Shown: positions 1 to 64,000 of the stretch, piece by piece | How positions within the stretch are numbered: the first letter of the stretch is position 1 | Layout of the letters: every line of letters begins with the position of its first letter | Source of the DNA: Glutamicibacter soli | GTDB taxonomy: Bacteria; Actinomycetota; Actinomycetes; Actinomycetales; Micrococcaceae | Direction: 5' to 3' | DNA length: 64,000 nucleotides | NCBI RefSeq assembly: GCF_003309065.1 | Contig: NZ_POAF01000002.1 | Coordinates: 496,001 to 560,000 of the forward strand | The notes under the pieces: model-generated | Databases searched by the model: none | What the model saw: the letters and a program-made list of their open reading frames with translations, nothing else | Told to the model about the DNA's origin: nothing | Made by a program: the position numbers and the translations under genes

Positions 1-1
1 G

Positions 2-316
<315 letters not shown>

Positions 317-355
317 TAGTCGCAGGGTCCTATCCGCCCCTATTACAGTGGTGCC

Positions 356-874
356 ATGACTCACATTATTACCATCGACAGCCATACGCCGCAGGTCGGC
401 CAGGATGTTTTCACCGCCCCTACCGCTACCCTGAGCGGGGACGTGGTGATGGGCGATCGTTCCAGCGCGTTCTACGGCGTTTCCGTGCGCGGAGACTCGG
501 CGCCGATCCGCGTTGGTGAAGGCAGCAACCTGCAGGACAACGTGGTGCTGCACGCCGACACCGGATACCCCTGCACCGTGGGTGCGGGCGTGTCCGTCGG
601 GCACAGCGCAGTGGTCCACGGGGCCACCGTGGGCGACGGCTGCCTGGTGGGCATGAACGCCACCATCATGAACGGCTCGGTCATCGGCGAGCAGTCTCTG
701 GTGGCCGCCGGTGCTCTGGTGCTTGAAGGCACCCAGGTTCCGCCACGCTCGCTGGTGGCAGGCGTCCCGGCCAAGGTTCGCCGCGAACTGACCGACGAGG
801 AGGTCGCCGGGCTGAAGAAGAACGCCGACACCTACCTTGGCCTGGCGGCCAAGCACCTGGTCGCCAATTCTTAG
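356..874 (+). CDS. gamma-class carbonic anhydrase family protein (left-handed beta-helix)
   Basis: 172 residues, the normal length for the bacterial gamma-carbonic-anhydrase / PaaY-like group. Isoleucine-patch hexapeptide repeats run through the middle (GDVVMGDRSSAF, VGAGVSVGHSAVVHG, VGDGCLVGM), followed by a C-terminal helix. Three histidines at the expected metal-ligand positions are visible: H66, H83 and H88. Family members are cytoplasmic trimers binding Zn or Fe; many are not proven to hydrate CO2. No strong ribosome-binding site precedes the ATG. The last 75 bases recur, slightly diverged, at 3063-3137. Confidence 0.9.
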   Translation: MTHIITIDSHTPQVGQDVFTAPTATLSGDVVMGDRSSAFYGVSVRGDSAPIRVGEGSNLQDNVVLHADTGYPCTVGAGVSVGHSAVVHGATVGDGCLVGMNATIMNGSVIGEQSLVAAGALVLEGTQVPPRSLVAGVPAKVRRELTDEEVAGLKKNADTYLGLAAKHLVANS

Positions 875-880
875 TCGCCT

Positions 881-926
881 AAAGGGCGGCCTTCCTTGCG
901 AGTAAGTTGAGTTGGCGGCCGCCCCT
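881..926 (+). terminator. hairpin after the carbonic anhydrase gene
   Basis: AAAGGGCGGCC is followed after a loop of about 23 bases by GGCGGCCGCCCCTT, forming a GC-rich stem just past the stop codon. There is no clear U-run, so termination is likely but not certain. The rest of 927-1122 shows no gene. Confidence 0.5.
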
Positions 927-1122
927 TCAGAGCGCCAGTGCTGAAGCTTAAGAAACGTTATTGAACGATTGGTAGACCGGGTAGTACTAAGATCTGATTC
1001 TGGCCTAGATTTAGGTAAACGTGCCCTTGCTGCTAACTCAATGACGAACAGGACCTACTAGTCATTACAGCCTCACCGCTAGCCGATGCAATGGCTTCAC
1101 CAGCTGCAGGACTTCTATATCC

Positions 1123-2700
1123 CTAGTTTCTTCGGATTATTCCTGTAAACCCAGCAACAAATAAAGTGAGCAAAGCCCAGCTTGCGCCTTGAGCAACCAT
1201 GGATACTATCGCCAAAGCTTCCCCGTCCGGCACCCTGGCAACTACTTGACAAGTTTCATTTACCCCCGTGGAAACCAGTGGTACAACCATATCGACAACC
1301 ATTTGAAATTGTTCTAACCCTGTACAAGTCGGGTCCGCTCCAGCGATTTTCAACTCCGAAGTCGATGCAAGGCCGTCCGAATAAACTCTCGTGACCAAGC
1401 AATAGACGACGGCAAAAATTGCGATAAGCCAAACGATTGGAAGCCATGAGAGATACCCAAAGCCCACAGTAATCCCCGTGAACGCGCCCCAAAGCCAATC
1501 TTTCACTCCCGGTTTACCACGTCGCAGCTGGTCAAAGCGCTGAGTAATAAGTGTTTTCCGCACACGCGAGTCGTGTCCCGCTTCAAAGAAATTATGGGCC
1601 AATTGCTGATATGGCTGCGCGGCATAGTCTAGAGTCTGCTTCTTAAGGAACTTCAGCCATGCTTTCGGTTGCTCGGTCGGGCAGCCTTCGTAAGATAAGC
1701 CGTCCACAACCCATTTGACTCCCCAACGTGATTTTTCCAGAATACCCGCGCCAATGTGAAGCGCACAGACCTTCGCCCCCTTCAAGCGTACTGCGCCATA
1801 TTCGCCGCTGCCACACGCGCAAAAATTTCCATCAAGGAATAGATCTCCGTCGACTGACAACCTATCGGCCAAAAGGGCAGGGCCTGTTTCGTTTGTCAAA
1901 ATCGCATCAGAAAGACTCAGCTGACCACCGATTTTCGTTCCCAGTAAACGCACCGCACCATGTTCCCCATTCCCAAATGCACGTAACTCTTCATCAAGGC
2001 GTAGATCACCATCCACCACTAACCCATCGGCAGAAAGTGCTGGCCCAGTCTCGTTCTTCATTACGGCATTCGAAAGGTCTAACCGCCCTCTGACGATCGC
2101 ACCAGTCAGTCGCACAGCGCCAAACTCCCCTGCACCATTAGAGCGAAACTTTTCACGAAGAAATAGATCACCCTCAACTAATAGCCGGTCGGCTAAAAGT
2201 GCAGGACCGGATTGGTTCTTCAACAACGAACCTGTAAAACTTAGGCGTCCGTTGATTCTAGCTCCGGTTAGGCACACCGCGCTATGAATTTTTGCCTTTC
2301 GGCTGCTTTCTACTGAAGCTTCAATAACGCAGTAGCGCAATTCTAATCGGGGAAAAATTGCCGACTCTGCGTCAATTCCCTGCTCAAAATAGCATGCCGT
2401 CATTTTCAAGGGAAATAGGCATTCAACATCTTCCAGATCCAAGCGTCCGCTAATCCTGGCTCCTCGAAGCTGTAGCCCACGGGGATCAACCGCTTCTAGA
2501 TCCGGAACAGTTCCCCTCATTATCTCACGGATCACAGAGGCACGGATTGTATGTCTGCTTCCCCAGGCCGCAATTACCGTTTCAGGAACTGACTCTGGCT
2601 TGTCATAATGCGGCTCTAAGTCCAGCTCGTCACCCTTCCGCATACATTCGAGAAGTCGTTTTTCCAACTTGGTGAGCTTCATGCGGAAATCATTGCACAT
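1123..2700 (-). CDS. beta-helix-repeat protein with C-terminal membrane segments, function unknown
   Basis: 525 residues; M7 (2682) is an alternative start and neither ATG has a good ribosome-binding site. An N-terminal segment with charged helices leads into repeated blocks of the form AVRLTGAxxxGRLDLSxAxL...GPALxADxLxVDGDLxL, about 40-45 residues per unit, which look like a right-handed beta-helix of the pentapeptide-repeat kind. Two or more hydrophobic segments near the C-terminus (from about residue 410, and at the very end) suggest membrane anchoring. Similar actinobacterial proteins are often labelled 'membrane-associated oxidoreductase', but no redox motif is visible and I do not adopt that name. 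The gene is AT-richer than its neighbours, in keeping with acquisition. Confidence 0.75.
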   Translation of the reverse strand: MCNDFRMKLTKLEKRLLECMRKGDELDLEPHYDKPESVPETVIAAWGSRHTIRASVIREIMRGTVPDLEAVDPRGLQLRGARISGRLDLEDVECLFPLKMTACYFEQGIDAESAIFPRLELRYCVIEASVESSRKAKIHSAVCLTGARINGRLSFTGSLLKNQSGPALLADRLLVEGDLFLREKFRSNGAGEFGAVRLTGAIVRGRLDLSNAVMKNETGPALSADGLVVDGDLRLDEELRAFGNGEHGAVRLLGTKIGGQLSLSDAILTNETGPALLADRLSVDGDLFLDGNFCACGSGEYGAVRLKGAKVCALHIGAGILEKSRWGVKWVVDGLSYEGCPTEQPKAWLKFLKKQTLDYAAQPYQQLAHNFFEAGHDSRVRKTLITQRFDQLRRGKPGVKDWLWGAFTGITVGFGYLSWLPIVWLIAIFAVVYCLVTRVYSDGLASTSELKIAGADPTCTGLEQFQMVVDMVVPLVSTGVNETCQVVARVPDGEALAIVSMVAQGASWALLTLFVAGFTGIIRRN

Positions 2701-2825
2701 CTACAGTTAAAATGGACGTTTCCAAACACACCTTGCCGAAACCCGACGCCGCGGCCATGGCATCAGTCCTTCAGCGACCCCAGCAATCAACGACACCGGG
2801 CCTGGTTTGTATATACACCGACCGT

Positions 2826-3052
2826 CAGGCAGACGCCATTCTTTGTGCTGAACTCCTTCTGTTCTGGCGGCCTTGGCCGCCGTTGCCAGCCCGCGTTCCA
2901 GATCGATGATCCGGTCTTAGGTCTCCTCGATGCCCACCGAAAGCCGGACCAGGTTGGCCGGGATTTCCAGCGGAGCGCCGATCAGCGATGCATGGGTCAT
3001 TTCGCGCGGGTGGCAGACCAGGGATTCCACCTGCCGAGGGAGACCGAGGGCT
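2826..3052 (-). pseudogene. C-terminal remnant of a metB-like trans-sulfuration enzyme
   Basis: Read on the minus strand this encodes residues closely matching the C-terminus of the intact gene at 9638-10843: VESLVCHPREMTHASLIG, PLEIPANLVRLSVGIEE, then DLERGLATAAKAA. An in-frame stop (TAA, minus-strand complement of 2916-2918) and a frameshift near 3030 (SVSLG|VESL) show it is dead. There is no upstream coding sequence, so it is a 3'-end fragment only. It is clearly diverged from the local metB copy, so it came from a related allele or an old duplication. Confidence 0.8.
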
Positions 3053-3062
3053 GAGTGATGGC

Positions 3063-3137
3063 GAGGTCGCCGGGCTGAAGAAGAACGCCGACACCTACCT
3101 TGGCCTGGCCGCCAAGCACCGGGACGCCAACTCCTGA
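3063..3137 (+). pseudogene. duplicated 3' tail of the carbonic anhydrase gene
   Basis: These 25 codons, including a stop, correspond to the last 25 codons of the gene ending at 874 (800-874). The first 46 bases are identical; afterwards a few substitutions change HLVANS to HRDANS and the stop from TAG to TGA. No other part of the gene is present. It lies about 10 bases from the metB remnant, which is on the opposite strand. Confidence 0.88.
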
Positions 3138-3157
3138 CCCACTGCGGGCCGGCTGCC

Positions 3158-4039
3158 CTACCCGCGTTCCACGGGCAGCCACAGCTCGCAGGTGGCGGTG
3201 CTGAAGTCCTCGGACCGTTCAAGCACCGCCACCATGGACGGGCCTTCGCGCAGCAGCCACGGATTCGACGGGAACCACTGCGTAGCGGTGGAAGCCCAGA
3301 CGTTCTGCAGGGCCGCAGGGTAAGGACCCGACGTGCGGAACACCGCCCAGGTCCCGGCGGGAACCGTGATGGCATCTAAGTCTTCCCGCACGGTCCCATC
3401 CAGCATCGCGACACCTTGCAGGTATGTCAGTTCAGCTCCTTCCCGGTAGTCGGCATCCACCTCCGCGCTGACCTGGAGCAGGCCTGCCGGCTCGGTATTG
3501 GCCAATTCCTTGAGCCTGGCATGTTCGGCCAGCGGCAACGAGGCGATATGGGCCTGGATCTGCGGGTTCACCCCTTCATGGATCAACGGCACACGGGCAG
3601 CATGGCCCACCGGCTTGAATTCCGGACGTTCAACAATTCGGGCATCCATGGGGACACTCCCTTCGACTGTCAGGCTGAACCTGAGTATTGGTTGGCTTCG
3701 AAGGGGGCCTCCGTCACGACGGACATCGCCCGGGCCAGCGCCGTGCACCGCACGGAACGCCGGCCCGAAAGCTTATGCCGAGCTGTAGCCATAGCGCACG
3801 GCGAGACCCAGCAGGTCCTGGCCTTCCAGAAGGTCTGCGGCCGCCACCGTCATGCGTCGACGGCGCACGTACTCGGACAGCGGCATTCCTGCCAGCGAAG
3901 AGAACATGCGGCGCACGTGGTACACGGTGGTACCCGCGCCCTCCAACAACTGGCCGAAATCGATCTCGGCATCGAGCTGCAGTTCTATCTGCTCCATGAG
4001 CCGATTCAGAATTCCGATCATGTTCCCACCCTTCACCAT
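3158..4039 (-). pseudogene. AraC-family regulator with GyrI-like effector domain, interrupted by a stop codon
   Basis: Reading from ATG 4039, the first 88 residues hold an AraC helix-turn-helix start (VYHVRRMFSSLAGMPLSEY ... LLGLAVRYGYSSA). A TAA then occurs at 3773-3775, and translation continues in the same frame (AFRAVHGAGPGDVRR) into a GyrI-like small-molecule-binding domain ending at 3158. Combined length is about 293 codons, normal for the family. The second copy near 5.9 kb has SAEAFVRAF here, so a GAA-to-TAA change is the simplest explanation. The C-terminal piece could restart at 3748 or at the PMDARIVERPE methionine. Confidence 0.85.
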
Positions 4040-4044
4040 CCACT

Positions 4045-4095
4045 ATCCCGAGGGGAAGCATAGTCGCGCCCGACTTTTGCGGTTCGTTCAGATCA
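4045..4095. repeat. 51-bp direct repeat, left copy
   Basis: Matches 5769-5819 at 47 of 51 positions in the same orientation. It covers the region just upstream of the AraC start codon. Together the copies bracket the AbiE toxin-antitoxin module. Confidence 0.88.
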
Positions 4096-4241
4096 GTAGG
4101 TTGAAAAATGTCTTTTCAAACTGCTCCGACGCAGCAGTAGAAGCCAAGCGACGAAGATACAACGCTAACGGTTACCTCCATTGCGCTCCCGCATGCCGCA
4201 CTATATAAAATCTGGCCTCGCAGTGAAATCCGCTCTTCGCG

Positions 4242-5056
4242 TTAGAAAGCAGGTCCCAATTCTCCATCTGTTGCGAAGCCTTGAGGGTTTCTAGAGAGAA
4301 TATCGAGAGCGTAGAGGCCATCGCGGCGGCGGTCTTCCTCAATAAGTGCCCAGGCAGGGTGGATTAGAATTGAGAGTTGCTTATAGAGTCCAATGATCCG
4401 GGACCGGTCAGATCCTTGAAGCTCTACTACCAGTGCGAGCGGATCGCTGATTATCGTCGATAGCAAAGCGGCATCTTCCAAGTGCCGGCCCCGGTCCCTG
4501 GTGTCCTCTCGGTATGCTGCGCCTTTTAACACCAGCGCCGCCAGTGCGTTGGGGATGCTCATCGTGGTGTTTACTGTCCCTGCAGAATCCAGGATCCGGC
4601 AGTTGGCAGTGCGCTTCAAGGCCTGTGTTCCTGCAGAGACTTGGAATGGTTCTCGGCCGCCGATGGTCAGGGGTGGTTTGGAGATTCCATGGTCGGCGAC
4701 CATGACATCAACTGTTTCCACGAGTCCATTGCGTTGCCGGGTGAATCGGTGGGATGGTGAGTCCTTGTGCACGGGCAATTGCAGTTCATAGCCGAGCTGA
4801 GACAGCGTACGACTCACCTCAGGCCCGGTCACCGATCCGGTTTCCACATGGAGCACCAGGTCAACGTCTGTTGTAGGACGGTTGAGGGGAACGTTCGCTA
4901 TGGCAGCGTGCAACTGCACCATGGGACCTCCGACGAGAGTCCATTTCGAGGTGTCGAAGGCTTGGGCCAGTTCCAGTCACTGCGGCCAGGGGCTGGCCAT
5001 CCTCCTGCAGGGATTTCGACGCTGATGGTTGGGCGTTGACGTCTCTTATTGGTCAT
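4242..5056 (-). pseudogene. AbiEii-type nucleotidyltransferase toxin, frameshifted near the N-terminus
   Basis: The probable start is ATG 5056, overlapping the antitoxin stop by 11 bases. Its first about 27 codons (MTNKRRQRPTISVEIPAGGW...) run out of frame near 4975. The rest continues in another frame as LELAQAFDTSKWTLVGGPM then VQLHAAIANVPLNRPTTDVD. The GG and DVD elements of the polymerase-beta-type nucleotidyltransferase fold are both visible. An in-frame TGA at 4977-4979 closes the second frame upstream. The largest intact frame, from ATG 4922, would begin after the GG motif. A 4-base loss in a CTGGCTGG-like run would explain the shift. AbiE toxins modify tRNA or nucleotides in phage-exclusion toxin-antitoxin systems. 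Confidence 0.78.
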
Positions 5057-5729
5057 GCAGCAACTCTTCGATTTTTGCTTTTCCAGCGGAACGCTCACGT
5101 GTGGAGTGCGCGTCTTGCAGATCAACCGCGATGGCGGCTATTGGCACTTTGCCGTCTTCCAGGGGCAGTGCGAAGTGGATTTCCCTGATCAGGATGTCCC
5201 CGGTTGCATCTTCCCGGAGCCCGAGTTTACGGGCATTTTTGTCGATGAATCCGGCTTTCGCGTAGCCCTCCAGGGCAGTCGATCCTGCTGCCAGACCGAA
5301 GGAGCTGGCGATACGCTGGTCTTTGAGGATTCCAGTGCCGGTGAGGCCTATGGTTTTGGCTAGCTGGGCTTTGGATGAGGCGCCGCCGCGGAAGCGGCGT
5401 GGTGTGGCACGGTTGCGGACGAGCTGCTGGAATTCTTCGGCGGTGATACTGGCAAGCCTCTTCCGAAGCCGCCATAGTTCACTTGAGGACAACCAGGTGA
5501 CTTTCTGGCCAGAGAGCAAGAAGAGGGCGGCCCACGCGGTTTGATCTGTCCACAAACGGCCCGCGCGTTTGCCTTCGCGGTGTACGCGATGCACCGAATC
5601 TGCATCGATCAGAAGCATGCGCCCAACCACACCAGTTTGTTCCAGGCGTCCGGTTTTCAGCATTTTCCTGACAGCTTCGGTGGTAACTTGCAAGACCTCC
5701 GCGGCTTGGCGTGTAGTCATCGTCCCCAT
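5046..5729 (-). CDS. AbiEi-like antitoxin / DNA-binding protein
   Basis: The frame is open to 5765, but ATG 5729 or 5720 fits better, with an N-terminal helix-turn-helix at the start (MTTRQAAEVLQVTTEAVRKM). About 227 residues. The rest has AbiEi-like features: LASITAEEFQQLVRNRA, then a C-terminal part that is probably the toxin-neutralising domain. The stop at 5046-5048 overlaps the toxin ATG (5054-5056), the usual translational coupling of AbiE operons. A TTGACA-like element lies about 30 bases upstream of ATG 5729, so a leaderless transcript is possible. The assignment rests on its toxin neighbour and on the domain layout. Confidence 0.72.
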   Translation of the reverse strand: MGTMTTRQAAEVLQVTTEAVRKMLKTGRLEQTGVVGRMLLIDADSVHRVHREGKRAGRLWTDQTAWAALFLLSGQKVTWLSSSELWRLRKRLASITAEEFQQLVRNRATPRRFRGGASSKAQLAKTIGLTGTGILKDQRIASSFGLAAGSTALEGYAKAGFIDKNARKLGLREDATGDILIREIHFALPLEDGKVPIAAIAVDLQDAHSTRERSAGKAKIEELLHDQ

Positions 5730-5768
5730 GACACATGGGTACTGTCGAGCAAACCATTGTGTCAATCA

Positions 5769-5819
5769 ATCCCGAGGGTAAACATAGTCGCGCCCGACTT
5801 TTGCGGTTCGTTTCGATCA
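5769..5819. repeat. 51-bp direct repeat, right copy
   Basis: Copy of 4045-4095 with four substitutions. It sits just outside the antitoxin start and just before the second AraC fragment, so the 1.67-kb AbiE module lies exactly between the two copies. Confidence 0.88.
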
Positions 5820-5871
5820 ACCCAATACTGAAGCGTCGGCCTTGAATTGCCTCAGCCACCAGAGCCTCGTG

Positions 5872-6048
5872 CCAGCATTCCCTTCGACGGTCAGGCTGAA
5901 CCTGAGTATTGGTTCGATTCGAAAGGGGTCGCATTCACGACGAACATCGCATGGGCCTGCACCGTGCACCGCACGGAACGCCCGGACGAAGGCTTCCGCC
6001 GAGCCGCAGCCGTATCGTACGGCAAGACCCAGCAGATCCAGGATCTTC
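5872..6048 (-). pseudogene. internal fragment of an AraC/GyrI regulator
   Basis: On the minus strand this encodes ILDLLGLAVRYGCGSAEAF, then VRAFRAVHGAGPCDVRR and PILRFSLTVEG, homologous to the middle of the gene at 3158-4039. Neither the N-terminal helices nor the effector domain is present. It abuts the serine recombinase remnant on one side and the direct repeat on the other. Confidence 0.75.
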
Positions 6049-6405
6049 TTGAGGCCGGCGCCACTCGTGGTGACCTCTACATCGACCACAGGCACCCGGG
6101 GCACTTGCGAAAGCTCCCGGACTGGATAAAGCGTTCCACGCTCTGTATCCGGATGATGCTCTCGTGACCACCACCCTGGATCAACTCGGGTACTCCACCC
6201 AGAAAATGCTCGAACTAGCCGAAGATCTACGCAAACGCAGCACCACCGGCGGCGACCTCGTCGGATACCGCCCTACCTTCATAGATTCACAAATCCGCAC
6301 CGCCGCAAAACCCATCCAATCCGGGAAACCAGCACCCCGAATCACCAAAGACATGGGAATGTCTGGCGCACGCTTTGCCACAGAATCAAAGAGCATCAGA
6401 CCTAA
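6046..6405 (+). pseudogene. serine recombinase (resolvase/invertase) remnant
   Basis: Plus-strand fragments in shifting frames match the resolvase fold in order: EAGATRGDLYIDH, a frameshift near 6090, then APGLDKAFHALYPDDALV and TTLDQLGYSTQKMLELAEDL. After an internal deletion comes a C-terminal helix-turn-helix-like end (DSQIRTAAKPIQSGKP, ITKDMGMSGARF). The N-terminal catalytic serine region is missing. This is the wreck of an invertase or transposon resolvase that may have helped shape the region. Confidence 0.75.
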
Positions 6406-6500
6406 ACGGCTCTTGCATTCACCATGCTTAGCAAACCGAACTTGTCGGCCATGAAACATATACTGCTACAAATAGCTTTAATGCATGATGGGGGTCATCA

Positions 6501-7049
6501 ATGGTTCATAAGGTACCTACTGCTCGAATTCGTTTCGATAAGGGATTCTGGGGTTCCTCTGGCAAGCTAGTACTCACTCTAGGGAAGAAAGAGTATCCGG
6601 TGCGAAAGATCAGCCGATCAGAGTACGAATACCTCCTTTCCCGCCAGATAGACCAGCCGAAAATTTTGGCGCGAGTCAGAGGAAAAAACTACTGGTTCTT
6701 CCAAAACACTATCTACGCCGATCTCGATGACCTCAAAGCCAGCCAAGTCTACGCAGTGATCAAGGCCGACCGCTTGCGACGACAGCGGAAAGTAGAGAAT
6801 TCGGTAGCACTTGAACACCTCAGGCATCAGCCAGTAGTACGTCGTGGGATCCCTGACGACGTCAAGCTACTGGTCTTGCATCGAGATCAAGGCCATTGCT
6901 GCCATTGCGGCTCAGAGTCCGACCTTCAATTTGACCACATCATCCCTCTCTCTCGCGGTGGAAGCAGCAATCCCGAAAACCTGCAGATCCTCTGCGGACC
7001 ATGCAACCGCGCAAAGGGCGCTAACGTCACCGTTCGACGTCTCGACTAG
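6501..7049 (+). CDS. HNH endonuclease
   Basis: 182 residues. The C-terminal HNH nuclease domain (about residues 117-175) has two cysteine pairs for structural zinc (C133/C136 and C165/C168), a DH pair at 145-146, and N157, N160 and N169. The first 100 residues are unassigned and basic. GGGGG lies 8 bases before the ATG. It is the first of three same-strand genes with short gaps (55 and 14 bases), next to a Mrr-type nuclease and a HhH protein, which suggests a role in attacking foreign or modified DNA. Role is inferred from context. Confidence 0.85.
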   Translation: MVHKVPTARIRFDKGFWGSSGKLVLTLGKKEYPVRKISRSEYEYLLSRQIDQPKILARVRGKNYWFFQNTIYADLDDLKASQVYAVIKADRLRRQRKVENSVALEHLRHQPVVRRGIPDDVKLLVLHRDQGHCCHCGSESDLQFDHIIPLSRGGSSNPENLQILCGPCNRAKGANVTVRRLD

Positions 7050-7104
7050 AAAAATTCGACCTAAACGCAACCGCTAGATAGTACCCGTGAAAGAAGAACA
7101 CATC

Positions 7105-8130
7105 ATGCAGGTATGGGGCCTCCATAACGACACCCTCACCACCGAACTGACTGAGGAGAACTTCGTCAGCCTCAGCTGGGACACCATTTCAGATCTCTCG
7201 CATATCCCGGGCGGTCGCGAAGGACTCAAAGCCGAGCTCGCCCGCATCATCCCCGAAGAACGCCGCAAAGCAATCCCCACCTGGGCTGGCATGCTCTTTC
7301 GATTCCGGGAGGAAATGCAGATCGGGGACATCGTTGTCGCGCCATACAAACCCGACAGCACCATTAACATCGGTATCATCAGCAGTGACTACTATTTCGA
7401 TTCCACAGCACCTACCCACCGGCACCGGCGCAAAGTGCAATGGAAGAAAATCGGTCTCTCCCGCACCGTTTTCACCCAACCAGCACTCTATGAAATTGGC
7501 TCAGCGCTGACGCTCTTCAAAGTCAGCAAGCACACGCACGAGTTCCTCGCCGCCCTCAAAACTCGCACCGAAGACATCGAAAAAGTCACCGCGGTCGTCG
7601 AACAAGCCGCAGCCCGCAACACCTCCGAGGACGAGGTTTCCGATGAACCCCGGGCATCCAGGATCGAACGCCATACCCGAGATTTCGTCCTTGAAGTACT
7701 TCAAGAGCGCATCACTCCACGCCAGTTCGAGGAGTTCAGCGCCGATCTTTTGCGGGCACTCGGGTACCAAGCACGGGTCACTGCCTATTCGCAGGACGGA
7801 GGGGTGGATGTCATCGCTCATAAAGACCCTCTCGGGGTCGAACCGCCACTGATCAAAGTCCAGTGCAAACGCATGACCGCCACGATTGGCGCTCCTGAAG
7901 TACAGCAACTCATCGGTGTCCAAGGTGCCGGCGAACTCGTAGTATTCATGACCCTAGGAACCTACAGCCGCGACGCTCTGGCGCTCGAACGTCAACGACC
8001 AGGACTGCGCTTGATCACTGGCGAGGACATTGTCTCCCTCGTTCTGGAACATTACGCAGCGCTTCCTGAACGGTGGCGAACCATCATGCCTCTGACGCCA
8101 CTGCTCGTCGTCGCCGACACTGCATCTTGA
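7105..8130 (+). CDS. Mrr-type restriction endonuclease with N-terminal PUA/EVE-like domain
   Basis: 341 residues from ATG 7105, which follows AAGAAG; the in-frame GTG 7087 is an alternative. Residues 1-145 (WGLHND, FVSLSWD, IGDIVVAPYK) resemble an EVE/PUA-type modified-base-reading domain. The C-terminal third holds a PD-(D/E)XK Mrr catalytic core: E210 in EEFSADLL, D235 in QDGGVDV and Q253-C-K255 in KVQCKR. All expected catalytic residues are present. Such enzymes usually cleave DNA carrying modified bases. The next gene starts 14 bases downstream. Confidence 0.85.
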   Translation: MQVWGLHNDTLTTELTEENFVSLSWDTISDLSHIPGGREGLKAELARIIPEERRKAIPTWAGMLFRFREEMQIGDIVVAPYKPDSTINIGIISSDYYFDSTAPTHRHRRKVQWKKIGLSRTVFTQPALYEIGSALTLFKVSKHTHEFLAALKTRTEDIEKVTAVVEQAAARNTSEDEVSDEPRASRIERHTRDFVLEVLQERITPRQFEEFSADLLRALGYQARVTAYSQDGGVDVIAHKDPLGVEPPLIKVQCKRMTATIGAPEVQQLIGVQGAGELVVFMTLGTYSRDALALERQRPGLRLITGEDIVSLVLEHYAALPERWRTIMPLTPLLVVADTAS

Positions 8131-8144
8131 CCATGGAGAAAATC

Positions 8145-8816
8145 ATGACTTCCCAAACCCCTCACTCGGAACTGATCAAGCACTTTAGCAACGACGTTCA
8201 GCAACTGACTGAAGAACAGCTCACCGCCTACGCCGGTGGATGGCCCAACCATCTGCCCATGGCGATCCTCGACGCTATCTATTCGATCCAGACCCGATAC
8301 ACCACCAAACATGGCAAAGGGCTGCTTCCACGTCTCAAGAAATTCAAGGAAACCTACCCCGAGGCTGCCCAAGACCTCCGCGAACTGCTAACACTCAGCA
8401 CAGCAGATATCGAGGACATCCTCGGTCGCGGCAAAACGTCCGGGACATCAAAAGCCCAGGCAGTCTTGCAGGTCGCCCAGAATCTAATCGAGCTGGCTCC
8501 TCCTGTCTACACAGCACAAGAATTCAACTACTTGAAGGCAGACCATGAACACGCTTATTGCAGCGTTCACGGTCTCGGGAAAGTCACCTACCACTACCTC
8601 GGCATGCTCCTAGGATACGGCGATGTCAAGCCCGACACCTGGATCGTTCGAGCCGTGCAACGAGTCGCCGATACCCACATGCTCGGGCTAAGTGTCACTC
8701 CAGCCCTTGCCCGGCTTGTTGTCACCGAATCCCACAAAGCCACCGGCCACGGCAAGACCGTTACACATCTGGATCATGCGATCTGGCTCAATGAACGAGC
8801 CGGCAAAGAGAACTAA
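8145..8816 (+). CDS. HhH-GPD-like (DNA glycosylase-fold) protein
   Basis: 223 residues from ATG 8145, preceded by GGAGA; the ATG at 8133 lacks a site. Residues 90-100 (ADIEDILGRGKTSGTSKA) and the later GLGKVTYHYLGMLLGYGDVK followed by PDTW resemble the helix-hairpin-helix and catalytic-Asp region of the endonuclease III/MutY superfamily. There is no Fe-S cysteine cluster. It probably acts with the two nuclease genes upstream, for example by recognising or excising a base, but this is inference. It is the last gene of the three-gene unit and is followed by a terminator. Confidence 0.68.
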   Translation: MTSQTPHSELIKHFSNDVQQLTEEQLTAYAGGWPNHLPMAILDAIYSIQTRYTTKHGKGLLPRLKKFKETYPEAAQDLRELLTLSTADIEDILGRGKTSGTSKAQAVLQVAQNLIELAPPVYTAQEFNYLKADHEHAYCSVHGLGKVTYHYLGMLLGYGDVKPDTWIVRAVQRVADTHMLGLSVTPALARLVVTESHKATGHGKTVTHLDHAIWLNERAGKEN

Positions 8817-8903
8817 CTACGCATCCTTGCTGCCCAGAAACCTCGAACAAATAATTACGGGAAGCCGTATTTCGACTCACGGTATCGGGACGAGCAGAAG
8901 CTG

Positions 8904-8944
8904 GAAAACCGCAGGTAATGAGCTACTTTTCACCTGCGGTTTTC
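8904..8944 (+). terminator. intrinsic terminator after the HNH-Mrr-HhH cluster
   Basis: Perfect 13-base arms GAAAACCGCAGGT / ACCTGCGGTTTTC around a 15-base loop, followed by a T-rich stretch. Confidence 0.8.
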
Positions 8945-8986
8945 ACTTTTCCAAGAACCACTGATTATCAGTCGACCGGTCCTGGA

Positions 8987-9145
8987 TCACTTCATTTCAC
9001 TTAGTGGCCAATCATCCGGTTTCACGTAGCGAAGCTTGAGAATTCCAGGTTCTGGATTATCCCGATCAAATATTGGTGCGGGGTTCCACTGCCATAGGGT
9101 TGCGGCGCCGACCGCATTGCTTTGCGAAACCAGGCGGTCTCTGGC
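8987..9145 (-). other. start-less open frame, possible protein remnant
   Basis: Directly after the stop codon of the next gene (9146-9148) and in the same frame, 52 further codons are open: LWQWNPAPIFDRDNPEPG then ILKLRYVKPDDWPLSEMK, ending at 8987. There is no usable start codon. It looks like the C-terminus of an unidentified protein, and I do not recognise the family. Apart from this and the terminator, 8817-9145 shows nothing. Confidence 0.4.
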
Positions 9146-9448
9146 CTAATCGACGTTCAATTCCATACTGGCGGCATGCTGCGGGACACCTTTCGCCTTG
9201 ACCAGCCATGCAACAGCCAGCACATCCAGAACGACGACCATCAGCACGGAACCGTGCGCTGCCAACCACAGCAGTTCGGAATTCGGAAGCATCTGGCCCG
9301 GATCAATGCTGGACTCCGATTCCATGCGGCCAATGGCGGCGCTGTCGGCAATCAGCCACAGGACAAAGAAGGCCAGCACGGTGATGTTCAGACCGACCAT
9401 GGCCACCGCACCCGTAATGCCAAGTGTTTTCATTGGATTTTGCGACAT
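9146..9448 (-). CDS. small two-helix membrane protein, function unknown
   Basis: About 100 residues starting MSQNPMKTLGITGAVAMV, with GGGAG 7 bases upstream. ATG 9475 is an alternative with GGGGA. Two hydrophobic stretches (GAVAMVGLNITVLAFFVLWL and LLWLAAHGSVLMVVVLDVLA) are joined by an acidic, serine-rich loop. The C-terminus is cytoplasmic-like (KAKGVPQHAA). No family recognised. Confidence 0.65.
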   Translation of the reverse strand: MSQNPMKTLGITGAVAMVGLNITVLAFFVLWLIADSAAIGRMESESSIDPGQMLPNSELLWLAAHGSVLMVVVLDVLAVAWLVKAKGVPQHAASMELNVD

Positions 9449-9587
9449 GTTCGGCTCCCGGGATGCAGTTGTCATTCTGGTTCCCCGATCAAGCTGACCC
9501 GAGATCATCACATGTGGAACCCAGTATTCCCTGTCTGACGTGCACCACAAGTGCGAATCGCCTAAGTCGTCCCAACGATTAACCGTT

Positions 9588-9620
9588 GATGTGGGCCTTC
9601 CAGCGAGGAAGGCCCGCATT
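9588..9620 (-). terminator. hairpin downstream of metB
   Basis: ATGTGGGCCTTCC and GGAAGGCCCGCAT pair around a short loop about 20 bases beyond the metB stop on the minus strand. No strong U-run. Confidence 0.6.
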
Positions 9621-9637
9621 CGGTTTTCGGTGGCGGA

Positions 9638-10843
9638 TCAGGCGGTGGCCAGGCTCCCATACTGGATTCGGCCCGCTTCGGATGCCTTCGCAGCTACTGC
9701 CAGCCCGCGTTCCAGGTCGCCCAGCAGGTCGTCAGCCTCCTCGATTCCCACCGACAGCCGCACCAGGTTCGCAGGGATTTCCAGCGGGGTGCCGATCAGC
9801 GACGCATGGGTCATTTCCCGCGGATAGCAGACCAGCGATTCGACCCCGCCCAGCGAAACCGAAAGCTGGAAAAGCTCCATTGACTCAGCGAAGGCGCGGG
9901 CGGCTGCCTCGTCAGCCAGCTGCAGCGAGAGGATCCCGCCGAAGTCCCGCTGCTGGCGGGCTGCCAGTTCATGTCCCGGATGCCCGGGCAGCCCCGGGTA
10001 GTAGACGCGGGCCACGTCCGGCCGGTCCTCCAGCCACCCGGCCAGCGTGGAGGCGGTGGCGCAGTGGCGTTCCATGCGCAGCCCCAGGGTCTTCAACCCG
10101 CGTGAGGCCAGGTAGTTGTCCTGCGGTCCGGACACCGCTCCGCCGGCGAACTGCTGGTAGCCCACGGCCTCGGCCAGCGACTGCCCGCAGTGCAGGTGCT
10201 CCCCCACGATCACCGCGCCGCCGAGCACGTCAGAGTGCCCTCCGATGTACTTGGTGGTCGAGTGCACCACCGCGTGCGCGCCGAATTCCAGCGGGCGCTG
10301 CAGGTACGGGGTGGCGAAGGTATTGTCCACGACCAGCAACGCGCCGGCCTCCGCCGCCACGGCGGCCCAGCCTGCCAGATCCGCGATGCCCAGCAGCGGG
10401 TTGGAGGGAGTTTCCACCCACAGCAGCGCGGTGTTCGGACGCAGCGCGGCGCGCACCGCGTCGAGGTTGGTGATGTCCACGGCGCTGGCGGTGATGCCCC
10501 ACTTGTAGTGCAGCCGGGTGATCAGCCGGTTGGTGCCGCCGTAGCCGTCGGCGCCCAGCACGATGTGGTCGCCCGGGGCGAGCAGCGCCCGCAGCAGCGC
10601 GTCTTCCGCCGCGATCCCGGAGGCGAAGGAGAAGCCTGCGGCTCCGCCTTCCAGGGCGGTGAGCTGGGCTTCGAACCCGTTGCGGGTTGGGTTGGAGCCG
10701 CGGGAGTACTCGTGGCCAGCGCGCAGCACGTTGATCCCGTCCTGGATGAAGGTGCTGGTCTGGTAGATCGGAGGGATCACCGCACCGGTGTGCGGATCCT
10801 TTTCCTGGCCGGCGTGCACCGCCAGCGTATTGAAGCCGCTCAT
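9638..10843 (-). CDS. metB: cystathionine gamma-synthase / trans-sulfuration PLP enzyme
   Basis: 401 residues, full length for the Cys/Met-metabolism PLP family. The PLP-binding lysine is K198 in HSTTKYIGGHSD; YSRGSNPTRNGFE (about 46-58) and SGPQDNYLASRGLKT are typical of the CGS / cystathionine gamma-lyase branch. It would condense O-acyl-homoserine with cysteine to cystathionine, or run the lyase reaction; sequence alone does not settle which. The start overlaps the metY stop by ATGA (10840-10843), and GAGGAG precedes it inside metY. It is therefore transcribed with metY under the upstream SAM-type leader. Confidence 0.88.
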   Translation of the reverse strand: MSGFNTLAVHAGQEKDPHTGAVIPPIYQTSTFIQDGINVLRAGHEYSRGSNPTRNGFEAQLTALEGGAAGFSFASGIAAEDALLRALLAPGDHIVLGADGYGGTNRLITRLHYKWGITASAVDITNLDAVRAALRPNTALLWVETPSNPLLGIADLAGWAAVAAEAGALLVVDNTFATPYLQRPLEFGAHAVVHSTTKYIGGHSDVLGGAVIVGEHLHCGQSLAEAVGYQQFAGGAVSGPQDNYLASRGLKTLGLRMERHCATASTLAGWLEDRPDVARVYYPGLPGHPGHELAARQQRDFGGILSLQLADEAAARAFAESMELFQLSVSLGGVESLVCYPREMTHASLIGTPLEIPANLVRLSVGIEEADDLLGDLERGLAVAAKASEAGRIQYGSLATA

Positions 10844-12156
10844 GCGAAGCTCTCCTCTCGGGTCGCGGCCTGGGCCGCGTTCAGCGCGCGGTCCAGGTCG
10901 CGGATCAAGTCTGCGGGGTCTTCCAGCCCTACCGAGATCCGCAGCACCGCGCGGTTCAGGCCCGCGTCGGCCAACTGCGCTTCGGAGAGCCGGCAGTGGG
11001 TCATGGTGGCAGGGTGGGCGATCATGGTGCGGGTGTCGCCGATATTGGCGGCCAGCACAATCACCTCCAGGCTGTCGATGAACGCGGAGACCAGGGCCTC
11101 GTCGTGCAGTTCCACCGCCAGCACGCTGCCGGTGCCGCGCGGGAAGAAGCGCTTGGCCCGCTCAAAGTGCGGGTGCCCGGGGCGGCTGGGGTGGTGCACC
11201 TGCGCCACCGCGGGGTGGGCCTGCAGGAAGTTTGCCAGCAGCAGCAGGTTCTGCTGCGCCGCAGCGGTGCGTACTGACAGCGTTTCGATGCCGGTCAGGA
11301 TGCCGTGGGCGCTGGCCGCCGGTAGGGTCGGGCCCAGATCGTGCAGGAACTTGGAGCGCACCAGCATGGAATAGGCTCCGGCCCCATAGCGTTCGAGCAG
11401 CGAAGTGCCGGCGTAGCGGGCCCGCGGCGCGGCGATCTGCGCCCAGCGGATTGGGTCCGAGAAGTCGAAGGTCCCGGAGTCCACGACCACGCCCCCAAGT
11501 ACTTGGCCATGGCCTGCCAGGGCTTTGGTGGCCGAGTGCACCACGATGTCCGCGCCGTGCAGCAGCGGCCGGAAGTTGGCAGGGGTGGCCAGGGTGTTGT
11601 CCACGACCACCGGGATGTTGTGGCGGTGGGCGATCTCGCTGAGCGCCGGCAGGTCCGGCAGCGTGGACAGTGGATTGGTGACCGATTCAAGGAAGAACGC
11701 GCGGGTGTCTTCTTCAATGGCGGCCTCCCAGGCCGCCGGGTCGTCCGGGTCCACGAAGCTGATCCGGATGCCGAAGTCTTTGAATGAATCGGTGAGCAGG
11801 TCAACGGTCCCGCCGTAGAGCTGGCTGGAGGCGATGATGTGCTTGGGTCCCTGGGTCAGGGCCAACAGGGCCAGCGCCACGGCCGCCTGGCCGGTGGCGG
11901 TGGCCACCGCGTAGGCTCCGGCTTCCAGGGCGGCGGCGCGCTGCTCGAAGACCGACACCGTGGGGTTCCCGGTGCGCGAATAGGTGAAGCCCGTCTGGCG
12001 CAGCGCGAACTTCTCCACCGCATCCGCATGCGAGGGGAAATTGTAGGCCGCGGAGGAATACAGCGGCACGGTCAGCGGTCGGTAGTCCCCGCTCGGGGTG
12101 TATCCGGCGTGGATCGCCGCGGTTGACTGCTGTGCGAGGTCTCGTGGCTGGGCCAT
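10840..12156 (-). CDS. metY: O-acetylhomoserine sulfhydrylase
   Basis: 438 residues from ATG 12156, preceded by GAAGGAGTACTGCC; the frame is open further but the upstream part is leader. PLP-binding lysine K211 lies in [12 protein letters not shown]. The long C-terminal insertion ([29 protein letters not shown]) separates MetY from MetB. It makes homocysteine from O-acetylhomoserine and sulfide in the cytoplasm. It forms a two-gene operon with metB, which gives both direct sulfhydrylation and trans-sulfuration under one control. Confidence 0.93.
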
Positions 12157-12269
12157 GGCAGTACTCCTTCTCGTTGTGTAGTCCCCGAGAGAGTGCACCG
12201 AACACGGTGCCGCGCACCGCCGGCGCCGGGCCGATTGCCGGCCTGGACATCACGGTACGAGGCACAGCG

Positions 12270-12376
12270 CCGCAGTTCATAACGCGGCTCGGAGCTGCTC
12301 CATCGTTCCTGGCATTAGCACCTTTCGGTTTCCCGATGGTTGCTGCGACGTCGACGAGCCAGATCTCTTAGTCGCT
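12270..12376 (-). promoter_or_regulatory. SAM riboswitch (S-box / SAM-I-IV clan) upstream of metY-metB
   Basis: On the minus strand the leader carries the conserved core elements in order: AGAGATCTGGCTCGTCGACG, then GCAGCAACC (complement of 12338-12346), a short stem-loop, then GGTGCTAATGCC (complement of 12311-12322). This order and spacing are those of S-box RNAs in Actinobacteria. It lies about 115-220 bases before the metY ATG. Boundaries are approximate because I could not fold the 3' half. High SAM is expected to turn metY-metB off. Confidence 0.82.
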
Positions 12377-12532
12377 CTTGATGGGTAGGTAGTTCCATGG
12401 TTGGCCACCGGCGCCGCCAGGAGCAAGCGGTGGCGCGGCCAGCGCTTCATGCAGCGCTGCGGCCCGTCATATGTCGCGGTTTCGTCATGCTGGACCCTGC
12501 CCCGTACGGCCTTTGTGACGCGCTGAATGAGG

Positions 12533-12554
12533 CAAAAACCCCTGAATTCCGGGG
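12533..12554 (-). terminator. intrinsic terminator after the LysR gene
   Basis: On the minus strand a CCCC-GGAATTCA-GGGG hairpin is followed at once by TTTTTG. It lies about 55 bases past the LysR stop. Confidence 0.6.
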
Positions 12555-12608
12555 AATATGGGTTTATATGTGTCGCGTGAGGACGAATTGAAGACGCACT
12601 ATGACATT

Positions 12609-13550
12609 TCAGCCCAGCAGGTGCACGTCGAACTCGGAGACCACCGAGCGCACTTCTTCAAGGTAGCGCTGGGCCTGTTCGGTCAGCGGGATCGCGGCAT
12701 GGTCGATCCAGCCGATCTCGATCCGCTCGTCGATGTCCAGCGGGATGGCAACGATGGACGGGTCCAGCTCGTCGCTGATGATGCCGGTGGAGATCGTGTA
12801 CCCGCCCAGGCCGATCATGAGGTTGAAGATGGTCGCGCGGTCCGAGACCCTGATCTCGCGTTTGCTGGACAGGGTAGAGAGGATTTCCTCGGCGAAGTAG
12901 AACGAGTTGTTCGCACCTTGGTCGAAGGTCAGCCGCGGCAGGTCCTCGAGGTCCTCCAGGGTGGCGCGACGGCGGGATGCCAGCGGGTTGCTGCGCGAGA
13001 TGAAGATGTGCGGGTCTGCAAGGAACAGCGGGTGGAACACCAGCCGGGATTCGCGCAGCAGCTTGTCGATGACCTTGCGGTTGAAGTCGTTGCGGTAGAG
13101 GATGCCGATTTCGCTGCGCAGCGTGCGCACGTCCTCGATGATCTCCTCGGTGCGGGTCTCGCGCAGCGAGAACTCGTACTCCTCGGCACCGCTGGCCTGG
13201 ACCATGCGCACGAACGCATCCACGGAGAACGAGTAATGCTGGGTCGAGATGCCCAGCAGGCGGCGGGAGGGCGGACGGCCCAGGTAGCGATGCTCCAGCA
13301 GCTGCACCTGTTCGAGCACCTGGCGGGCGTAGCCTAGGAACTCGGCACCCTCGACAGTGAGCGTCACGCCCTTGGCCGAGCGCACCAGCAGCGTGCGCCC
13401 CAGTCGGGATTCGAGCGCCTTCATCGCCGAGGACATGCTCGGCTGGGCCACGTAGAGCAGGTCGGCTGCCGCGGAGATCGATCCCTCGGTTGCGACCGCG
13501 GTGAAGTAGCGAAGCTGTTGCAGCGTCAGGCCGCTTGCCTTTTGAACCAT
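12609..13550 (-). CDS. LysR-family transcriptional regulator
   Basis: 313 residues, standard LysR length. The N-terminal winged helix-turn-helix covers about residues 8-66 (LRYFTAVATEGSISAAADLL, QPSMSSAMKALESRLGR). The effector-binding domain follows and contains no enzyme motif. It is divergent from MesX-MesD across a short gap containing a CTAT-N8-ATAG dyad, so it most likely controls that pair. Many LysR proteins regulate sulfur-amino-acid genes, but the effector here is unknown. Confidence 0.9.
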   Translation of the reverse strand: MVQKASGLTLQQLRYFTAVATEGSISAAADLLYVAQPSMSSAMKALESRLGRTLLVRSAKGVTLTVEGAEFLGYARQVLEQVQLLEHRYLGRPPSRRLLGISTQHYSFSVDAFVRMVQASGAEEYEFSLRETRTEEIIEDVRTLRSEIGILYRNDFNRKVIDKLLRESRLVFHPLFLADPHIFISRSNPLASRRRATLEDLEDLPRLTFDQGANNSFYFAEEILSTLSSKREIRVSDRATIFNLMIGLGGYTISTGIISDELDPSIVAIPLDIDERIEIGWIDHAAIPLTEQAQRYLEEVRSVVSEFDVHLLG

Positions 13551-13559
13551 AGGCTGAGT

Positions 13560-13575
13560 CTATATCAATCCATAG
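13560..13575. promoter_or_regulatory. candidate LysR-type operator
   Basis: CTAT-ATCAATCC-ATAG is an inverted repeat of the T-N11-A class between the LysR start (13550) and the MesX start. Position and form fit autoregulation plus control of mesX-mesD. Confidence 0.4.
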
Positions 13576-13672
13576 TTAGCCCCAGTTACCCGATATCGAA
13601 AAAGGCCCTGCATGATTGAGGCATCCACCTGATTCCGGCCTGTCCAGGCCCATGTCCAACAGATTGGCCGCC

Positions 13673-14665
13673 ATGGCAGACGCATTGACCTTCAGCATTT
13701 CCAGCACCGACTTCAACCAGGACTACACCCCCGCCGAGAGTTCGCGCATCACCACGAACTTCGCGAACCTGGCCCGCGGCGAGAACCGCCGGGAGAACCT
13801 GGGCAACGCGCTGACGATGATCGACCGGCGCCTGAATTCCCTGATGCACTGGGACAATCCGGACGGCGAGCGCTTCACGCTCCAGTTGGAAATCATCTCC
13901 GCCAACGTGCACTTCGACTCGGCACAGGGTGCGCAGGACTTCCCGCTGCTGGAGGTGCTGAACACCAGCATCTTGGACCGCTACACCGGGACGAGCACCC
14001 ACGGCATCGTGGGCAACAACTTCTCCTCCTACGTGCGGGACTACGACTTCAGCGTGCTGCTGCCGGCAACCGCCGACGCATCCGGCAAACCGGTGGTCCC
14101 GGAGGACTTTGGGGAGCTGCACGGCCGGCTTTTCCAGCATTTCCTTGACTCGGAGGCCTACCGCCAGCGCTTCGAACAGCTGCCGGTGATCTGCATCAGC
14201 GTCTCCACCTCCAAGACCTACCGCCGCACCGGCAACAGCCACCCGGTGCTGGGCCTGGAATACCAGCAGGACGACTACTCGCTGACCGACGAGTACTTCG
14301 CGAAGATGGGCCTGCGCGTGCGCTACTTCATGCCCGCCGGCTCCGTTGCCCCGCTGGCCTTCTACTTCCGCGGCGACCTGCTGAACGACTACACCAACCT
14401 GCAACTGGCCAGCACGATTGCCACCATGGAGACCTTCCAGAAGATCTACCGCCCGGAGATCTACAACGCGAACTCCCCCGCACCGGCCGTCTACCGGCCT
14501 TCCTTGGGCGCGCAGGACTTCTCGCGCACCCAGGTTTCCTACGACCGCGAAGAACGCACCCGCCTGGGCGCAAGCCAGGGCAGGTACACCGAAGAACACT
14601 TCATCACCCCGAACCGCGAACTGCTGAGCGCATGGGCCGCCGGCTACGCCGTCCCCGCCGCCTAA
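13673..14665 (+). CDS. mesX: MesX (DUF1852), partner of the MesD methionine synthase
   Basis: 330 residues from ATG 13673 (MADALTFSISSTDFNQDY); an in-frame ATG at 13652 is possible and neither has a strong ribosome site. The sequence is of the DUF1852 type, with blocks SSRITTNFANLARGENRREN, MIDRRLNSLMHWDNPDGE and VICISVSTSKTYRRTG. Published genetics on folate-independent methionine synthases (Price and colleagues) link this family, MesX, to the activity of the MesD branch. It lies 37 bases upstream of mesD on the same strand and is divergent from a LysR gene. Confidence 0.85.
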   Translation: MADALTFSISSTDFNQDYTPAESSRITTNFANLARGENRRENLGNALTMIDRRLNSLMHWDNPDGERFTLQLEIISANVHFDSAQGAQDFPLLEVLNTSILDRYTGTSTHGIVGNNFSSYVRDYDFSVLLPATADASGKPVVPEDFGELHGRLFQHFLDSEAYRQRFEQLPVICISVSTSKTYRRTGNSHPVLGLEYQQDDYSLTDEYFAKMGLRVRYFMPAGSVAPLAFYFRGDLLNDYTNLQLASTIATMETFQKIYRPEIYNANSPAPAVYRPSLGAQDFSRTQVSYDREERTRLGASQGRYTEEHFITPNRELLSAWAAGYAVPAA

Positions 14666-14702
14666 GCGCCCCTGAACACCTCACGAATTCAAAGGACCAG
14701 TT

Positions 14703-15743
14703 ATGACCAATACCCTGCTTCCCACCTCCATCGTCGGCAGCCTGCCCAAGCCTTCCTGGCTCTCGGAAACCGAGACCCTGTGGTCGCCGTGGAAGCTTGA
14801 AGGTGCGGCACTGGCCGAGGGCAAACAGGACGCGATGCGCGCCGCGGTGCTGGAGCAGACCCGGCGCGGCATCGACATCATTTCCGACGGTGAGCAGACC
14901 CGACAGCACTTCGTGACCACCTTCATCGAGCACCTGTCAGGCGTTGACTTCGTCAACAAGCAGACGGTGCTGATCCGCGACCGCTACGAGGCCAGCGTGC
15001 CCAGCGTGGTCGGCGCAGTGGAACGCAAGGCCCCGGTGTTTGTGCAGGATGCGAAGTTCCTGCGCACGCTGACCGACCGCCAGATCAAGTGGACCCTGCC
15101 CGGCCCGATGACCATGGTGGACACCCTGCACGACGCCTACTACGGCAGCCGCGAAAAGCTGGCCTGGGAGTTCGCCGCCATCTTGAACCAGGAGGCCAGG
15201 GAACTGGAAGCCGCTGGCGTGGATGTCATCCAGTTCGATGAGCCGGCATTCAACGTCTTCTTCGACGAGGTGGCCGACTGGGGCGTGGCAGCCCTGGAAC
15301 GCGCTTGCGAGGGCCTGAAGGCGGAGACGGTTGCGCATATTTGTTTCGGCTACGGCATCAAGGCGAACAACGATTGGAAGGCAACTCTGGGCACCCAGTG
15401 GCGCCACTACGAGAAGTCGTTCCCGCTGCTGCAACGCTCCTCCATCGACACCATTTCTCTTGAATCCCACCACTCGAATGTCCCGGTGGAGGTCGTGGAG
15501 CTGGTGCGCGGCAAGCGGGTCATGCTCGGCGCCATCGACGTGGCAAACCGGCAGGTCGAGACCCCTGAAGAGGTGGCGGAGACCCTGCGCAAGGCGCTTG
15601 CGTACGTGGATGCTGACAAGCTCATCCCGAGCACCAACTGCGGCATGGCTCCGTTCCCACGTGATGTGGCGTTGGCGAAGCTCAGTGCATTGAGCGCCGG
15701 CGCCGCTGTGCTGCGCGAGGAGCTTGTCGGCGCCCGCGTCTAG
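14703..15743 (+). CDS. mesD: MesD-type core methionine synthase (MetE C-domain only)
   Basis: 346 residues against about 750 for full MetE: only the catalytic barrel is present. Zinc ligands are visible as H212 and C214 (HICFGYG), E254 (LESHHS) and C313 (TNCGMAPFP). It should methylate homocysteine to methionine without the folate-binding N-domain of MetE. Physical pairing with MesX places it in the MesD branch, whose methyl donor is not settled. AAAGGA precedes the ATG. A decayed flavin reductase follows directly. Confidence 0.85.
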   Translation: MTNTLLPTSIVGSLPKPSWLSETETLWSPWKLEGAALAEGKQDAMRAAVLEQTRRGIDIISDGEQTRQHFVTTFIEHLSGVDFVNKQTVLIRDRYEASVPSVVGAVERKAPVFVQDAKFLRTLTDRQIKWTLPGPMTMVDTLHDAYYGSREKLAWEFAAILNQEARELEAAGVDVIQFDEPAFNVFFDEVADWGVAALERACEGLKAETVAHICFGYGIKANNDWKATLGTQWRHYEKSFPLLQRSSIDTISLESHHSNVPVEVVELVRGKRVMLGAIDVANRQVETPEEVAETLRKALAYVDADKLIPSTNCGMAPFPRDVALAKLSALSAGAAVLREELVGARV

Positions 15744-15750
15744 AACCCCG

Positions 15751-16278
15751 GTGGCGGCGCCGTCGCTGCCCGCGGAAGACTTCAAGACGATCTTGCGCGA
15801 GCACCCGGCGGTGCCGTGCTGATTACCGCGGACGCAGGCCAAGGCCCGGTGGCGCTGACCGTGTTGTCGGTGGCATCGGTGAGCGCGCAGCTGCTGCTGT
15901 TCTCAGTCTCGGCGCCGTCCCCGGCCGCCAGGGTGCTTGCCTAGGAGCACCAAAGATGGTGCATTTCCTGGATGCCCGGACATTGAGGTGACGAAGCTAG
16001 GTGCTTTTAGCGGCAGTGACCGTTTTGCCCAAACACAGACCTGGACCCAGCTGGAGAGTGGTGAAACCGTCTATGACTGCGTACGGGCCTGAGTGCGCTG
16101 CGAGATCACCGAACGTGTTCCGGCTGGAGAATCAACAGTGTTCATGGCACGCGCCCTAGAATCCCACGTTGCCCACAATGTAGCGCCGGGCCAAGCCGGA
16201 GATGTACTGGTCTATCACAACAGGTCGTGGCGCCGGCGCGGTGAGTACTCTGTCGTTGAAAGCGGAAATGCCAAGTAG
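15751..16278 (+). pseudogene. flavin reductase-like gene, decayed
   Basis: Fragments of a flavin-reductase (FMN-binding split-barrel) domain appear in order but in different frames: AEDFKTILREHPA, a 1-base loss near 15813, VLITADAGQGPVALTVLSVA, a stop near 15941, then TKLGAFSGSDRFAQTQTW, a stop at 16090-16092, and CEITERVPAGESTVFMARAL. The C-terminal end (GDVLVYHNRSWRRRGEYSVV) is readable to a TAG at 16276-16278. It starts 8 bases after mesD and was probably the third gene of that operon. Confidence 0.8.
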
Positions 16279-16761
16279 TGTTTCAATTAATCACCGACTG
16301 ACGCTGAACTTAATCAGAAGCTTCCATGAAGTAACTGTATGTCACTCCAGGCATGCCACCACTACCAGCAACTCATCTCGCCACGAATAGAACTCAACGA
16401 GAAATGCATCCGCAGGCAGCCTGACGTGGGAAATCAGCCAGCTTTCAAAGTTGCGCATCGATACACAAAAGCCCGGCCAAAGCCCTGAGCCAGCGCCATG
16501 AAGTAGGCGAACTTAGCATCAGCCTCAGCCAAAATTTGGTATCGCGAAATCGATACTGTTGCTACTGCCCGCCGAACACGGCGTGAAGAAACGACGCCAA
16601 CCACTCTCTGATTCAGAAAAGCGACAACTGAAACAACGGCGCAGCGCCGGCATATCGATACGTCGTGCCGTCGAACGCGTTGACACAAGTTACTGCACAG
16701 CACAGAAATATCGTTCTGAATGGTAGGGCTACGCTGACAGCATGAGTAAGTCGACAGCTGA
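16279..16761. other. no supported gene
   Basis: About 480 bases between the flavin reductase remnant and the OLD nuclease. Base composition changes here from GC-rich chromosome to AT-richer island. An 89-codon minus-strand frame (16434-16703) is open but has no family resemblance and no ribosome-binding site. Confidence 0.5.
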
Positions 16762-18657
16762 TTAGGTCGTTGCCATTTTCATGACTCGATCTAAGATTTC
16801 TTGTAGCTGTGTTGGAGCTTCTGATGTCATACTTCGAGCGATCGTTCGGTAGATGGAACTATTCTTAGCAATAACTTCTCCAGTACTGGCTTCATGGGCG
16901 TCACATGCATCTTGCCATCCGGCCCACTCGTTCACTAGTAATGATTCAAGGTGGTCTTCGAAAATGGCAACAGTATCACCAACAACTTTGGAGGGCATAT
17001 CCACCTCAGGCAGATTGAAGTACCGCAAGGCTTCTCGATTCATTTTATAGTTGTTATTCACACTATCTCGAACTTTTGAAACCGCAAGGTCCTTCGAATT
17101 GAGTCGAGCTTCGAGGCCTGAATCTGCATCAAAAATCGAGTACGTAGGAATTCCAAGGCATGAAAGTATTGCGTGGGGAAGCGCAAGCCCCGTCTTGCTT
17201 TGAGCTGGTACAACCACGACACCAGAGGTTTCTAACTTCCCGATAGATTCGCGATCGGCAAGCCCTTCAAGTACGGCGCGTTCTGTAGTTCCTTCAACGA
17301 CTAAGGCCACGTTGGCGAAAATTGCTGAAGGTAATTGGCTACTGATCACACTTGCCAGTTGTCGCCTGGTCTGCTCATTCTTTGCCGGATTACCGATACG
17401 AACTTCGACATCGGCCACCGTGCATGAATGAACGGTAACGTTACGTTCCCCTCCCGTGGCACGCACCAAACGACGAACTTCATGGAAGTTCGCGCCATCA
17501 ATAAAATAAGGACTATGCGTCGCGTAAGCAACCTGAATATTCTTACCAGTGTCTTCAGCAAGATCGCGAAGTACCTTGGCGAAGGCCTGAGCCTGAATCG
17601 GATGTTGAAAAAGTTCAGGTTCTTCAATAGCTAAGAAAATGACACCCTTCTCAGAAGCTGCCCCTTCAGTCGCCAACATTTGAAGTGCCGAAATGAGAAT
17701 TGTCCTTTGAAACCCGTGGCCCTGACGATCAATAGTGGTTTCAATATCCCCATCTTGGATACTCACGCCAAAGGCGGTCTTTGCAGCCTTGAGTTCAACC
17801 TCCGATGGCGACACTTTGATCATCCGACCTGGACTATAGCTTCCTACAACCTCGTTGAGTCGGCGCGATACGTCTTCCAGTGGGTCTTTGAAGTGCTTTT
17901 CATATATTGATTGTTGGGTCTTGCGGCTAACTTCGATAAAGTTAGCGATTTCTTCATCTGCCGCCGTCCTGTCAATCGTTCGCTCGAGAATTCGGCCAAT
18001 GATACTTGTCTTAGCATCAGACGATTCTTCCGTCGCGCGAAGATCTGCTGTGATCAGTACATAGTCGAAAAGACCGCTCATCTTACTGGCGCTATTGAAC
18101 CCGAAAAAATCAGTTTGAAGCGTCTCGGGCGCATCTTCGAGTAAATCAGGATTTTCAGATTCGAACTGGCGAAGGTTAGCGTCAACGGCAGCGGTGCTGC
18201 CTACAGAAGAGAGACCAATCTCAGGATTTGCAGCTCTAAGAGTGTTATAAAGTGCCCGTTTCTCCGTTGCGCTGGAAGCATTGCGTATTTCGTTGAATGC
18301 GGGATACGACTTTGCGTTTGCTGATAGGTTCTCGCGGCCGTCGACAGAACGAGTCTTCCACGCAACGAATGTGGTTGCACCTTCAGGCACGTAAGATCCA
18401 AGCTCGGTTTTATCTTCGTCAGATAGTCCTGAGAATTGTACCTCTACACGAATTGGCTCGTTTGCGCATCCATTAGTAACGTCGTCATCTTCAAGCAGGG
18501 GGGTCTTTCCGATGGGCGCGAAAAACCAGTCCAGCGCCCGGAGCACGCTTGACTTACCCACGCCATTCGGTCCTACAAATGAAGTAATTGAGTTAAAATC
18601 AATTACTACATTCTTTAGGGAACGAAAATTATTAATCTTTACTTTAGAAATTCTCAA
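16762..18657 (-). CDS. OLD-family ATP-dependent endonuclease (AAA15 ATPase + TOPRIM)
   Basis: 631 residues starting at TTG 18657, with GAGG 6 bases upstream. The N-terminal ABC-type ATPase has Walker A GPNGVGKSS (K35), a signature region near residue 320 (GHGFQRTILISALQML) and Walker B FLAIEEPELF near 340-350. A C-terminal TOPRIM nuclease domain follows, with the acidic residues VVEGTTERAV (about 450) and FDADSG (about 508). OLD proteins act against phages, in class 2 together with a UvrD-like helicase (GajB). No helicase partner is adjacent, so this looks like a stand-alone class 1 protein. The gene is AT-richer than the flanking chromosome, a sign of transfer. Confidence 0.9.
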   Translation of the reverse strand: MRISKVKINNFRSLKNVVIDFNSITSFVGPNGVGKSSVLRALDWFFAPIGKTPLLEDDDVTNGCANEPIRVEVQFSGLSDEDKTELGSYVPEGATTFVAWKTRSVDGRENLSANAKSYPAFNEIRNASSATEKRALYNTLRAANPEIGLSSVGSTAAVDANLRQFESENPDLLEDAPETLQTDFFGFNSASKMSGLFDYVLITADLRATEESSDAKTSIIGRILERTIDRTAADEEIANFIEVSRKTQQSIYEKHFKDPLEDVSRRLNEVVGSYSPGRMIKVSPSEVELKAAKTAFGVSIQDGDIETTIDRQGHGFQRTILISALQMLATEGAASEKGVIFLAIEEPELFQHPIQAQAFAKVLRDLAEDTGKNIQVAYATHSPYFIDGANFHEVRRLVRATGGERNVTVHSCTVADVEVRIGNPAKNEQTRRQLASVISSQLPSAIFANVALVVEGTTERAVLEGLADRESIGKLETSGVVVVPAQSKTGLALPHAILSCLGIPTYSIFDADSGLEARLNSKDLAVSKVRDSVNNNYKMNREALRYFNLPEVDMPSKVVGDTVAIFEDHLESLLVNEWAGWQDACDAHEASTGEVIAKNSSIYRTIARSMTSEAPTQLQEILDRVMKMATT

Positions 18658-19009
18658 GAAAACCTCGCATGAGTTAGGAGCCTTTTTTCAACATAATAGC
18701 AGAGCTCAAAACTTGTTAAGTGATCTTCGAAAATTTATTCTTCCAATTTTACGTCAAACCAAGCGGGGTGGTCTCCATTTCCGCTAACTGATAGTTTGGA
18801 TAAACAGAAAAATAGGCGCAAAACGCCTTGCGGAACTTGGATCACTTAACAGGCGAAACGCCAAACATGTTAATTCTCCGAGAGTGATGAAACCATATCA
18901 CGTCAAAAAGTAGATGTCATCAAATAACTTGAGTGCGCTAAATACGGTTAGTGGGTACCGCAAATCCGGTCAGTCGATATGTCCTCCAGTAAATAGCAGA
19001 TGCCAGAAT
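18658..19009. other. AT-rich spacer, no gene seen
   Basis: Holds the upstream region of the OLD gene and about 250 bases with no convincing frame or structured element. Confidence 0.5.
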
Positions 19010-19140
19010 CCTTCGCACGCCACGTTGATATGGACAGGACCTACGTCATCGGCGTCGAGCGCGGGGCACAGACCCCAACCCTTGACGTCATCGTCAACTA
19101 ATGCATGGACTGGGCATCGAGCTGGCCGAGCTGCTGTCCA
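19010..19140 (+). pseudogene. fragment of an XRE-family HTH regulator
   Basis: The plus strand reads DMDRTYVIGVERGAQTPTLD then VIVN and a stop; in the next frame it continues as GLGIELAELLS. This is the second half of a Cro/C1-type helix-turn-helix domain (HRTYISGxERGxxNPTLD is the usual form). There is no N-terminal part. It could be the controller of a lost restriction or toxin-antitoxin gene. Confidence 0.65.
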
Positions 19141-19352
19141 CGCTCGATCGATCATGTTGAAAAGAACTTCGCTAGATCCATATCGACGCCTCACTGGGCC
19201 AGTACGGACTATGCGGATAGAACGAGAGAGTTCACAGCTTGAAAGCTGGGGGAGGGCCCAGCTCGATTCTGGGACGTCTTAGAGGTTGCGGTCGTGCTGC
19301 TGCTTCTCAGCGTCGTTCCGGAAATTTTCAAGTCAAGTGAGACCATTGGGTG

Positions 19353-20411
19353 CTAAGCAGCGAGCATCTCTTCACCTTCCTCCTGCGTCACCGGTTCGTT
19401 GATCCACGCGGCCTCAGGCATCTGTAATTTCTTCGGCAGCCTGCGCTGCCCGAACCTTTCGGGATGCGCGTCCCACGCCTTCTGCAACGCCATCAGCCGC
19501 TGGTCCTCAACATGCCCAGTCATCCCGAAATGCACGTCCGCAGGCGTATGGAACCCGATCCCCGAATGCCGGTGATGACCGTTGTACGCCTTCACGAACC
19601 GGTCCATGAATTCCCGGGCATCGGCCAGCGAACCGAACCGCTCGGGGAACACCGGAAGATACTTCAAGGTCTTGAACCAGCTCTCCGAATACGGATTGTC
19701 GTTGCTGACCTTCGGCCGCGAATGCGATTTGAGCACGTCCAGATCCGCCAGCAACGCCGCCACCGGCTTCGAGGTCATCGACGTGCCACGGTCAGCATGG
19801 ACCACCTTGGGGATCTGGTCGGTGGCGAATACCTGCGCGATGAACTCACGCGCCAATTCCCCGGATTCACGGGCATGGACCTAGCAACCGACGATGTAGC
19901 GCGAATAGATATCGATCATCACGTACGCGTCAAAGTAGGTCCCCTTGGCCGGCCCAGCGAGTTTCGTGATGTCCCAGGTAAACACCTCTCCAGGCTGGTA
20001 CGCCACCAGTTCCGGGACCTTTCGGGCTGGATGCCGGGCCTGCCGGCGGCGTTCGGCCACCTGCTTCTCACGACGCAACAGCCGATACATGGCCGAGCCC
20101 GAGCCTAAATACGTTCCTTCAGACAGCAAGGTGGCGTAGATCTGCTCGGGTGCCTGGTCGATGAACCGCTCGCTGTTCAGCGTCTCCAAGATCAGGGCTT
20201 CCTCCTGCGCGGTGAGCTTGTTCGCCGGTGCCGGACGCGGCGCCGTGGACGCTGATTTCGGGGCCCGCGCGGCACGCTGGTGGCGGTGCATGGTCGCCCG
20301 GCTGACCTCGGACAGGGCGCTGGCCTGCCGGGTGGGTACCCCGCCGCCGAGCAGCTGCTGGTAGGTGTCGGTGAGCAGGCTGCGTACTTCTACTTGGAAT
20401 CCGCACTCTTT
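19353..20411 (-). pseudogene. IS3-family orfB (DDE integrase) with internal stop
   Basis: The DDE catalytic core is intact in sequence: TWDITKLAG, VHADRGTSMTS and NDNPYSESW. Translation runs to VGC, hits TAG at 19881-19883, then continues in the same frame (VHARESGELAREF). The usual residues here would be GWKVHAR, so the stop replaced sense codons. Upstream, the frame is open back to the orfA stop (ECGFQVEVRSLLTDTYQQ). Confidence 0.85.
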
Positions 20412-20783
20412 TCAGAATTGTTCCAAGAGCGCGTGTGCTTTTCCCATGATTTCCAGGGCGTTCTGCGTGGTGGCCAGCTTCTGTTCGCTGGCTGCGAGAT
20501 GCTTTTTCAGTCGGACGATTTCCGCTTGTTCCTTGCTCAGCCTGCCCGTCCTGGTCCCGGTGCTGCCGCTGGTGCTGGCGGGGTTGTTCCCGTCGAGGAT
20601 TCCCGAGTCGCGCAGCCTGCGCCACTCCACGAACTGCGAGGAATGCAACCCGTTGGCGCGCAGGTAGCCGCGGCCTTCGCCGGTTTGGATGGCTTGTTCG
20701 TAAGCGTGCAGGTAGGCGAGCTTCTGGGCCGGGGTGTTGGTGCGACGCTGCGGCTGGTCCGGGCGGGGCTGGGTGGAATCCAT
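20412..20783 (-). pseudogene. IS3-family orfA (HTH/leucine-zipper protein), 3' end altered
   Basis: Start chosen at ATG 20783 (MDSTQPRP), preceded by GGAG. It has the usual helix-turn-helix (LRANGLHSSQFVEWRRLRD) and zipper (SKEQAEIVRLKKHLAASEQK). It ends at TGA 20412-20414 after LEQF. In the neighbouring frame the bases directly beyond read SEKSADSK-stop, the normal end of such proteins, so about 2 bases appear lost near 20414. GAAAAGAG here is the likely -1 slippery site. As it stands, orfA and orfB share a frame separated by the stop. Confidence 0.7.
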
Positions 20784-20970
20784 GGTCCCATTCTCCGGCA
20801 TGGTCCCGGTGGCTGGGTGGATGGAGGCGATGCTCATGGTGGAGGTTGGTCCTGTTCTCGCCCTGTCTGGGGAGGGTGGTTTGCTATGAATCGGTGGTCT
20901 CACTCAACCCTGACAGACAGGGGCCTGACCGTCTCTTGGAAAAGTAACCACCGGTGTCCCTAAGCGTCCG

Positions 20971-22490
20971 AGCCTGTCAGGTTGATTGTGTAAGACCCCT
21001 AGTCAATTGATAAAAAGAGACTAGGAAAAACACGATATGACCATCCAGAAAGACCAGACCGAACAGAGCATGGAAAACGCCTCAGACATCGCCGAGAAAA
21101 TCGCAGCCCTCGGCTCCATGGACGCCGTCAAGGAATCCGGGGCGTTCGACGAACTCATGGGATTCATCGACCGCGGAGAAATCCAGCTCGACGGCAAAGA
21201 CGGAGAACATCGCAGCAGATCATCCCTGCCGGCCTGGAGCGCGGCCTGAAATCCGAGCTGAGCAGCCATCTGGGCTATGAAAAGGGCGAAAGCCACGGCC
21301 AGTTCCTGCCCAACTCCCGCAACGGCTCCTACCCGAAGACCGTGTCCACGATCGCCGGAGATATCGACCTGCAGATTCCCCGGGACCGGGCCGGAACCTT
21401 CGCCCCCACGCTGGTGCCCAAGGGCTCGCGCCGCACCGGCGGGCTGGATGAAATGATCATCTCCCTCTACGCCGGCGGCATGACCGTCCGGGATATCGCC
21501 TACCACCTGGAAACCACCGTCGGCACCCAGCTCTCCCACGACACGATCTCCAAGATCACCGACGAAGTGCTCGACGAGGCCGCGGCCTGGCAGGAACGCC
21601 CGTTGGAGGAGTTCTACCCGATCCTCTACTTGGATGCGCTGGTGGTCAAGGTCCGCGACGGCCACCAGGTGCTCAACAAGGCCGCGCATATGGCCATCGG
21701 CGTGACCGTGGAAGGCGTCAAGCATGTGCTGGGCCTGTGGGTCACGGAGAACGAGGGTGCGAAATACGCAGGCGCTGTGTCTGCGCCCAACTGGCCAACC
21801 GCGGCGTCAAAGACGTCCTGATTGCCTGCTGCGACGGGCTCACTGGCTTCCCGGAGGCGATTGAGGCGACGTGGTCGCGGGCGACCGTGCAGACCTGCGT
21901 GGTGCACCTGATCCGGGCGGCGAACCGGTTCGTGTCCTACGGTGACCGCAAAGCGGTCAGCGCGCAGTTAAAGAGCATCTACACGGCGCCGAGCATCGAA
22001 TCCGCAGCCAAGGCCCTGGATGATTTCGAAGCGTCCGAGTTGGGGCGGAAGTATCCGTCGGCGGTGGCGACGTGGCGCAACGCGTGGGAACGATTCACCC
22101 CGTTCTTGGAGTTCGACCCGGAGCTACGCAAGGTCATTTACACGACCAACGCGATTGAGTCGATGAACTACCAGTTGCGCAAGGTCACCAAGTCCCGGGG
22201 CCATTTCCCCTCCGACGCGGCGGCGGTGAAGATGCTGTGGCTGGCGATCTGCAATATCGAGGACAAGCGCGCCCGGGAGCGGTTCAAGGACGCGCAGAAG
22301 AAGGGCCGGACCCCGAGGGCCGGCGCCGGATCGCATCTGGTGGAAGGGGCCGGGACCAACGGCTGAAAGCAGGCGTTGCAGCAGTTGGCCATGGCGTACC
22401 CGGAGCGAATTGAACCGTATTTGAAGTAATTGTTAAGAGCCCTGAATAACGGAGGTGACTAGGGGCTTACACAAACTTCCTGACAGGCTC
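20971..22490 (+). mobile_element. IS256-family insertion sequence, inactivated
   Basis: Terminal inverted repeats GAGCCTGTCAGG at 20971 and CCTGACAGGCTC ending at 22490 extend inward with matching TGTGTAAG and CCCCTAGTCA blocks. The flanking 8-mers AAGCGTCC (20963-20970) and AAGCATCC (22491-22498) differ at one base and look like an aged target duplication, the size expected for IS256. One mutase-family transposase gene lies inside. Confidence 0.88.
21037..22428 (+). pseudogene. IS256-family transposase, multiple frameshifts
   Basis: Starts MTIQKDQTEQSMEN. It shifts frame near 21205 into IIPAGLERGLKSELSSHLGY, shifts again near 21765 (TENEGAKYA | LANRGVKDVLIACCDG), and meets a TGA at 22364-22366 where a TGG is expected, before the true end QLAMAYPERIEPYLK at 22426. 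The catalytic triad is readable in pieces: LDALVVKVRD, CCDGLTGFPEA and TTNAIESMNY. Confidence 0.9.
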
Positions 22491-22766
22491 AAGCATCCGC
22501 GCGTCAGTGTCAGGATGTCTACACTTTCCTCTTTAGCCACCCCGGAGCGCCCGGACGAAAACCGAATCGTCGCCGCGTTCGGGGGCGTGAACAGTTGCAA
22601 GACACTCCTCATGACTTTCTCCGCATGGACATAGCACGAGAGTATAGACCGGTTGCCCATGCCGCCAGCCAAGTAGTCGGTAAAAAGAGTGCCTAACTAT
22701 CAATCGTATGTAAACATCCTGATACATTGGAGAATAGTTTAACTTGCACCTAATTCACGAGGATCA

Positions 22767-23426
22767 ATGACAGCACTGACACCAGATGAGCAACTCATCA
22801 AGTCGCGCCATCGAGTGAGAACACACGGTGAGGTCTTCACCCCAAGGTCGATGGTCAAACAGATGCTTGACCTCGTAAAGACAGAGTTGGAAACTGGCCC
22901 CAACTTCGTAGACAAGACCTTCTTTGAGCCTGCCGCCGGTGATGGAAACTTCCTGGTTGCCATCCTCTGGCGGAAGCTCCACGCCATCGAAAAGCGCTAC
23001 CAGCCAGCCTTCTGGCAGACCGAAACGTTATTCGCGCTGGCTTCGATCTACGGCATCGAGCTTTTGAAAGACAATCACCAGGCAGCGCAAGACTCACTTC
23101 TAGACATTTTCGTTGAGTTCCACGAACGCGCTGGAAACTCCTGTGGTCCGCGCACGAACCTCTACCGTTCTGCAACCATGCTGATCGAGTGCAACATCCT
23201 CCAAGGCAACACCCTCACAGGACTCGACGCTGCTGGAGACGAGATTCAATTTTCGTGGTGGCACCGCGTGCTCAACGAACCGGGTATGGTCCACCGAGAA
23301 CCGTTCTCTCTTTCATCTTTGCGAAACTCATCTACTGGCAAAGGAATGTTCGATTTCGCGCTCTACGAATCTTACGAGGTCTGCCGCGTCGAGCATGTCT
23401 ACAAAGAAGTGAAGGCTAATGTCTAA
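22767..23426 (+). CDS. N6-adenine DNA methyltransferase-like subunit (motif X-I part)
   Basis: 219 residues, short for a DNA methyltransferase. It has motif X (EVFTPRSMVKQMLDLV, about 20-36), the SAM-binding motif I (FFEPAAGDGNFLVAIL, about 51-66) and ECNILQGNTLTGLD around 141-154. No catalytic NPPY/DPPY follows; the C-terminus is short. AGGA lies 5 bases before the ATG. Its stop overlaps the helicase gene start by 8 bases. It may supply SAM binding to a split methyltransferase whose NPPY part is the gene at 26718. Confidence 0.72.
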   Translation: MTALTPDEQLIKSRHRVRTHGEVFTPRSMVKQMLDLVKTELETGPNFVDKTFFEPAAGDGNFLVAILWRKLHAIEKRYQPAFWQTETLFALASIYGIELLKDNHQAAQDSLLDIFVEFHERAGNSCGPRTNLYRSATMLIECNILQGNTLTGLDAAGDEIQFSWWHRVLNEPGMVHREPFSLSSLRNSSTGKGMFDFALYESYEVCRVEHVYKEVKANV

Positions 23427-26400
23427 CCCGAAGATCAGCACTTTCCACGAGGTCACACCGTACGTCTACTCGTGGACGACACCAGATATTCCGAAGTATG
23501 CCGGCTGGGAGAAGATCGGATACACCGAACAATCCGGTGGCCCGGACGCCCGTATCGCTCAGCAGGCTTCCCAACTGTCGGTCCGCAAAGAAAAGTTGTG
23601 GGCGCTGCGGGCGTTCTTCCAGACTGAACGCGGCGGCCGCTTCACCGATAAGGACTTCCATGCCTACTTGAAGCAGCAGGGCATTGAGCGGGAATACAAC
23701 CCCGATGCCAAGCCAAAGCGCACCGAGTGGCATCACTTCGCCTACGCTCCGCGAACCTCCAAGGAATACTTCCTTCAGTTCGCCAGCCAGGATGAAGTCG
23801 ATATGCAGCGCGCGGGCACTGAGGACTACGCACTACGCCCCGAACAGGATGCTGCTGTTAAGCAGGCTCTGGAGGCGTTCACCTCTGGGCATGACGCGGT
23901 GCTGTGGAATGCCAAGCCGCGTTTCGGCAAGACGATAACGACCTATGATCTAATACGCAAGCTCGAAGCACGCAAGATCCTGATCGTAACCAACCGGCCT
24001 GCCATTGCCAACTCATGGTTCGATGATTTCACCCGCTTCATCGGACACCAGACTTCATATGTTTTTGTTTCCGAATCAGCATCGCTGGCGGGCCGCGAGA
24101 CGATGACCCGCGAGGAATGGCGAAAGTACTCAGTCCAGAATCAGGACGAGGACCCGCGCATCGTGGAGTTCCTGTCGCTGCAGGATCTCAAAGGTTCCCA
24201 GTACTTCGGGGGCCACCACAAGAAGTTGAAGCACATCGCCGAATTCGAGTGGGACCTGCTGGTGATCGACGAAGCCCACGAGGGTGTCGACACCACGAAA
24301 ACCGACATCGCGTTCGACAACATCAACCGCACCCAGACACTGCATCTGTCCGGCACACCGTTCAAGGCCCTGGCTTCTGGCAAGTTCAACCAGGAACAGA
24401 TCTTCAACTGGACCTACGAGGACGAGCAGACCGCTCGCGAAGAGTGGTCGGATGAGTCGCGGGACAATCCTTACGCATCTCTGCCGATGCTGAACATGTA
24501 CACGTACCAGATTTCGCGGATGATCACCGACCGTCTGGCTCAGGGTGTGGCGCTCTCTGAGGACGAAGCCAACATTGACTATGCCTTCGACCTCAATGAG
24601 TTCTTCACGACCAAGGACAACGGCGTTTTTGAGCACCGCGAGGACATCCTCAAGTTCCTAGATTGCCTGACACAGAATGAGAAGTACCCGTTCTCCACGC
24701 CTGAACTACGCGAAGAAATCAGGCACTCTTTCTGGCTGCTGGACCGTGTCGCTTCGGCCAAGGCGCTCGAAAAGCTGCTGAAGCAACACGAGGTGTTCAA
24801 GGACTACACGATCATTCTCGCCGCTGGCGACGGCAAAAGCCATGACAGCATGGACGTGGCTGCTTCCGAGAAGTCGTTGGACCGAGTGCGCACGGCAATT
24901 GCTGAGGCTGAGAAGAACGGCGGCAAGACCATCACGCTGTCGGTCGGTCAGCTGACCACCGGTGTCACCGTGCCAGAGTGGACTGCCGTACTGATGCTGT
25001 CGAATCTGTCCTCGCCAGCTCTGTACATGCAGGCAGCGTTCCGCGCCCAGAACCCTCACACTTTCATGCGGGGCGAGCACGTGCTGCAGAAGAAGAACGC
25101 CTACATCTTCGACTTCGCGCCAGAACGCACCCTCAGTATCTTCGATGACTTCGCCAATAACCTACGCTCCAACCCATCGGGCAACCATCTGGTACGCCAG
25201 GACAACATCCGCCGCTTGCTGAACTTCTTCCCAGTCATCGGTGAGGACTCTGAGGGCAAAATGGTGGAGCTTGACGCCGCCCAGGTGCTCACGATTCCGC
25301 GGGTGTTCAAGGCCAAAGAAGTCGTGCGACGTGGGTTCCTCTCCAACCTGCTGTTCGATAATGTGGCCGGCATCTTCCGTTACTCGGAACATGTGAAAAA
25401 GATTCTTGAGAAGCTTCCCGAAGCCAAGGAAGGAAAGCTCAAGAGCGGCACTAAGATCTCCCTTGACGAGCCAGTTCCAGTGACCGACTTTGAAGGCAAT
25501 GTCCAGATTGATGTTGAGACCGTCATCAATCCTAAGATTGCTGAGCTCGGCGCTCCTGTCTGGAGCAAGGAAGAAGTTCCTGCCTTCAACCCAGGAAAGC
25601 CGGCCACAAAGTTGGCCAAAGAACTGGCCGGCTTCGTCACTGAGAAGACTCGTGAGACTCGCGAGAAACTTAAGGAAGAATACGGTCTGACCAGTGCCCA
25701 GGTCGACCGCGACATCAAGCGCACTGAAGCTGAGGTGGAGGCTGCTGTTGAGCGTGCCATTGTCGAAAGAAACATTGCTGAGAAGCACCTCGAAGACGAG
25801 CGGGAGAAAGCCACCACGGACGAAGAAGTGGCAACTGTCAAGGAAAAGAAGGTCGAAAATGATTCTGTGTTTGAGGCAGAACTCATGGCCATTCTGAAAA
25901 AATCTTCCGAGGAAGTAGCAACGGAAACCGTCACTCGTGAAGAGACCAAGAAGGAACAGAACCGGGCCAACGCCACGATGGACGATGCTCGTTCCCACCT
26001 GCGCGGTTTTGCACGCACCATCCCTCTGTTCTTGATGGCATATGGGCACGAGGACATGCGCCTAGCAAACTTCGATGTCCACACCCCAGATGATATCTTC
26101 CAGGAGATCACCGGTATCAGCGAATCCGAGTTCCGCATCCTCCGCGACGGCCAGGAAGTAGTCGAGGAAGACGGGCAGGTAGTCCAGATCCCTGGGTTCT
26201 TCGATGAGGCTGTATTCGATCAGTCAATCCAGGAGTTCCTTGCAAAGAAGGCCGAACTCGCTGATTACTTTGACGACTCGCTAACCGAGAACATCTTTGC
26301 CTACATTCCACGGCAGAAGTCGTCGCTGGTCTTCACCCCTCAACCTGTGGTGAACCAGATGGTTGACCTGCTTGAGAAGGAGAATCCTGAAATCTTCGAG

Positions 26401-26721
26401 GACCCAACGAAGACCTTTGCGGACCTCTTCTCCACAGCAGGACTGTTCCTGATGGAACTGGTGCGTCGCCTCGACACCGGGTTGGCAGTCAAGATCCCCG
26501 ACCAGCAGCAACGACTCAGGCACATTCTCACCAAGCAGCTGTTCGAGATGAGCCATAACCAGATCCTCCATGACATCACCGTTGAAGCTGTCTCTGGCGG
26601 CATTGGAAAACGAAAACAGTGGATGGAGGACTCTGGGCACTACCAAGTCGGCAACCTAGCAACAATGACCTCAGACGAACGCAAGACCCTTGTCAACGAC
26701 ATGCTTCAGGAAGGCAAATGA
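23419..26721 (+). CDS. large restriction protein: GIY-YIG/T5orf172-like domain, SF2 helicase, methyltransferase N-part
   Basis: 1100 residues. Residues 13-90 (YVYSWTTPDIPKYAGWEKIG, then DARIAQQA) resemble a T5orf172-type GIY-YIG nuclease domain. A superfamily 2 helicase core follows: Walker A NAKPRFGKT (164-172), DEAH 284-287, SGTP 311-314 and a C-terminal RecA-like part around 470-560. A long charged coiled-coil (about 730-850) leads to a C-terminal methyltransferase start, FTPQPVVNQMVDLLEKENPE (about 972) and DLFSTAGLFLMELVRRL, where motif I is degenerate. It probably translocates and cuts unmodified DNA. It is coupled by overlaps to the genes on both sides. Confidence 0.78.
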   Translation: MSNPKISTFHEVTPYVYSWTTPDIPKYAGWEKIGYTEQSGGPDARIAQQASQLSVRKEKLWALRAFFQTERGGRFTDKDFHAYLKQQGIEREYNPDAKPKRTEWHHFAYAPRTSKEYFLQFASQDEVDMQRAGTEDYALRPEQDAAVKQALEAFTSGHDAVLWNAKPRFGKTITTYDLIRKLEARKILIVTNRPAIANSWFDDFTRFIGHQTSYVFVSESASLAGRETMTREEWRKYSVQNQDEDPRIVEFLSLQDLKGSQYFGGHHKKLKHIAEFEWDLLVIDEAHEGVDTTKTDIAFDNINRTQTLHLSGTPFKALASGKFNQEQIFNWTYEDEQTAREEWSDESRDNPYASLPMLNMYTYQISRMITDRLAQGVALSEDEANIDYAFDLNEFFTTKDNGVFEHREDILKFLDCLTQNEKYPFSTPELREEIRHSFWLLDRVASAKALEKLLKQHEVFKDYTIILAAGDGKSHDSMDVAASEKSLDRVRTAIAEAEKNGGKTITLSVGQLTTGVTVPEWTAVLMLSNLSSPALYMQAAFRAQNPHTFMRGEHVLQKKNAYIFDFAPERTLSIFDDFANNLRSNPSGNHLVRQDNIRRLLNFFPVIGEDSEGKMVELDAAQVLTIPRVFKAKEVVRRGFLSNLLFDNVAGIFRYSEHVKKILEKLPEAKEGKLKSGTKISLDEPVPVTDFEGNVQIDVETVINPKIAELGAPVWSKEEVPAFNPGKPATKLAKELAGFVTEKTRETREKLKEEYGLTSAQVDRDIKRTEAEVEAAVERAIVERNIAEKHLEDEREKATTDEEVATVKEKKVENDSVFEAELMAILKKSSEEVATETVTREETKKEQNRANATMDDARSHLRGFARTIPLFLMAYGHEDMRLANFDVHTPDDIFQEITGISESEFRILRDGQEVVEEDGQVVQIPGFFDEAVFDQSIQEFLAKKAELADYFDDSLTENIFAYIPRQKSSLVFTPQPVVNQMVDLLEKENPEIFEDPTKTFADLFSTAGLFLMELVRRLDTGLAVKIPDQQQRLRHILTKQLFEMSHNQILHDITVEAVSGGIGKRKQWMEDSGHYQVGNLATMTSDERKTLVNDMLQEGK

Positions 26722-27761
26722 ACATGGAAAAGAAGTTCGATGTTGTTATCGGGAACCCTCCATATCAAAAGGAAGCGACGGGCGATGCAACTCATGCAAT
26801 GCCCATCTACCATAAGTTCATGGAAGCCGCCTACGAAGTTGGCTCCAAAGCTGTACTGATCACTCCTGCCCGGTTTCTGTTCGATGCGGGGTACACACCC
26901 AAAGCATGGAATGAGACCATGTTGAGTGACAGGCATCTGAGCGTTCCTTATTACGAGCCCAACAGCAATGACCTGTTCCCTGGCACTGACATCAAGGGTG
27001 GAATTGCTGTGACGTACCGTGACGAAAAGCGCGACGGAGAGCCCATTGGAACCTTCACCAAGTACCCGGAACTTAATGAGATCCTGCACAAAGTCATGTC
27101 GCAAGACCATTCGTCTTTGATTGAAGCAGGTATTTCTAGCGGACGCTCGTATCGCTATACCGACGTGATGCATGCGGATAACCCTCAAGCTGCTGCGGTA
27201 CTCTCATCTGGCCATCAGTATGTAATAGGTACTCATGCTTTCCAGCGCACGCCGTTCTTGTTTCATGATGGGATTCCGAACGACGGCAAAAAATACTCCG
27301 TCGTATTGGGTCTCGACGGAAAGAAACGTGCACGTCGTTGGGTGTGCAGTGATTACATTTCGGGCCCAGATGCTCTAGACAAGTTCAAAGTAGCAGTGAC
27401 TGCCGCAAATGGCTCTGGACAACTTGGAGAAGCACTTTCAAGTCCTCTGGTAGTCGAGCCTAACGTCGCGGTGACTCAAACCTTCCTAACGATTGGCTCT
27501 TTCAGCAATGAAACTGAGGCAAACGATTGCCTTAAGTATGTAAAATCAAAATTTGCCAGGGTCATGCTTGGTGTATTGAAAGTAACTCAGCACAACCCTG
27601 CTAAAGTCTGGAAATACGTTCCACTTCAGGACTTTACTGGGAAGTCAGACATCGACTGGTCTAAGTCAATCCCAGAGATTGACGAGCAGCTGTACAAAAA
27701 GTACGGACTCAGCGCTTCGGAAATCGATTTCATCGAGTCCAATGTCAAAGCTATGGATTGA
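26718..27761 (+). CDS. Eco57I-like DNA methyltransferase (NPPY part and specificity region)
   Basis: 347 residues from ATG 26718, which overlaps the helicase stop as ATGA and has AGGAAGG upstream; ATG 26724 is the alternative. Motif IV NPPY occurs at residues 13-16 (FDVVIGNPPYQKE), followed by PIYHKFMEAAYEVGSKAVLI, ITPARFLFDAG and FPGTDIKGGIAVTYRD, characteristic of the Eco57I methylase family. SAM-binding motifs are missing and must come from the preceding protein(s). The C-terminal half is probably the target-recognition region. It protects the host site in the restriction operon. Confidence 0.82.
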   Translation: MNMEKKFDVVIGNPPYQKEATGDATHAMPIYHKFMEAAYEVGSKAVLITPARFLFDAGYTPKAWNETMLSDRHLSVPYYEPNSNDLFPGTDIKGGIAVTYRDEKRDGEPIGTFTKYPELNEILHKVMSQDHSSLIEAGISSGRSYRYTDVMHADNPQAAAVLSSGHQYVIGTHAFQRTPFLFHDGIPNDGKKYSVVLGLDGKKRARRWVCSDYISGPDALDKFKVAVTAANGSGQLGEALSSPLVVEPNVAVTQTFLTIGSFSNETEANDCLKYVKSKFARVMLGVLKVTQHNPAKVWKYVPLQDFTGKSDIDWSKSIPEIDEQLYKKYGLSASEIDFIESNVKAMD

Positions 27762-27772
27762 GCTCTGCCATC

Positions 27773-28006
27773 ATGGTCGAAACTGATTCAAGTGCCATGA
27801 ATGAGATCGCCCAGCAGGTCCGTGCAGCACGCACGGGCTTGGGGCTGTCCCAGGGTCTCCTTGCTTCCAGGGCGGGCGTATCCCGCCCGTCCGTAGCCCG
27901 CCTGGAGGCCGGCGAAGATGTCAGCACCGATACACTGAGCAAGATTTCAGAAGTGTTGGGGTTGAAACTTACCCTTGCTGAGGTGCAGCTAGAGGACGAC
28001 CAGTAG
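27773..28006 (+). CDS. XRE-family HTH regulator of the restriction operon
   Basis: About 77 residues from ATG 27773; the frame is open from TTG 27758 and ATG 27797 is also possible. A single Cro/C1 helix-turn-helix covers most of it (VRAARTGLGLSQGLLASRAG, SRPSVARLEAG). It starts 11 bases after the methyltransferase stop, as the last gene of the unit. By position it is the likely controller balancing methylation and restriction, though operon-terminal antitoxin-like XRE proteins are also common. Confidence 0.82.
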   Translation: MVETDSSAMNEIAQQVRAARTGLGLSQGLLASRAGVSRPSVARLEAGEDVSTDTLSKISEVLGLKLTLAEVQLEDDQ

Positions 28007-28010
28007 GCCG

Positions 28011-28321
28011 TCACCTTCCGTCTCTCGGCTGCCGGATGCCAACCACGGTGGACTTGTCCGTCCTGCCATGCTGTTGCTCCAGTGACAGCACGTTGATGAC
28101 GCGTTCCAGCTGTTGCTGGTCGTTGGTCAGCTCACGGATCTTTGCTCTGAGCCGTGTGATCGTCTCCTCACGTTCTTTGAGCTGTTCTCGGAGCTTGACC
28201 GCCACGGCAGGTTCGCTTCCTGTGGCCTCGACGCGGATCTTGAACTCGTCTTGCAGATCGGTGAACTTGTGAGTCAACTTCACTGTTTCCAACCGAAGAC
28301 TCCAATCAGCACAATAGTTCC
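28011..28321 (-). pseudogene. coiled-coil protein, 3' part only
   Basis: Minus-strand frame ending at 28011: TVKLTHKFTDLQDEFKIRVE, then VAVKLREQLKEREETITRLR and LRAKIRELTNDQQQLERVIN. The heptad pattern is strong and looks like real protein. No start codon exists before the frame runs into the opposite-strand YdeI gene. It seems to be the C-terminal end of a gene whose 5' part was replaced. Family unknown; a mobile-element accessory protein is possible. Confidence 0.45.
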
Positions 28322-28322
28322 C

Positions 28323-28889
28323 ATGGACTATGACAACCCGCTGATCCTCGACGACATCGCAGCTTGGCGCGCCTGGCTTGATGTCAACGAAGAAACTAGC
28401 GACGGGGTCTGGCTGCTCATAGCCAAAAAGGGCACCACTGAACCGACCTCCCTGATGGTTGCCGACGCGTTGCAGGAAGCTTTGTGCAGCGGATGGATCG
28501 ACGGACAGCGCCGCAGCCACGACGAAGCAACATTCCTGCAGCGCTACACTCCCCGGCGTAAAACTTCAGTATGGTCCGAAAAGAACACGCAGTTCGTGGC
28601 AGCACTCATCGAACAGGGCAGAATGCGCCCACGCGGACAGGCAGAGATCGACAAGGCCAAGGCAGACGGCCGATGGGATCGCGCCTACCAAGGGCAAGCG
28701 ACGGCTCAGGTTCCCGAGGACCTGCAGCGCGCCCTGAATGCGCAGCCGGCTGCCAAGGCGGCATTCGAAGCACTGAAGTCCCAGCCGCGCTATCACATCC
28801 TGCATCAGCTGATGATTGCCAAGACCGAGAAGACCAGAGCCGCGCGCATCGCACGTTTTATTGCCCAATTGGGCGAAGAGTCCGAGTGA
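28323..28889 (+). CDS. YdeI/OmpD-associated family protein
   Basis: 188 residues from ATG 28323. Typical family blocks are present: DIAAWRAWLDVNEETSDGVW, LIAKKGTT, ALQEALCSGWIDGQRRSHDE, FLQRYTPRRKTSVWSEKN and the C-terminal bacteriocin-protection-like helices around 130-188. The biochemical function is unknown. In Bacillus, YdeI-type proteins are linked to peptide resistance, which may not hold here. Its last 39 codons recur at 29076-29192. Confidence 0.85.
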   Translation: MDYDNPLILDDIAAWRAWLDVNEETSDGVWLLIAKKGTTEPTSLMVADALQEALCSGWIDGQRRSHDEATFLQRYTPRRKTSVWSEKNTQFVAALIEQGRMRPRGQAEIDKAKADGRWDRAYQGQATAQVPEDLQRALNAQPAAKAAFEALKSQPRYHILHQLMIAKTEKTRAARIARFIAQLGEESE

Positions 28890-29069
28890 CGTGCGCAGAA
28901 TACAATTTCCAAGTATTTTCAATTGATTCATTGGCGGCTTGACTGGGCTACATGAAGAATCCTTTAGAGGGTCTCCATACCCGTTTCACATTAGTGGAGC
29001 ATGGTGAAACTTGAGAGGAAAAACGAGCAGCCGCTCCAACCATCGGGCTGCTGCTGATCCCGGAACTTT

Positions 29070-29192
29070 GCCGACTTGAAATCGCAGCCGAGGTACCACA
29101 TCCTGCACCAACTGATGATTGCCGGAACCGAGAAAATCAGAAGCAACAGGTTGGAGCGATTCATCTCAGAATTGAATCGCGAAACCCCTTGA
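29070..29192 (+). pseudogene. second, diverged copy of the YdeI 3' tail
   Basis: Encodes LKSQPRYHILHQLMIAGTEK followed by IRSNRLERFISELNRETP and a stop. The intact gene has LKSQPRYHILHQLMIAKTEK then TRAARIARFIAQLGEESE. Only the tail is present, 180 bases past the real gene. The rest of 28890-29357 shows no gene. Confidence 0.85.
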
Positions 29193-29357
29193 TCAGGCAA
29201 GAGTTTTGCTCCGCCGTCAGCTGAACGATTGACTTAGGTGACCTTTTCTACGAGCTGTCGAATATAGCGAGTAGACTCTGAGTTATTCAGGGGGTTTACC
29301 CCCACCGACCCGAGATGAGTTACCTCGGATCGCCATGATTTTCGAAGGGAGTTCAGA

Positions 29358-30101
29358 ATGCAGCTTGAAGGCAAGGTCATCATCGTTACGGGTGGCGCAT
29401 CCGGCATCGGCGGGGCCATCAGCCGCGTCCTGCTCCGCCGCGGAGCAAAGGTCGTCGCAGTGGACCTCAACGCCGAAGCGGGAGCCAAGCTCAAGGAAGA
29501 AGCCGGAGATTCACTGGCCTTCATCGCCGGCGACGTCAGCAAGCAGGAAACCGCAGATGCAGCCGTAGCCGCAGCCGTGGAGAACTTCGGCGGACTGAAC
29601 GGCCTGGTCAACAACGCCCACGCTTCGCGCCAGGCACCTTTCACCGATCTGGACCAGGCTGCCTGGGACCTCTCGTTCAACACCGGCTTCCTGGCGACCC
29701 GCCAGTTCATGCTCGCCGCCTACCCTCACCTGAAGGACAACGGCGGCTCGATTGTGAACTTCGGTTCCGGCTCGGCCATGGTCGGCCAGCCGACCCAGGC
29801 CGCCTATGCTTCGGCCAAGGAAGCCATCCGCGGCTTGTCCCGCGTGACTGCCAACGAATGGGCGGCCAACAACATCCGAGTCAACGTAGTTTCGCCAATG
29901 GCACTGACCGACGGCGTCAAGGCCTGGAGCCAGGCCTTCCCAGACTTGTACGAGCAGTCGCTGACCAAGGTTCCGCTGGGCCGCTTCGGCGATCCCGAGA
30001 CCGACGTCGCACCGGTTGTCGCATTCCTGCTTTCGGATGACGCCAAGTACGTCACAGGCCAGACTCTCATGGCAGATGGTGGTGCCAATAAGCTCTACTA
30101 A
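29358..30101 (+). CDS. SDR-family oxidoreductase
   Basis: 247 residues, a classical short-chain dehydrogenase. The NAD(P)-binding motif TGGASGIG lies at residues 12-19, and D36 after the second strand (VVAVDLN) favours NAD. NNAH occurs around 87. Catalytic serine (GSGSAM) and YASAK (about 155) are present. The end SDDAKYVTGQTLMADGG is typical of FabG-like enzymes. Substrate cannot be deduced. GGGAG precedes the ATG. Stands alone. Confidence 0.9.
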   Translation: MQLEGKVIIVTGGASGIGGAISRVLLRRGAKVVAVDLNAEAGAKLKEEAGDSLAFIAGDVSKQETADAAVAAAVENFGGLNGLVNNAHASRQAPFTDLDQAAWDLSFNTGFLATRQFMLAAYPHLKDNGGSIVNFGSGSAMVGQPTQAAYASAKEAIRGLSRVTANEWAANNIRVNVVSPMALTDGVKAWSQAFPDLYEQSLTKVPLGRFGDPETDVAPVVAFLLSDDAKYVTGQTLMADGGANKLY

Positions 30102-30168
30102 CCTCTAGACCTCTTTCCTACATTTCAGGCTCCGGGATATTGCCCCGGGGCCTGAACTGTTTAAAGGC

Positions 30169-30363
30169 CTAGCGTCTGACGGACTCGGCAATCATTGCTC
30201 CCGCATGAAGCACGGCCCCGGATACCACCAGCAGTCCGCCGCCCACCGGTTCACCCAGGACGAATATGCCCAAGCCGATCAATACCAGTGTCCAGCCGAC
30301 AACCATCGTCGCGGTGGAACCTGCTGTGCCCTTTTTGCCAGTACGCTCTGAAGTTTGGGTCAT
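30169..30363 (-). CDS. small two-helix membrane protein
   Basis: 64 residues: a basic N-terminus, then MVVGWTLVLIGLGIFVLG and GGGLLVVSGAVLHAGAMI as two membrane helices with a Gly-Pro turn, and a short cytoplasmic tail. Divergent from the dehydrogenase gene. No family recognised; the coding call rests on composition and codon pattern. Confidence 0.55.
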   Translation of the reverse strand: MTQTSERTGKKGTAGSTATMVVGWTLVLIGLGIFVLGEPVGGGLLVVSGAVLHAGAMIAESVRR

Positions 30364-30508
30364 GGCCAGATTCTATCCGCTGGATCATTTCTATACAGGC
30401 CAAAAGCACGGAAATTGGACTTCTGGGTTCCTTGCCGGCGTTCCAGCTTGTCCACGTGCGGTCCCAGCAGACACAATAGCCAGGTACCCACCAACGATTG
30501 GAAGCTCC

Positions 30509-31435
30509 GTGACCCTGCGTGTTCTCGTCCCCTGGCAACAACTCGCCGACGGGTTGAAGCTTCCCGGAATCGAACCGATCCTCTGGCACATCAACGATGA
30601 TCCGCACGATGCCCCGGAAGCCGACGTGCTGGTGACCGAACGCCCGGTGGACCCCGAGCGGCGTGCCCGCGTCGCACGGATCAAGGGCCTGCAGCACGTG
30701 CACCTCTTGTCCATCGGCTACGAGTGGGTCCTTGAGCACCTGCCACGGCAGGCCACACTGACCAACTCCCGCGGTGCGGTGGAAGACGCCACAGCAGAGC
30801 ACTGCCTGACCCTGGTCCTGGCCAGCCTGCGTGAGTTGCCCCAGGCCCTGGAGCAACAGCGTGAACAGCGCTGGGAACGTATCTGGACGTCCTCTCTGCA
30901 CGGATCGACAGTCCTGCTGCTGGGAGTCGGAGGAGTCGGCAGTGCCATTGCCGAGCGTCTTGCCCCGTTCAAACCTGCACAGGTCATCACGGTGGCCTCC
31001 ACGCCGAGAACCCTGCCCGATGGGAACGCCATCCACGGAATCGATTCAATCGAGGCACTGCTTCCGCAGGCGGACGTTGTCATAGTCGCGCTGCCCCATA
31101 CCGCCCGAACCGAAAAACTGGTCAACGCTAAGTTCCTTGCACGCCTGCGCGACGGCGCGCTGCTGGTGAACATCGGCCGCGGCCCCATTGTCGACACCGA
31201 CGCGCTGCTGCCGGAGCTGAACAGCGGCCGTATCCGCGCCGCGCTGGATGTCACGGACCCCGAGCCCCTGCCGGCCGACCACGCGTTGTGGACCGCTCAG
31301 AACTGCATCATCACCCCGCACATGGCAGGGGACACCGGGGAGTTCCTCAAACTGGTCAGCGAACTGGCCATCGAACAGGTCCGCGGGATACACGCCGGCA
31401 AGAAGCCATTCAACGTCGTGACCGACAGGAACTAG
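30509..31435 (+). CDS. D-2-hydroxyacid dehydrogenase family protein
   Basis: 308 residues from GTG 30509 (VTLRVLVPWQQLADGLKLPG), with GGAAG just upstream; the longer open frame antisense to the previous gene is not coding. The NAD-binding fold has LLGVGGVGSAIAERL. The family's Arg (NIGRGPIVD), Glu (DPEPLP) and His (ITPHMAGDT) catalytic residues are all present. It oxidises or reduces a 2-hydroxy or 2-keto acid; substrate unknown. It ends 4 bases inside the convergent FAD-dehydrogenase gene. Confidence 0.88.
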   Translation: MTLRVLVPWQQLADGLKLPGIEPILWHINDDPHDAPEADVLVTERPVDPERRARVARIKGLQHVHLLSIGYEWVLEHLPRQATLTNSRGAVEDATAEHCLTLVLASLRELPQALEQQREQRWERIWTSSLHGSTVLLLGVGGVGSAIAERLAPFKPAQVITVASTPRTLPDGNAIHGIDSIEALLPQADVVIVALPHTARTEKLVNAKFLARLRDGALLVNIGRGPIVDTDALLPELNSGRIRAALDVTDPEPLPADHALWTAQNCIITPHMAGDTGEFLKLVSELAIEQVRGIHAGKKPFNVVTDRN

Positions 31436-32652
31436 CGGGTTCGCGCCGCGCTCAACCCGGCAGTTACCAACTCCTTGGCCAGATCCACGGTAATCGGCGC
31501 GAGGGTAACACCCAACGGACCGTGCCCGGCGGCAACCACCAGGTTGTCGAACCCGCGGCATTCAATGATCGGCACGCCGCTGGCTGTCATCGGGCGCGCG
31601 CCCTGCCAACGTGTCAGCTCTTCCAAATCTGCGAGTGCTGGAACGACTGCCGCCGCGTGCTCCCGCAGCTTGGCAATGTCGCGGTCGGCGGGATCCGCCC
31701 CCGACGCCGCACCGAACCGCATGCCGCCGGTGATACGAACACGGCCCGGCATCGGGCTGATCACCACATGATCTTCAATCCCCATCAGCGCGCGATTCAG
31801 CTGGTTCTGGGGATCCGATAAGGTGACCGACCAGCCATAGCCCGGTTCAACCGGTACCCGGATATCCAGCAGCCTGCCTGCGGCACGGCTGTCGGCTCCA
31901 GTGGCGAGCACGACCTGCTTGGCGCCAAGATCGCCTTCGGTAGTCGTGAGATCCGTGATCCGCTCGCCTTGCTTCCGGTATCCTGTCACCTCCGCGCGAA
32001 TGAGCCTGGCTCCGTGATCCATGGCGTCTTGCAGCCAACGGCGTGATGCGGCCTCCGGATCAAGGAATGCTTCATCGGGGAACCAGATCCCGCCGGAGAC
32101 CTCGCTGCCCAAGCCGGGCTGAAGCTCGTCCGCCTGGGCGCGGTTAACCACTTCGCATTTCGCTCCGGCGCTTTGCATGCGCTCGGAATCGCCGCGCAGG
32201 GCATCGCGATTGCCTTGGGAGGTCGACAGCCACAACCAGCCTTGGACCGTAAGTCCCAGATCGAGACCGCTGTCCTGGAGCTCGTGATAACGCTGAAGGC
32301 TCCGGGTCGCCATCGAATGCAATTTGGCGGTATCCCGCTTCACACGCCCCGGACGGGAAGCGGCGGCGAAGCTTGCCAAGAACTTCAGCGTCTCAAGGCC
32401 GAGCGGGCGCGAGAAGGTCACCGGCGCATGGTCGCTGCCGAAGGATTTGACGCCCTCCCAGAGGTTTCCGGGGGTCGACATCGGCGTGGAGTAGCTCGGG
32501 ACCACCAGTCCGGCATTTCCCAGGGATGAGCCCAGCCCGGGATGCGGATCAATGACTACGACATCCAGCCCTTCCCTGCTGAGCGCACTCGCCAGGCCGG
32601 ATCCGATGATTCCGCCGCCGACAATTGCGACGTCCGCCCGTTCAAGGCTCAT
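31432..32652 (-). CDS. FAD-dependent D-amino-acid dehydrogenase (DadA-like)
   Basis: 406 residues from ATG 32652, which has GAGGAG 7 bases upstream; the longer open frame runs into the regulatory region. The N-terminal FAD-binding dinucleotide fold is DVAIVGGGIIGSGLASAL, with ATGADSRAAGRLL further on and the DAO-family C-terminal GHGPLGVTLAP. It probably deaminates a D-amino acid to the 2-keto acid and passes electrons to the respiratory chain. It is divergent from the GntR gene across a TTGTGT-N8-ACACA site that also precedes brnQ. Confidence 0.85.
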   Translation of the reverse strand: MSLERADVAIVGGGIIGSGLASALSREGLDVVVIDPHPGLGSSLGNAGLVVPSYSTPMSTPGNLWEGVKSFGSDHAPVTFSRPLGLETLKFLASFAAASRPGRVKRDTAKLHSMATRSLQRYHELQDSGLDLGLTVQGWLWLSTSQGNRDALRGDSERMQSAGAKCEVVNRAQADELQPGLGSEVSGGIWFPDEAFLDPEAASRRWLQDAMDHGARLIRAEVTGYRKQGERITDLTTTEGDLGAKQVVLATGADSRAAGRLLDIRVPVEPGYGWSVTLSDPQNQLNRALMGIEDHVVISPMPGRVRITGGMRFGAASGADPADRDIAKLREHAAAVVPALADLEELTRWQGARPMTASGVPIIECRGFDNLVVAAGHGPLGVTLAPITVDLAKELVTAGLSAARTR

Positions 32653-32733
32653 GAAGGTGCTCCTCAAGTTGCTGCGCTCCATGCGTGTGATGGCCTGCAT
32701 CAGCGGCCGGACACCCACTCCATGAATATAGTA

Positions 32734-32753
32734 TTGTGTTATACCTTACACAT
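32734..32753. promoter_or_regulatory. candidate GntR operator between dadA-like and gntR genes
   Basis: TTGTGT-TATACCTT-ACACAT: same half-sites and same 8-base spacer as the site at 33588-33607. Confidence 0.6.
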
Positions 32754-32844
32754 CATCATTGCGATATTTAAGTTTTTCGGCGATTCACGCATCACAGGGT
32801 TCGCGGATGATTGCCGCGTCAAACGAACATGATAAACAAGTAGT

Positions 32845-33519
32845 ATGACTACAAGCAGCCACGCTCCCCTCCGAGCCGTCAGCCTCAGAGAGCAGGCGCG
32901 GAATGCGATTCGCACCTCTATCGTCATGGGCGAGATTGCACCCGGGCAGGTGGAAAGCGTCGTCAAGGTCGCAGCGGAACTAGGCGTCTCCATCACCCCT
33001 GTCCGCGAAGCAGTCATGGATCTGGCCAACCTGGGGATCGTAGAGGTCATCCGGAACAAGGGGTTCCGAGTACCCCAGTTGACCGATCAGGATCTGGATG
33101 AAATCTTCAAGATTCGCACCATGCTCGAAGTTCCAGCGATGCACGAAGCCGCGGAAAAATTCGGGGATCGCGATCCCGAGCCATTCCGCCTCCTTGCCGA
33201 GGACATCATCTCTGCCGCCAAGTCAGGCGATGTCCGCGCATTCCTGGAAAGCGACCGCCTGTTTCACAAGGCCCTGCTTGAAACCCTCGGAAATCGGCGC
33301 CTGGTGAATACCGTCGAGCAGCTGCGCGACCAGGCGCGAATGCAGGGGCTGCAGAAGCTGGCAGACCACGGCGACCTGACCGAGTCCGCAGTCGAACACC
33401 TGGAAATCCTCGAGGCGATCACCGCCCATGACGGCGAGCGAGCTGCCGCACTCATGAACAAGCATTTGGCGCACAGCCGCGGCATCTGGGCCGACCGCCC
33501 GGAACCTTCAGACGCCTAG
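32845..33519 (+). CDS. GntR-family (FCD domain) regulator
   Basis: 224 residues. A winged helix-turn-helix lies at about 12-76 (REQARNAIRTSIVMGEIAPG, ELGVSITPVREAVMDL) and an FCD effector domain at about 85-210 with the metal-binding His pattern of that group (FHKALLETLGN). It lies between the D-amino-acid dehydrogenase and brnQ, each preceded by the same palindrome, so it is the likely repressor of both. Effector probably an amino acid or keto acid. Confidence 0.9.
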   Translation: MTTSSHAPLRAVSLREQARNAIRTSIVMGEIAPGQVESVVKVAAELGVSITPVREAVMDLANLGIVEVIRNKGFRVPQLTDQDLDEIFKIRTMLEVPAMHEAAEKFGDRDPEPFRLLAEDIISAAKSGDVRAFLESDRLFHKALLETLGNRRLVNTVEQLRDQARMQGLQKLADHGDLTESAVEHLEILEAITAHDGERAAALMNKHLAHSRGIWADRPEPSDA

Positions 33520-33587
33520 CTGGAACCCACAGGCCGGAACGCATTCCGTTTCGGCCTTTGTCTCGCCTTCTTGGCATTCGGAAAGTG

Positions 33588-33607
33588 TTGTGTAACATAT
33601 AACACAA
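33588..33607. promoter_or_regulatory. candidate GntR operator upstream of brnQ
   Basis: TTGTGT-AACATATA-ACACAA; the arms extend to AAGTGTTGTGT / ACACAACACTT (33583-33612 approx.). It lies about 75 bases before the brnQ ATG. Confidence 0.65.
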
Positions 33608-33683
33608 CACTTGATGTGGATCACAGCCTGCCCCGTGCACTTTGGCAGAGCTGATCACAAGATCAGTCTCGAAGGAAACACAT

Positions 33684-35084
33684 ATGAACACCAAGCTTTC
33701 TCCGATGCAGACATTCACCATCGGACTAATGCTCCTCGCCATGTTCCTCGGCGCAGGCAACATCATTTTCGCGCCCCTTGTCGGGCAGCAGGCCGGACGA
33801 TCGTCATTCGTCCCCATGTCGGCATTTCTGCTGACGGGTGTTGGACTTGTACTGCTGGCCATCATCGTCCTCGCCCGGGCCGGCGGGCGTGTGGAACCGC
33901 TGTCCGATCGCGTGCATCCCTGGTTCTCCCGCGGATTCTGCGCCTTGATGTTTCTCGCGTTGGGCCCACTGTATGTCATTCCGCGCACCGGCTCGGTAGT
34001 ATATGAAATCGCCATCAAGCCGCACATGGAAGTTTCAGCGGATGCAAGCCGAGTTATCCTGCTGATTTTCTCCACCGCGTTCACCGCGCTGACAATCTAC
34101 CTGTCGCTGGATACCGGCAAGCTCGTGAACCGGTTGGGCAAGCTCATCACCCCCGTTTTCTCGGTCCTGCTGCTGCTCATCATCGGCAAGTCCCTGGTCA
34201 CCCCGATGGGAACCCCGCAGGATCCCGTGGAACCATACCTGTCGGGAGCCTTCCTCAAGGGCTTCACCGAGGGCTACTTCACCATGGATGCCTTGGCCGC
34301 GCTGGTATTCGGCGGCGTGTTCATCCAGTCGATCCGAGCCGTGGGCGTAACCAAGCCGAGTGAGATCACCAAGGTGTTCATTAAGGCCGGCATCATCACC
34401 GTCATCGGCCTGTCGCTGCTGCACATCTCCATGGCATGGATCGGCTCCTCCAGCGTGGAAGCCATTGGGTATCTGGACAACGGCGGGGCAGTGCTTGCCG
34501 AGTCCTCGCGCTACCTGCTGGGCACCGCCGGCGTTGTCGCCATGGGCGTGATCGTCTTCCTGACCGGCGTCACTACCAATATCGCCTGTCTGTCCTCGGT
34601 CTCCGAATACTTCGGCAATACCATGCCATCGATTTCCTACCGCGTGTGGGTATACATCTTCGGCGCGGCAGGCCTGCTTTTCACCAACTTCGGACTGGAC
34701 ACCGTCCTGGAAACCGCGATTCCGCTGCTCATGTTCCTCTACCCGCTGGCCATCACACTCATCCTGCTGGTCCTGTGCAACCGGCTTTTCTCCGGATACC
34801 AGTCCGTCTACGTCGGCGCGATGGTCGGAGCCGGATTCATCGCAGTCTTCGACGCCGTGAAATCCGCCGGATTCTTCGTCGAGCAGATCGACAGCACCCT
34901 GGGATTCATTCCGATGTTCCTCCAGGGCGGAGGCTGGATCATCCCAGCCCTGATCGGAGCTGGCCTGGGGTATGTCGTTGCGCGCATGCGCAAGGAACAA
35001 CCGCGCAGCTTCGCGCACCAGCCCGAAGTAGCGGCCCCTGCGCCTCAGTCGGCCAGCCCGGCTGGCCACCCCGCCGCAAATTAG
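33684..35084 (+). CDS. brnQ: branched-chain amino acid carrier BrnQ
   Basis: 466 residues from ATG 33684, with AAGGA upstream. It has about 12 hydrophobic segments and the LIVCS-family start (FTIGLMLLAMFLGAGNIIFA, PLVGQQAG) and YVIPRTGSVVYEIA. It imports leucine, isoleucine and valine with Na+ or H+ through the cytoplasmic membrane. The hydrophilic Ala/Pro tail is unusual but short. It is followed after 36 bases by an ornithine-cyclodeaminase family gene and probably co-transcribed with it. Confidence 0.9.
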   Translation: MNTKLSPMQTFTIGLMLLAMFLGAGNIIFAPLVGQQAGRSSFVPMSAFLLTGVGLVLLAIIVLARAGGRVEPLSDRVHPWFSRGFCALMFLALGPLYVIPRTGSVVYEIAIKPHMEVSADASRVILLIFSTAFTALTIYLSLDTGKLVNRLGKLITPVFSVLLLLIIGKSLVTPMGTPQDPVEPYLSGAFLKGFTEGYFTMDALAALVFGGVFIQSIRAVGVTKPSEITKVFIKAGIITVIGLSLLHISMAWIGSSSVEAIGYLDNGGAVLAESSRYLLGTAGVVAMGVIVFLTGVTTNIACLSSVSEYFGNTMPSISYRVWVYIFGAAGLLFTNFGLDTVLETAIPLLMFLYPLAITLILLVLCNRLFSGYQSVYVGAMVGAGFIAVFDAVKSAGFFVEQIDSTLGFIPMFLQGGGWIIPALIGAGLGYVVARMRKEQPRSFAHQPEVAAPAPQSASPAGHPAAN

Positions 35085-35120
35085 CAAGACCGCAAACCCC
35101 GAAGAACGAAGTGAGAACCA

Positions 35121-36068
35121 ATGCAAACCACTACAAGCACCGCACCGACCTGGTACTCCACTCAGCAGGTCCGCGAAGCAGTCAGCCCGGATGATGCGCG
35201 GCGCCTGCTGGAGAATGCCCTGGCGGGCGGTTTCGATCCCGCTTCGGACCCCGACCGCACCAGCAAGCCGGCCGGTTCCGGCGAGCTGCTGCTGATGCCG
35301 GCCACCATCGGCGATTGGTCCGGGATCAAGGTCGTCTCGGTGGCGCCCGAGAACCCGGAGCACGGCCTGCCCCGCATCCAGGCAACCTACCTGCTGATGG
35401 ACTCAAAGACGCTGTCCACCCAAGCGCTGCTGGAAGGCGCCATGCTCACCGAGCTTCGCACGCCCGCCATGTCCGCTGTTGCAGCCGACCACCTGGCCCC
35501 TGCAGGGGCGTGCACTCTCATGGTCTTCGGCACCGGCCCGCAGGCCTGGGGACATATCGAAGCGATGTCTCGTATCCGTCCCATCAGCCAGGTGCTGGTC
35601 TCGGCCCGCAACGAGCAGCGAATCGAGGACCTGGTCCAGCGGACCAAGCAGTTCGGGCTGCAGGCGCGCGCGGCGGATCCCGCCGAGGTGGCCCAGGCCC
35701 AGATCGTTGTCTGCGCCACGAGCGCCAGGGAACCGCTCTTCGACGGCGCCCTGGTCCAGCCGGGTGCCTGCGTGGTCGCTATGGGATCTCATGAACCAGG
35801 AGCACGGGAGTTGGATGCGGATCTCATGGGCCGCTCGGTTGTCATCGTCGAGGACCCTGCGACCGCCCTGCGCGAAGCGGGCGACGTCATCCAGGCCATT
35901 GCCGACGGCACGCTGGGCCGCGACGGTTTCTCAACGGTCAGCCAACTGGTCAGGGGCGAGGTCGCGCGAAGCACCCAGCGACCGAACGTATTCAAGGGCA
36001 CGGGAATGGCTTGGCAGGATCTCGTGGTCGCAGTAGGCGTCCATGAACATTTCGCCAGCCGAGCATAA
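35121..36068 (+). CDS. ornithine cyclodeaminase / mu-crystallin family protein
   Basis: 315 residues, standard length. The Rossmann motif is FGTGPQAWGH (about 133-142). Substrate-side residues include LRTPAMSAVAADHL. The family includes ornithine cyclodeaminase, alanine dehydrogenase and ketimine reductases. With BrnQ and a D-amino-acid dehydrogenase next door, an amino- or imino-acid reductase / dehydrogenase role fits best. Substrate not decided. Confidence 0.87.
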   Translation: MQTTTSTAPTWYSTQQVREAVSPDDARRLLENALAGGFDPASDPDRTSKPAGSGELLLMPATIGDWSGIKVVSVAPENPEHGLPRIQATYLLMDSKTLSTQALLEGAMLTELRTPAMSAVAADHLAPAGACTLMVFGTGPQAWGHIEAMSRIRPISQVLVSARNEQRIEDLVQRTKQFGLQARAADPAEVAQAQIVVCATSAREPLFDGALVQPGACVVAMGSHEPGARELDADLMGRSVVIVEDPATALREAGDVIQAIADGTLGRDGFSTVSQLVRGEVARSTQRPNVFKGTGMAWQDLVVAVGVHEHFASRA

Positions 36069-36081
36069 GCTCGTCCTTTTG

Positions 36082-36106
36082 CGGGGCCGTCCCTTCGGGC
36101 GACCCC
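36082..36106 (+). terminator. hairpin after the cyclodeaminase-family gene
   Basis: GGGGCCGTCCC-TTC-GGGCGACCCC stem with a stable TTCG-type loop, no clear U-run. Confidence 0.6.
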
Positions 36107-36180
36107 ACAGCCGTGTCCAGACACGCAACCAACAGTAAAACATCCCTCCCTGCCCGGTGTCATCTAGGCTGGATCCTACG

Positions 36181-37713
36181 ATGGATATCAGGGAAAAAAC
36201 ACACCAGAGCGGCGGCCGCGACCGAGCCATCGCCGAGCCGCGCGTAGCCAACGAAGACGAATTCCGCGTCGACATCGAGCGGATCCGCTTCTCTCCCTAT
36301 TTTTCGCGCCTGTCTTCGGTCACCCAGGTGATCCCGCAGGCGGGCTCCGGCACGCTGGTGCACAATCGGCTGACCCACTCGCTCAAGGTGTCCGCGGTGG
36401 CCCGCTCCATCGCCATCCGGCTGCGAACAGCTGACGAAGCAACTAGAAGACTAGTCAGTGAGTTGGGTGGCTGCGACCCAGTGGTCGTGCAGGCCGCCGC
36501 CGCGGCCCACGACCTCGGCCACCCGCCGTTCGGCCATTTGGGCGAGCAGGAACTGGACCGGGTAGCCCGCAGCGTGCTCAAGCTTCCCGACGGTTTCGAG
36601 GGCAACGCCCAGACCTTCCGCATCCTCACCGCGCTGGACAGCTGCGACGCGACCGCGCGCGGCATGAATCTCACCCGGGCCGTGCGCGCCGCCGTGCTGA
36701 AATATCCCTGGACCCGCAACGAGTGGCGCGCCCTGGCTCCGCTGGCGCCGGAGCTGCTGCCGCGCGGGGTGGGCATCGATCCCGCCGCCGGGGCGCTGAA
36801 GTTCTCTGCCTACGATGTGGATGCCGATGAGATGCGGGACGTGCTTTCGGTGTTCCCGGGTATCGCCAAGCACCAGCAGACCGTGGAAAGCTCGGTCATG
36901 GATATCGCGGACGACATCGCCTACGCGGTGCACGACCTCGACGACTTCTACCGCGCAGGGGTGTTGCAGTACACCAGCGTCTCTGCGGAGCTGCGCGCCT
37001 GGCTGGAGCATTCCACCGAACTCAGTTCCCTGAAGCAGTCCGAGCTGGATGCCCGCCGCCCGGGCCATGCGCTGGAACTGACCTGGCGTCGCACCCGCGC
37101 CAAGGACCCCTGGATCGCGGACGCGGAAGCCTTCCGCGAATCCGTCGAGCGGGTCGGCCACGACCTGGTCGAAGGCCTGCTCTCGGTCCCCTACGACGGC
37201 GGCCTGGAAGCAGACCGTGCGGTCACCGCCTTCACCCGGCGCTGGATCGACCGGCTGCAGGAATCGGTGACCGTGGAACGCACCCCGACCATCCGCAGCG
37301 GCCACGTCCGGCTGGGCGACGCCGCCTGGCACGACGTAATCGTGTTGAAGTTCGTGCATGCGCGCTTTGTGCTGGAGCGCCCGGACCTGGCCGTGTACCA
37401 GCGCGGGCAGACCCGCATCATCCGCTCGCTCGCCGAAGGATTCCATATCTGGCTCAATGATCCCGAGGACGCCGGACGCGCCCCGCGCCGTCTGCTGGAT
37501 TCGGTGGAGGCTACGACGGAGGAATACCGGCAGCTGCGCGAAAACACCCCGCACCTGTTCCTCCAGGCCGGCCCGGACGAAGTGCAGCGGCTGGGGCAGG
37601 CGCGGGCCATCGTTGACTACATCGCCTCGTTCACCGATGCCCAGGCGGTATCGCTGAATGCGCTGCTCACCGGCACCGCCGACAACTTATGGGAAGCAGG
37701 CCGCGGGCTCTAG
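36181..37713 (+). CDS. dgt: deoxyguanosinetriphosphate triphosphohydrolase-like protein
   Basis: 510 residues from ATG 36181; GTG 36157 is in frame but less likely. HD-domain metal ligands are visible: H66 (LVHNRLTHS), H110-D111 (AAAAHDLGHPPFGH) and a later D (VMDIADDIAYAVHDLDD). This matches the bacterial dNTP triphosphohydrolase group, which cleaves dNTPs to nucleoside and triphosphate and can limit phage replication. It stands alone and is followed by a strong convergent terminator. Confidence 0.9.
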   Translation: MDIREKTHQSGGRDRAIAEPRVANEDEFRVDIERIRFSPYFSRLSSVTQVIPQAGSGTLVHNRLTHSLKVSAVARSIAIRLRTADEATRRLVSELGGCDPVVVQAAAAAHDLGHPPFGHLGEQELDRVARSVLKLPDGFEGNAQTFRILTALDSCDATARGMNLTRAVRAAVLKYPWTRNEWRALAPLAPELLPRGVGIDPAAGALKFSAYDVDADEMRDVLSVFPGIAKHQQTVESSVMDIADDIAYAVHDLDDFYRAGVLQYTSVSAELRAWLEHSTELSSLKQSELDARRPGHALELTWRRTRAKDPWIADAEAFRESVERVGHDLVEGLLSVPYDGGLEADRAVTAFTRRWIDRLQESVTVERTPTIRSGHVRLGDAAWHDVIVLKFVHARFVLERPDLAVYQRGQTRIIRSLAEGFHIWLNDPEDAGRAPRRLLDSVEATTEEYRQLRENTPHLFLQAGPDEVQRLGQARAIVDYIASFTDAQAVSLNALLTGTADNLWEAGRGL

Positions 37714-37802
37714 GCCGGCCAGCGAGCGGAGCCTGCCTTCCCGCGGATTCGATCTGCGCAGTCGAGCGCTTCGACAAGATGGTTCACCCGCTGGTGAAGA
37801 AC

Positions 37803-37852
37803 GAAAAGCCGCCGTGCTGAAAGTTTTCCAACTTTCCGCACGGCGGCTTTTC
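37803..37852. terminator. bidirectional intrinsic terminator between dgt and gtrA-like genes
   Basis: GAAAAGCCGCCGTGC and GCACGGCGGCTTTTC are perfect arms around a 20-base loop that itself has GAAAGTT/AACTTTC pairing. A-tract and T-tract ends serve both strands. Confidence 0.88.
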
Positions 37853-37900
37853 AAATATCCAAGGGCTTGCGGGAGACATTCCCGCGAAGCGGCGTCTGGG

Positions 37901-38380
37901 CTAGGCGGCCAGCTCGACCTTCTGCTCCTTCTTGGAGACATCCGGGAAGACGAACTTGTGCAGGGCCCACCAGCGGAAGACCATCGCCAACGCGGTACCG
38001 ATGATCGGTCCGGAGATGAAGTCGGCGGCTTCCTGGAACAGGAAGGAAACGTTCGGGTAGTGCAGGCCGAAGACCCAACGCGAAATGTACAGCGGAGCCG
38101 AGTTAATCACGATACCCATCGCGGACACCGCGAAGAAACCGATGACCTGGATGCGCTTGCGGTGCGCATCATTGCGATCCTGGAAGGTGTACTGACGCGA
38201 GAGCACGTAGGACACCACGGTCGCCACGGTGTTGGCGATCAGGAATGCAGTGGTCGGATGGTCTTCCATCACGGTGTACTTCAGGCCGTAGTTCACGGCC
38301 AAGGTCACGATGAAGCAGAACCCACCGACGCCGAGGAAACGCAGGGCACGGACTACCACTGGATTTTCACGTAGAGCCAT
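37901..38380 (-). CDS. GtrA-family membrane protein
   Basis: 159 residues with four membrane helices (ALRFLGVGGFCFIVTLAVNY, FLIANTVATVVSYVLSRQYT, IQVIGFFAVSAMGIVINSAP, IIGTALAMVFRWWALHKFVF), the GtrA fold. SRQYTFQDR and the KFVFPD ending are hallmark motifs. GtrA proteins are thought to help flip polyprenyl-linked sugars for cell-surface glycosylation. No glycosyltransferase gene is adjacent. Confidence 0.88.
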   Translation of the reverse strand: MALRENPVVVRALRFLGVGGFCFIVTLAVNYGLKYTVMEDHPTTAFLIANTVATVVSYVLSRQYTFQDRNDAHRKRIQVIGFFAVSAMGIVINSAPLYISRWVFGLHYPNVSFLFQEAADFISGPIIGTALAMVFRWWALHKFVFPDVSKKEQKVELAA

Positions 38381-38644
38381 ACTTCTCCTGAATTCGGTGA
38401 GCGCGAAAAACGCCTAACAAACCGATTTTAGTATCCGAGGCTGGGAACGGCCAATGAGTCCCCCGATTCCAATCTGTCGATCAGCTATGAATGCCGCCTG
38501 TTGTCCCCGTCTTTGCAAGGTACGGGGCAGGAGAATGTGAGCTTCCCCGCAACTTCTCCCCCGGTGCCCTATGAGGGCGTTTCGAGTTGTCGGGGCGCCG
38601 TGGCATGATCGGGGTATCGACATCACCCCACGGTAAGGAGCCTA

Positions 38645-39640
38645 GTGGACTCGCAGCTTCCCCTCAGAATCCTCGAAGCGGTCGGGCTGCTACACCGGCT
38701 GGGTTACCTCGGGCTGCGGATCTTGCCCGGCATCAACGCCTCCGGAACCGCCTGGCGCATCGTCATCTTCAACGTCACCGAATGGAATCCCGAGGACAAG
38801 TTCGGCGACCCGTACAATGCCTCGGAGACCTGCCTCTACACAACGGCCAGGGGCAATGTCTTCAACAACGACGTGCAGTTCCCCGAGGACGTCAGCCGCA
38901 TCAGCGTCGCCGAAGCAATCCTCGCCGCCTTGCCCTCGCTGCAGCGCAGCACCCCGGGCGAGACCGGGAATCTGGACTACGTGCGATGGTATGCCCAGCT
39001 GCTCTCGCAAGTCACCCGTCTCAGCGAGCTGCCGGTGGCGTATGCGGACTACTTCGAAGATGCCGAGGGCTGGGAACTGGGGTGGGGCAGCGGCCGACGC
39101 TTCCAGGCGCCGCCGCGCTATCTACCCGAACCGGACGCATCGCCGGTGCCGGACAAGGCCGGGCAGCGCGACGAGCACTACGTTCTGGGTCTGTGCGCCG
39201 AGGTGCTGGGCCTGCCCTACGTCGGACAGCAGACCTTCGACTGGTTGCGCGGCGAGCCGTCGCTGAAAACCGGCGCGCGCAAAGCACTGCCGGTCGACGG
39301 CTATTTCGAGGAGCTCGGCCTGGTGGTGGAGTACCACGAACGGCAGCATTCGGAACCCGTCCCGTTCTTCGATAACAAGCTGACCTCCACCGGCATGCTG
39401 CGCGGAGCGCAGCGCAAGCTCTATGATGCCCGCAAGGCGGCTCTGATTCCGCAGCACGGGTTGACGTTGCTGGTCATTGATTACCGCGACTTCAGCCACA
39501 AGAAGGGCAAGATCCTGCGGGCTCCAGCACAGGACAAGAAGATCGTCGCGGCACTGCTGGCCAGGGCCGCTGAAGTGGCGGAGCCGGGGGTCATCGCTTC
39601 CTTCTCCGCGCCGTCGCAAGAAGCACCCGCGACGCGTTAA
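38645..39640 (+). CDS. uncharacterised protein with nuclease-like C-terminal domain
   Basis: 331 residues from GTG 38645, preceded by AAGGAG. The first half is unassigned. From about residue 215 the pattern PVDGYFEELGLVVEYHERQH followed by LRGAQRKLYDARKAALIPQH and LTLLVIDYRDF resembles a PD-(D/E)XK fold: D, then E-x-x-E/Q, then basic helix, then an LLVIDY strand. A Vsr-like or Holliday-type nuclease role is possible but not shown. Not in an operon. Confidence 0.65.
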   Translation: MDSQLPLRILEAVGLLHRLGYLGLRILPGINASGTAWRIVIFNVTEWNPEDKFGDPYNASETCLYTTARGNVFNNDVQFPEDVSRISVAEAILAALPSLQRSTPGETGNLDYVRWYAQLLSQVTRLSELPVAYADYFEDAEGWELGWGSGRRFQAPPRYLPEPDASPVPDKAGQRDEHYVLGLCAEVLGLPYVGQQTFDWLRGEPSLKTGARKALPVDGYFEELGLVVEYHERQHSEPVPFFDNKLTSTGMLRGAQRKLYDARKAALIPQHGLTLLVIDYRDFSHKKGKILRAPAQDKKIVAALLARAAEVAEPGVIASFSAPSQEAPATR

Positions 39641-39686
39641 AAGCCGCACGGCACCACCCCTTCGGGGATGGTGCCGTACGGCTTTA
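39640..39686. terminator. bidirectional intrinsic terminator before icd
   Basis: AAAGCCGCACGGCACCACCCC / GGGATGGTGCCGTACGGCTTT around TTC, with A and T ends. Separates convergent genes. Confidence 0.88.
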
Positions 39687-39697
39687 GCCAGTTAGGG

Positions 39698-42103
<2,406 letters not shown>

Positions 42104-42145
42104 TCACATTTAAGTTAATCGTCGATAACTCAAGCGCCATGTTCG

Positions 42146-42739
42146 CTATTCGACCAGCTGCGCCGTCAGCACGCCGAGCGATGCCGCCACGTCATCGAAG
42201 ATGCCGGCAGGGTCCGCGGCTTCGCCGGACCGCTCGGCCAGGCCGAAGCACTGCCAGGTCACGCGCCAGCAGGTTGCGAGCATTTCGCCGATCAGCAGCG
42301 CGGGCATGGCCGCGAGCAGCCCGCGTCCGGTCAGGTAATCGGAAACCGCGGCCACCAGCTCCTGCTCCTGCCGCGTGGCCACCAGCAGCAACCTCGGCTC
42401 GGCCACCATCAGCCGCGAAACACGGCGGAATTCATTGCCCTGGACTTCTTCCAGCAGCATGCTCCGGAAGGCGGCCAGCAGCAGGCGCAGAATGCTTGCC
42501 CCATCCGCGCCGTCGGGGATGTCGCAGCCCTCCACCGCTTCAAACAGCCCGCGCTCGGCAGGCAGCATGGCCGCTTCCCTAGAGGGAACGTAGCGGAAAA
42601 AGGTCCGTTCGGAAATTCCGGCACGCTGGGCGATGCGCCCCACCGTCACCGCGTCGAAGCCCTGCTCTTCCAGAATGTCCAAGGCCGCGGACCGGATGCC
42701 CTGCAAGGTCCCGGCTTTGCGTTCGTCTCGGATTCCCAC
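42146..42739 (-). CDS. TetR-family regulator of the adjacent efflux pump
   Basis: 197 residues from GTG 42739 (VGIRDERKAGTLQGIRSAAL), which has GAGGAG upstream. The helix-turn-helix is at about 15-60 (FDAVTVGRIAQRAGISERTF, FRYVPSRE). The C-terminal ligand domain is variable, as usual. Divergent from the MFS exporter, with two TGTCA-N5-TGACA palindromes in between; the usual arrangement of a local repressor that releases when drug binds. Confidence 0.9.
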   Translation of the reverse strand: MGIRDERKAGTLQGIRSAALDILEEQGFDAVTVGRIAQRAGISERTFFRYVPSREAAMLPAERGLFEAVEGCDIPDGADGASILRLLLAAFRSMLLEEVQGNEFRRVSRLMVAEPRLLLVATRQEQELVAAVSDYLTGRGLLAAMPALLIGEMLATCWRVTWQCFGLAERSGEAADPAGIFDDVAASLGVLTAQLVE

Positions 42740-42801
42740 CGTGCACTCCTCGCGTTCGGTTGCCTGTCGCCATGGTATCCCGGGTATCCAAGCATATTTC
42801 C

Positions 42802-42816
42802 TGTCACACGCTGACA
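42802..42816. promoter_or_regulatory. candidate TetR operator 1
   Basis: TGTCA-CACGC-TGACA, a perfect 15-bp dyad. Its centre is 32 bp (three helical turns) from that of operator 2. Confidence 0.75.
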
Positions 42817-42833
42817 GATTCATCCCTTAAATG

Positions 42834-42848
42834 TGTCAGACTATGACA
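42834..42848. promoter_or_regulatory. candidate TetR operator 2
   Basis: TGTCA-GACTA-TGACA, identical half-sites and spacer length to operator 1, about 36 bases before the MFS start codon. Confidence 0.75.
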
Positions 42849-42884
42849 GAATTTTTGAGTCTTCCCTTCAAGAACGAGGTAACC

Positions 42885-44342
42885 GTGTCCACCGAACACA
42901 TCCAAACCGCCCAGGGCGCGCCGCCGGCCGGCCCCCAGCTGTCCACCCGGCAGGTGACCGGGATCATCGCGGCCCTGGCGCTGGCCGCCTTCATGATGAT
43001 CCTCAACGAGACGGTGCTGACCGTGGCGCTGCCCGGCATCATGAACGACCTGCAGATTTCAGCTGCCACGGGGCAGTGGCTGACGACCGGATTCCTGCTG
43101 ACCCTATCGGTGGTGATTCCGACGACCGGCTTCCTGCTGCAGCGCTTCAACCACGGTTCGCTGTTCATGTTCGCCATCATCAGCTTCATCATCGGCACCG
43201 CCGTCGCGGCGCTGGCTCCCAGCTTCGTGCTGCTCCTGGCCGCCCGCATGGTCCAGGCGCTGGGCACGGCCATTGTGCTGCCCCTGCTCATGACCACCAC
43301 GCTGCGACTGGTGCCGGCGCAGCGCCGCGGCACGGTCATGGGGCTGAACTCCGTGGTCATCGGCGTGGGACCGGCCGTGGGACCCACCGTTTCCGGCGCG
43401 GTGGTCCACGCGTGGGGCTGGCACTACATCTTCGCCATGATGCTGCCGATCGCGGTGCTGGTCCTCGTTCTCGGCGCCGTCTTCTTCAAGGTTCCCGCCA
43501 GCGCGCAGAAAACCCGCGTCGACGCGGCGTCCGTGCTCCTTTCCGCGATGGCCTTCGGCCTGCTGGTTTACGGCATTTCAAGCATCGAGCACGCCTCGCA
43601 GAACCCCGCCATGGCCATCGCCAGCTTCGCCATCGGCGCGTTGTCCCTGGTCTTGTTCATCCGCCGCCAGCGGGGGCTGGCGCGCGAGGGGCGCGAACTG
43701 CTGAATCTCGCTCCCTTCGCCTCGCGCAACTTCCGGCTGGCCATGATCCTGATCATGATCGCCTTCGGCACGCTGCTCGGTTCGCTGATGGTTGTGCCGA
43801 TCCTCCTCGAATCCGGGCGGGGACTGGACTCGCTGACCATCGGCCTGATGCTCCTGCCGGGCGGGCTGGCCCAGGCGGTGGCCTCCCCGGTCTTCGGGCG
43901 CGTCTACGACCGCTTCGGCCCGCGCCCGGTATTGATCCCGGGAACCGCAATGCTGGCCCTGGGCCAGTGGCTCTATGTGGGCGTGCGCGCCGACAGCCCG
44001 CTGTGGCTGTTCGCCACCGCGCACGTGGTCTTCTCCATCGGATTCGCGCTGCTCATGACCGGGTTGATGTCCTCGGCCATGGCTTCGGTGGATCCGCGCC
44101 TGTTCGGCCATGGCTCCGCGATCTTCAATACCGGCCAGCAGCTGGGCGGCGCGATCGGCACTACGCTGTTCGTCACCGTCCTGACCCTGCTGTCCACCGC
44201 GCAGGAGGCTTCCGGAACCAGCGCCGTCCAGGCCCTGTTCGACGGCGCGCACATGGCCTTCCTCATCGGCGCGGTGCTGGCCAGCGCAACGGTGGTTCTC
44301 TCGCTGTTCATCGGACGCGGCACCGCGCCCACGGGCAGGTAG
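42885..44342 (+). CDS. MFS multidrug exporter, DHA2 (14-helix) type
   Basis: 485 residues from GTG 42885, with GAGG upstream; the frame is open from 42831 but that would place operator 2 inside the gene. Motif C of exporters appears as GVGPAVGPTVSGAVV; motif A-like GRVYDRFGPRP. LNETVLTVALPGIMNDLQIS at the first helix is typical of DHA2 drug:H+ antiporters (EmrB/LfrA-like). Substrate unknown. Controlled by the divergent TetR gene. Confidence 0.9.
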   Translation: MSTEHIQTAQGAPPAGPQLSTRQVTGIIAALALAAFMMILNETVLTVALPGIMNDLQISAATGQWLTTGFLLTLSVVIPTTGFLLQRFNHGSLFMFAIISFIIGTAVAALAPSFVLLLAARMVQALGTAIVLPLLMTTTLRLVPAQRRGTVMGLNSVVIGVGPAVGPTVSGAVVHAWGWHYIFAMMLPIAVLVLVLGAVFFKVPASAQKTRVDAASVLLSAMAFGLLVYGISSIEHASQNPAMAIASFAIGALSLVLFIRRQRGLAREGRELLNLAPFASRNFRLAMILIMIAFGTLLGSLMVVPILLESGRGLDSLTIGLMLLPGGLAQAVASPVFGRVYDRFGPRPVLIPGTAMLALGQWLYVGVRADSPLWLFATAHVVFSIGFALLMTGLMSSAMASVDPRLFGHGSAIFNTGQQLGGAIGTTLFVTVLTLLSTAQEASGTSAVQALFDGAHMAFLIGAVLASATVVLSLFIGRGTAPTGR

Positions 44343-44502
44343 CCGCATCCCTCCGAGGGAGGACCTCGGGCAGTTTCCCAGCCTCCGCCAAGGTTGGGAG
44401 CCTCGTGAAGCGCAGCTCGCTAGGGTTAGGTCATCTGCCAAACCCAGGCGGAGGCCGAGCAGCTTGAGCGATCGGCACGCTACCGAAGACAAGGGAGAGA
44501 AC

Positions 44503-44655
44503 ATGGGCAACAACCACGACGAAACCGTCGCACCAGACAAGACCCCTGATCCGCAGGGCAAGAACACCACCGTCCCGGATTCCCCGACCTCGTCTCCGAT
44601 TCCCTTCGGCCACGAAGACGACGACGAGCAGAAGAAGGACTCGACCCAGCGGTAG
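44503..44655 (+). CDS. small hydrophilic acidic protein
   Basis: 50 residues from ATG 44503, with GGGAGAGAAC upstream; ATG 44464 would add 13 residues without a site. Very rich in Asp, Glu, Pro, Thr and Lys, with no hydrophobic core: probably disordered (PDPQGKNTTVPDSPTSSPIP, then HEDDDEQKKD). Followed by a strong terminator shared with katE. No family recognised; a stress-linked small protein is possible. Confidence 0.5.
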   Translation: MGNNHDETVAPDKTPDPQGKNTTVPDSPTSSPIPFGHEDDDEQKKDSTQR

Positions 44656-44681
44656 GAGTTGCACGCTTCTTCACAACGGAC

Positions 44682-44722
44682 AGCGGGCCGGCAGGTACGA
44701 GATTCGTACCTGCCGGCCCGCT
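44682..44722. terminator. bidirectional intrinsic terminator before katE
   Basis: AGCGGGCCGGCAGGTACGA / TCGTACCTGCCGGCCCGCT with a 3-base loop; a near-perfect 19-bp stem between convergent genes. Confidence 0.85.
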
Positions 44723-44742
44723 GGCTTGTGCAGCAGGACTGG

Positions 44743-46848
44743 TTAGCCCTCGGCCGGGAACCTGCCCCACACGCGGTGCCGGGAGACCAGATCCTCCAAG
44801 ACCCCGGGCAGTGAATCCGCGTCAACCAGTTCCACGCCCGGATCGCCGCTTGGCAGCCCGGCGGCGTTCACCGCGCCATAGGCCGCTTCATCCAAGCACA
44901 GGATCGGCTTGCTCTGGCGGTAGGCCTCCTGCACCAGCAGGACCACGCGGGGATCCGCCGACTGCGGCACGCCCACGCCGGCTCCCGCCTTGGTGTCCAG
45001 GGGAACCTGCGCATCGGCCGCCGGAGGCAGCGCCCCGGCAAGCACCAGCGCGTCGAACTCGATCGAGCGGGTAGTGAAATAGGTCCGGTCCACTTCCATC
45101 CCCGACTCGGTCTTCCCGCCATGGGGCGCGACAATCAGCGGGGTCATCCCCTTGGCGCGGATCACCTCGGCCAGCTCCTTGTCCTGCGGGTAGCCGGGCA
45201 AGCCGACGACTATCCCGATCTGGCGTCCGTCCACCGGCCAGGTGCCGCCAACCTGGGAGAGGGCCGGACTCAACGGCAGATCGTCGATGTCCTGCTGCGG
45301 CGCAGGGGCCGGCAGCCCGAGCGCGCTGGCCACCGCGGCGGCGAGGTCCGCGTCGATCTCCGCCAGGCACTGGACTTGGCGCTCGCGGATCGTGTTATCC
45401 GCGCACTTGCCCAATTCAAAGCTGTAGGCCTGCTTGATATGGTCGCGTTCCTGGGCACTGAGGCTGCGGTAGAACAGCCGCGCTTGGGAGTAATGGTCCG
45501 AGAAGCTCACCGGTTCGCTGCGCTGCTTGGTGCCCGCGGTTTCCTGCGGGTACTCCAAGGCCGGGAATTCCTGGCCGTTGGCCAGCTCCGCCATGAACGG
45601 GCATCCGCCGTCCAGCGAATTCGGCTTGTAGGGCGCGATGCCCTCATGGATATTGTGCTGGTGATAGCCATCCCGGAACATGTCGTTGACCGGGTTCTTC
45701 GGGCTGTTGATCGGGATCTGGGCGAAGTTCGGCCCGCCCAGGCGGGTCAGCTGGGTATCCAAGTAGGAGAACAGGCGCGCTTGCAGCAAGGGATCATCGG
45801 TAATGTCGATGCCCGGCACCAGATGGCCCGGGTGGAAGGCAACCTGCTCGGTTTCGGCGAAGTAGTTCGATGGATTGCGATCCAGCACCATCTTGCCGAT
45901 CAGCTGCACCGGGCACAGCTCTTCCGGGACGAACTTGGTGGGATCGAGCAGGTCGATGCCCTGGAAGGTCGCGGTGCCGTCATCCTCGAAAAGCTGGACG
46001 CCCAGCTCCCATTCCGGATAGGCGCCGGCATCAATCGCGTCAGCCAGGTCCCGGCGGTGGAAGTCCGGGTCCGCTCCTGCGGCCAGCTGGGCTTCTTCCC
46101 ATGTCAGCGAGTGGACACCGAGCTTCGGCTTCCAGTGGAACTTGACCAGGGAGGCCTTGCCGCCCGGTCCGATCATGCGGAAGGTATGCACGCCAAAGCC
46201 TTCCATCATGCGGTAGGACCGCGGAATCCCGCGGTCGCTCATGTTCCACATGGTGTGGGCCTGCGCCGGGGTGTGCAGGGAGACGAAATCCCAGAAGGTA
46301 TCGTGCGCCGACTGGGCCTGCGGAATTTCCCGATCCGGCTCGGGCTTCACCGCGTGGACGATGTCCGGGAACTTGATTCCGTCCTGGATGAAGAAGACCG
46401 GGATGTTGTTCCCCACGAGGTCGAAAACGCCTTCCTCGGTGTAGAACTTCGTGGCGAAGCCTCGGGTGTCGCGGGCCGTGTCCATCGAACCGCGGGAGCC
46501 AGCTACCGTGGAGAAGCGCACGAAGACATCGGTCTGCTTGTTCGGCTTCAGGAAATCCGCAACGCAGAAGTCTGCGGCATTGCCGTAGCTGACGAACTTT
46601 CCATGGGCGCCGGCGCCGCGGGCGTGGACCACGCGCTCCGGGATGCGCTCATGGTCGAAGTGCATGATTTTCTCGCGCAAATGGTGGTCTTGAAGGAGGA
46701 TCGGTCCCCGCTCGCCCACTTTCAAGGAGTGGTCGGTATCCGTCAACGGGGATCCCTGGCTCGTGGTCAGGTGCTTCGAGGTCTGCCCCGGAGCCTTGTC
46801 CCGGCGGTCCGCTTCCGGATTGGTGGGATGTGCTGATTCGGTCGTCAT
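44743..46848 (-). CDS. katE: large-subunit catalase (KatE/HPII type)
   Basis: 701 residues, which marks the large-subunit clade 2 catalases. The core carries FDHERIPERVVHARGAGAHG (distal His), VRFSTVAGSRGSMDTARDTR and YLDTQLTRLGGPNF, with the haem-ligand Tyr region. A C-terminal flavodoxin / GATase1-like domain follows (about 550-690: QIGIVVGLPGYPQDKELAEV). It decomposes H2O2 to water and oxygen in the cytoplasm. Monocistronic. Confidence 0.96.
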   Translation of the reverse strand: MTTESAHPTNPEADRRDKAPGQTSKHLTTSQGSPLTDTDHSLKVGERGPILLQDHHLREKIMHFDHERIPERVVHARGAGAHGKFVSYGNAADFCVADFLKPNKQTDVFVRFSTVAGSRGSMDTARDTRGFATKFYTEEGVFDLVGNNIPVFFIQDGIKFPDIVHAVKPEPDREIPQAQSAHDTFWDFVSLHTPAQAHTMWNMSDRGIPRSYRMMEGFGVHTFRMIGPGGKASLVKFHWKPKLGVHSLTWEEAQLAAGADPDFHRRDLADAIDAGAYPEWELGVQLFEDDGTATFQGIDLLDPTKFVPEELCPVQLIGKMVLDRNPSNYFAETEQVAFHPGHLVPGIDITDDPLLQARLFSYLDTQLTRLGGPNFAQIPINSPKNPVNDMFRDGYHQHNIHEGIAPYKPNSLDGGCPFMAELANGQEFPALEYPQETAGTKQRSEPVSFSDHYSQARLFYRSLSAQERDHIKQAYSFELGKCADNTIRERQVQCLAEIDADLAAAVASALGLPAPAPQQDIDDLPLSPALSQVGGTWPVDGRQIGIVVGLPGYPQDKELAEVIRAKGMTPLIVAPHGGKTESGMEVDRTYFTTRSIEFDALVLAGALPPAADAQVPLDTKAGAGVGVPQSADPRVVLLVQEAYRQSKPILCLDEAAYGAVNAAGLPSGDPGVELVDADSLPGVLEDLVSRHRVWGRFPAEG

Positions 46849-47030
46849 TGCGTGCTCCTTCGTCCTGGAATTCTTTCGGAATGCCTTCGGCTGTCCCGCG
46901 CGGTGCTCCGCGATACGGTGAACAGCAAGGTCTTTGCCACGCTATGGGTTCGGGCAGGCCGTTTCCATGAAGCCTGCTAATTCCCATGCTCTTTCCAGCC
47001 TTGGTGCTCCCAGCGCCATACGACGTGAGA

Positions 47031-47041
47031 TTGTTGAACAA
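47031..47041. promoter_or_regulatory. candidate GntR operator upstream of pxpA
   Basis: TTGTTGAACAA, extended on both sides to GATTGTTGAACAATC. The same 11-mer occurs twice upstream of the NRAMP gene (58750-58760 and 58774-58784). Confidence 0.7.
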
Positions 47042-47095
47042 TCTTGGTTTTTGGTGCATTCTGTAAGCAACACATTTATCGAGACGGGGATCACA

Positions 47096-47854
47096 ATGCC
47101 ATTCATAGACCTGAATTCCGATGTCGGCGAGTCCTTCGGCAACTGGAGCATGGGCGACGACGCCGCCATCTTCACCTCCGTCTCCTCGGCCAATGTCGCC
47201 TGCGGATTCCACGCCGGCGACCCCAGCACCATCCGCCAAACCTGCAAGGACGCGGTCGCCGCCTCGGTGACCATCGGGGCGCATGTGGGCTATCGCGACC
47301 TGGCCGGATTCGGCCGCCGCTTCGTTGACTGCTCGGCCACGGAACTGGCTGACGACGTGCTCTACCAGCTTGGCGCCCTGCAGGCTCTGGCCCGCTCGGC
47401 CGGCGGGGAGATCAAGTACGTCAAGCCGCACGGCGCGCTCTACAACACGATCGTGCACCACGAGGTGCACGCCCAGGCCGTCGTGGACGCCATCAAGGCC
47501 TTCGGCGAAGACCTGCCGGTGCTGCTGCTGCCCGGATCCGTGGCGTTGGCCAAGGCCGAGAAGGCAGGGCTGCGCGGGGTGGCCGAAGCCTTTGCCGACC
47601 GCAACTACAACCCGGACGGCACCCTGGTCTCGCGCCGCGAAGCCAACGCCGTGCTGCACGACCCGGCGGCAGTCACCGCGAACATGATCCGTCTGGCCAC
47701 CGAGGGCACCTTGGAGGCAGTGGACGGCAGCACCATCACCATGCCCGCCGAAAGCATCTGCCTGCACGGTGACACCGCCGGAGCCGTGGCCATGGCCGCC
47801 GCGGTCCGCGAAGGCTTGGAATCCGCTGGCGTGAGCATTAAGAGCTTTGCATGA
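47096..47854 (+). CDS. pxpA: 5-oxoprolinase subunit A (LamB/YcsF family)
   Basis: 252 residues from ATG 47096 ([20 protein letters not shown]). Family signatures: [41 protein letters not shown]. With PxpB and PxpC it hydrolyses 5-oxo-L-proline to glutamate using ATP. Its stop overlaps the start of the fused pxpBC gene by ATGA (47851-47854). A TTGTTGAACAA palindrome lies about 55 bases upstream. Confidence 0.95.
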
Positions 47855-49485
47855 GCCAGCGCGACGTACGGCTGGCCGGCAGCCGCTCGGTGCTGGTTGA
47901 GCTCCCGGACCTGGATTCAGTGCTGGGTTTGTCCGCTCTGCTGCGCACCAGCCCGCTGCCCGGACAGCTCGATGTGCTCGCCGCGGCGAGCACCGTGTTC
48001 ATCAAGGCCGACTGCGCGGCCAACGCGCAAGCCATCGCCAAGACCGTGCGCACCCTGGAACTGGGGTCCTCCGCGGCCGCGACCGGTTCGCTGATCACTG
48101 TGCCCGTCCATTACGACGGCGAAGACCTGGCCGAGGTGGCCCGGCTGACCTCGCTAAGTCCCGAGGCGGTCATCAACGCCCATTCCCAGCAGATCTGGCG
48201 GGCGGCCTTCGGCGGCTTCGCCCCGGGCTTCGCCTACCTGCGCGGCGAGAACCAGCTGCTGAACGTGCCGCGCCGCGCCATCCCGCGCAAGGCGGTCCCC
48301 GCCGGCGCGGTGGCGCTGGCCGGAGAGTACTCGGCCGTCTACCCCCGCCAGTCCCCCGGCGGCTGGCAGCTGATCGGCCACACCGATGCAGTGCTGTGGG
48401 ACCTTGAGCGCGAGAACCCCGCGCTGATCCGCCCGCAGGACCGCGTGCAGTTCATCCCCAGCCGCGCCGCATTGACCGTGGCGGACGCCCCCGCCGCCGA
48501 ACCGGCCCCAGACACCGAGCGCCCGGCGTCCTCCGCCGCCCAGCTGGAGATCCTGGATCCGGGACTGCAGTCGCTGATCCAGGACGCTGGCCGTCCGGGC
48601 CTGGGCGATCTGGGAGTCAGCACCGCCGGCTGGGCCGATGCCATCTCCGCCGCCCAGGCCAACCGCCTGGTCGGCAACCAGCCAGGCGCAGCCGTCATCG
48701 AGAACCTGCTGGGCACGCTCACCCTGCGCGCCCGCGGGGATGCGGTGCTCGCGGTCTCCGGAGCCTGCGCCACCGTGAACATCACCCCGGTGGACGGCGA
48801 CGACTTCCACGAATTCCGGCAGATCCCCATGGACACGCCCTTCGCGCTGCTCGACGGCGAGCTGCTCGCCCTCACCCCGAACGGCGCCGGACTGCGCAGC
48901 TACCTGGGCGTGCGCGGCGGGTTCGACGTCCCGCAGGTGCTGGGCTCCCGCTCCAGCGACTCGATGTCTGGCATCGGCCCCGCGCCACTGCGTGCTGGGC
49001 AGCTGCTGCCGGTCGGAGAAGTCTCCGGCCTGCAGGTGGTGGGCAACCCCGAGCCCTCGCCGCTGCCGGTGCCCGCCGAGCACGGCGTCTTCACGCTGCG
49101 CATCACCCCCGGCCCGCGCGAGGACTGGTTCGGCGCCCCGGGACTGGCCCGGCTGACCGGCCAGCTCTGGAAGGCCTCCGCGGATTCGAACCGCGTGGGC
49201 GTCCGGCTGGAATTGGGCCAGGACGACGCGCGGCCGCTGGAACGGGTGCGCGCGGGCGAGCTGGCTTCCGAGGGCGTGGCCCTGGGCTCGCTGCAGGTCC
49301 CGCCCTCCGGTCTTCCGGTGCTGTTCCTGGCCGACCACCCGGTCACCGGCGGCTACCCGGTGATCGCCGCGGTCGTCGACGAAGACCTGCCCGCCGCCGC
49401 CCAACTGCCCCCGGGCTCGCTGATCCGCTTTGAACTGACATCCCACCCCGGCACCCGCACTCCCGTGAAGGAATCCCGCGCATGA
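47851..49485 (+). CDS. pxpBC: fused 5-oxoprolinase subunits B and C (KipI-KipA fusion)
   Basis: 544 residues. Residues 1-210 match PxpB/KipI ([44 protein letters not shown]). From about 232 PxpC/KipA follows ([40 protein letters not shown]). An Ala/Pro linker (about 212-230) joins them. In many bacteria the two are separate genes; fusion fixes their ratio. Both domains keep their family signatures. ATGA overlap with the biotin carboxylase gene follows (49482-49485). Confidence 0.92.
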
Positions 49486-51224
49486 AAAAAGTACTGATCG
49501 CCAACCGCGGCGAGATCGCCGTCCGCATCGCCCGTGCCTGCACCGACGCCCAGCTGGTCTCGGTGGCCATCTACTCGGATCCGGATGCCGACGCCCTGCA
49601 CGTGCGCCGCGCCGACGAGGCCTACGCGCTGAATGGCTCGCAGAGCGCCGACACCTATTTGGACATCGCCAAGATCATCGAAATCGGCACCCGCGCCGGC
49701 GCCGACGCGGTGCACCCGGGCTACGGCTTCCTGTCCGAAAACGCCGACTTCGCCCAGGCGGTCATCGATGCGGGCATGACCTGGATCGGCCCGTCCCCCG
49801 AAGCGATCCGGGCTTTGGGCAACAAGGTCACCGCCCGCGAGATCGCGGTGCGCGCCGGAGCCCCGCTGGTACCTGGCACCGACGGCCCGGTGGCCGACGC
49901 GGCCGAGGTGCGCGCCTTCGCCGAGCAGTTCGGCCTGCCGGTGGCCATCAAGGCCGCGTTCGGCGGTGGCGGACGCGGCATCAAGGTGGTCCGCGCGATG
50001 GAAGACATCGAGGCCTCCTACGAATCGGCGGTGCGCGAGGCCACCGCCGCCTTCGGCCGCGGCGAATGCTTCGTCGAGCGCTTCCTGGACAAGCCGCGCC
50101 ACGTCGAGGCGCAGGTGCTGGCCGATGCACACGGCAACGCCGTGGTGGTCGGCACCCGCGACTGCTCGCTGCAGCGCCGCCACCAGAAGCTCGTCGAGGA
50201 GGCCCCGGCCCCCTTCCTCACCGACGAGCAGCGCGCCTCCATCCATTCCTCCGCCAAGGCGATCTGTCTGGAGGCAGGCTACGTGGGCGCCGGAACCGTT
50301 GAATACCTGGTGGCCCCGGACGGGCTGATCTCCTTCCTGGAAGTCAATACCCGCCTGCAGGTGGAGCACCCGATCACCGAGGAAACCACCGGCGTGGACC
50401 TGGTCGCCGAGCAGCTGCGCATCGCCGCCGGCGAGCCGCTGTCCTTCACCGAGGATCCGGCCCCGACCGGGCACAGCTTCGAGTTCCGCATCAACGCCGA
50501 GGACCCGGCGCGCGGTTTCCTGCCGGGCCCCGGACGCATCACCGGCTTCGAGGCTCCGACCGGCTCTGGCATCCGCGTGGATTCGGGAGTACGCACCAAC
50601 TCGGTGGTCCCCTCCTACTACGATTCGCTGATGGCCAAGCTGATCGTCACCGGCGCCACCCGCGCGCAGGCGCTGCGCCGCGCGAAGCAGGCTCTGGATG
50701 AAATGGTCATCACCGGAGTGCCCTCGGTGCTTCCCTTCCACCGCGCCGTGGTGCGCAACGCCGAGTTCACCCGGGATGACGCCTACGGGGTCTACACCAC
50801 GTGGATCGAGGCGGAGTTCGCCGAGGACCTCGCGTCCAGCCCGGAAATCGCCGCTGCCCAGCCGGGCGCCGAACGAGAGACCCTCACCATCGAAATCGAG
50901 GGCAAGGCCATGAACATCGGCCTGCCGGCCTCGCTGGTGGATTCCATCCGCCATGGCGGGCACGGGGCCACCATGGAAGCCGCCGCGGACAACGTCGAGG
51001 CCGCCGACAGCACAGCCACCCTGAACGCCCCGATGAACGGGAACCTGGTCAAGTGGGTGGCCGAGGACGGAGCCGTGGTCGCCGCCGGCGACACCGTGGC
51101 AGTGCTGGAAGCCATGAAAATGGAATCCAACGTCACCGCGCACGCCTCCGGCACCTTCACCCGGGGCGCGCAGACCCCGGGAACCATGATTTCCCGCGGG
51201 GAAGACATGGGGCGCATCGCTTAA
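49482..51224 (+). CDS. biotin carboxylase with C-terminal biotin carrier domain
   Basis: 580 residues. The biotin carboxylase core (1-450) has [34 protein letters not shown], the ATP-grasp Gly-rich [13 protein letters not shown] and [20 protein letters not shown]. The C-terminal biotinyl domain has LEAMKME with the modified lysine at about 543. It looks like an acyl-CoA carboxylase alpha chain. No carboxyltransferase beta subunit is nearby, and it is coupled to pxpBC, whose C-part is annotated in databases as a biotin-dependent carboxyltransferase. It probably works in the 5-oxoproline module rather than in fatty-acid synthesis. Confidence 0.9.
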
Positions 51225-51265
51225 CGCTTTGCACTGCGTCCTTCAGGGTGAATTAGATTGGAAGC

Positions 51266-51961
51266 ATGCTCGTGAATGACCTGATTCGTGATCTCCCGCT
51301 GGACGAGGAGGCAACCCACGCCCATACCGGCGCCTGGGTTGCCTCGGTGCTGCGCACCAAAATCGCCGAGGGGCAGCTGCGCCCGGGAACGAAGCTCTCC
51401 GAGCAGGCCCTGGCCCAGGCCCTGGGCGTCTCGCGCAACACGCTGCGCGAGGCATTCACCGTGCTGGGCAACGAGCTGATCATTACGCGCATCCCCAACC
51501 GCGGGGTGTTCGTCGCCTCCCCCGGCATCAACGACGTCAAGGAAATCTACGCGGTACGCCGCATGATCGAACCCGCAGCGCTGCACTGGGGTCCGAAGCT
51601 CAACGTGCCCGCCCTTGAACGGATCATCAAGAAGGCCCGCACTGCCCTGGCCTCCGGGAAGATCGAGGCGATGGCGACCGCCAACCAGCGCTTCCACGAG
51701 GAGGTTGTGCGCGCCAGCGGCAGCGCCCAGCTGCAGGAGCTGATGACCCGGGTGCTGGCCCAGATGCGATTGGTCTTCCACGCCATGAGCGATGCCCCTG
51801 ATTTCCACTCGCACTACGTCGAGCTCAACGCATCGCTGGTCGACATGCTGCGCGACGGCGAGCGCGAGCAGGCCGCGACCGCGCTGCGCAACTACCTGGA
51901 CGTCGCGGAAACCGAGCTGCTCTCCCATCTGGAGGAGCGGATGGACGCCGACGGCAACTAG
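51266..51961 (+). CDS. GntR-family (FCD) regulator, likely of the 5-oxoproline genes
   Basis: 231 residues. HTH at about 30-90 (VLRTKIAEGQLRPGTKLSEQ, LGVSRNTLREAFTVLGN) and FCD domain at about 95-220. It starts 41 bases after the biotin carboxylase, so it is probably the last gene of the pxp operon. By position it is the best candidate to bind the TTGTTGAACAA sites before pxpA and before the NRAMP gene, the role KipR plays in Bacillus. Binding is inference. Confidence 0.9.
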   Translation: MLVNDLIRDLPLDEEATHAHTGAWVASVLRTKIAEGQLRPGTKLSEQALAQALGVSRNTLREAFTVLGNELIITRIPNRGVFVASPGINDVKEIYAVRRMIEPAALHWGPKLNVPALERIIKKARTALASGKIEAMATANQRFHEEVVRASGSAQLQELMTRVLAQMRLVFHAMSDAPDFHSHYVELNASLVDMLRDGEREQAATALRNYLDVAETELLSHLEERMDADGN

Positions 51962-51982
51962 CCCTGCCGGCACCGATTACGT

Positions 51983-53251
51983 TCAGGCGTTCTCGGGAGC
52001 CGCGAGCGCGGCCCCTGAGTCGATGCGCTCCAGCGCACGGGGCAGGTGCTTGCGCGAGTTCACGGCAACCACTGCAAGGGACAGCAGGCACAGGAGAACC
52101 GCGGCGCCCATGATCCACAGGCTGGAGACCCACTGGGCCACCAGGGCAATCACCGTGGGCGCCAGGAACCCGGCGTAGGCAAAGGTGTAGAAGAAGCCCG
52201 TCAGCAGGCCAAGCTCGTCCGGGCCCGCGGCGCGCTGCAGTTCAAGCAGCCCGCCCACCATCAACAGGCCGTTGCCGCAACCGAGCAGCACCGAAGCGCC
52301 CAGGCCGAGCGCCGGGCTGTTGAGCAGGATCGCCCCGATGATGGCCAGCATGCCGCCAAGCACCACTGCGACGCCCAGCAGCAGGGTGCGGGCGCTGTTG
52401 ACGGTATCGACCCTGCGTCCCAGCGGCTGAATCAGCACCCCGCATCCCATGGTCAGCGCCACCGCCACGGTGGTGTAGGTATGGCGTGCCGCACCGCCCA
52501 TGGCGGGAACCATCTCCGGAATCACCACGAAGCCCATGGTCGCCGCCGCGAACACCCACGGGGCGGCGGGCGCGATGACCGCCCAGAACCGTTTGCCGCC
52601 GCGCTGCTGCGCCGCACCGCCCGGTACTGGCCGGGTCTGGGTTCCGGGCGCCGTGGCTTGCGGGAGCTGGCGTTGCCTGGTTTCGGGGAGCTTGCGCAGC
52701 AGGATCAGGACCGGCAGGCACAACAGGATGTGCGTTGCGTAGGGAAGGACATCCGGCATCGGCGCCCACGCCACCAGCATTCCCCCGGCCACCGGGCCCA
52801 GGCAGAATCCGGTGGAGGTCAGCAGCGAGGCACGCCGGGCCCCGGATCCGGCCGTCGAGTTCGGGTCCCAGGGTGCTTGGGAGAGCTCCTTGACCCAGCT
52901 TGTTGCAGCCGCCATGCCCAGGCCGGTCGCCGTGCCGGCCAGCAGCCTGCCGGCGAACAGCGGCAAGGGACCGAGGTGCGAGAGCATCAAGGCAAGGCTC
53001 GCGGCAATGGAGATCAGCACCGCGATCATCGTGAGGCGTTTTCGTCCACGCAGGTCAGAGGCGCGCCCGCCGAGCAGCAGTGCCGGTACGAGTCCCAGCA
53101 CGTAGATGCCCAGCAAGGAGGTCACCAGCACTTCCGAGAAGCCGTGGTCCTGCCGGTAATGCACCAGCAGCGCGACGTATTGGTTGGCTCCCCATCCCAC
53201 CAGAAGCAGGCTCAGTGCTGCGGGGAACCAATATTTTGCCTGTTGCGCCAT
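51983..53251 (-). CDS. MFS transporter
   Basis: 422 residues with about 12 helices. Motif A of the superfamily appears as GGRASDLRGRKRL (about 61-73), and GRLLAGTATGLGMAAATSWV follows. A hydrophilic central loop (about 200-225) separates the halves. Substrate not evident. Convergent with the GntR gene; its 5' end is close to the second GntR gene on the other strand. Confidence 0.88.
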   Translation of the reverse strand: MAQQAKYWFPAALSLLLVGWGANQYVALLVHYRQDHGFSEVLVTSLLGIYVLGLVPALLLGGRASDLRGRKRLTMIAVLISIAASLALMLSHLGPLPLFAGRLLAGTATGLGMAAATSWVKELSQAPWDPNSTAGSGARRASLLTSTGFCLGPVAGGMLVAWAPMPDVLPYATHILLCLPVLILLRKLPETRQRQLPQATAPGTQTRPVPGGAAQQRGGKRFWAVIAPAAPWVFAAATMGFVVIPEMVPAMGGAARHTYTTVAVALTMGCGVLIQPLGRRVDTVNSARTLLLGVAVVLGGMLAIIGAILLNSPALGLGASVLLGCGNGLLMVGGLLELQRAAGPDELGLLTGFFYTFAYAGFLAPTVIALVAQWVSSLWIMGAAVLLCLLSLAVVAVNSRKHLPRALERIDSGAALAAPENA

Positions 53252-53558
53252 GGACCGATGTTTCTTTCACGTTCAAGAAGTGATGGCGACCAACTGTCCA
53301 CCATTCACGCCAGTGTGTCATAATTCACAGCGCAATGACGGATTCATGACGCCGCTTCCACGCGCCCCAGCGGCACAGCTGGCAATCCGGCGTCCAGCGC
53401 TTGTCGATATGATCAAACCTGGGCTGGATATTTTCCCCTCCCAGGAGAAGAACAGCCGATACATTCCAGCGTCAGAGAGGTCGACAGATGCGCAGCGCAC
53501 TCACGAGGCGGACCATCCAGCGCCACTCCGCCTTCCGCCCCGGGCGACAGGCGGCCTG

Positions 53559-54311
53559 ATGACGGAGCAGACATCACCAGCCAAGGGCTCACGCACGGCG
53601 GTCTTCGCTCCCTTGAGCTCCGACACCCGCACCGCGCAGGTCGCCCAGCGGCTCACGGATGCCATCTTGCTGGGTGTGCTGGCACCCGGCGAGCGCCTGC
53701 CCACCGAAACGGATCTGGCCAAGAAGTTCGGTGTTGCCGTGGTGACGGCACGCGAAGCCTTGGCGGACATGCGCAAGGATGGTCTGCTGGAAACCCGCCG
53801 CGGCCGCGAAGGCGGTTCCTTCGTCCGCGCCGAAGCCCCCAATGCCTCCCAGCAGTTGATGACCTCCAGGCTGCGCGGCATCTCGCGCACCGAATTGCTC
53901 GATGCCGCGGTCTACCTCGACGTCATCACCAGCGGTGCGCTCGACCGGGCCACCCACGTGTGCACTTCGGCCGAAGCGAAAGCCCTGGAAGCCTGGCTCG
54001 ACCGCGCGGATTTCTCAACCCCGGCCAACGCCGCCCGCGACCACGGAGGATTCCTGCTGGAACTGTGCGTGCTGTCCCAGTCCCCGCGGCTGGTCCGCGA
54101 GCAAATCGGCTTCCAAGCGCAGTACGGGCAGCTCATGTGGCTGGGTCTGCGCGATGAAGCGCTCGCCGGACGGATCGCAGAACTGGACCGAGCCATGGCG
54201 CAGGCCCTGGCATCACGCGATGCGGCGCCAGGCCGCGCCGCATGCCAGGAATCATTCACGCTGCTGTCCACCTGGCTCATCAGCCGCAAACAAGAACTGG
54301 AGGTGGCTTGA
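53559..54311 (+). CDS. GntR-family (FadR type) regulator
   Basis: 250 residues from ATG 53559 (MTEQTSPAKGSRTAVFAPLS); the frame is open further upstream. HTH at about 25-85 (RLTDAILLGVLAPGERLPTE, FGVAVVTAREALADMRKDGL) with the GREGGSF wing of FadR types, then an FCD domain. Its TGA overlaps the next ATG as TGATG (54309-54313), so the two proteins are translationally coupled. It probably controls the APC permease downstream. Confidence 0.88.
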   Translation: MTEQTSPAKGSRTAVFAPLSSDTRTAQVAQRLTDAILLGVLAPGERLPTETDLAKKFGVAVVTAREALADMRKDGLLETRRGREGGSFVRAEAPNASQQLMTSRLRGISRTELLDAAVYLDVITSGALDRATHVCTSAEAKALEAWLDRADFSTPANAARDHGGFLLELCVLSQSPRLVREQIGFQAQYGQLMWLGLRDEALAGRIAELDRAMAQALASRDAAPGRAACQESFTLLSTWLISRKQELEVA

Positions 54312-54970
54312 TGGCCGTCGCAGCCGAGCTTGGAGAATGGTTCGAGCGGTATTTTGAACGTTTGGATGCGCTGCACACCCAGATCGCGCAGCTACCTGCC
54401 GAGCACTTGGGCGCCACCGTCCAGGATCTGGTGCGCCCATGGCTTCTGGATGATGCCAACGGCATCGTCGGCGCCGACTACATTGGCGAAAGCGCCGGGC
54501 AGATGCGGTTCGAATGGTGGCTGGCACCGATGCAGGACAATCCGCTGTTCGCTGCCGGTTCCGAAATCAATCGGCTGCAGCTGGAGCAGCGCGAGTACGC
54601 GGACTATGTTCGCGACTACCGCAGCCTTGAATGGTATTCGGTCCCCCACTCCTCGGGACGCCGGCATATCACCGGTCCGTTCGTCGATCACCTGTGCATC
54701 TGCGACTACGTGCTGACGCTGACTATTCCGGTCACCGGCAGCGCCGAAGGAATTGTCGGTTTGGATCTTCGGGTCAGGGATGTCGAACCCGCGCTCCAGC
54801 GCCTGCTGCTGGGCTTGGACGGGCCAGCCGCGCTGGTCTCCGCGCACGGCCGGGTGATCACTTCCTCTGATCCGCGGGACGGCTTGGGTGCCCTAATTGC
54901 CCCTGAATCCCTTGAAAATTCGGACGTGGTGACAGGTACGAGCCTGTTGGTGGTGCGCAGCCAAAATTAA
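54311..54970 (+). CDS. Cache-domain sensor-like protein coupled to GntR
   Basis: 219 residues. A start of amphipathic helices (AELGEWFERYFERLDALHTQ) is followed by a PAS-like Cache fold: VRPWLLDDANGIVGADYIGE, RFEWWLAP, SLEWYSVPHSSGRRHITGPF, VLTLTIPVTGSAEGIVGLDL. There is no transmembrane segment or signal peptide, so it would sense a ligand in the cytoplasm. It probably works with the GntR protein just before it as a separate sensor subunit. Confidence 0.75.
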   Translation: MAVAAELGEWFERYFERLDALHTQIAQLPAEHLGATVQDLVRPWLLDDANGIVGADYIGESAGQMRFEWWLAPMQDNPLFAAGSEINRLQLEQREYADYVRDYRSLEWYSVPHSSGRRHITGPFVDHLCICDYVLTLTIPVTGSAEGIVGLDLRVRDVEPALQRLLLGLDGPAALVSAHGRVITSSDPRDGLGALIAPESLENSDVVTGTSLLVVRSQN

Positions 54971-54973
54971 ACC

Positions 54974-54985
54974 TTCTATATAGAA
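54974..54985. promoter_or_regulatory. candidate operator upstream of the APC permease
   Basis: TTCTATATAGAA is a perfect 12-bp palindrome about 70 bases before the permease ATG. A GTGTCACAC / GTGTGTCACACTTCACAC stretch follows. The protein that binds is unknown. Confidence 0.4.
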
Positions 54986-55055
54986 TCTTTAAGTGTTATT
55001 CTCGGTGTGTCACACTTCACACGCAGCTTCTGCGTACGCTCGCAACGAGGATTCC

Positions 55056-56561
55056 ATGAATTCACAACACGATCTCCAAGACGGGAACCATCTGGCCGTC
55101 CTGGGCTATGAACAGTCCTTTGACCGTTCAATGTCCCTTTGGGCCAACTTCGCCCTGGGCTTTACCTATTTGTCTCCGCTGGTGGGCGTCTATTCGCTCT
55201 TCGCCCTGGCCATGGCCACCGGTGGTCCGCCTTCGGTCTTCTGGATCCTCATCGTGGCCGCGGGGCAGTTCCTGGTCTCGCTGGTCTTCGGCGAGGTGGT
55301 TTCGCAGTACCCGATCCACGGCGGCATCTACCCGTGGACCCGCAGGCTCTGGGGCAAGCGCTATGCCTGGATGGCAGCCTGGATCTACATCTGGGCCATG
55401 ATCGTCACCATCACCTCGGTGGCCCAGTTCGGCTCCGGGTTCGTGGCCAGCACCTTCAATGTCGAGCTGACCGAGGCCACCACCTTCTGGTTCGCCACGG
55501 CCATGCTGCTCATCGCCCTGCTGCTGAACTTCTCCGGCACCAAGATGCTCGCGCGCATCGCCCGCATCGGCCTGGCCGCAGAGCTGATCGGCGTGATCGC
55601 CGTGGGCTTCTACCTGCTGGTCTTCAAGCGCGAGCAACCGTTCAGCGTTTTCTTCGACTCCATGGGTGTTGAGGGCGACGGGAGCTACGGCGTGGCCTTC
55701 ATGGGCGCGGCGCTGGCCGGCCTGTTCCTCTTCTACGGCTTCGAGGCCTGCGGCGACGTCGCCGAAGAGGTCAGCAACCCAGCCCGGCGCATCCCCAAGG
55801 CCATGATGATGACCATCCTGGTCGGCGGCGTGTCGGCACTCATCTCGTTCACCGGCTACGTGCTGGCAGCCCCGAACCTCCAGGAAATCGTCAACGGCGA
55901 AGACGTGGACCCCATCCCGGCCATCCTGGAAGCTTCGCTGGGCGCCGTGGGCGCCAAGATCTTCCTGGTGGTTGCGTTGACCGCGTTCCTGTCCTGCGTG
56001 CTCTCGCTGCAAGCCGCCGCATCCCGGCTGATCTATTCCTTCGCCCGTGACGGCATGCTGCCGGGCCACCGCTGGCTCGCAAAGGTCTCCCCGCGCAACA
56101 AGGTGCCGTCCAATGCCCTGCTCGTGGCCTGCTGCATCCCGCTGCTGCTGTGCGTGTTCATCTACTTCGGGCCGGAGACCCTGCTGACCCAGATCACCGG
56201 CTTCGCCATTCTGGGCATCTACGTCGCCTTCCAGTCAGTGGTGCTGGCCGCCCTACGCCAGCGGCTTCGCGGCTGGAAGCCTGCAGGTCCGTTCTCGCTG
56301 GGCGCCGCCGGCATGCTGGTCAACATCCTGGCCCTGGCCTACGGCCTCTTCGCCATGGTGCTGCTCGCGGTCCCCGGTTCCAGCGGCGATGTCCTGGCCG
56401 ACTGGATCGTCTTGATCGGGCTTGCAGTGGTGGCAGGAACCGGTGCGCTGTACCTGTTCATCGCCCGCCCCGATGCCAAGTCCGATGCGCCGAGCAATGA
56501 CGCCATCGAAGTGGCCGAGAAGCTGCGCGCGGCCCAGCGCTCTGCCGCGCCGGTCGACTGA
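55056..56561 (+). CDS. APC-family amino acid permease
   Basis: 501 residues from ATG 55056, with CGAGG upstream. About 12 membrane helices and APC signatures: GYEQSFDRSMSLWANFALGF, VSQYPIHGGIYPWTRRLWGK, FYGFEACGDVAEEVSNPARR. It imports an amino acid or amine; its place among 5-oxoproline and D-glutamate genes suggests glutamate, pyroglutamate or a related compound. Shares a bidirectional terminator with the D-glutamate cyclase gene. Confidence 0.88.
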   Translation: MNSQHDLQDGNHLAVLGYEQSFDRSMSLWANFALGFTYLSPLVGVYSLFALAMATGGPPSVFWILIVAAGQFLVSLVFGEVVSQYPIHGGIYPWTRRLWGKRYAWMAAWIYIWAMIVTITSVAQFGSGFVASTFNVELTEATTFWFATAMLLIALLLNFSGTKMLARIARIGLAAELIGVIAVGFYLLVFKREQPFSVFFDSMGVEGDGSYGVAFMGAALAGLFLFYGFEACGDVAEEVSNPARRIPKAMMMTILVGGVSALISFTGYVLAAPNLQEIVNGEDVDPIPAILEASLGAVGAKIFLVVALTAFLSCVLSLQAAASRLIYSFARDGMLPGHRWLAKVSPRNKVPSNALLVACCIPLLLCVFIYFGPETLLTQITGFAILGIYVAFQSVVLAALRQRLRGWKPAGPFSLGAAGMLVNILALAYGLFAMVLLAVPGSSGDVLADWIVLIGLAVVAGTGALYLFIARPDAKSDAPSNDAIEVAEKLRAAQRSAAPVD

Positions 56562-56573
56562 TCGATACAGAAC

Positions 56574-56625
56574 GCAAAGCCGCATGCGTCGCATCCCCGA
56601 TGGGGTGCGCCGCCTGCGGCTTTGC
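56574..56625. terminator. bidirectional intrinsic terminator
   Basis: GCAAAGCCGCATGCG / CGCCTGCGGCTTTGC outer arms with an inner GCATCCCC / GGGGTGC stem. Between convergent genes. Confidence 0.8.
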
Positions 56626-56639
56626 TGCGTATTTGGAGC

Positions 56640-57449
56640 CTATGGCACCTGGTAGAACGTATCCTTCACGTCAGTGATCAGCATGTGCCCTGGCGCGTGG
56701 CCGATGGCCAAAGCCGGGCGCGATTCCATGACCGCCGCCTGCGGAGTGACGCCGCAGGCCCAGAACACCGGAATGCAGCCTTCCGGGATCTGCACGGCGT
56801 CGCCGAAGTCGGGTTTGCCCAGATCCGTGATGCCCAGCTCCTCCGGGTTGCCGATATGCACCGGCGCCCCGTGCACCGCTGGGTAGCGGGAGGTGATGCG
56901 CACCGCGTCGGCAACCTGCGAGGCCGGAATCGGCCGCATCGAAACCACCATGGGCCCGGACATGGATCCCGCCGAGACGCTGCGCCGCGTCGTCTTGTAC
57001 ATGGGCACGTTGACGTCCTGGTCGATGTGGGCCACGGAGATGCCTGCCTCGATGAGCGCCGCTTCGAAGGTGAAGGAGCACCCGACGATGAAGGTCACCA
57101 GATCCTCGCGCCAGTACTCGGCAAGATCCGTTGGCTCGGCGACCTTTTCGCCGTTCTCATACACCACGTACTTGGGGACGTCCGTGCGGATGTCGCCGCC
57201 AGCCAGCAGCTCATTGGACACCTGGCCCGCTTCCAGGACCCCGAGGATCGGGCAGGATTTGGGGTTGCGCTGGGCGAAGAGCAGCACCTCGAAGGCCAGT
57301 GCCTGCGGCACGATGATCAGGTTCGCCTGCGCGTAGCCGGCGCTGAAGCCCGCGGTGGGCACCACCTGTCCCTGTCGGAAGTACTCGCGCGCTTCGCGGG
57401 GGCTCAGGGCCGCCCGCTCGCTGATGCTCAGGTCTCGAACGTTTGCCAT
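56640..57449 (-). CDS. D-glutamate cyclase-like protein (DUF1445, YcsI family)
   Basis: 269 residues, full family length. Hallmarks: TAGFSAGYAQANLIIVPQAL, CPILGVLEAGQ, DIRTDVPKYVVYENG, TFIVGCSFTFEAALIEAGI and FWACGVTPQAAV. Family members related to the mitochondrial D-glutamate cyclase turn D-glutamate into 5-oxo-D-proline. It lies 12 bases after an NRAMP-like transporter gene, as in the Bacillus ycsG-ycsI pair. Confidence 0.88.
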   Translation of the reverse strand: MANVRDLSISERAALSPREAREYFRQGQVVPTAGFSAGYAQANLIIVPQALAFEVLLFAQRNPKSCPILGVLEAGQVSNELLAGGDIRTDVPKYVVYENGEKVAEPTDLAEYWREDLVTFIVGCSFTFEAALIEAGISVAHIDQDVNVPMYKTTRRSVSAGSMSGPMVVSMRPIPASQVADAVRITSRYPAVHGAPVHIGNPEELGITDLGKPDFGDAVQIPEGCIPVFWACGVTPQAAVMESRPALAIGHAPGHMLITDVKDTFYQVP

Positions 57450-57461
57450 GGGTAATCCGCC

Positions 57462-58682
57462 TTAGGAATTCCACAGGGCCGAGAGCCCCGACAGGGAGTT
57501 GTAGCCGAGGAACACGGTCAGGAGCCAGGCCAGGGCGCCGATGAAGAGCAGGAACTTGGGGTACTTATAGCCGCCCATCAGGTCGCGGCGGCGCCAGGCC
57601 ACCCAGAGCAGGACGGCCAGGCCGACCGGAAGGATCAGGCCGTTGAAGGCCCCGGCGAAGATCAACAGGGTCGCAGGAGCCTTGCCCAGGAAGACGTAGA
57701 TCACGGCGCAGACGGCGATGAAGCCGACGGTGATCAGGTTGCGGGTGCGTTCGGGGGTGGTGCTCTTGGTGATGAACGAAACCGAAGTGTAGGCGGCGCC
57801 GATGACGCTGGTCAGCGCGGCGGCCCAGAGGATGATGCCGAAGGAGCGCAGGCCGATATCTCCTGCCGCGGCGCCGAATGCCTCGGCTGCCTTGTTGTCG
57901 CTGGTCAGTGCCACGCCGCCGGCAACGACGCCGAGGATTGCCAGAAAGAGCAGCACCCGCATGATGCCGGTGACGATGATGGCCAGCACCGAGGTCTTGG
58001 AGATCTCCTTGACGTGCTCGACGCCGGTGGTCCCGGAGTCCAGCATGCGGTGCGCGCCGGCATAGGTGATGTAGCCGCCGACCGTGCCGCCGATCAGGGT
58101 GGTGATGATCAGGAAGTCGACCTGCTCGGGAAGCACCACGTTGCGCAGCGCATCGCCCACCGGAGGCGCGGCGACGATCGCGACGTAAAGCATCAGCAGG
58201 ATCATGATGGCGCCCAGCAGGACCACGATGCGGTCCAGCGCCATGCCCGCCTTCTTGGACAGGAAGATCAGGATCGCAATCACTGCGGAAATGGCACCGC
58301 CGATCTTGGCGTCCACACCCAGCATCGCGTTCAGGCCCAGGCCGGTGCCGGCGATGTTGCCGATGTTGAACACCATGCCGCCGATGAAGACCAAGGCGGC
58401 CAGCAGCCAGCCGACGCCGGGAAGGACCTTGTTGCCCAGCTCCTGGGCGCGCAGGCCGCTGACGCCGATCACGCGCCAGACGTTGAGCTGCACCGCAATG
58501 TCGACGAGGATCGATACGACGATGGCGAAGGCGAAGGCCGCACCGATTTGCACGGTGAACTCAGTGGTCTGGGTAATGAAACCAGGGCCGATGGCGCTGG
58601 TGGCCATGAGGAACATGGCGCCCAGCAGCGCTGTGCGCCGGGCTTTTGACGTAGCCTGAGGCTTCGAATCGGGAGTAGACAT
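57462..58682 (-). CDS. NRAMP-family transporter (YcsG-like)
   Basis: 406 residues from ATG 58682 (MSTPDSKPQATSK), with GGATG upstream; the longer open frame covers the operator region. It has about 11 helices with the family start (AIGPGFITQTTEFTVQIGAA). The canonical DPGN metal motif of Mn/Fe NRAMPs is missing (IGPGFITQT instead), as in the YcsG group, so the substrate is probably not a divalent metal but an organic compound. It is first in an operon with the D-glutamate cyclase gene. Confidence 0.87.
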   Translation of the reverse strand: MSTPDSKPQATSKARRTALLGAMFLMATSAIGPGFITQTTEFTVQIGAAFAFAIVVSILVDIAVQLNVWRVIGVSGLRAQELGNKVLPGVGWLLAALVFIGGMVFNIGNIAGTGLGLNAMLGVDAKIGGAISAVIAILIFLSKKAGMALDRIVVLLGAIMILLMLYVAIVAAPPVGDALRNVVLPEQVDFLIITTLIGGTVGGYITYAGAHRMLDSGTTGVEHVKEISKTSVLAIIVTGIMRVLLFLAILGVVAGGVALTSDNKAAEAFGAAAGDIGLRSFGIILWAAALTSVIGAAYTSVSFITKSTTPERTRNLITVGFIAVCAVIYVFLGKAPATLLIFAGAFNGLILPVGLAVLLWVAWRRRDLMGGYKYPKFLLFIGALAWLLTVFLGYNSLSGLSALWNS

Positions 58683-58749
58683 GATTTCATCCGTTGCGGT
58701 AGCGGTGACTGCTGTCACAGAACTAATGTAACGCACAAGACAATACAGG

Positions 58750-58760
58750 TTGTTGAACAA
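58750..58760. promoter_or_regulatory. candidate GntR operator A upstream of the NRAMP gene
   Basis: TTGTTGAACAA, identical to the 11-mer before pxpA. Confidence 0.7.
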
Positions 58761-58773
58761 TCTGGGCAAGTAG

Positions 58774-58784
58774 TTGTTGAACAA
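58774..58784. promoter_or_regulatory. candidate GntR operator B upstream of the NRAMP gene
   Basis: Second TTGTTGAACAA, 24 bp from site A centre to centre. Confidence 0.7.
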
Positions 58785-58935
58785 TTTCTTTTCCGCTCAC
58801 GCCTTGCTCAACGGCGGCGCCGAACACTGAGGTGGCTTGGCTGTCTACCTCAAGCAGGCTGCCATCACGCCGCAGTAGAACGCTGGCTTAGCGCTGGGAA
58901 TACGCCGCCAAATGCATTCCCCGGCTCGGAACGTA

Positions 58936-58979
58936 GAAGTCCACCGCTTTTTGGCAAACGCCGAAAAGCGGTGGACTTC
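58936..58979 (-). terminator. intrinsic terminator after the BCCT gene
   Basis: GAAGTCCACCGCTTTT / AAAAGCGGTGGACTTC perfect 16-bp stem with a 12-base loop, about 25 bases beyond the transporter stop. Confidence 0.82.
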
Positions 58980-59002
58980 AGTGGAACAACTTTTGGATCA
59001 GG

Positions 59003-60997
59003 TCAGCTCTTGACCGTTTCCGGGGCGTCGTCGTCCTCGGCCTTTTCGAGGCTCGGTTGCACGTCCTTCCCTGTCAGCTCAGCAGGCTTCGGGCCACCGG
59101 CCTCGACCTGCGGCTGCTCGCCGGTGAATTCTGGCGCATTGTCGGTGTACCACTCGGTCAGCGCCGGATCCTCGCTGTCGAAGTCGGCACCTGCGCCGAG
59201 TTCCTCCGGAACCTGCGAGATCCCGAAGACGAAGTCGTCGCCGTGCTCGTCGATGCCCTGGCGGACGCCGCCCTTGATGGCTTCCACCGCATAGCGGCGG
59301 CGGATCATCAGCGGGTCGTTGCGCAGTTCAATGCCCCAGGAAATCATCACGCCGATCAGGATGATCGCGAACGGCAACGCGCAGGTGACCATGATCGACT
59401 GCAGCCCGGAGAGCGCATTGCGCCCGCCGGCCAGCAGCAGGAACATGGAGATCAGGCCCAAAGCCACGGCCCAGACGATGGTGACCGGCTTGGACGGCAC
59501 CGGACGTCCGGACTGCGACATGGATCCCATGACGTTCGACGCGGAGTCCGCGGCGGTCACGAAGAACACCAGGATCGCCAGCAGGGCGACAATCCACATC
59601 ACCGGGCTCATCGGCAGGTTGGACAACAAGTCGAACATGACGTTTTCGCCCGAACCCTGGATCTCGATGTCCTGGCCGTTGAGGTTCATCCAGATCGCGG
59701 ACCCGCCGAAGACGGTGAACCACATCATGGAGATCGCCGAAGGAACAAGCATGACCACGGTGACGAACTGGCGCAGCGACCGGCCCTTGGAAATCTTGGC
59801 GATGAACATGCCCACGAACGGCGACCAGGAAATCCACCACGCCCAGTACAAGGTGGTGTAGGCGGTCAGGTATTCCTTCTCGACGGTGCCCTCGCTGGCG
59901 AAGACCGTGAGCATCTGCGGCAGGTTGTCGAAGAAGGCGATGACCGAGGCCGGAAGCAGGTCCAGGATGTACATGGTCGGTCCGGTGACCAGCACGAAGA
60001 TCGCCATGAAAATGACCAGCGCCATGTTCGTGTTGGACAGCAGACGGATGCCCTTCTTGATGCCGGCCACCGCCGAAATGGTGAAGACGACGGTCAGCAG
60101 GCTGATCGCGACGACCACGAACCCGTTGCCCAGTTCCGCTCCGGTGACGATGCTCGTACCGGTGCGGATCTGCAGTGCGCCGATGCCCAGCGAGGTCGCG
60201 GTGCCGAACAAGGTCACCAGCACGGCGAAAACGTCGATGATCTTGCCCAGCACGCGGTTGTTGCCGTTTGGGAACACCGGTTCGAACAGGGAGGAGATCA
60301 GCGGCAGGCGCCCACGACGGTAGGAGACGTACGCCAGCGCGCCGCCGACCAAGGCGTAGATGCACCAGGCGAAGGTCGCCTGGTGGAGGAAGGAGTCGGT
60401 CATCGCCGGGAGCACCGCGTCGTTGGTGCCTGCCTGCGCATCGGTGGATGGCGGCGGAGTCTTGAAGTGGCTCAGCGGTTCCAGCGGGCCGTAGAAGATC
60501 AAGCCGATGCCCAGGCCCGCGGCGAACAGCATGGAGATCCACGACGTGGTGGAAAATTCGGGAGTGCTGTCATCCGCTCCGAGGCGGATCTTGCCGGTGG
60601 GCCCGTAGCCGACTACCAGCATGAACAGCACGATGCCCAGGACGATGACGTTGAACAGCCAGCCGAAGTGGGTGACGACCCAGATCTGCATGCCCACGCC
60701 GACTTCGTTCAAATTCGTCGGGGCAATGATGGCCCAGAGCAGTACCGCGAGGACGGCAACCAACGCGGAAATGAATACTCCGCGGCGGGTCGGGAACGTG
60801 GCTCCGGTGTCTTCAACGCTGATGCCGGGGATCAATCCCGGATGGATGCCGAAGGACGGTTCCTTGGCATGGCGCAGGGCTTTGAGCACGCGTTCACCCT
60901 TGCGTTCCCGGTGTTGTTTTGGGTCTTTTTCACTTCCCTTTTCGGTCGCTTTCGATCCCGTACCTGACGGGTGCGGACGTGGCGTGTGAGATTCCAT
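59003..60997 (-). CDS. BCCT-family betaine/choline/carnitine transporter
   Basis: 664 residues from ATG 60997 (MESHTPRPHPSG); a TTG three codons earlier is in frame. About 12 helices. The BCCT signature Trp-rich helix reads YTTLYWAWWISWSPFVGMFI, and GIGLIFYGPLEPLSHF matches the glycine-betaine pocket region. Long charged N- and C-terminal tails are probably osmosensory, as in BetP. It imports compatible solutes with Na+ under osmotic stress. Stands alone with its own terminator. Confidence 0.92.
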   Translation of the reverse strand: MESHTPRPHPSGTGSKATEKGSEKDPKQHRERKGERVLKALRHAKEPSFGIHPGLIPGISVEDTGATFPTRRGVFISALVAVLAVLLWAIIAPTNLNEVGVGMQIWVVTHFGWLFNVIVLGIVLFMLVVGYGPTGKIRLGADDSTPEFSTTSWISMLFAAGLGIGLIFYGPLEPLSHFKTPPPSTDAQAGTNDAVLPAMTDSFLHQATFAWCIYALVGGALAYVSYRRGRLPLISSLFEPVFPNGNNRVLGKIIDVFAVLVTLFGTATSLGIGALQIRTGTSIVTGAELGNGFVVVAISLLTVVFTISAVAGIKKGIRLLSNTNMALVIFMAIFVLVTGPTMYILDLLPASVIAFFDNLPQMLTVFASEGTVEKEYLTAYTTLYWAWWISWSPFVGMFIAKISKGRSLRQFVTVVMLVPSAISMMWFTVFGGSAIWMNLNGQDIEIQGSGENVMFDLLSNLPMSPVMWIVALLAILVFFVTAADSASNVMGSMSQSGRPVPSKPVTIVWAVALGLISMFLLLAGGRNALSGLQSIMVTCALPFAIILIGVMISWGIELRNDPLMIRRRYAVEAIKGGVRQGIDEHGDDFVFGISQVPEELGAGADFDSEDPALTEWYTDNAPEFTGEQPQVEAGGPKPAELTGKDVQPSLEKAEDDDAPETVKS

Positions 60998-61006
60998 AGC
61001 GTACAA

Positions 61007-61419
61007 GTTTACTATGAAAACCTTGAAATCCCGGGCTTTTTGGACCTCTCCCGGCTGGATTCAGGCATCTCGGGCAGCGATCCTGCCCCGTGATCACGGG
61101 CTGAAATGGGGATTCGCCAACCGCAGAAAAAAGATGCTTTTTGCTGGCGGGGCAGACAGTGTTTCGGCTGCCCCGGACCCGACTCCGGGGTTCCGGCTAT
61201 GCGGCTTCACCGTACTCTTTCGCGTTTTTCCCGCGAACACTTCCACGGCTTTGACCCAAGCTCCGGCACCGCTCGCTGCCGAACATCATTTCCGAACCAA
61301 TGACTGTACTGCAGCTGCGGGCGGCGCTCCCCCAGCTGCAGTGCTCGGTTAAGCACCGCGGGCCGTGCAGCCAGCGCGCAAAGCGTTGGCGGCACGGCCC
61401 GGAACGGCGCGATTGGTTC
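61007..61419. other. intergenic, no gene; purH terminator candidates
   Basis: 412 bases between the BCCT start and the purH end. Two hairpins are visible: ACTGCAGCTG / CAGCTGCAGT (61308-61342) and CGGGCCGTGC / GCACGGCCCG (61359-61401). The second, 19 bases past purH, is the better terminator candidate. No coding frame is convincing. Confidence 0.55.
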
Positions 61420-63090
61420 CTAGTGGAAGAAGTGGCGTGCACCGGTGAAGTACATGGTGATGCCTGCTTCGTTCGCGGCGGCGATGACTTCCTCATCGCG
61501 GACCGAGCCGCCCGGCTGGACAACTGCCTTGACGCCGGCGTCGATCAGGATCTGCAGGCCGTCGGCGAACGGGAAGAACGCATCCGAGGCGGCGACTGCG
61601 CCCACGGCGCGCTGCTCGGAGGCCGCGGTATCGGCGTTCTCCGCACCACCGGCTGCATCCGCACCGGATTCGACCTTCACACCCAGGGTGTTGGCGCGCT
61701 CCACTGCCAGCTTGCAGGAGTCCAGGCGGTTGACCTGGCCCATGCCGATGCCCACAGCGGCGCCGTCCTTGGCCAGCAGGATGGCGTTGGACTTCGCGGC
61801 GCGCACCGCGCGCCAGGCGAAGGCCAGGTCCGCCAGGGTGGCGTCGTCGGCGGCGTCGCCGGCGGCCAGGGTCCAGTTGGCTGGATCATCGCCGGCGGCG
61901 TCGATCTTGTCGCCGGCCTGGACCAGCATGCCGCCGGAGACCTGGCGCAGCTCGTTGCTGTTGCGGCCGTAGCCGTCCGGCAGGGCGAGCAGGCGGATGT
62001 TCTTCTTGGCCGAGAGGATCTCAACGGCTTCCGGCTCGAAGTCGGGTGCGATGACGACCTCGGTGAAGATGCCCTTCACGGTTTCTGCCATGGACTTGGT
62101 GACGGTGCGGTTGGCCGCGATGACGCCGCCGAAGGCCGACACCGGGTCGGTGGCGTGCGCCTTGCGGTGCGCGTCGGCAATCGGGTCTGCTGCGTCCTCG
62201 GAGGCCACCGCTACGCCGCACGGGTTGGCGTGCTTGATGACTGCCACGGCAGGCTTGTCGAAGTCGAAGGCCGCGCGCAGCGCAGCGTCGGCGTCCACGT
62301 AGTTGTTGTAGCTCATCGGCTTGCCGTGCAGCTGGTCCGCCTGGGCGATGCCGGCAGGGGCCGCCTCGTCCACGTACAGGGCGGCCTGCTGGTGCGGGTT
62401 CTCGCCGTAGCGCAGCACTGCGGCGCGCTGCAGGGCGACGCCGGAGTAGGCAGGCCAGTCGATGACGCCGTCGCCGTCCTCGTCGAGGAACTGGCTGGCG
62501 GTCCAGGTGGCGACCGCGGTGTCATAGGCGGCGGTGTGCGCGTAGGCCTTGGCGGCCAGGCGCTGGCGGGTCTTGAGCTCGAAGCCGCCGGCCGCGGCTG
62601 CCTCGATGACCTGCGGGTAGAAGCTCGGGTCGACCACGATGGACACGGCGGCGTGGTTCTTCGCGGCGGAGCGGACCATGGCCGGGCCTCCGATGTCGAT
62701 CTGCTCGACAACCTCGTCCTGCGCGGCGCCGGAGGCGAGGGTCTGCACGAACGGGTACAGGTTCACGACCACCAGGTCGATCTGTCCGATGTTGCGCTCG
62801 GCCAGGGTGTCCATGTGCTCGGGCACGCGGCGGTCAGCCAGGATGCCGCCGTGGATGATGGGGTGCAGGGTCTTGACGCGGCCGTCGAGCATTTCCGGCG
62901 AACCGGTCACCTGCTCGACCTCGGTCACTGGGATGCCTGCGGCGGCGATCTTCTTGGCGGTGGAACCGGTGGAAATCAGCTGGACGCCTGCGTTGTGCAG
63001 TCCAGCGGCCAGTTCCTCCAAGCCGGTCTTGTCGTAGACGGAAATCAATGCGCGGCGGATAGCGACTTTGTCCAAGACGGTCTTACTCAC
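61420..63090 (-). CDS. purH: bifunctional AICAR transformylase / IMP cyclohydrolase
   Basis: 556 residues. The N-terminal IMP cyclohydrolase (MGS-like; [37 protein letters not shown]) and the C-terminal AICAR formyltransferase ([53 protein letters not shown]) are both complete. It performs the last two steps of IMP synthesis. The C-terminal [11 protein letters not shown] ending is standard. Confidence 0.98.
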
Positions 63091-63186
63091 GAAAATTTTC
63101 TCCCGGCGGTGAGAATGAATGGGGCGGGCGGCGAAAGGCCGCCGCCCCTATTCTAGCGAAATCTGCCGGTTGCCCCTCAGTTCGTG

Positions 63187-63963
63187 TCAGTGCCCCTGGA
63201 CCAGATCACCCAGCTGCGGAAAATGCGTAGCCAGCTGCTGATCGGTCAGGCAAAGGCGCAGCAGCTTCTCCGCATGGTCCTCGTCGGCGACGTAGGACAC
63301 CAGATCCACCGAGGTCCGTGCGTTCAACTCGTCGCGCAGCGAGTGGGCCACCGCCACCAGGCAGTGGTAATAGCGTTTGATGGTCGGTTCCCATCCCTCG
63401 CGGGATGCCTGGTCGGTCAGGGCCTGGGACCAGATGCCGGCCGCAGGTTCCTCGCACAGGTCGATGGAGGACCAGTGCCAGTCGCTGGGCTCCCACTTGT
63501 CCGAGTAGAAGCTCTCCGCGTCGTCTTCGTCCAGGTCCGCTTCGATGACCGCGAGCACCGTATCCAGGTCCTCGCCGTCGTCCGCGTCTTCCTCGTCCTC
63601 GGAGTCCTCATCGTGCTCCGAGTCCGAAATCACCAGTGAATCCTCGTCGGCAACCGGCGGCTCGGGTTCCAGGGTGTTGTGCTCGTCAGCGTCGGGGCGA
63701 TCCTCGTAGTCATCCGGCTCATCCACGTCTTCGCCGCGTTCGACCAGTTGTTCCCGGGATTCGGCGGCCCGGTCGCGCGCCAGGGCCTGAACCGAGTTCA
63801 GGGCCAGCAACGGCATCGCAATGGCTTCGCTCTCTTCGGTGCTCACCCCGTGCAGGGCAATCGCATAAAAGGTCTGCTCCGGGTGTGCCTCAATTACTTC
63901 AGCCGCGTGTCGAAGGGCTGCAACCCGTATCGCCTCTTCGAGAGCGGTCCAATCTACTCCCAT
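63187..63963 (-). CDS. acidic protein, DUF4303-like
   Basis: 258 residues. The N-terminal helix and strand (AEVIEAHPEQTFYAIALHGV) and the C-terminal region (WHWSSIDL, YYHCLVAVAHSLRDELNA) resemble the DUF4303 / SMI1-like fold found in polymorphic-toxin immunity proteins. The middle (about 85-140) is an extreme Asp/Glu-rich stretch, probably disordered. No toxin gene is visible in this window. Function not known. Confidence 0.6.
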   Translation of the reverse strand: MGVDWTALEEAIRVAALRHAAEVIEAHPEQTFYAIALHGVSTEESEAIAMPLLALNSVQALARDRAAESREQLVERGEDVDEPDDYEDRPDADEHNTLEPEPPVADEDSLVISDSEHDEDSEDEEDADDGEDLDTVLAVIEADLDEDDAESFYSDKWEPSDWHWSSIDLCEEPAAGIWSQALTDQASREGWEPTIKRYYHCLVAVAHSLRDELNARTSVDLVSYVADEDHAEKLLRLCLTDQQLATHFPQLGDLVQGH

Positions 63964-64000
63964 GTCCAGAGATTACTCCCTTACCCGAACTTGCAAAAGG

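Follow-up and report, generated by a model that had tools for sequence, protein, structure and literature searches.

A three-gene variant of the DrdVI kind of restriction-modification operon in Glutamicibacter soli, with methyltransferase pieces on three proteins

INTRODUCTION

DrdVI, which was cloned by NEB, is a Type IIG system listed with M1, M2, and a translocase-nuclease and with m6A modification of the motif GCAGCC (PMC6430315), and it has been described as having "a fused translocase and REase" (PMC4996451). In the portions of the sources at hand its name and motif are given jointly for M1 and M2, with no single-gene result. MaeIV of Methanococcus aeolicus can be likened to it from the partial description available, according to which two methyltransferase (MTase) genes cloned together (M1-M2.MaeIV) produced m6A at GCACY. 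Another relative is Btr188ORF1790/ORF1760 of Bibersteinia trehalosi, of which ORF1760 has a GIY-YIG domain and resembles DrdVI; the available text describes it as fragmented and inactive, and its gene order is unlike the one reported here (PMC4996451). The published accounts of DrdVI-type systems that we found consist of names, motifs, and short remarks only, despite the broad spread of these systems.

In the Type ISP enzymes LlaGI and LlaBIII, the motor follows an N-terminal nuclease and precedes a C-terminal gamma-class MTase with one target-recognition domain (TRD), but these are single chains with an Mrr-like nuclease, and the part of PMC3874165 at hand describes no additional half-MTase. 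MmeI and other Type IIG gamma-MTases are likewise single chains, with a PD-ExK nuclease, and the many permutations of Type IIG-like systems have been stressed (PMC4752239, available in part). Here we describe an operon found in a 64,000-nucleotide stretch of Glutamicibacter soli DNA (contig NZ_POAF01000002.1, positions 496,001 to 560,000), called the window below and providing all coordinates of Table 1. Its permutation is not among the Type IIG-like arrangements described in the available part of PMC4752239.

RESULTS

The operon, at positions 22767 to 27761, consists of three overlapping genes, g1, g2, and g3, all on the forward strand (Table 1). A first-pass annotation of this DNA had reported start/stop overlaps at both internal junctions, and these were confirmed as 8 nt between g1 and g2 and 4 nt (ATGA) between g2 and g3. 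Because of the ATGA overlap, the start of g3 was placed at the ATG rather than at GTG 26619, where the mechanical list of open reading frames begins it. The annotation had further assigned motifs X and I without NPPY to g1; a GIY-YIG-like domain, a DEAH helicase, and a second, degenerate X-I block to g2; and NPPY plus a recognition region without an S-adenosylmethionine (SAM) site to g3. All three readings were borne out by the motifs listed in Table 1, and since merely 12 residues precede the NPPY of g3, this protein lacks motifs X-I-II-III. Profile searches of each protein placed g2 with ResIII and g3 with Eco57I; the matches of g1, to MmeI_Mtase and N6_Mtase, were weak and below the Pfam cut-off. 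The middle region of g2 is called coupler-like from its position.

Table 1. Features of the operon and its surroundings in the window
Feature	Position	Strand	Basis
SAM riboswitch	12297-12387	-	57.8 bits
OLD-family ATPase/nuclease-like gene	16762-18657	-	PADLOC 'Old', E 7e-56
ORFs resembling an IS3-type transposase pair	19353-20903	-	judged by eye
Mutator-family transposase, two overlapping ORFs	21342-22366	+	
g1, N-half of gamma-class adenine-MTase, 219 aa	22767..23426	+	motifs; M1.DrdVI match
g1 motif X, GEVFTP	22827-22844	+	motif reading
g1 motif I, FFEPAAGDGNFL	22920-22955	+	motif reading
g1 motif II, acidic (YGIELL)	23043-23075	+	motif reading
g1 motif III	23193-23222	+	motif reading
g1 pseudo motif IV, EIQFSWWHRV (FSWW where NPPY expected)	23241-23270	+	motif reading
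g2, GIY-YIG-like nuclease, SF2 DEAH motor, coupler-like region, second X-I half, 1100 aa	23419..26721	+	
g2 GIY-YIG-like domain, residues 5-121	23431..23781	+	profile range and motifs
g2 motor domain, residues 135-649	23821..25365	+	ResIII, E=2e-16
g2 motor motif AKPRFGKT	within 23911-23940	+	
g2 motor motif DEAH	within 24262-24285	+	
g2 coupler-like middle region, residues 651-930	25369..26208	+	profile range
g2C, second X-I half-MTase ending g2, residues 955-1063	26281..26607	+	
g2C motif X, SLVFTP	26323-26340	+	motif reading
g2C altered motif I, FADLFSTAGLFL	26416-26451	+	motif reading
g3, catalytic half with NPPY and target-recognition region, 347 aa	26718..27761	+	Eco57I, E=4e-17
g3 FDVVIGNPPY	26736-26765	+	NPPY = residues 13-16
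XRE-like HTH gene, possible controller	27773..28006	+	HTH_3, E=2e-12

A search of plasmids with g1 matched pDrdVI of Deinococcus wulumuqiensis NEB 479, which carries counterparts of the three genes; the PLSDB gene table, incomplete by its own description, lists no further MTase on it. The names of the pDrdVI genes were assigned from gene order and the available part of PMC4996451. By BLASTP, g1 was 39.9% identical to M1.DrdVI, the first of the three genes (E 4e-37), and g2 was 30.9% identical to the pDrdVI motor protein over 747 columns (E 2e-81). Residues 958-1049 of g2 aligned with residues 17-114 of M2.DrdVI (33.7% identity, E 7e-14) and g3 with residues 202-535 (30.3% identity, E 2e-39), so the counterpart of M2 in the window comes in two parts, the first carried by the motor protein. 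The operon matches the DrdVI kind in having a short X-I piece without NPPY (M1, g1), the content of M2 (g2C plus g3), and a nuclease fused to a translocase (the rest of g2). It departs from the prototype, in which M1 is followed by a complete M2 and the motor, in that its M2 content is shared by the end of g2 and by g3, giving the order g1, motor plus X-I half, NPPY/TRD gene, with identities of 30-40%. With this difference in gene order, the operon does not have the prototype arrangement; it is a variant within the named DrdVI kind and not a new type. The earlier view of an adenine-MTase divided around a helicase-nuclease therefore stands, but that of a distinct restriction subtype does not, since all three proteins match DrdVI; a named system with exactly this order was not found.

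The single-chain families fit less well. Type ISP enzymes are single nuclease-motor-MTase-TRD polypeptides with an Mrr-like (PD-QXK) nuclease, whereas the window has three genes and GIY-YIG-type motifs at the g2 N terminus; and in contrast to single-chain Eco57I/MmeI Type IIG enzymes, its MTase pieces lie on three chains and a DEAH motor is present. Type ISP enzymes also translocate with ATP and cut between sites in head-to-head orientation; of the parts for this mode, the window shows the motor motifs. PADLOC scans returned two single-protein models labeled Type IIG/II and no three-gene system: PDLC03626 (REase_MTase_IIG, 1359 aa) matched the g2 motor and, separately, g3, and PDLC03375 (MTase_II, 348 aa) matched g3 end to end and also M2.DrdVI.

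We then asked how widely the operon recurs. The motor protein was matched in 14 of 296 genomes of a phylum sample and in 14 of 198 genomes of an order sample, each count including the genome itself and matches not all of the window type. One scan of an 84,980-species collection gave 24 loci, and a plasmid search gave 83 records. Architectures were counted in 107 loci, numbered with an L, with the exclusion of short fragments (L001-L024 and L068-L090), L048, L097, L099, L144 (which shares a contig with L067), and the weak matches, that is, all loci above L157. The motor was present in 97 of the 107 and absent from the available stretch in 10. Among the 97, g3 accompanied it in all and g1 in 94, and once seven loci fetched with g1 itself were removed, g1 still lay beside the motor in 87 of 90. 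Of the three misses, L104 begins within the MTase at a contig end, and L143 is a 4.5-kb contig whose first gene is the fused one; L136, with upstream DNA present, has C+g3 and the motor without g1 and is a true exception. The loci are not independent, as the motors of L038 and L067 are identical and viral contigs such as L127/L128/L130 and L140/L141 agree fully or almost fully in coordinates and scores. The operon parts were met again in other genomes and contigs by the dozen, which is beyond chance. The refuting case named by the annotation, g1 as a truncated remnant missing from homologous operons, is excluded, as g1 is a conserved part of them.

The order g1, motor+C, g3 (C standing for the second X-I half) was found in 24 loci, counting the window and the Lactiplantibacillus plasmid L052, that is, in 23 others; L028, in which the motor frame is broken, and L045, in which g1 is fused to the motor, come near it. 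The most frequent order was g1, C+g3, motor (41 loci), followed by g1, g3, motor+C (6 loci), g1, motor+C+g3 (3 loci), and g1+g3, motor+C (2 loci), the remaining arrangements being rarer. For motif counts the loci were grouped as window type (A, 25, L052 having been moved to B), DrdVI type (D, 45), C type (12), B type (4), and others (E, 11). Systems of the DrdVI kind turned up in Actinomycetota, Lactobacillales and another member of the Bacillota, Alphaproteobacteria, and Deinococcus, besides plasmids and viral contigs; L100-L136 include DrdVI-type loci on many contigs that are catalogued as viral, as phage-, prophage-, or plasmid-borne restriction-modification genes. Fusion of g1 to g2 was seen once, of g2 to g3 in 14 loci, and of g1 to g3 in 4 loci, in two of which g3 is broken. 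Fusion is therefore on record for all three pairs, which by the Rosetta-stone argument suggests that g1, g2, and g3 form one complex. Short Q-x-S-[LI]-F peptides, which we take to resemble a sliding-clamp-binding motif but which may be mere linker, lie between g1 and g3 in L042, L055, L057, L070, and L139. Additional g3-like genes adjoin the motor+g3 fusion in L155 (6185-8082) and L148 (10927-11973) and are possibly spare recognition specificities.

The N-terminal domain of g2 contains the GIY-type strings YVYSW, KIGYT, DARI, FH..L, and TEW. T5orf172, which we take from its clan membership to be a GIY-YIG-type domain, was above the Pfam cut-off in four of seven related motor proteins (L101, L055, L139, and L096) and below it in g2 of the window, in the pDrdVI motor protein (L093), and in L051 and L091. 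By a pattern of our own, both GIY-type strings were present in all 25 window-type, all 4 B-type, and all 12 C-type proteins and in 37 of the 45 of the DrdVI type, the pDrdVI motor protein among them; one or both were missing from the remaining 8 and from all 9 group-E N termini scored. For the window type, the predicted GIY-YIG nuclease is well supported by homology and motifs, while group E may use a different one. Several group-E motor proteins (members of the group are L091, L094, L098, L143, L145, L046, and L047) carry about 160-200 additional residues in front, compatible with replacement of the nuclease. No C half was detected in these seven loci.

NPPY was found in g3 of 95 of the 97 loci, the exceptions being NPPF in L152 and a gene cut inside the motif in L058, and in none of the 94 g1 proteins, that of the window included. 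An alignment of 45 g1 rows has 22 invariant residues, and an invariant F..W replaces NPPY. The window g1 is 52.7-72.6% identical to g1 of 23 window-type loci. In an AlphaFold2 model it has a compact half-fold of its own, and pseudo motif IV forms an extra strand, together with the strand that follows, where the strand of g3 would go. The profile (hhalign) of the window-type C half matched that of DrdVI-type M2 N-halves at 99.3% (E 4e-20), and g1 was related to the same M2 N-halves at 97.9% and to the window-type C half at 94.3%. In a tree of 93 half-domains, thinned at 80% identity from 181, 57 g1 rows stood apart from 36 C rows at 100/100; both L155 rows are very long, and a long-branch warning applies to them. 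Where g1 and g3 form an intact fusion, this tree places the fused half with g1, and the motor still carries C, so that two N-halves per system look ancestral. The X-I halves appear from these comparisons to be two old, separate lineages. Neither these lineages nor the pair fusions were mentioned in the literature we searched.

The two halves also differ in their SAM motifs. Motif I of g1 reads E-P-x-x-G-x-G in all 25 window-type and all 43 DrdVI-type proteins, and E-I-T-C-G-E-A, without GxG, in half of the 12 C-type and half of the 4 B-type proteins; the acid of motif II is present in 94 of 94. In the C half, Thr takes the place of the first motif I Gly in all 25 window-type proteins and Lys does so in all 62 others, and the column that we equated by eye with the motif II acid of g1 holds Ser or Asn in the window type and mostly Ala or Gly elsewhere, never an acid. 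With FTP of motif X and the first Asp of motif I retained, g2C may bind SAM even so. In the DrdVI-type M2 alignment (L101 M2, 5968-7641), the segment that separates the X-I half from NPPY contains cysteines that are invariant or almost so, a possible zinc site that was not seen in the window type.

DISCUSSION

The operon probably encodes an ATP-driven restriction-modification system of the DrdVI kind, a single three-protein complex in which an M2-like body is rebuilt in trans and g1 serves as the M1 subunit, and the copy in the window is most likely intact and would be active. Once co-translated, the three proteins would assemble around g2, which brings together motor, nuclease, and C half; g3, in charge of NPPY catalysis and target recognition, would dock on g2C to restore a body like M2.DrdVI, and g1, a self-contained half-MTase keeping its SAM-binding signature, would be required for modification, in our preferred version as the SAM-competent partner needed by the degenerate g2C:g3 body. 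At an asymmetric site one strand would become m6A methylated; methylated sites would be spared, while at unmethylated ones ATP hydrolysis would drive the motor and the GIY-YIG domain would cut. Because the motif of M1 and M2 of DrdVI is reported jointly, the strict need for g1 rests on naming and genomics. Against this explanation stand the absence of g1 from L136, the motif remnants by which g2C may bind SAM by itself, the pDrdVI motor protein falling below the T5orf172 cut-off, and the incomplete GIY-type strings of some DrdVI-type and group-E proteins; against the preferred role of g1, its modeled pseudo-beta4 strand makes access of SAM to the NPPY of g3 hard to picture.

Two other readings of the N-half pair were considered. 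One, which we regard as plausible without favoring it, is that g2C and g3 by themselves make up a fully competent MTase whose SAM site is unusual, with KSG or STAG in place of GxG, and that g1, similar to a second M subunit, is a pseudo-MTase with a structural or allosteric role. Within each group the altered motif I varies little or not at all, which suggests function rather than drift, and it is accompanied by the retained FTP and leading Asp, by a DrdVI-type M2 that is modeled as a whole MTase, and by the invariant F..W and compact half-fold of g1; yet the motif II acid has been lost along with the Gly in all groups, and an allosteric role would not need the full SAM signature of g1. The other, rather unlikely in our view, is that g1 pairs directly with g3 as the active MTase while a SAM-dead g2C either competes for g3 or docks on it and links it to the motor; the g1:g3 and g2C:g3 pairings could then be the modification and restriction states. 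Such an exchange would agree with the g1-g3 fusions of L055 and L139 (and of L042 and L057, whose frames are broken), in which the motifs follow the canonical order X-I-II-III-NPPY, with the X-I half that g2 keeps in these loci, with the SAM signature and motif II acid kept in g1 and altered in g2C, and with the separation of the halves in the tree. The pseudo motif IV strand, however, occupies the place that the strand of g3 would need, M2 alone can be modeled as complete, and half of the C-type and B-type g1 proteins lack GxG. It is unlikely that the three proteins are exchangeable pieces in which a swap of N-halves on g3, between SAM-competent g1 and SAM-dead, motor-welded g2C, switches between marking and cutting; if it were so, the g1+g3 and g2C+g3 fusions would be systems holding one half in cis.

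Two further explanations concern the system as a whole. That the operon encodes a split version of a Type ISP enzyme such as LlaGI or LlaBIII, with which it shares the placement of its motor, is improbable, given a nuclease that is GIY-YIG-like rather than Mrr-like, the additional M1 half, and a phmmer search of g2 against the PDB that retrieved no chain at E 0.01 even though structures of LlaGI and LlaBIII exist. That g1, being half an MTase with a weak Pfam match, is a decayed remnant and the operon dead or a two-gene system is hardly credible in view of its presence in nearly all loci, its identity and invariant residues across them, and its correspondence to the named M1 gene of DrdVI. Returning to the DrdVI-like complex that we prefer, its interest lies in the gene permutation and the pair of N-halves. 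This conserved pair, one half having a good SAM signature without the catalytic motif and the other the reverse, makes a clear biochemical question of an annotation oddity. With an X-I half on the motor, marking and cutting are physically joined, offering a natural test of how the enzyme chooses between them.

The XRE gene that had been noted behind g3 was also found, its start more likely being the ATG of Table 1 than TTG 27758. Among the loci of one homologue search a relative directly follows g3 in L028 and L030 only, and the gene is not among the conserved parts of the system. The G+C content of the operon is about 0.51-0.58, compared with about 0.58-0.65 in the DNA immediately before it and past 30 kb; that of the stretch at 16-19 kb is lower still. 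A transposase gene directly precedes the operon. This lower G+C content and the adjoining transposase are in keeping with acquisition. The transposase, just 5' of g1, looks frame-broken. The OLD-family gene, in the stretch of low G+C (about 0.45-0.50), is a second likely defense gene close to the operon, and the IS3-like pair and the SAM riboswitch lie on the same strand as this gene (Table 1).
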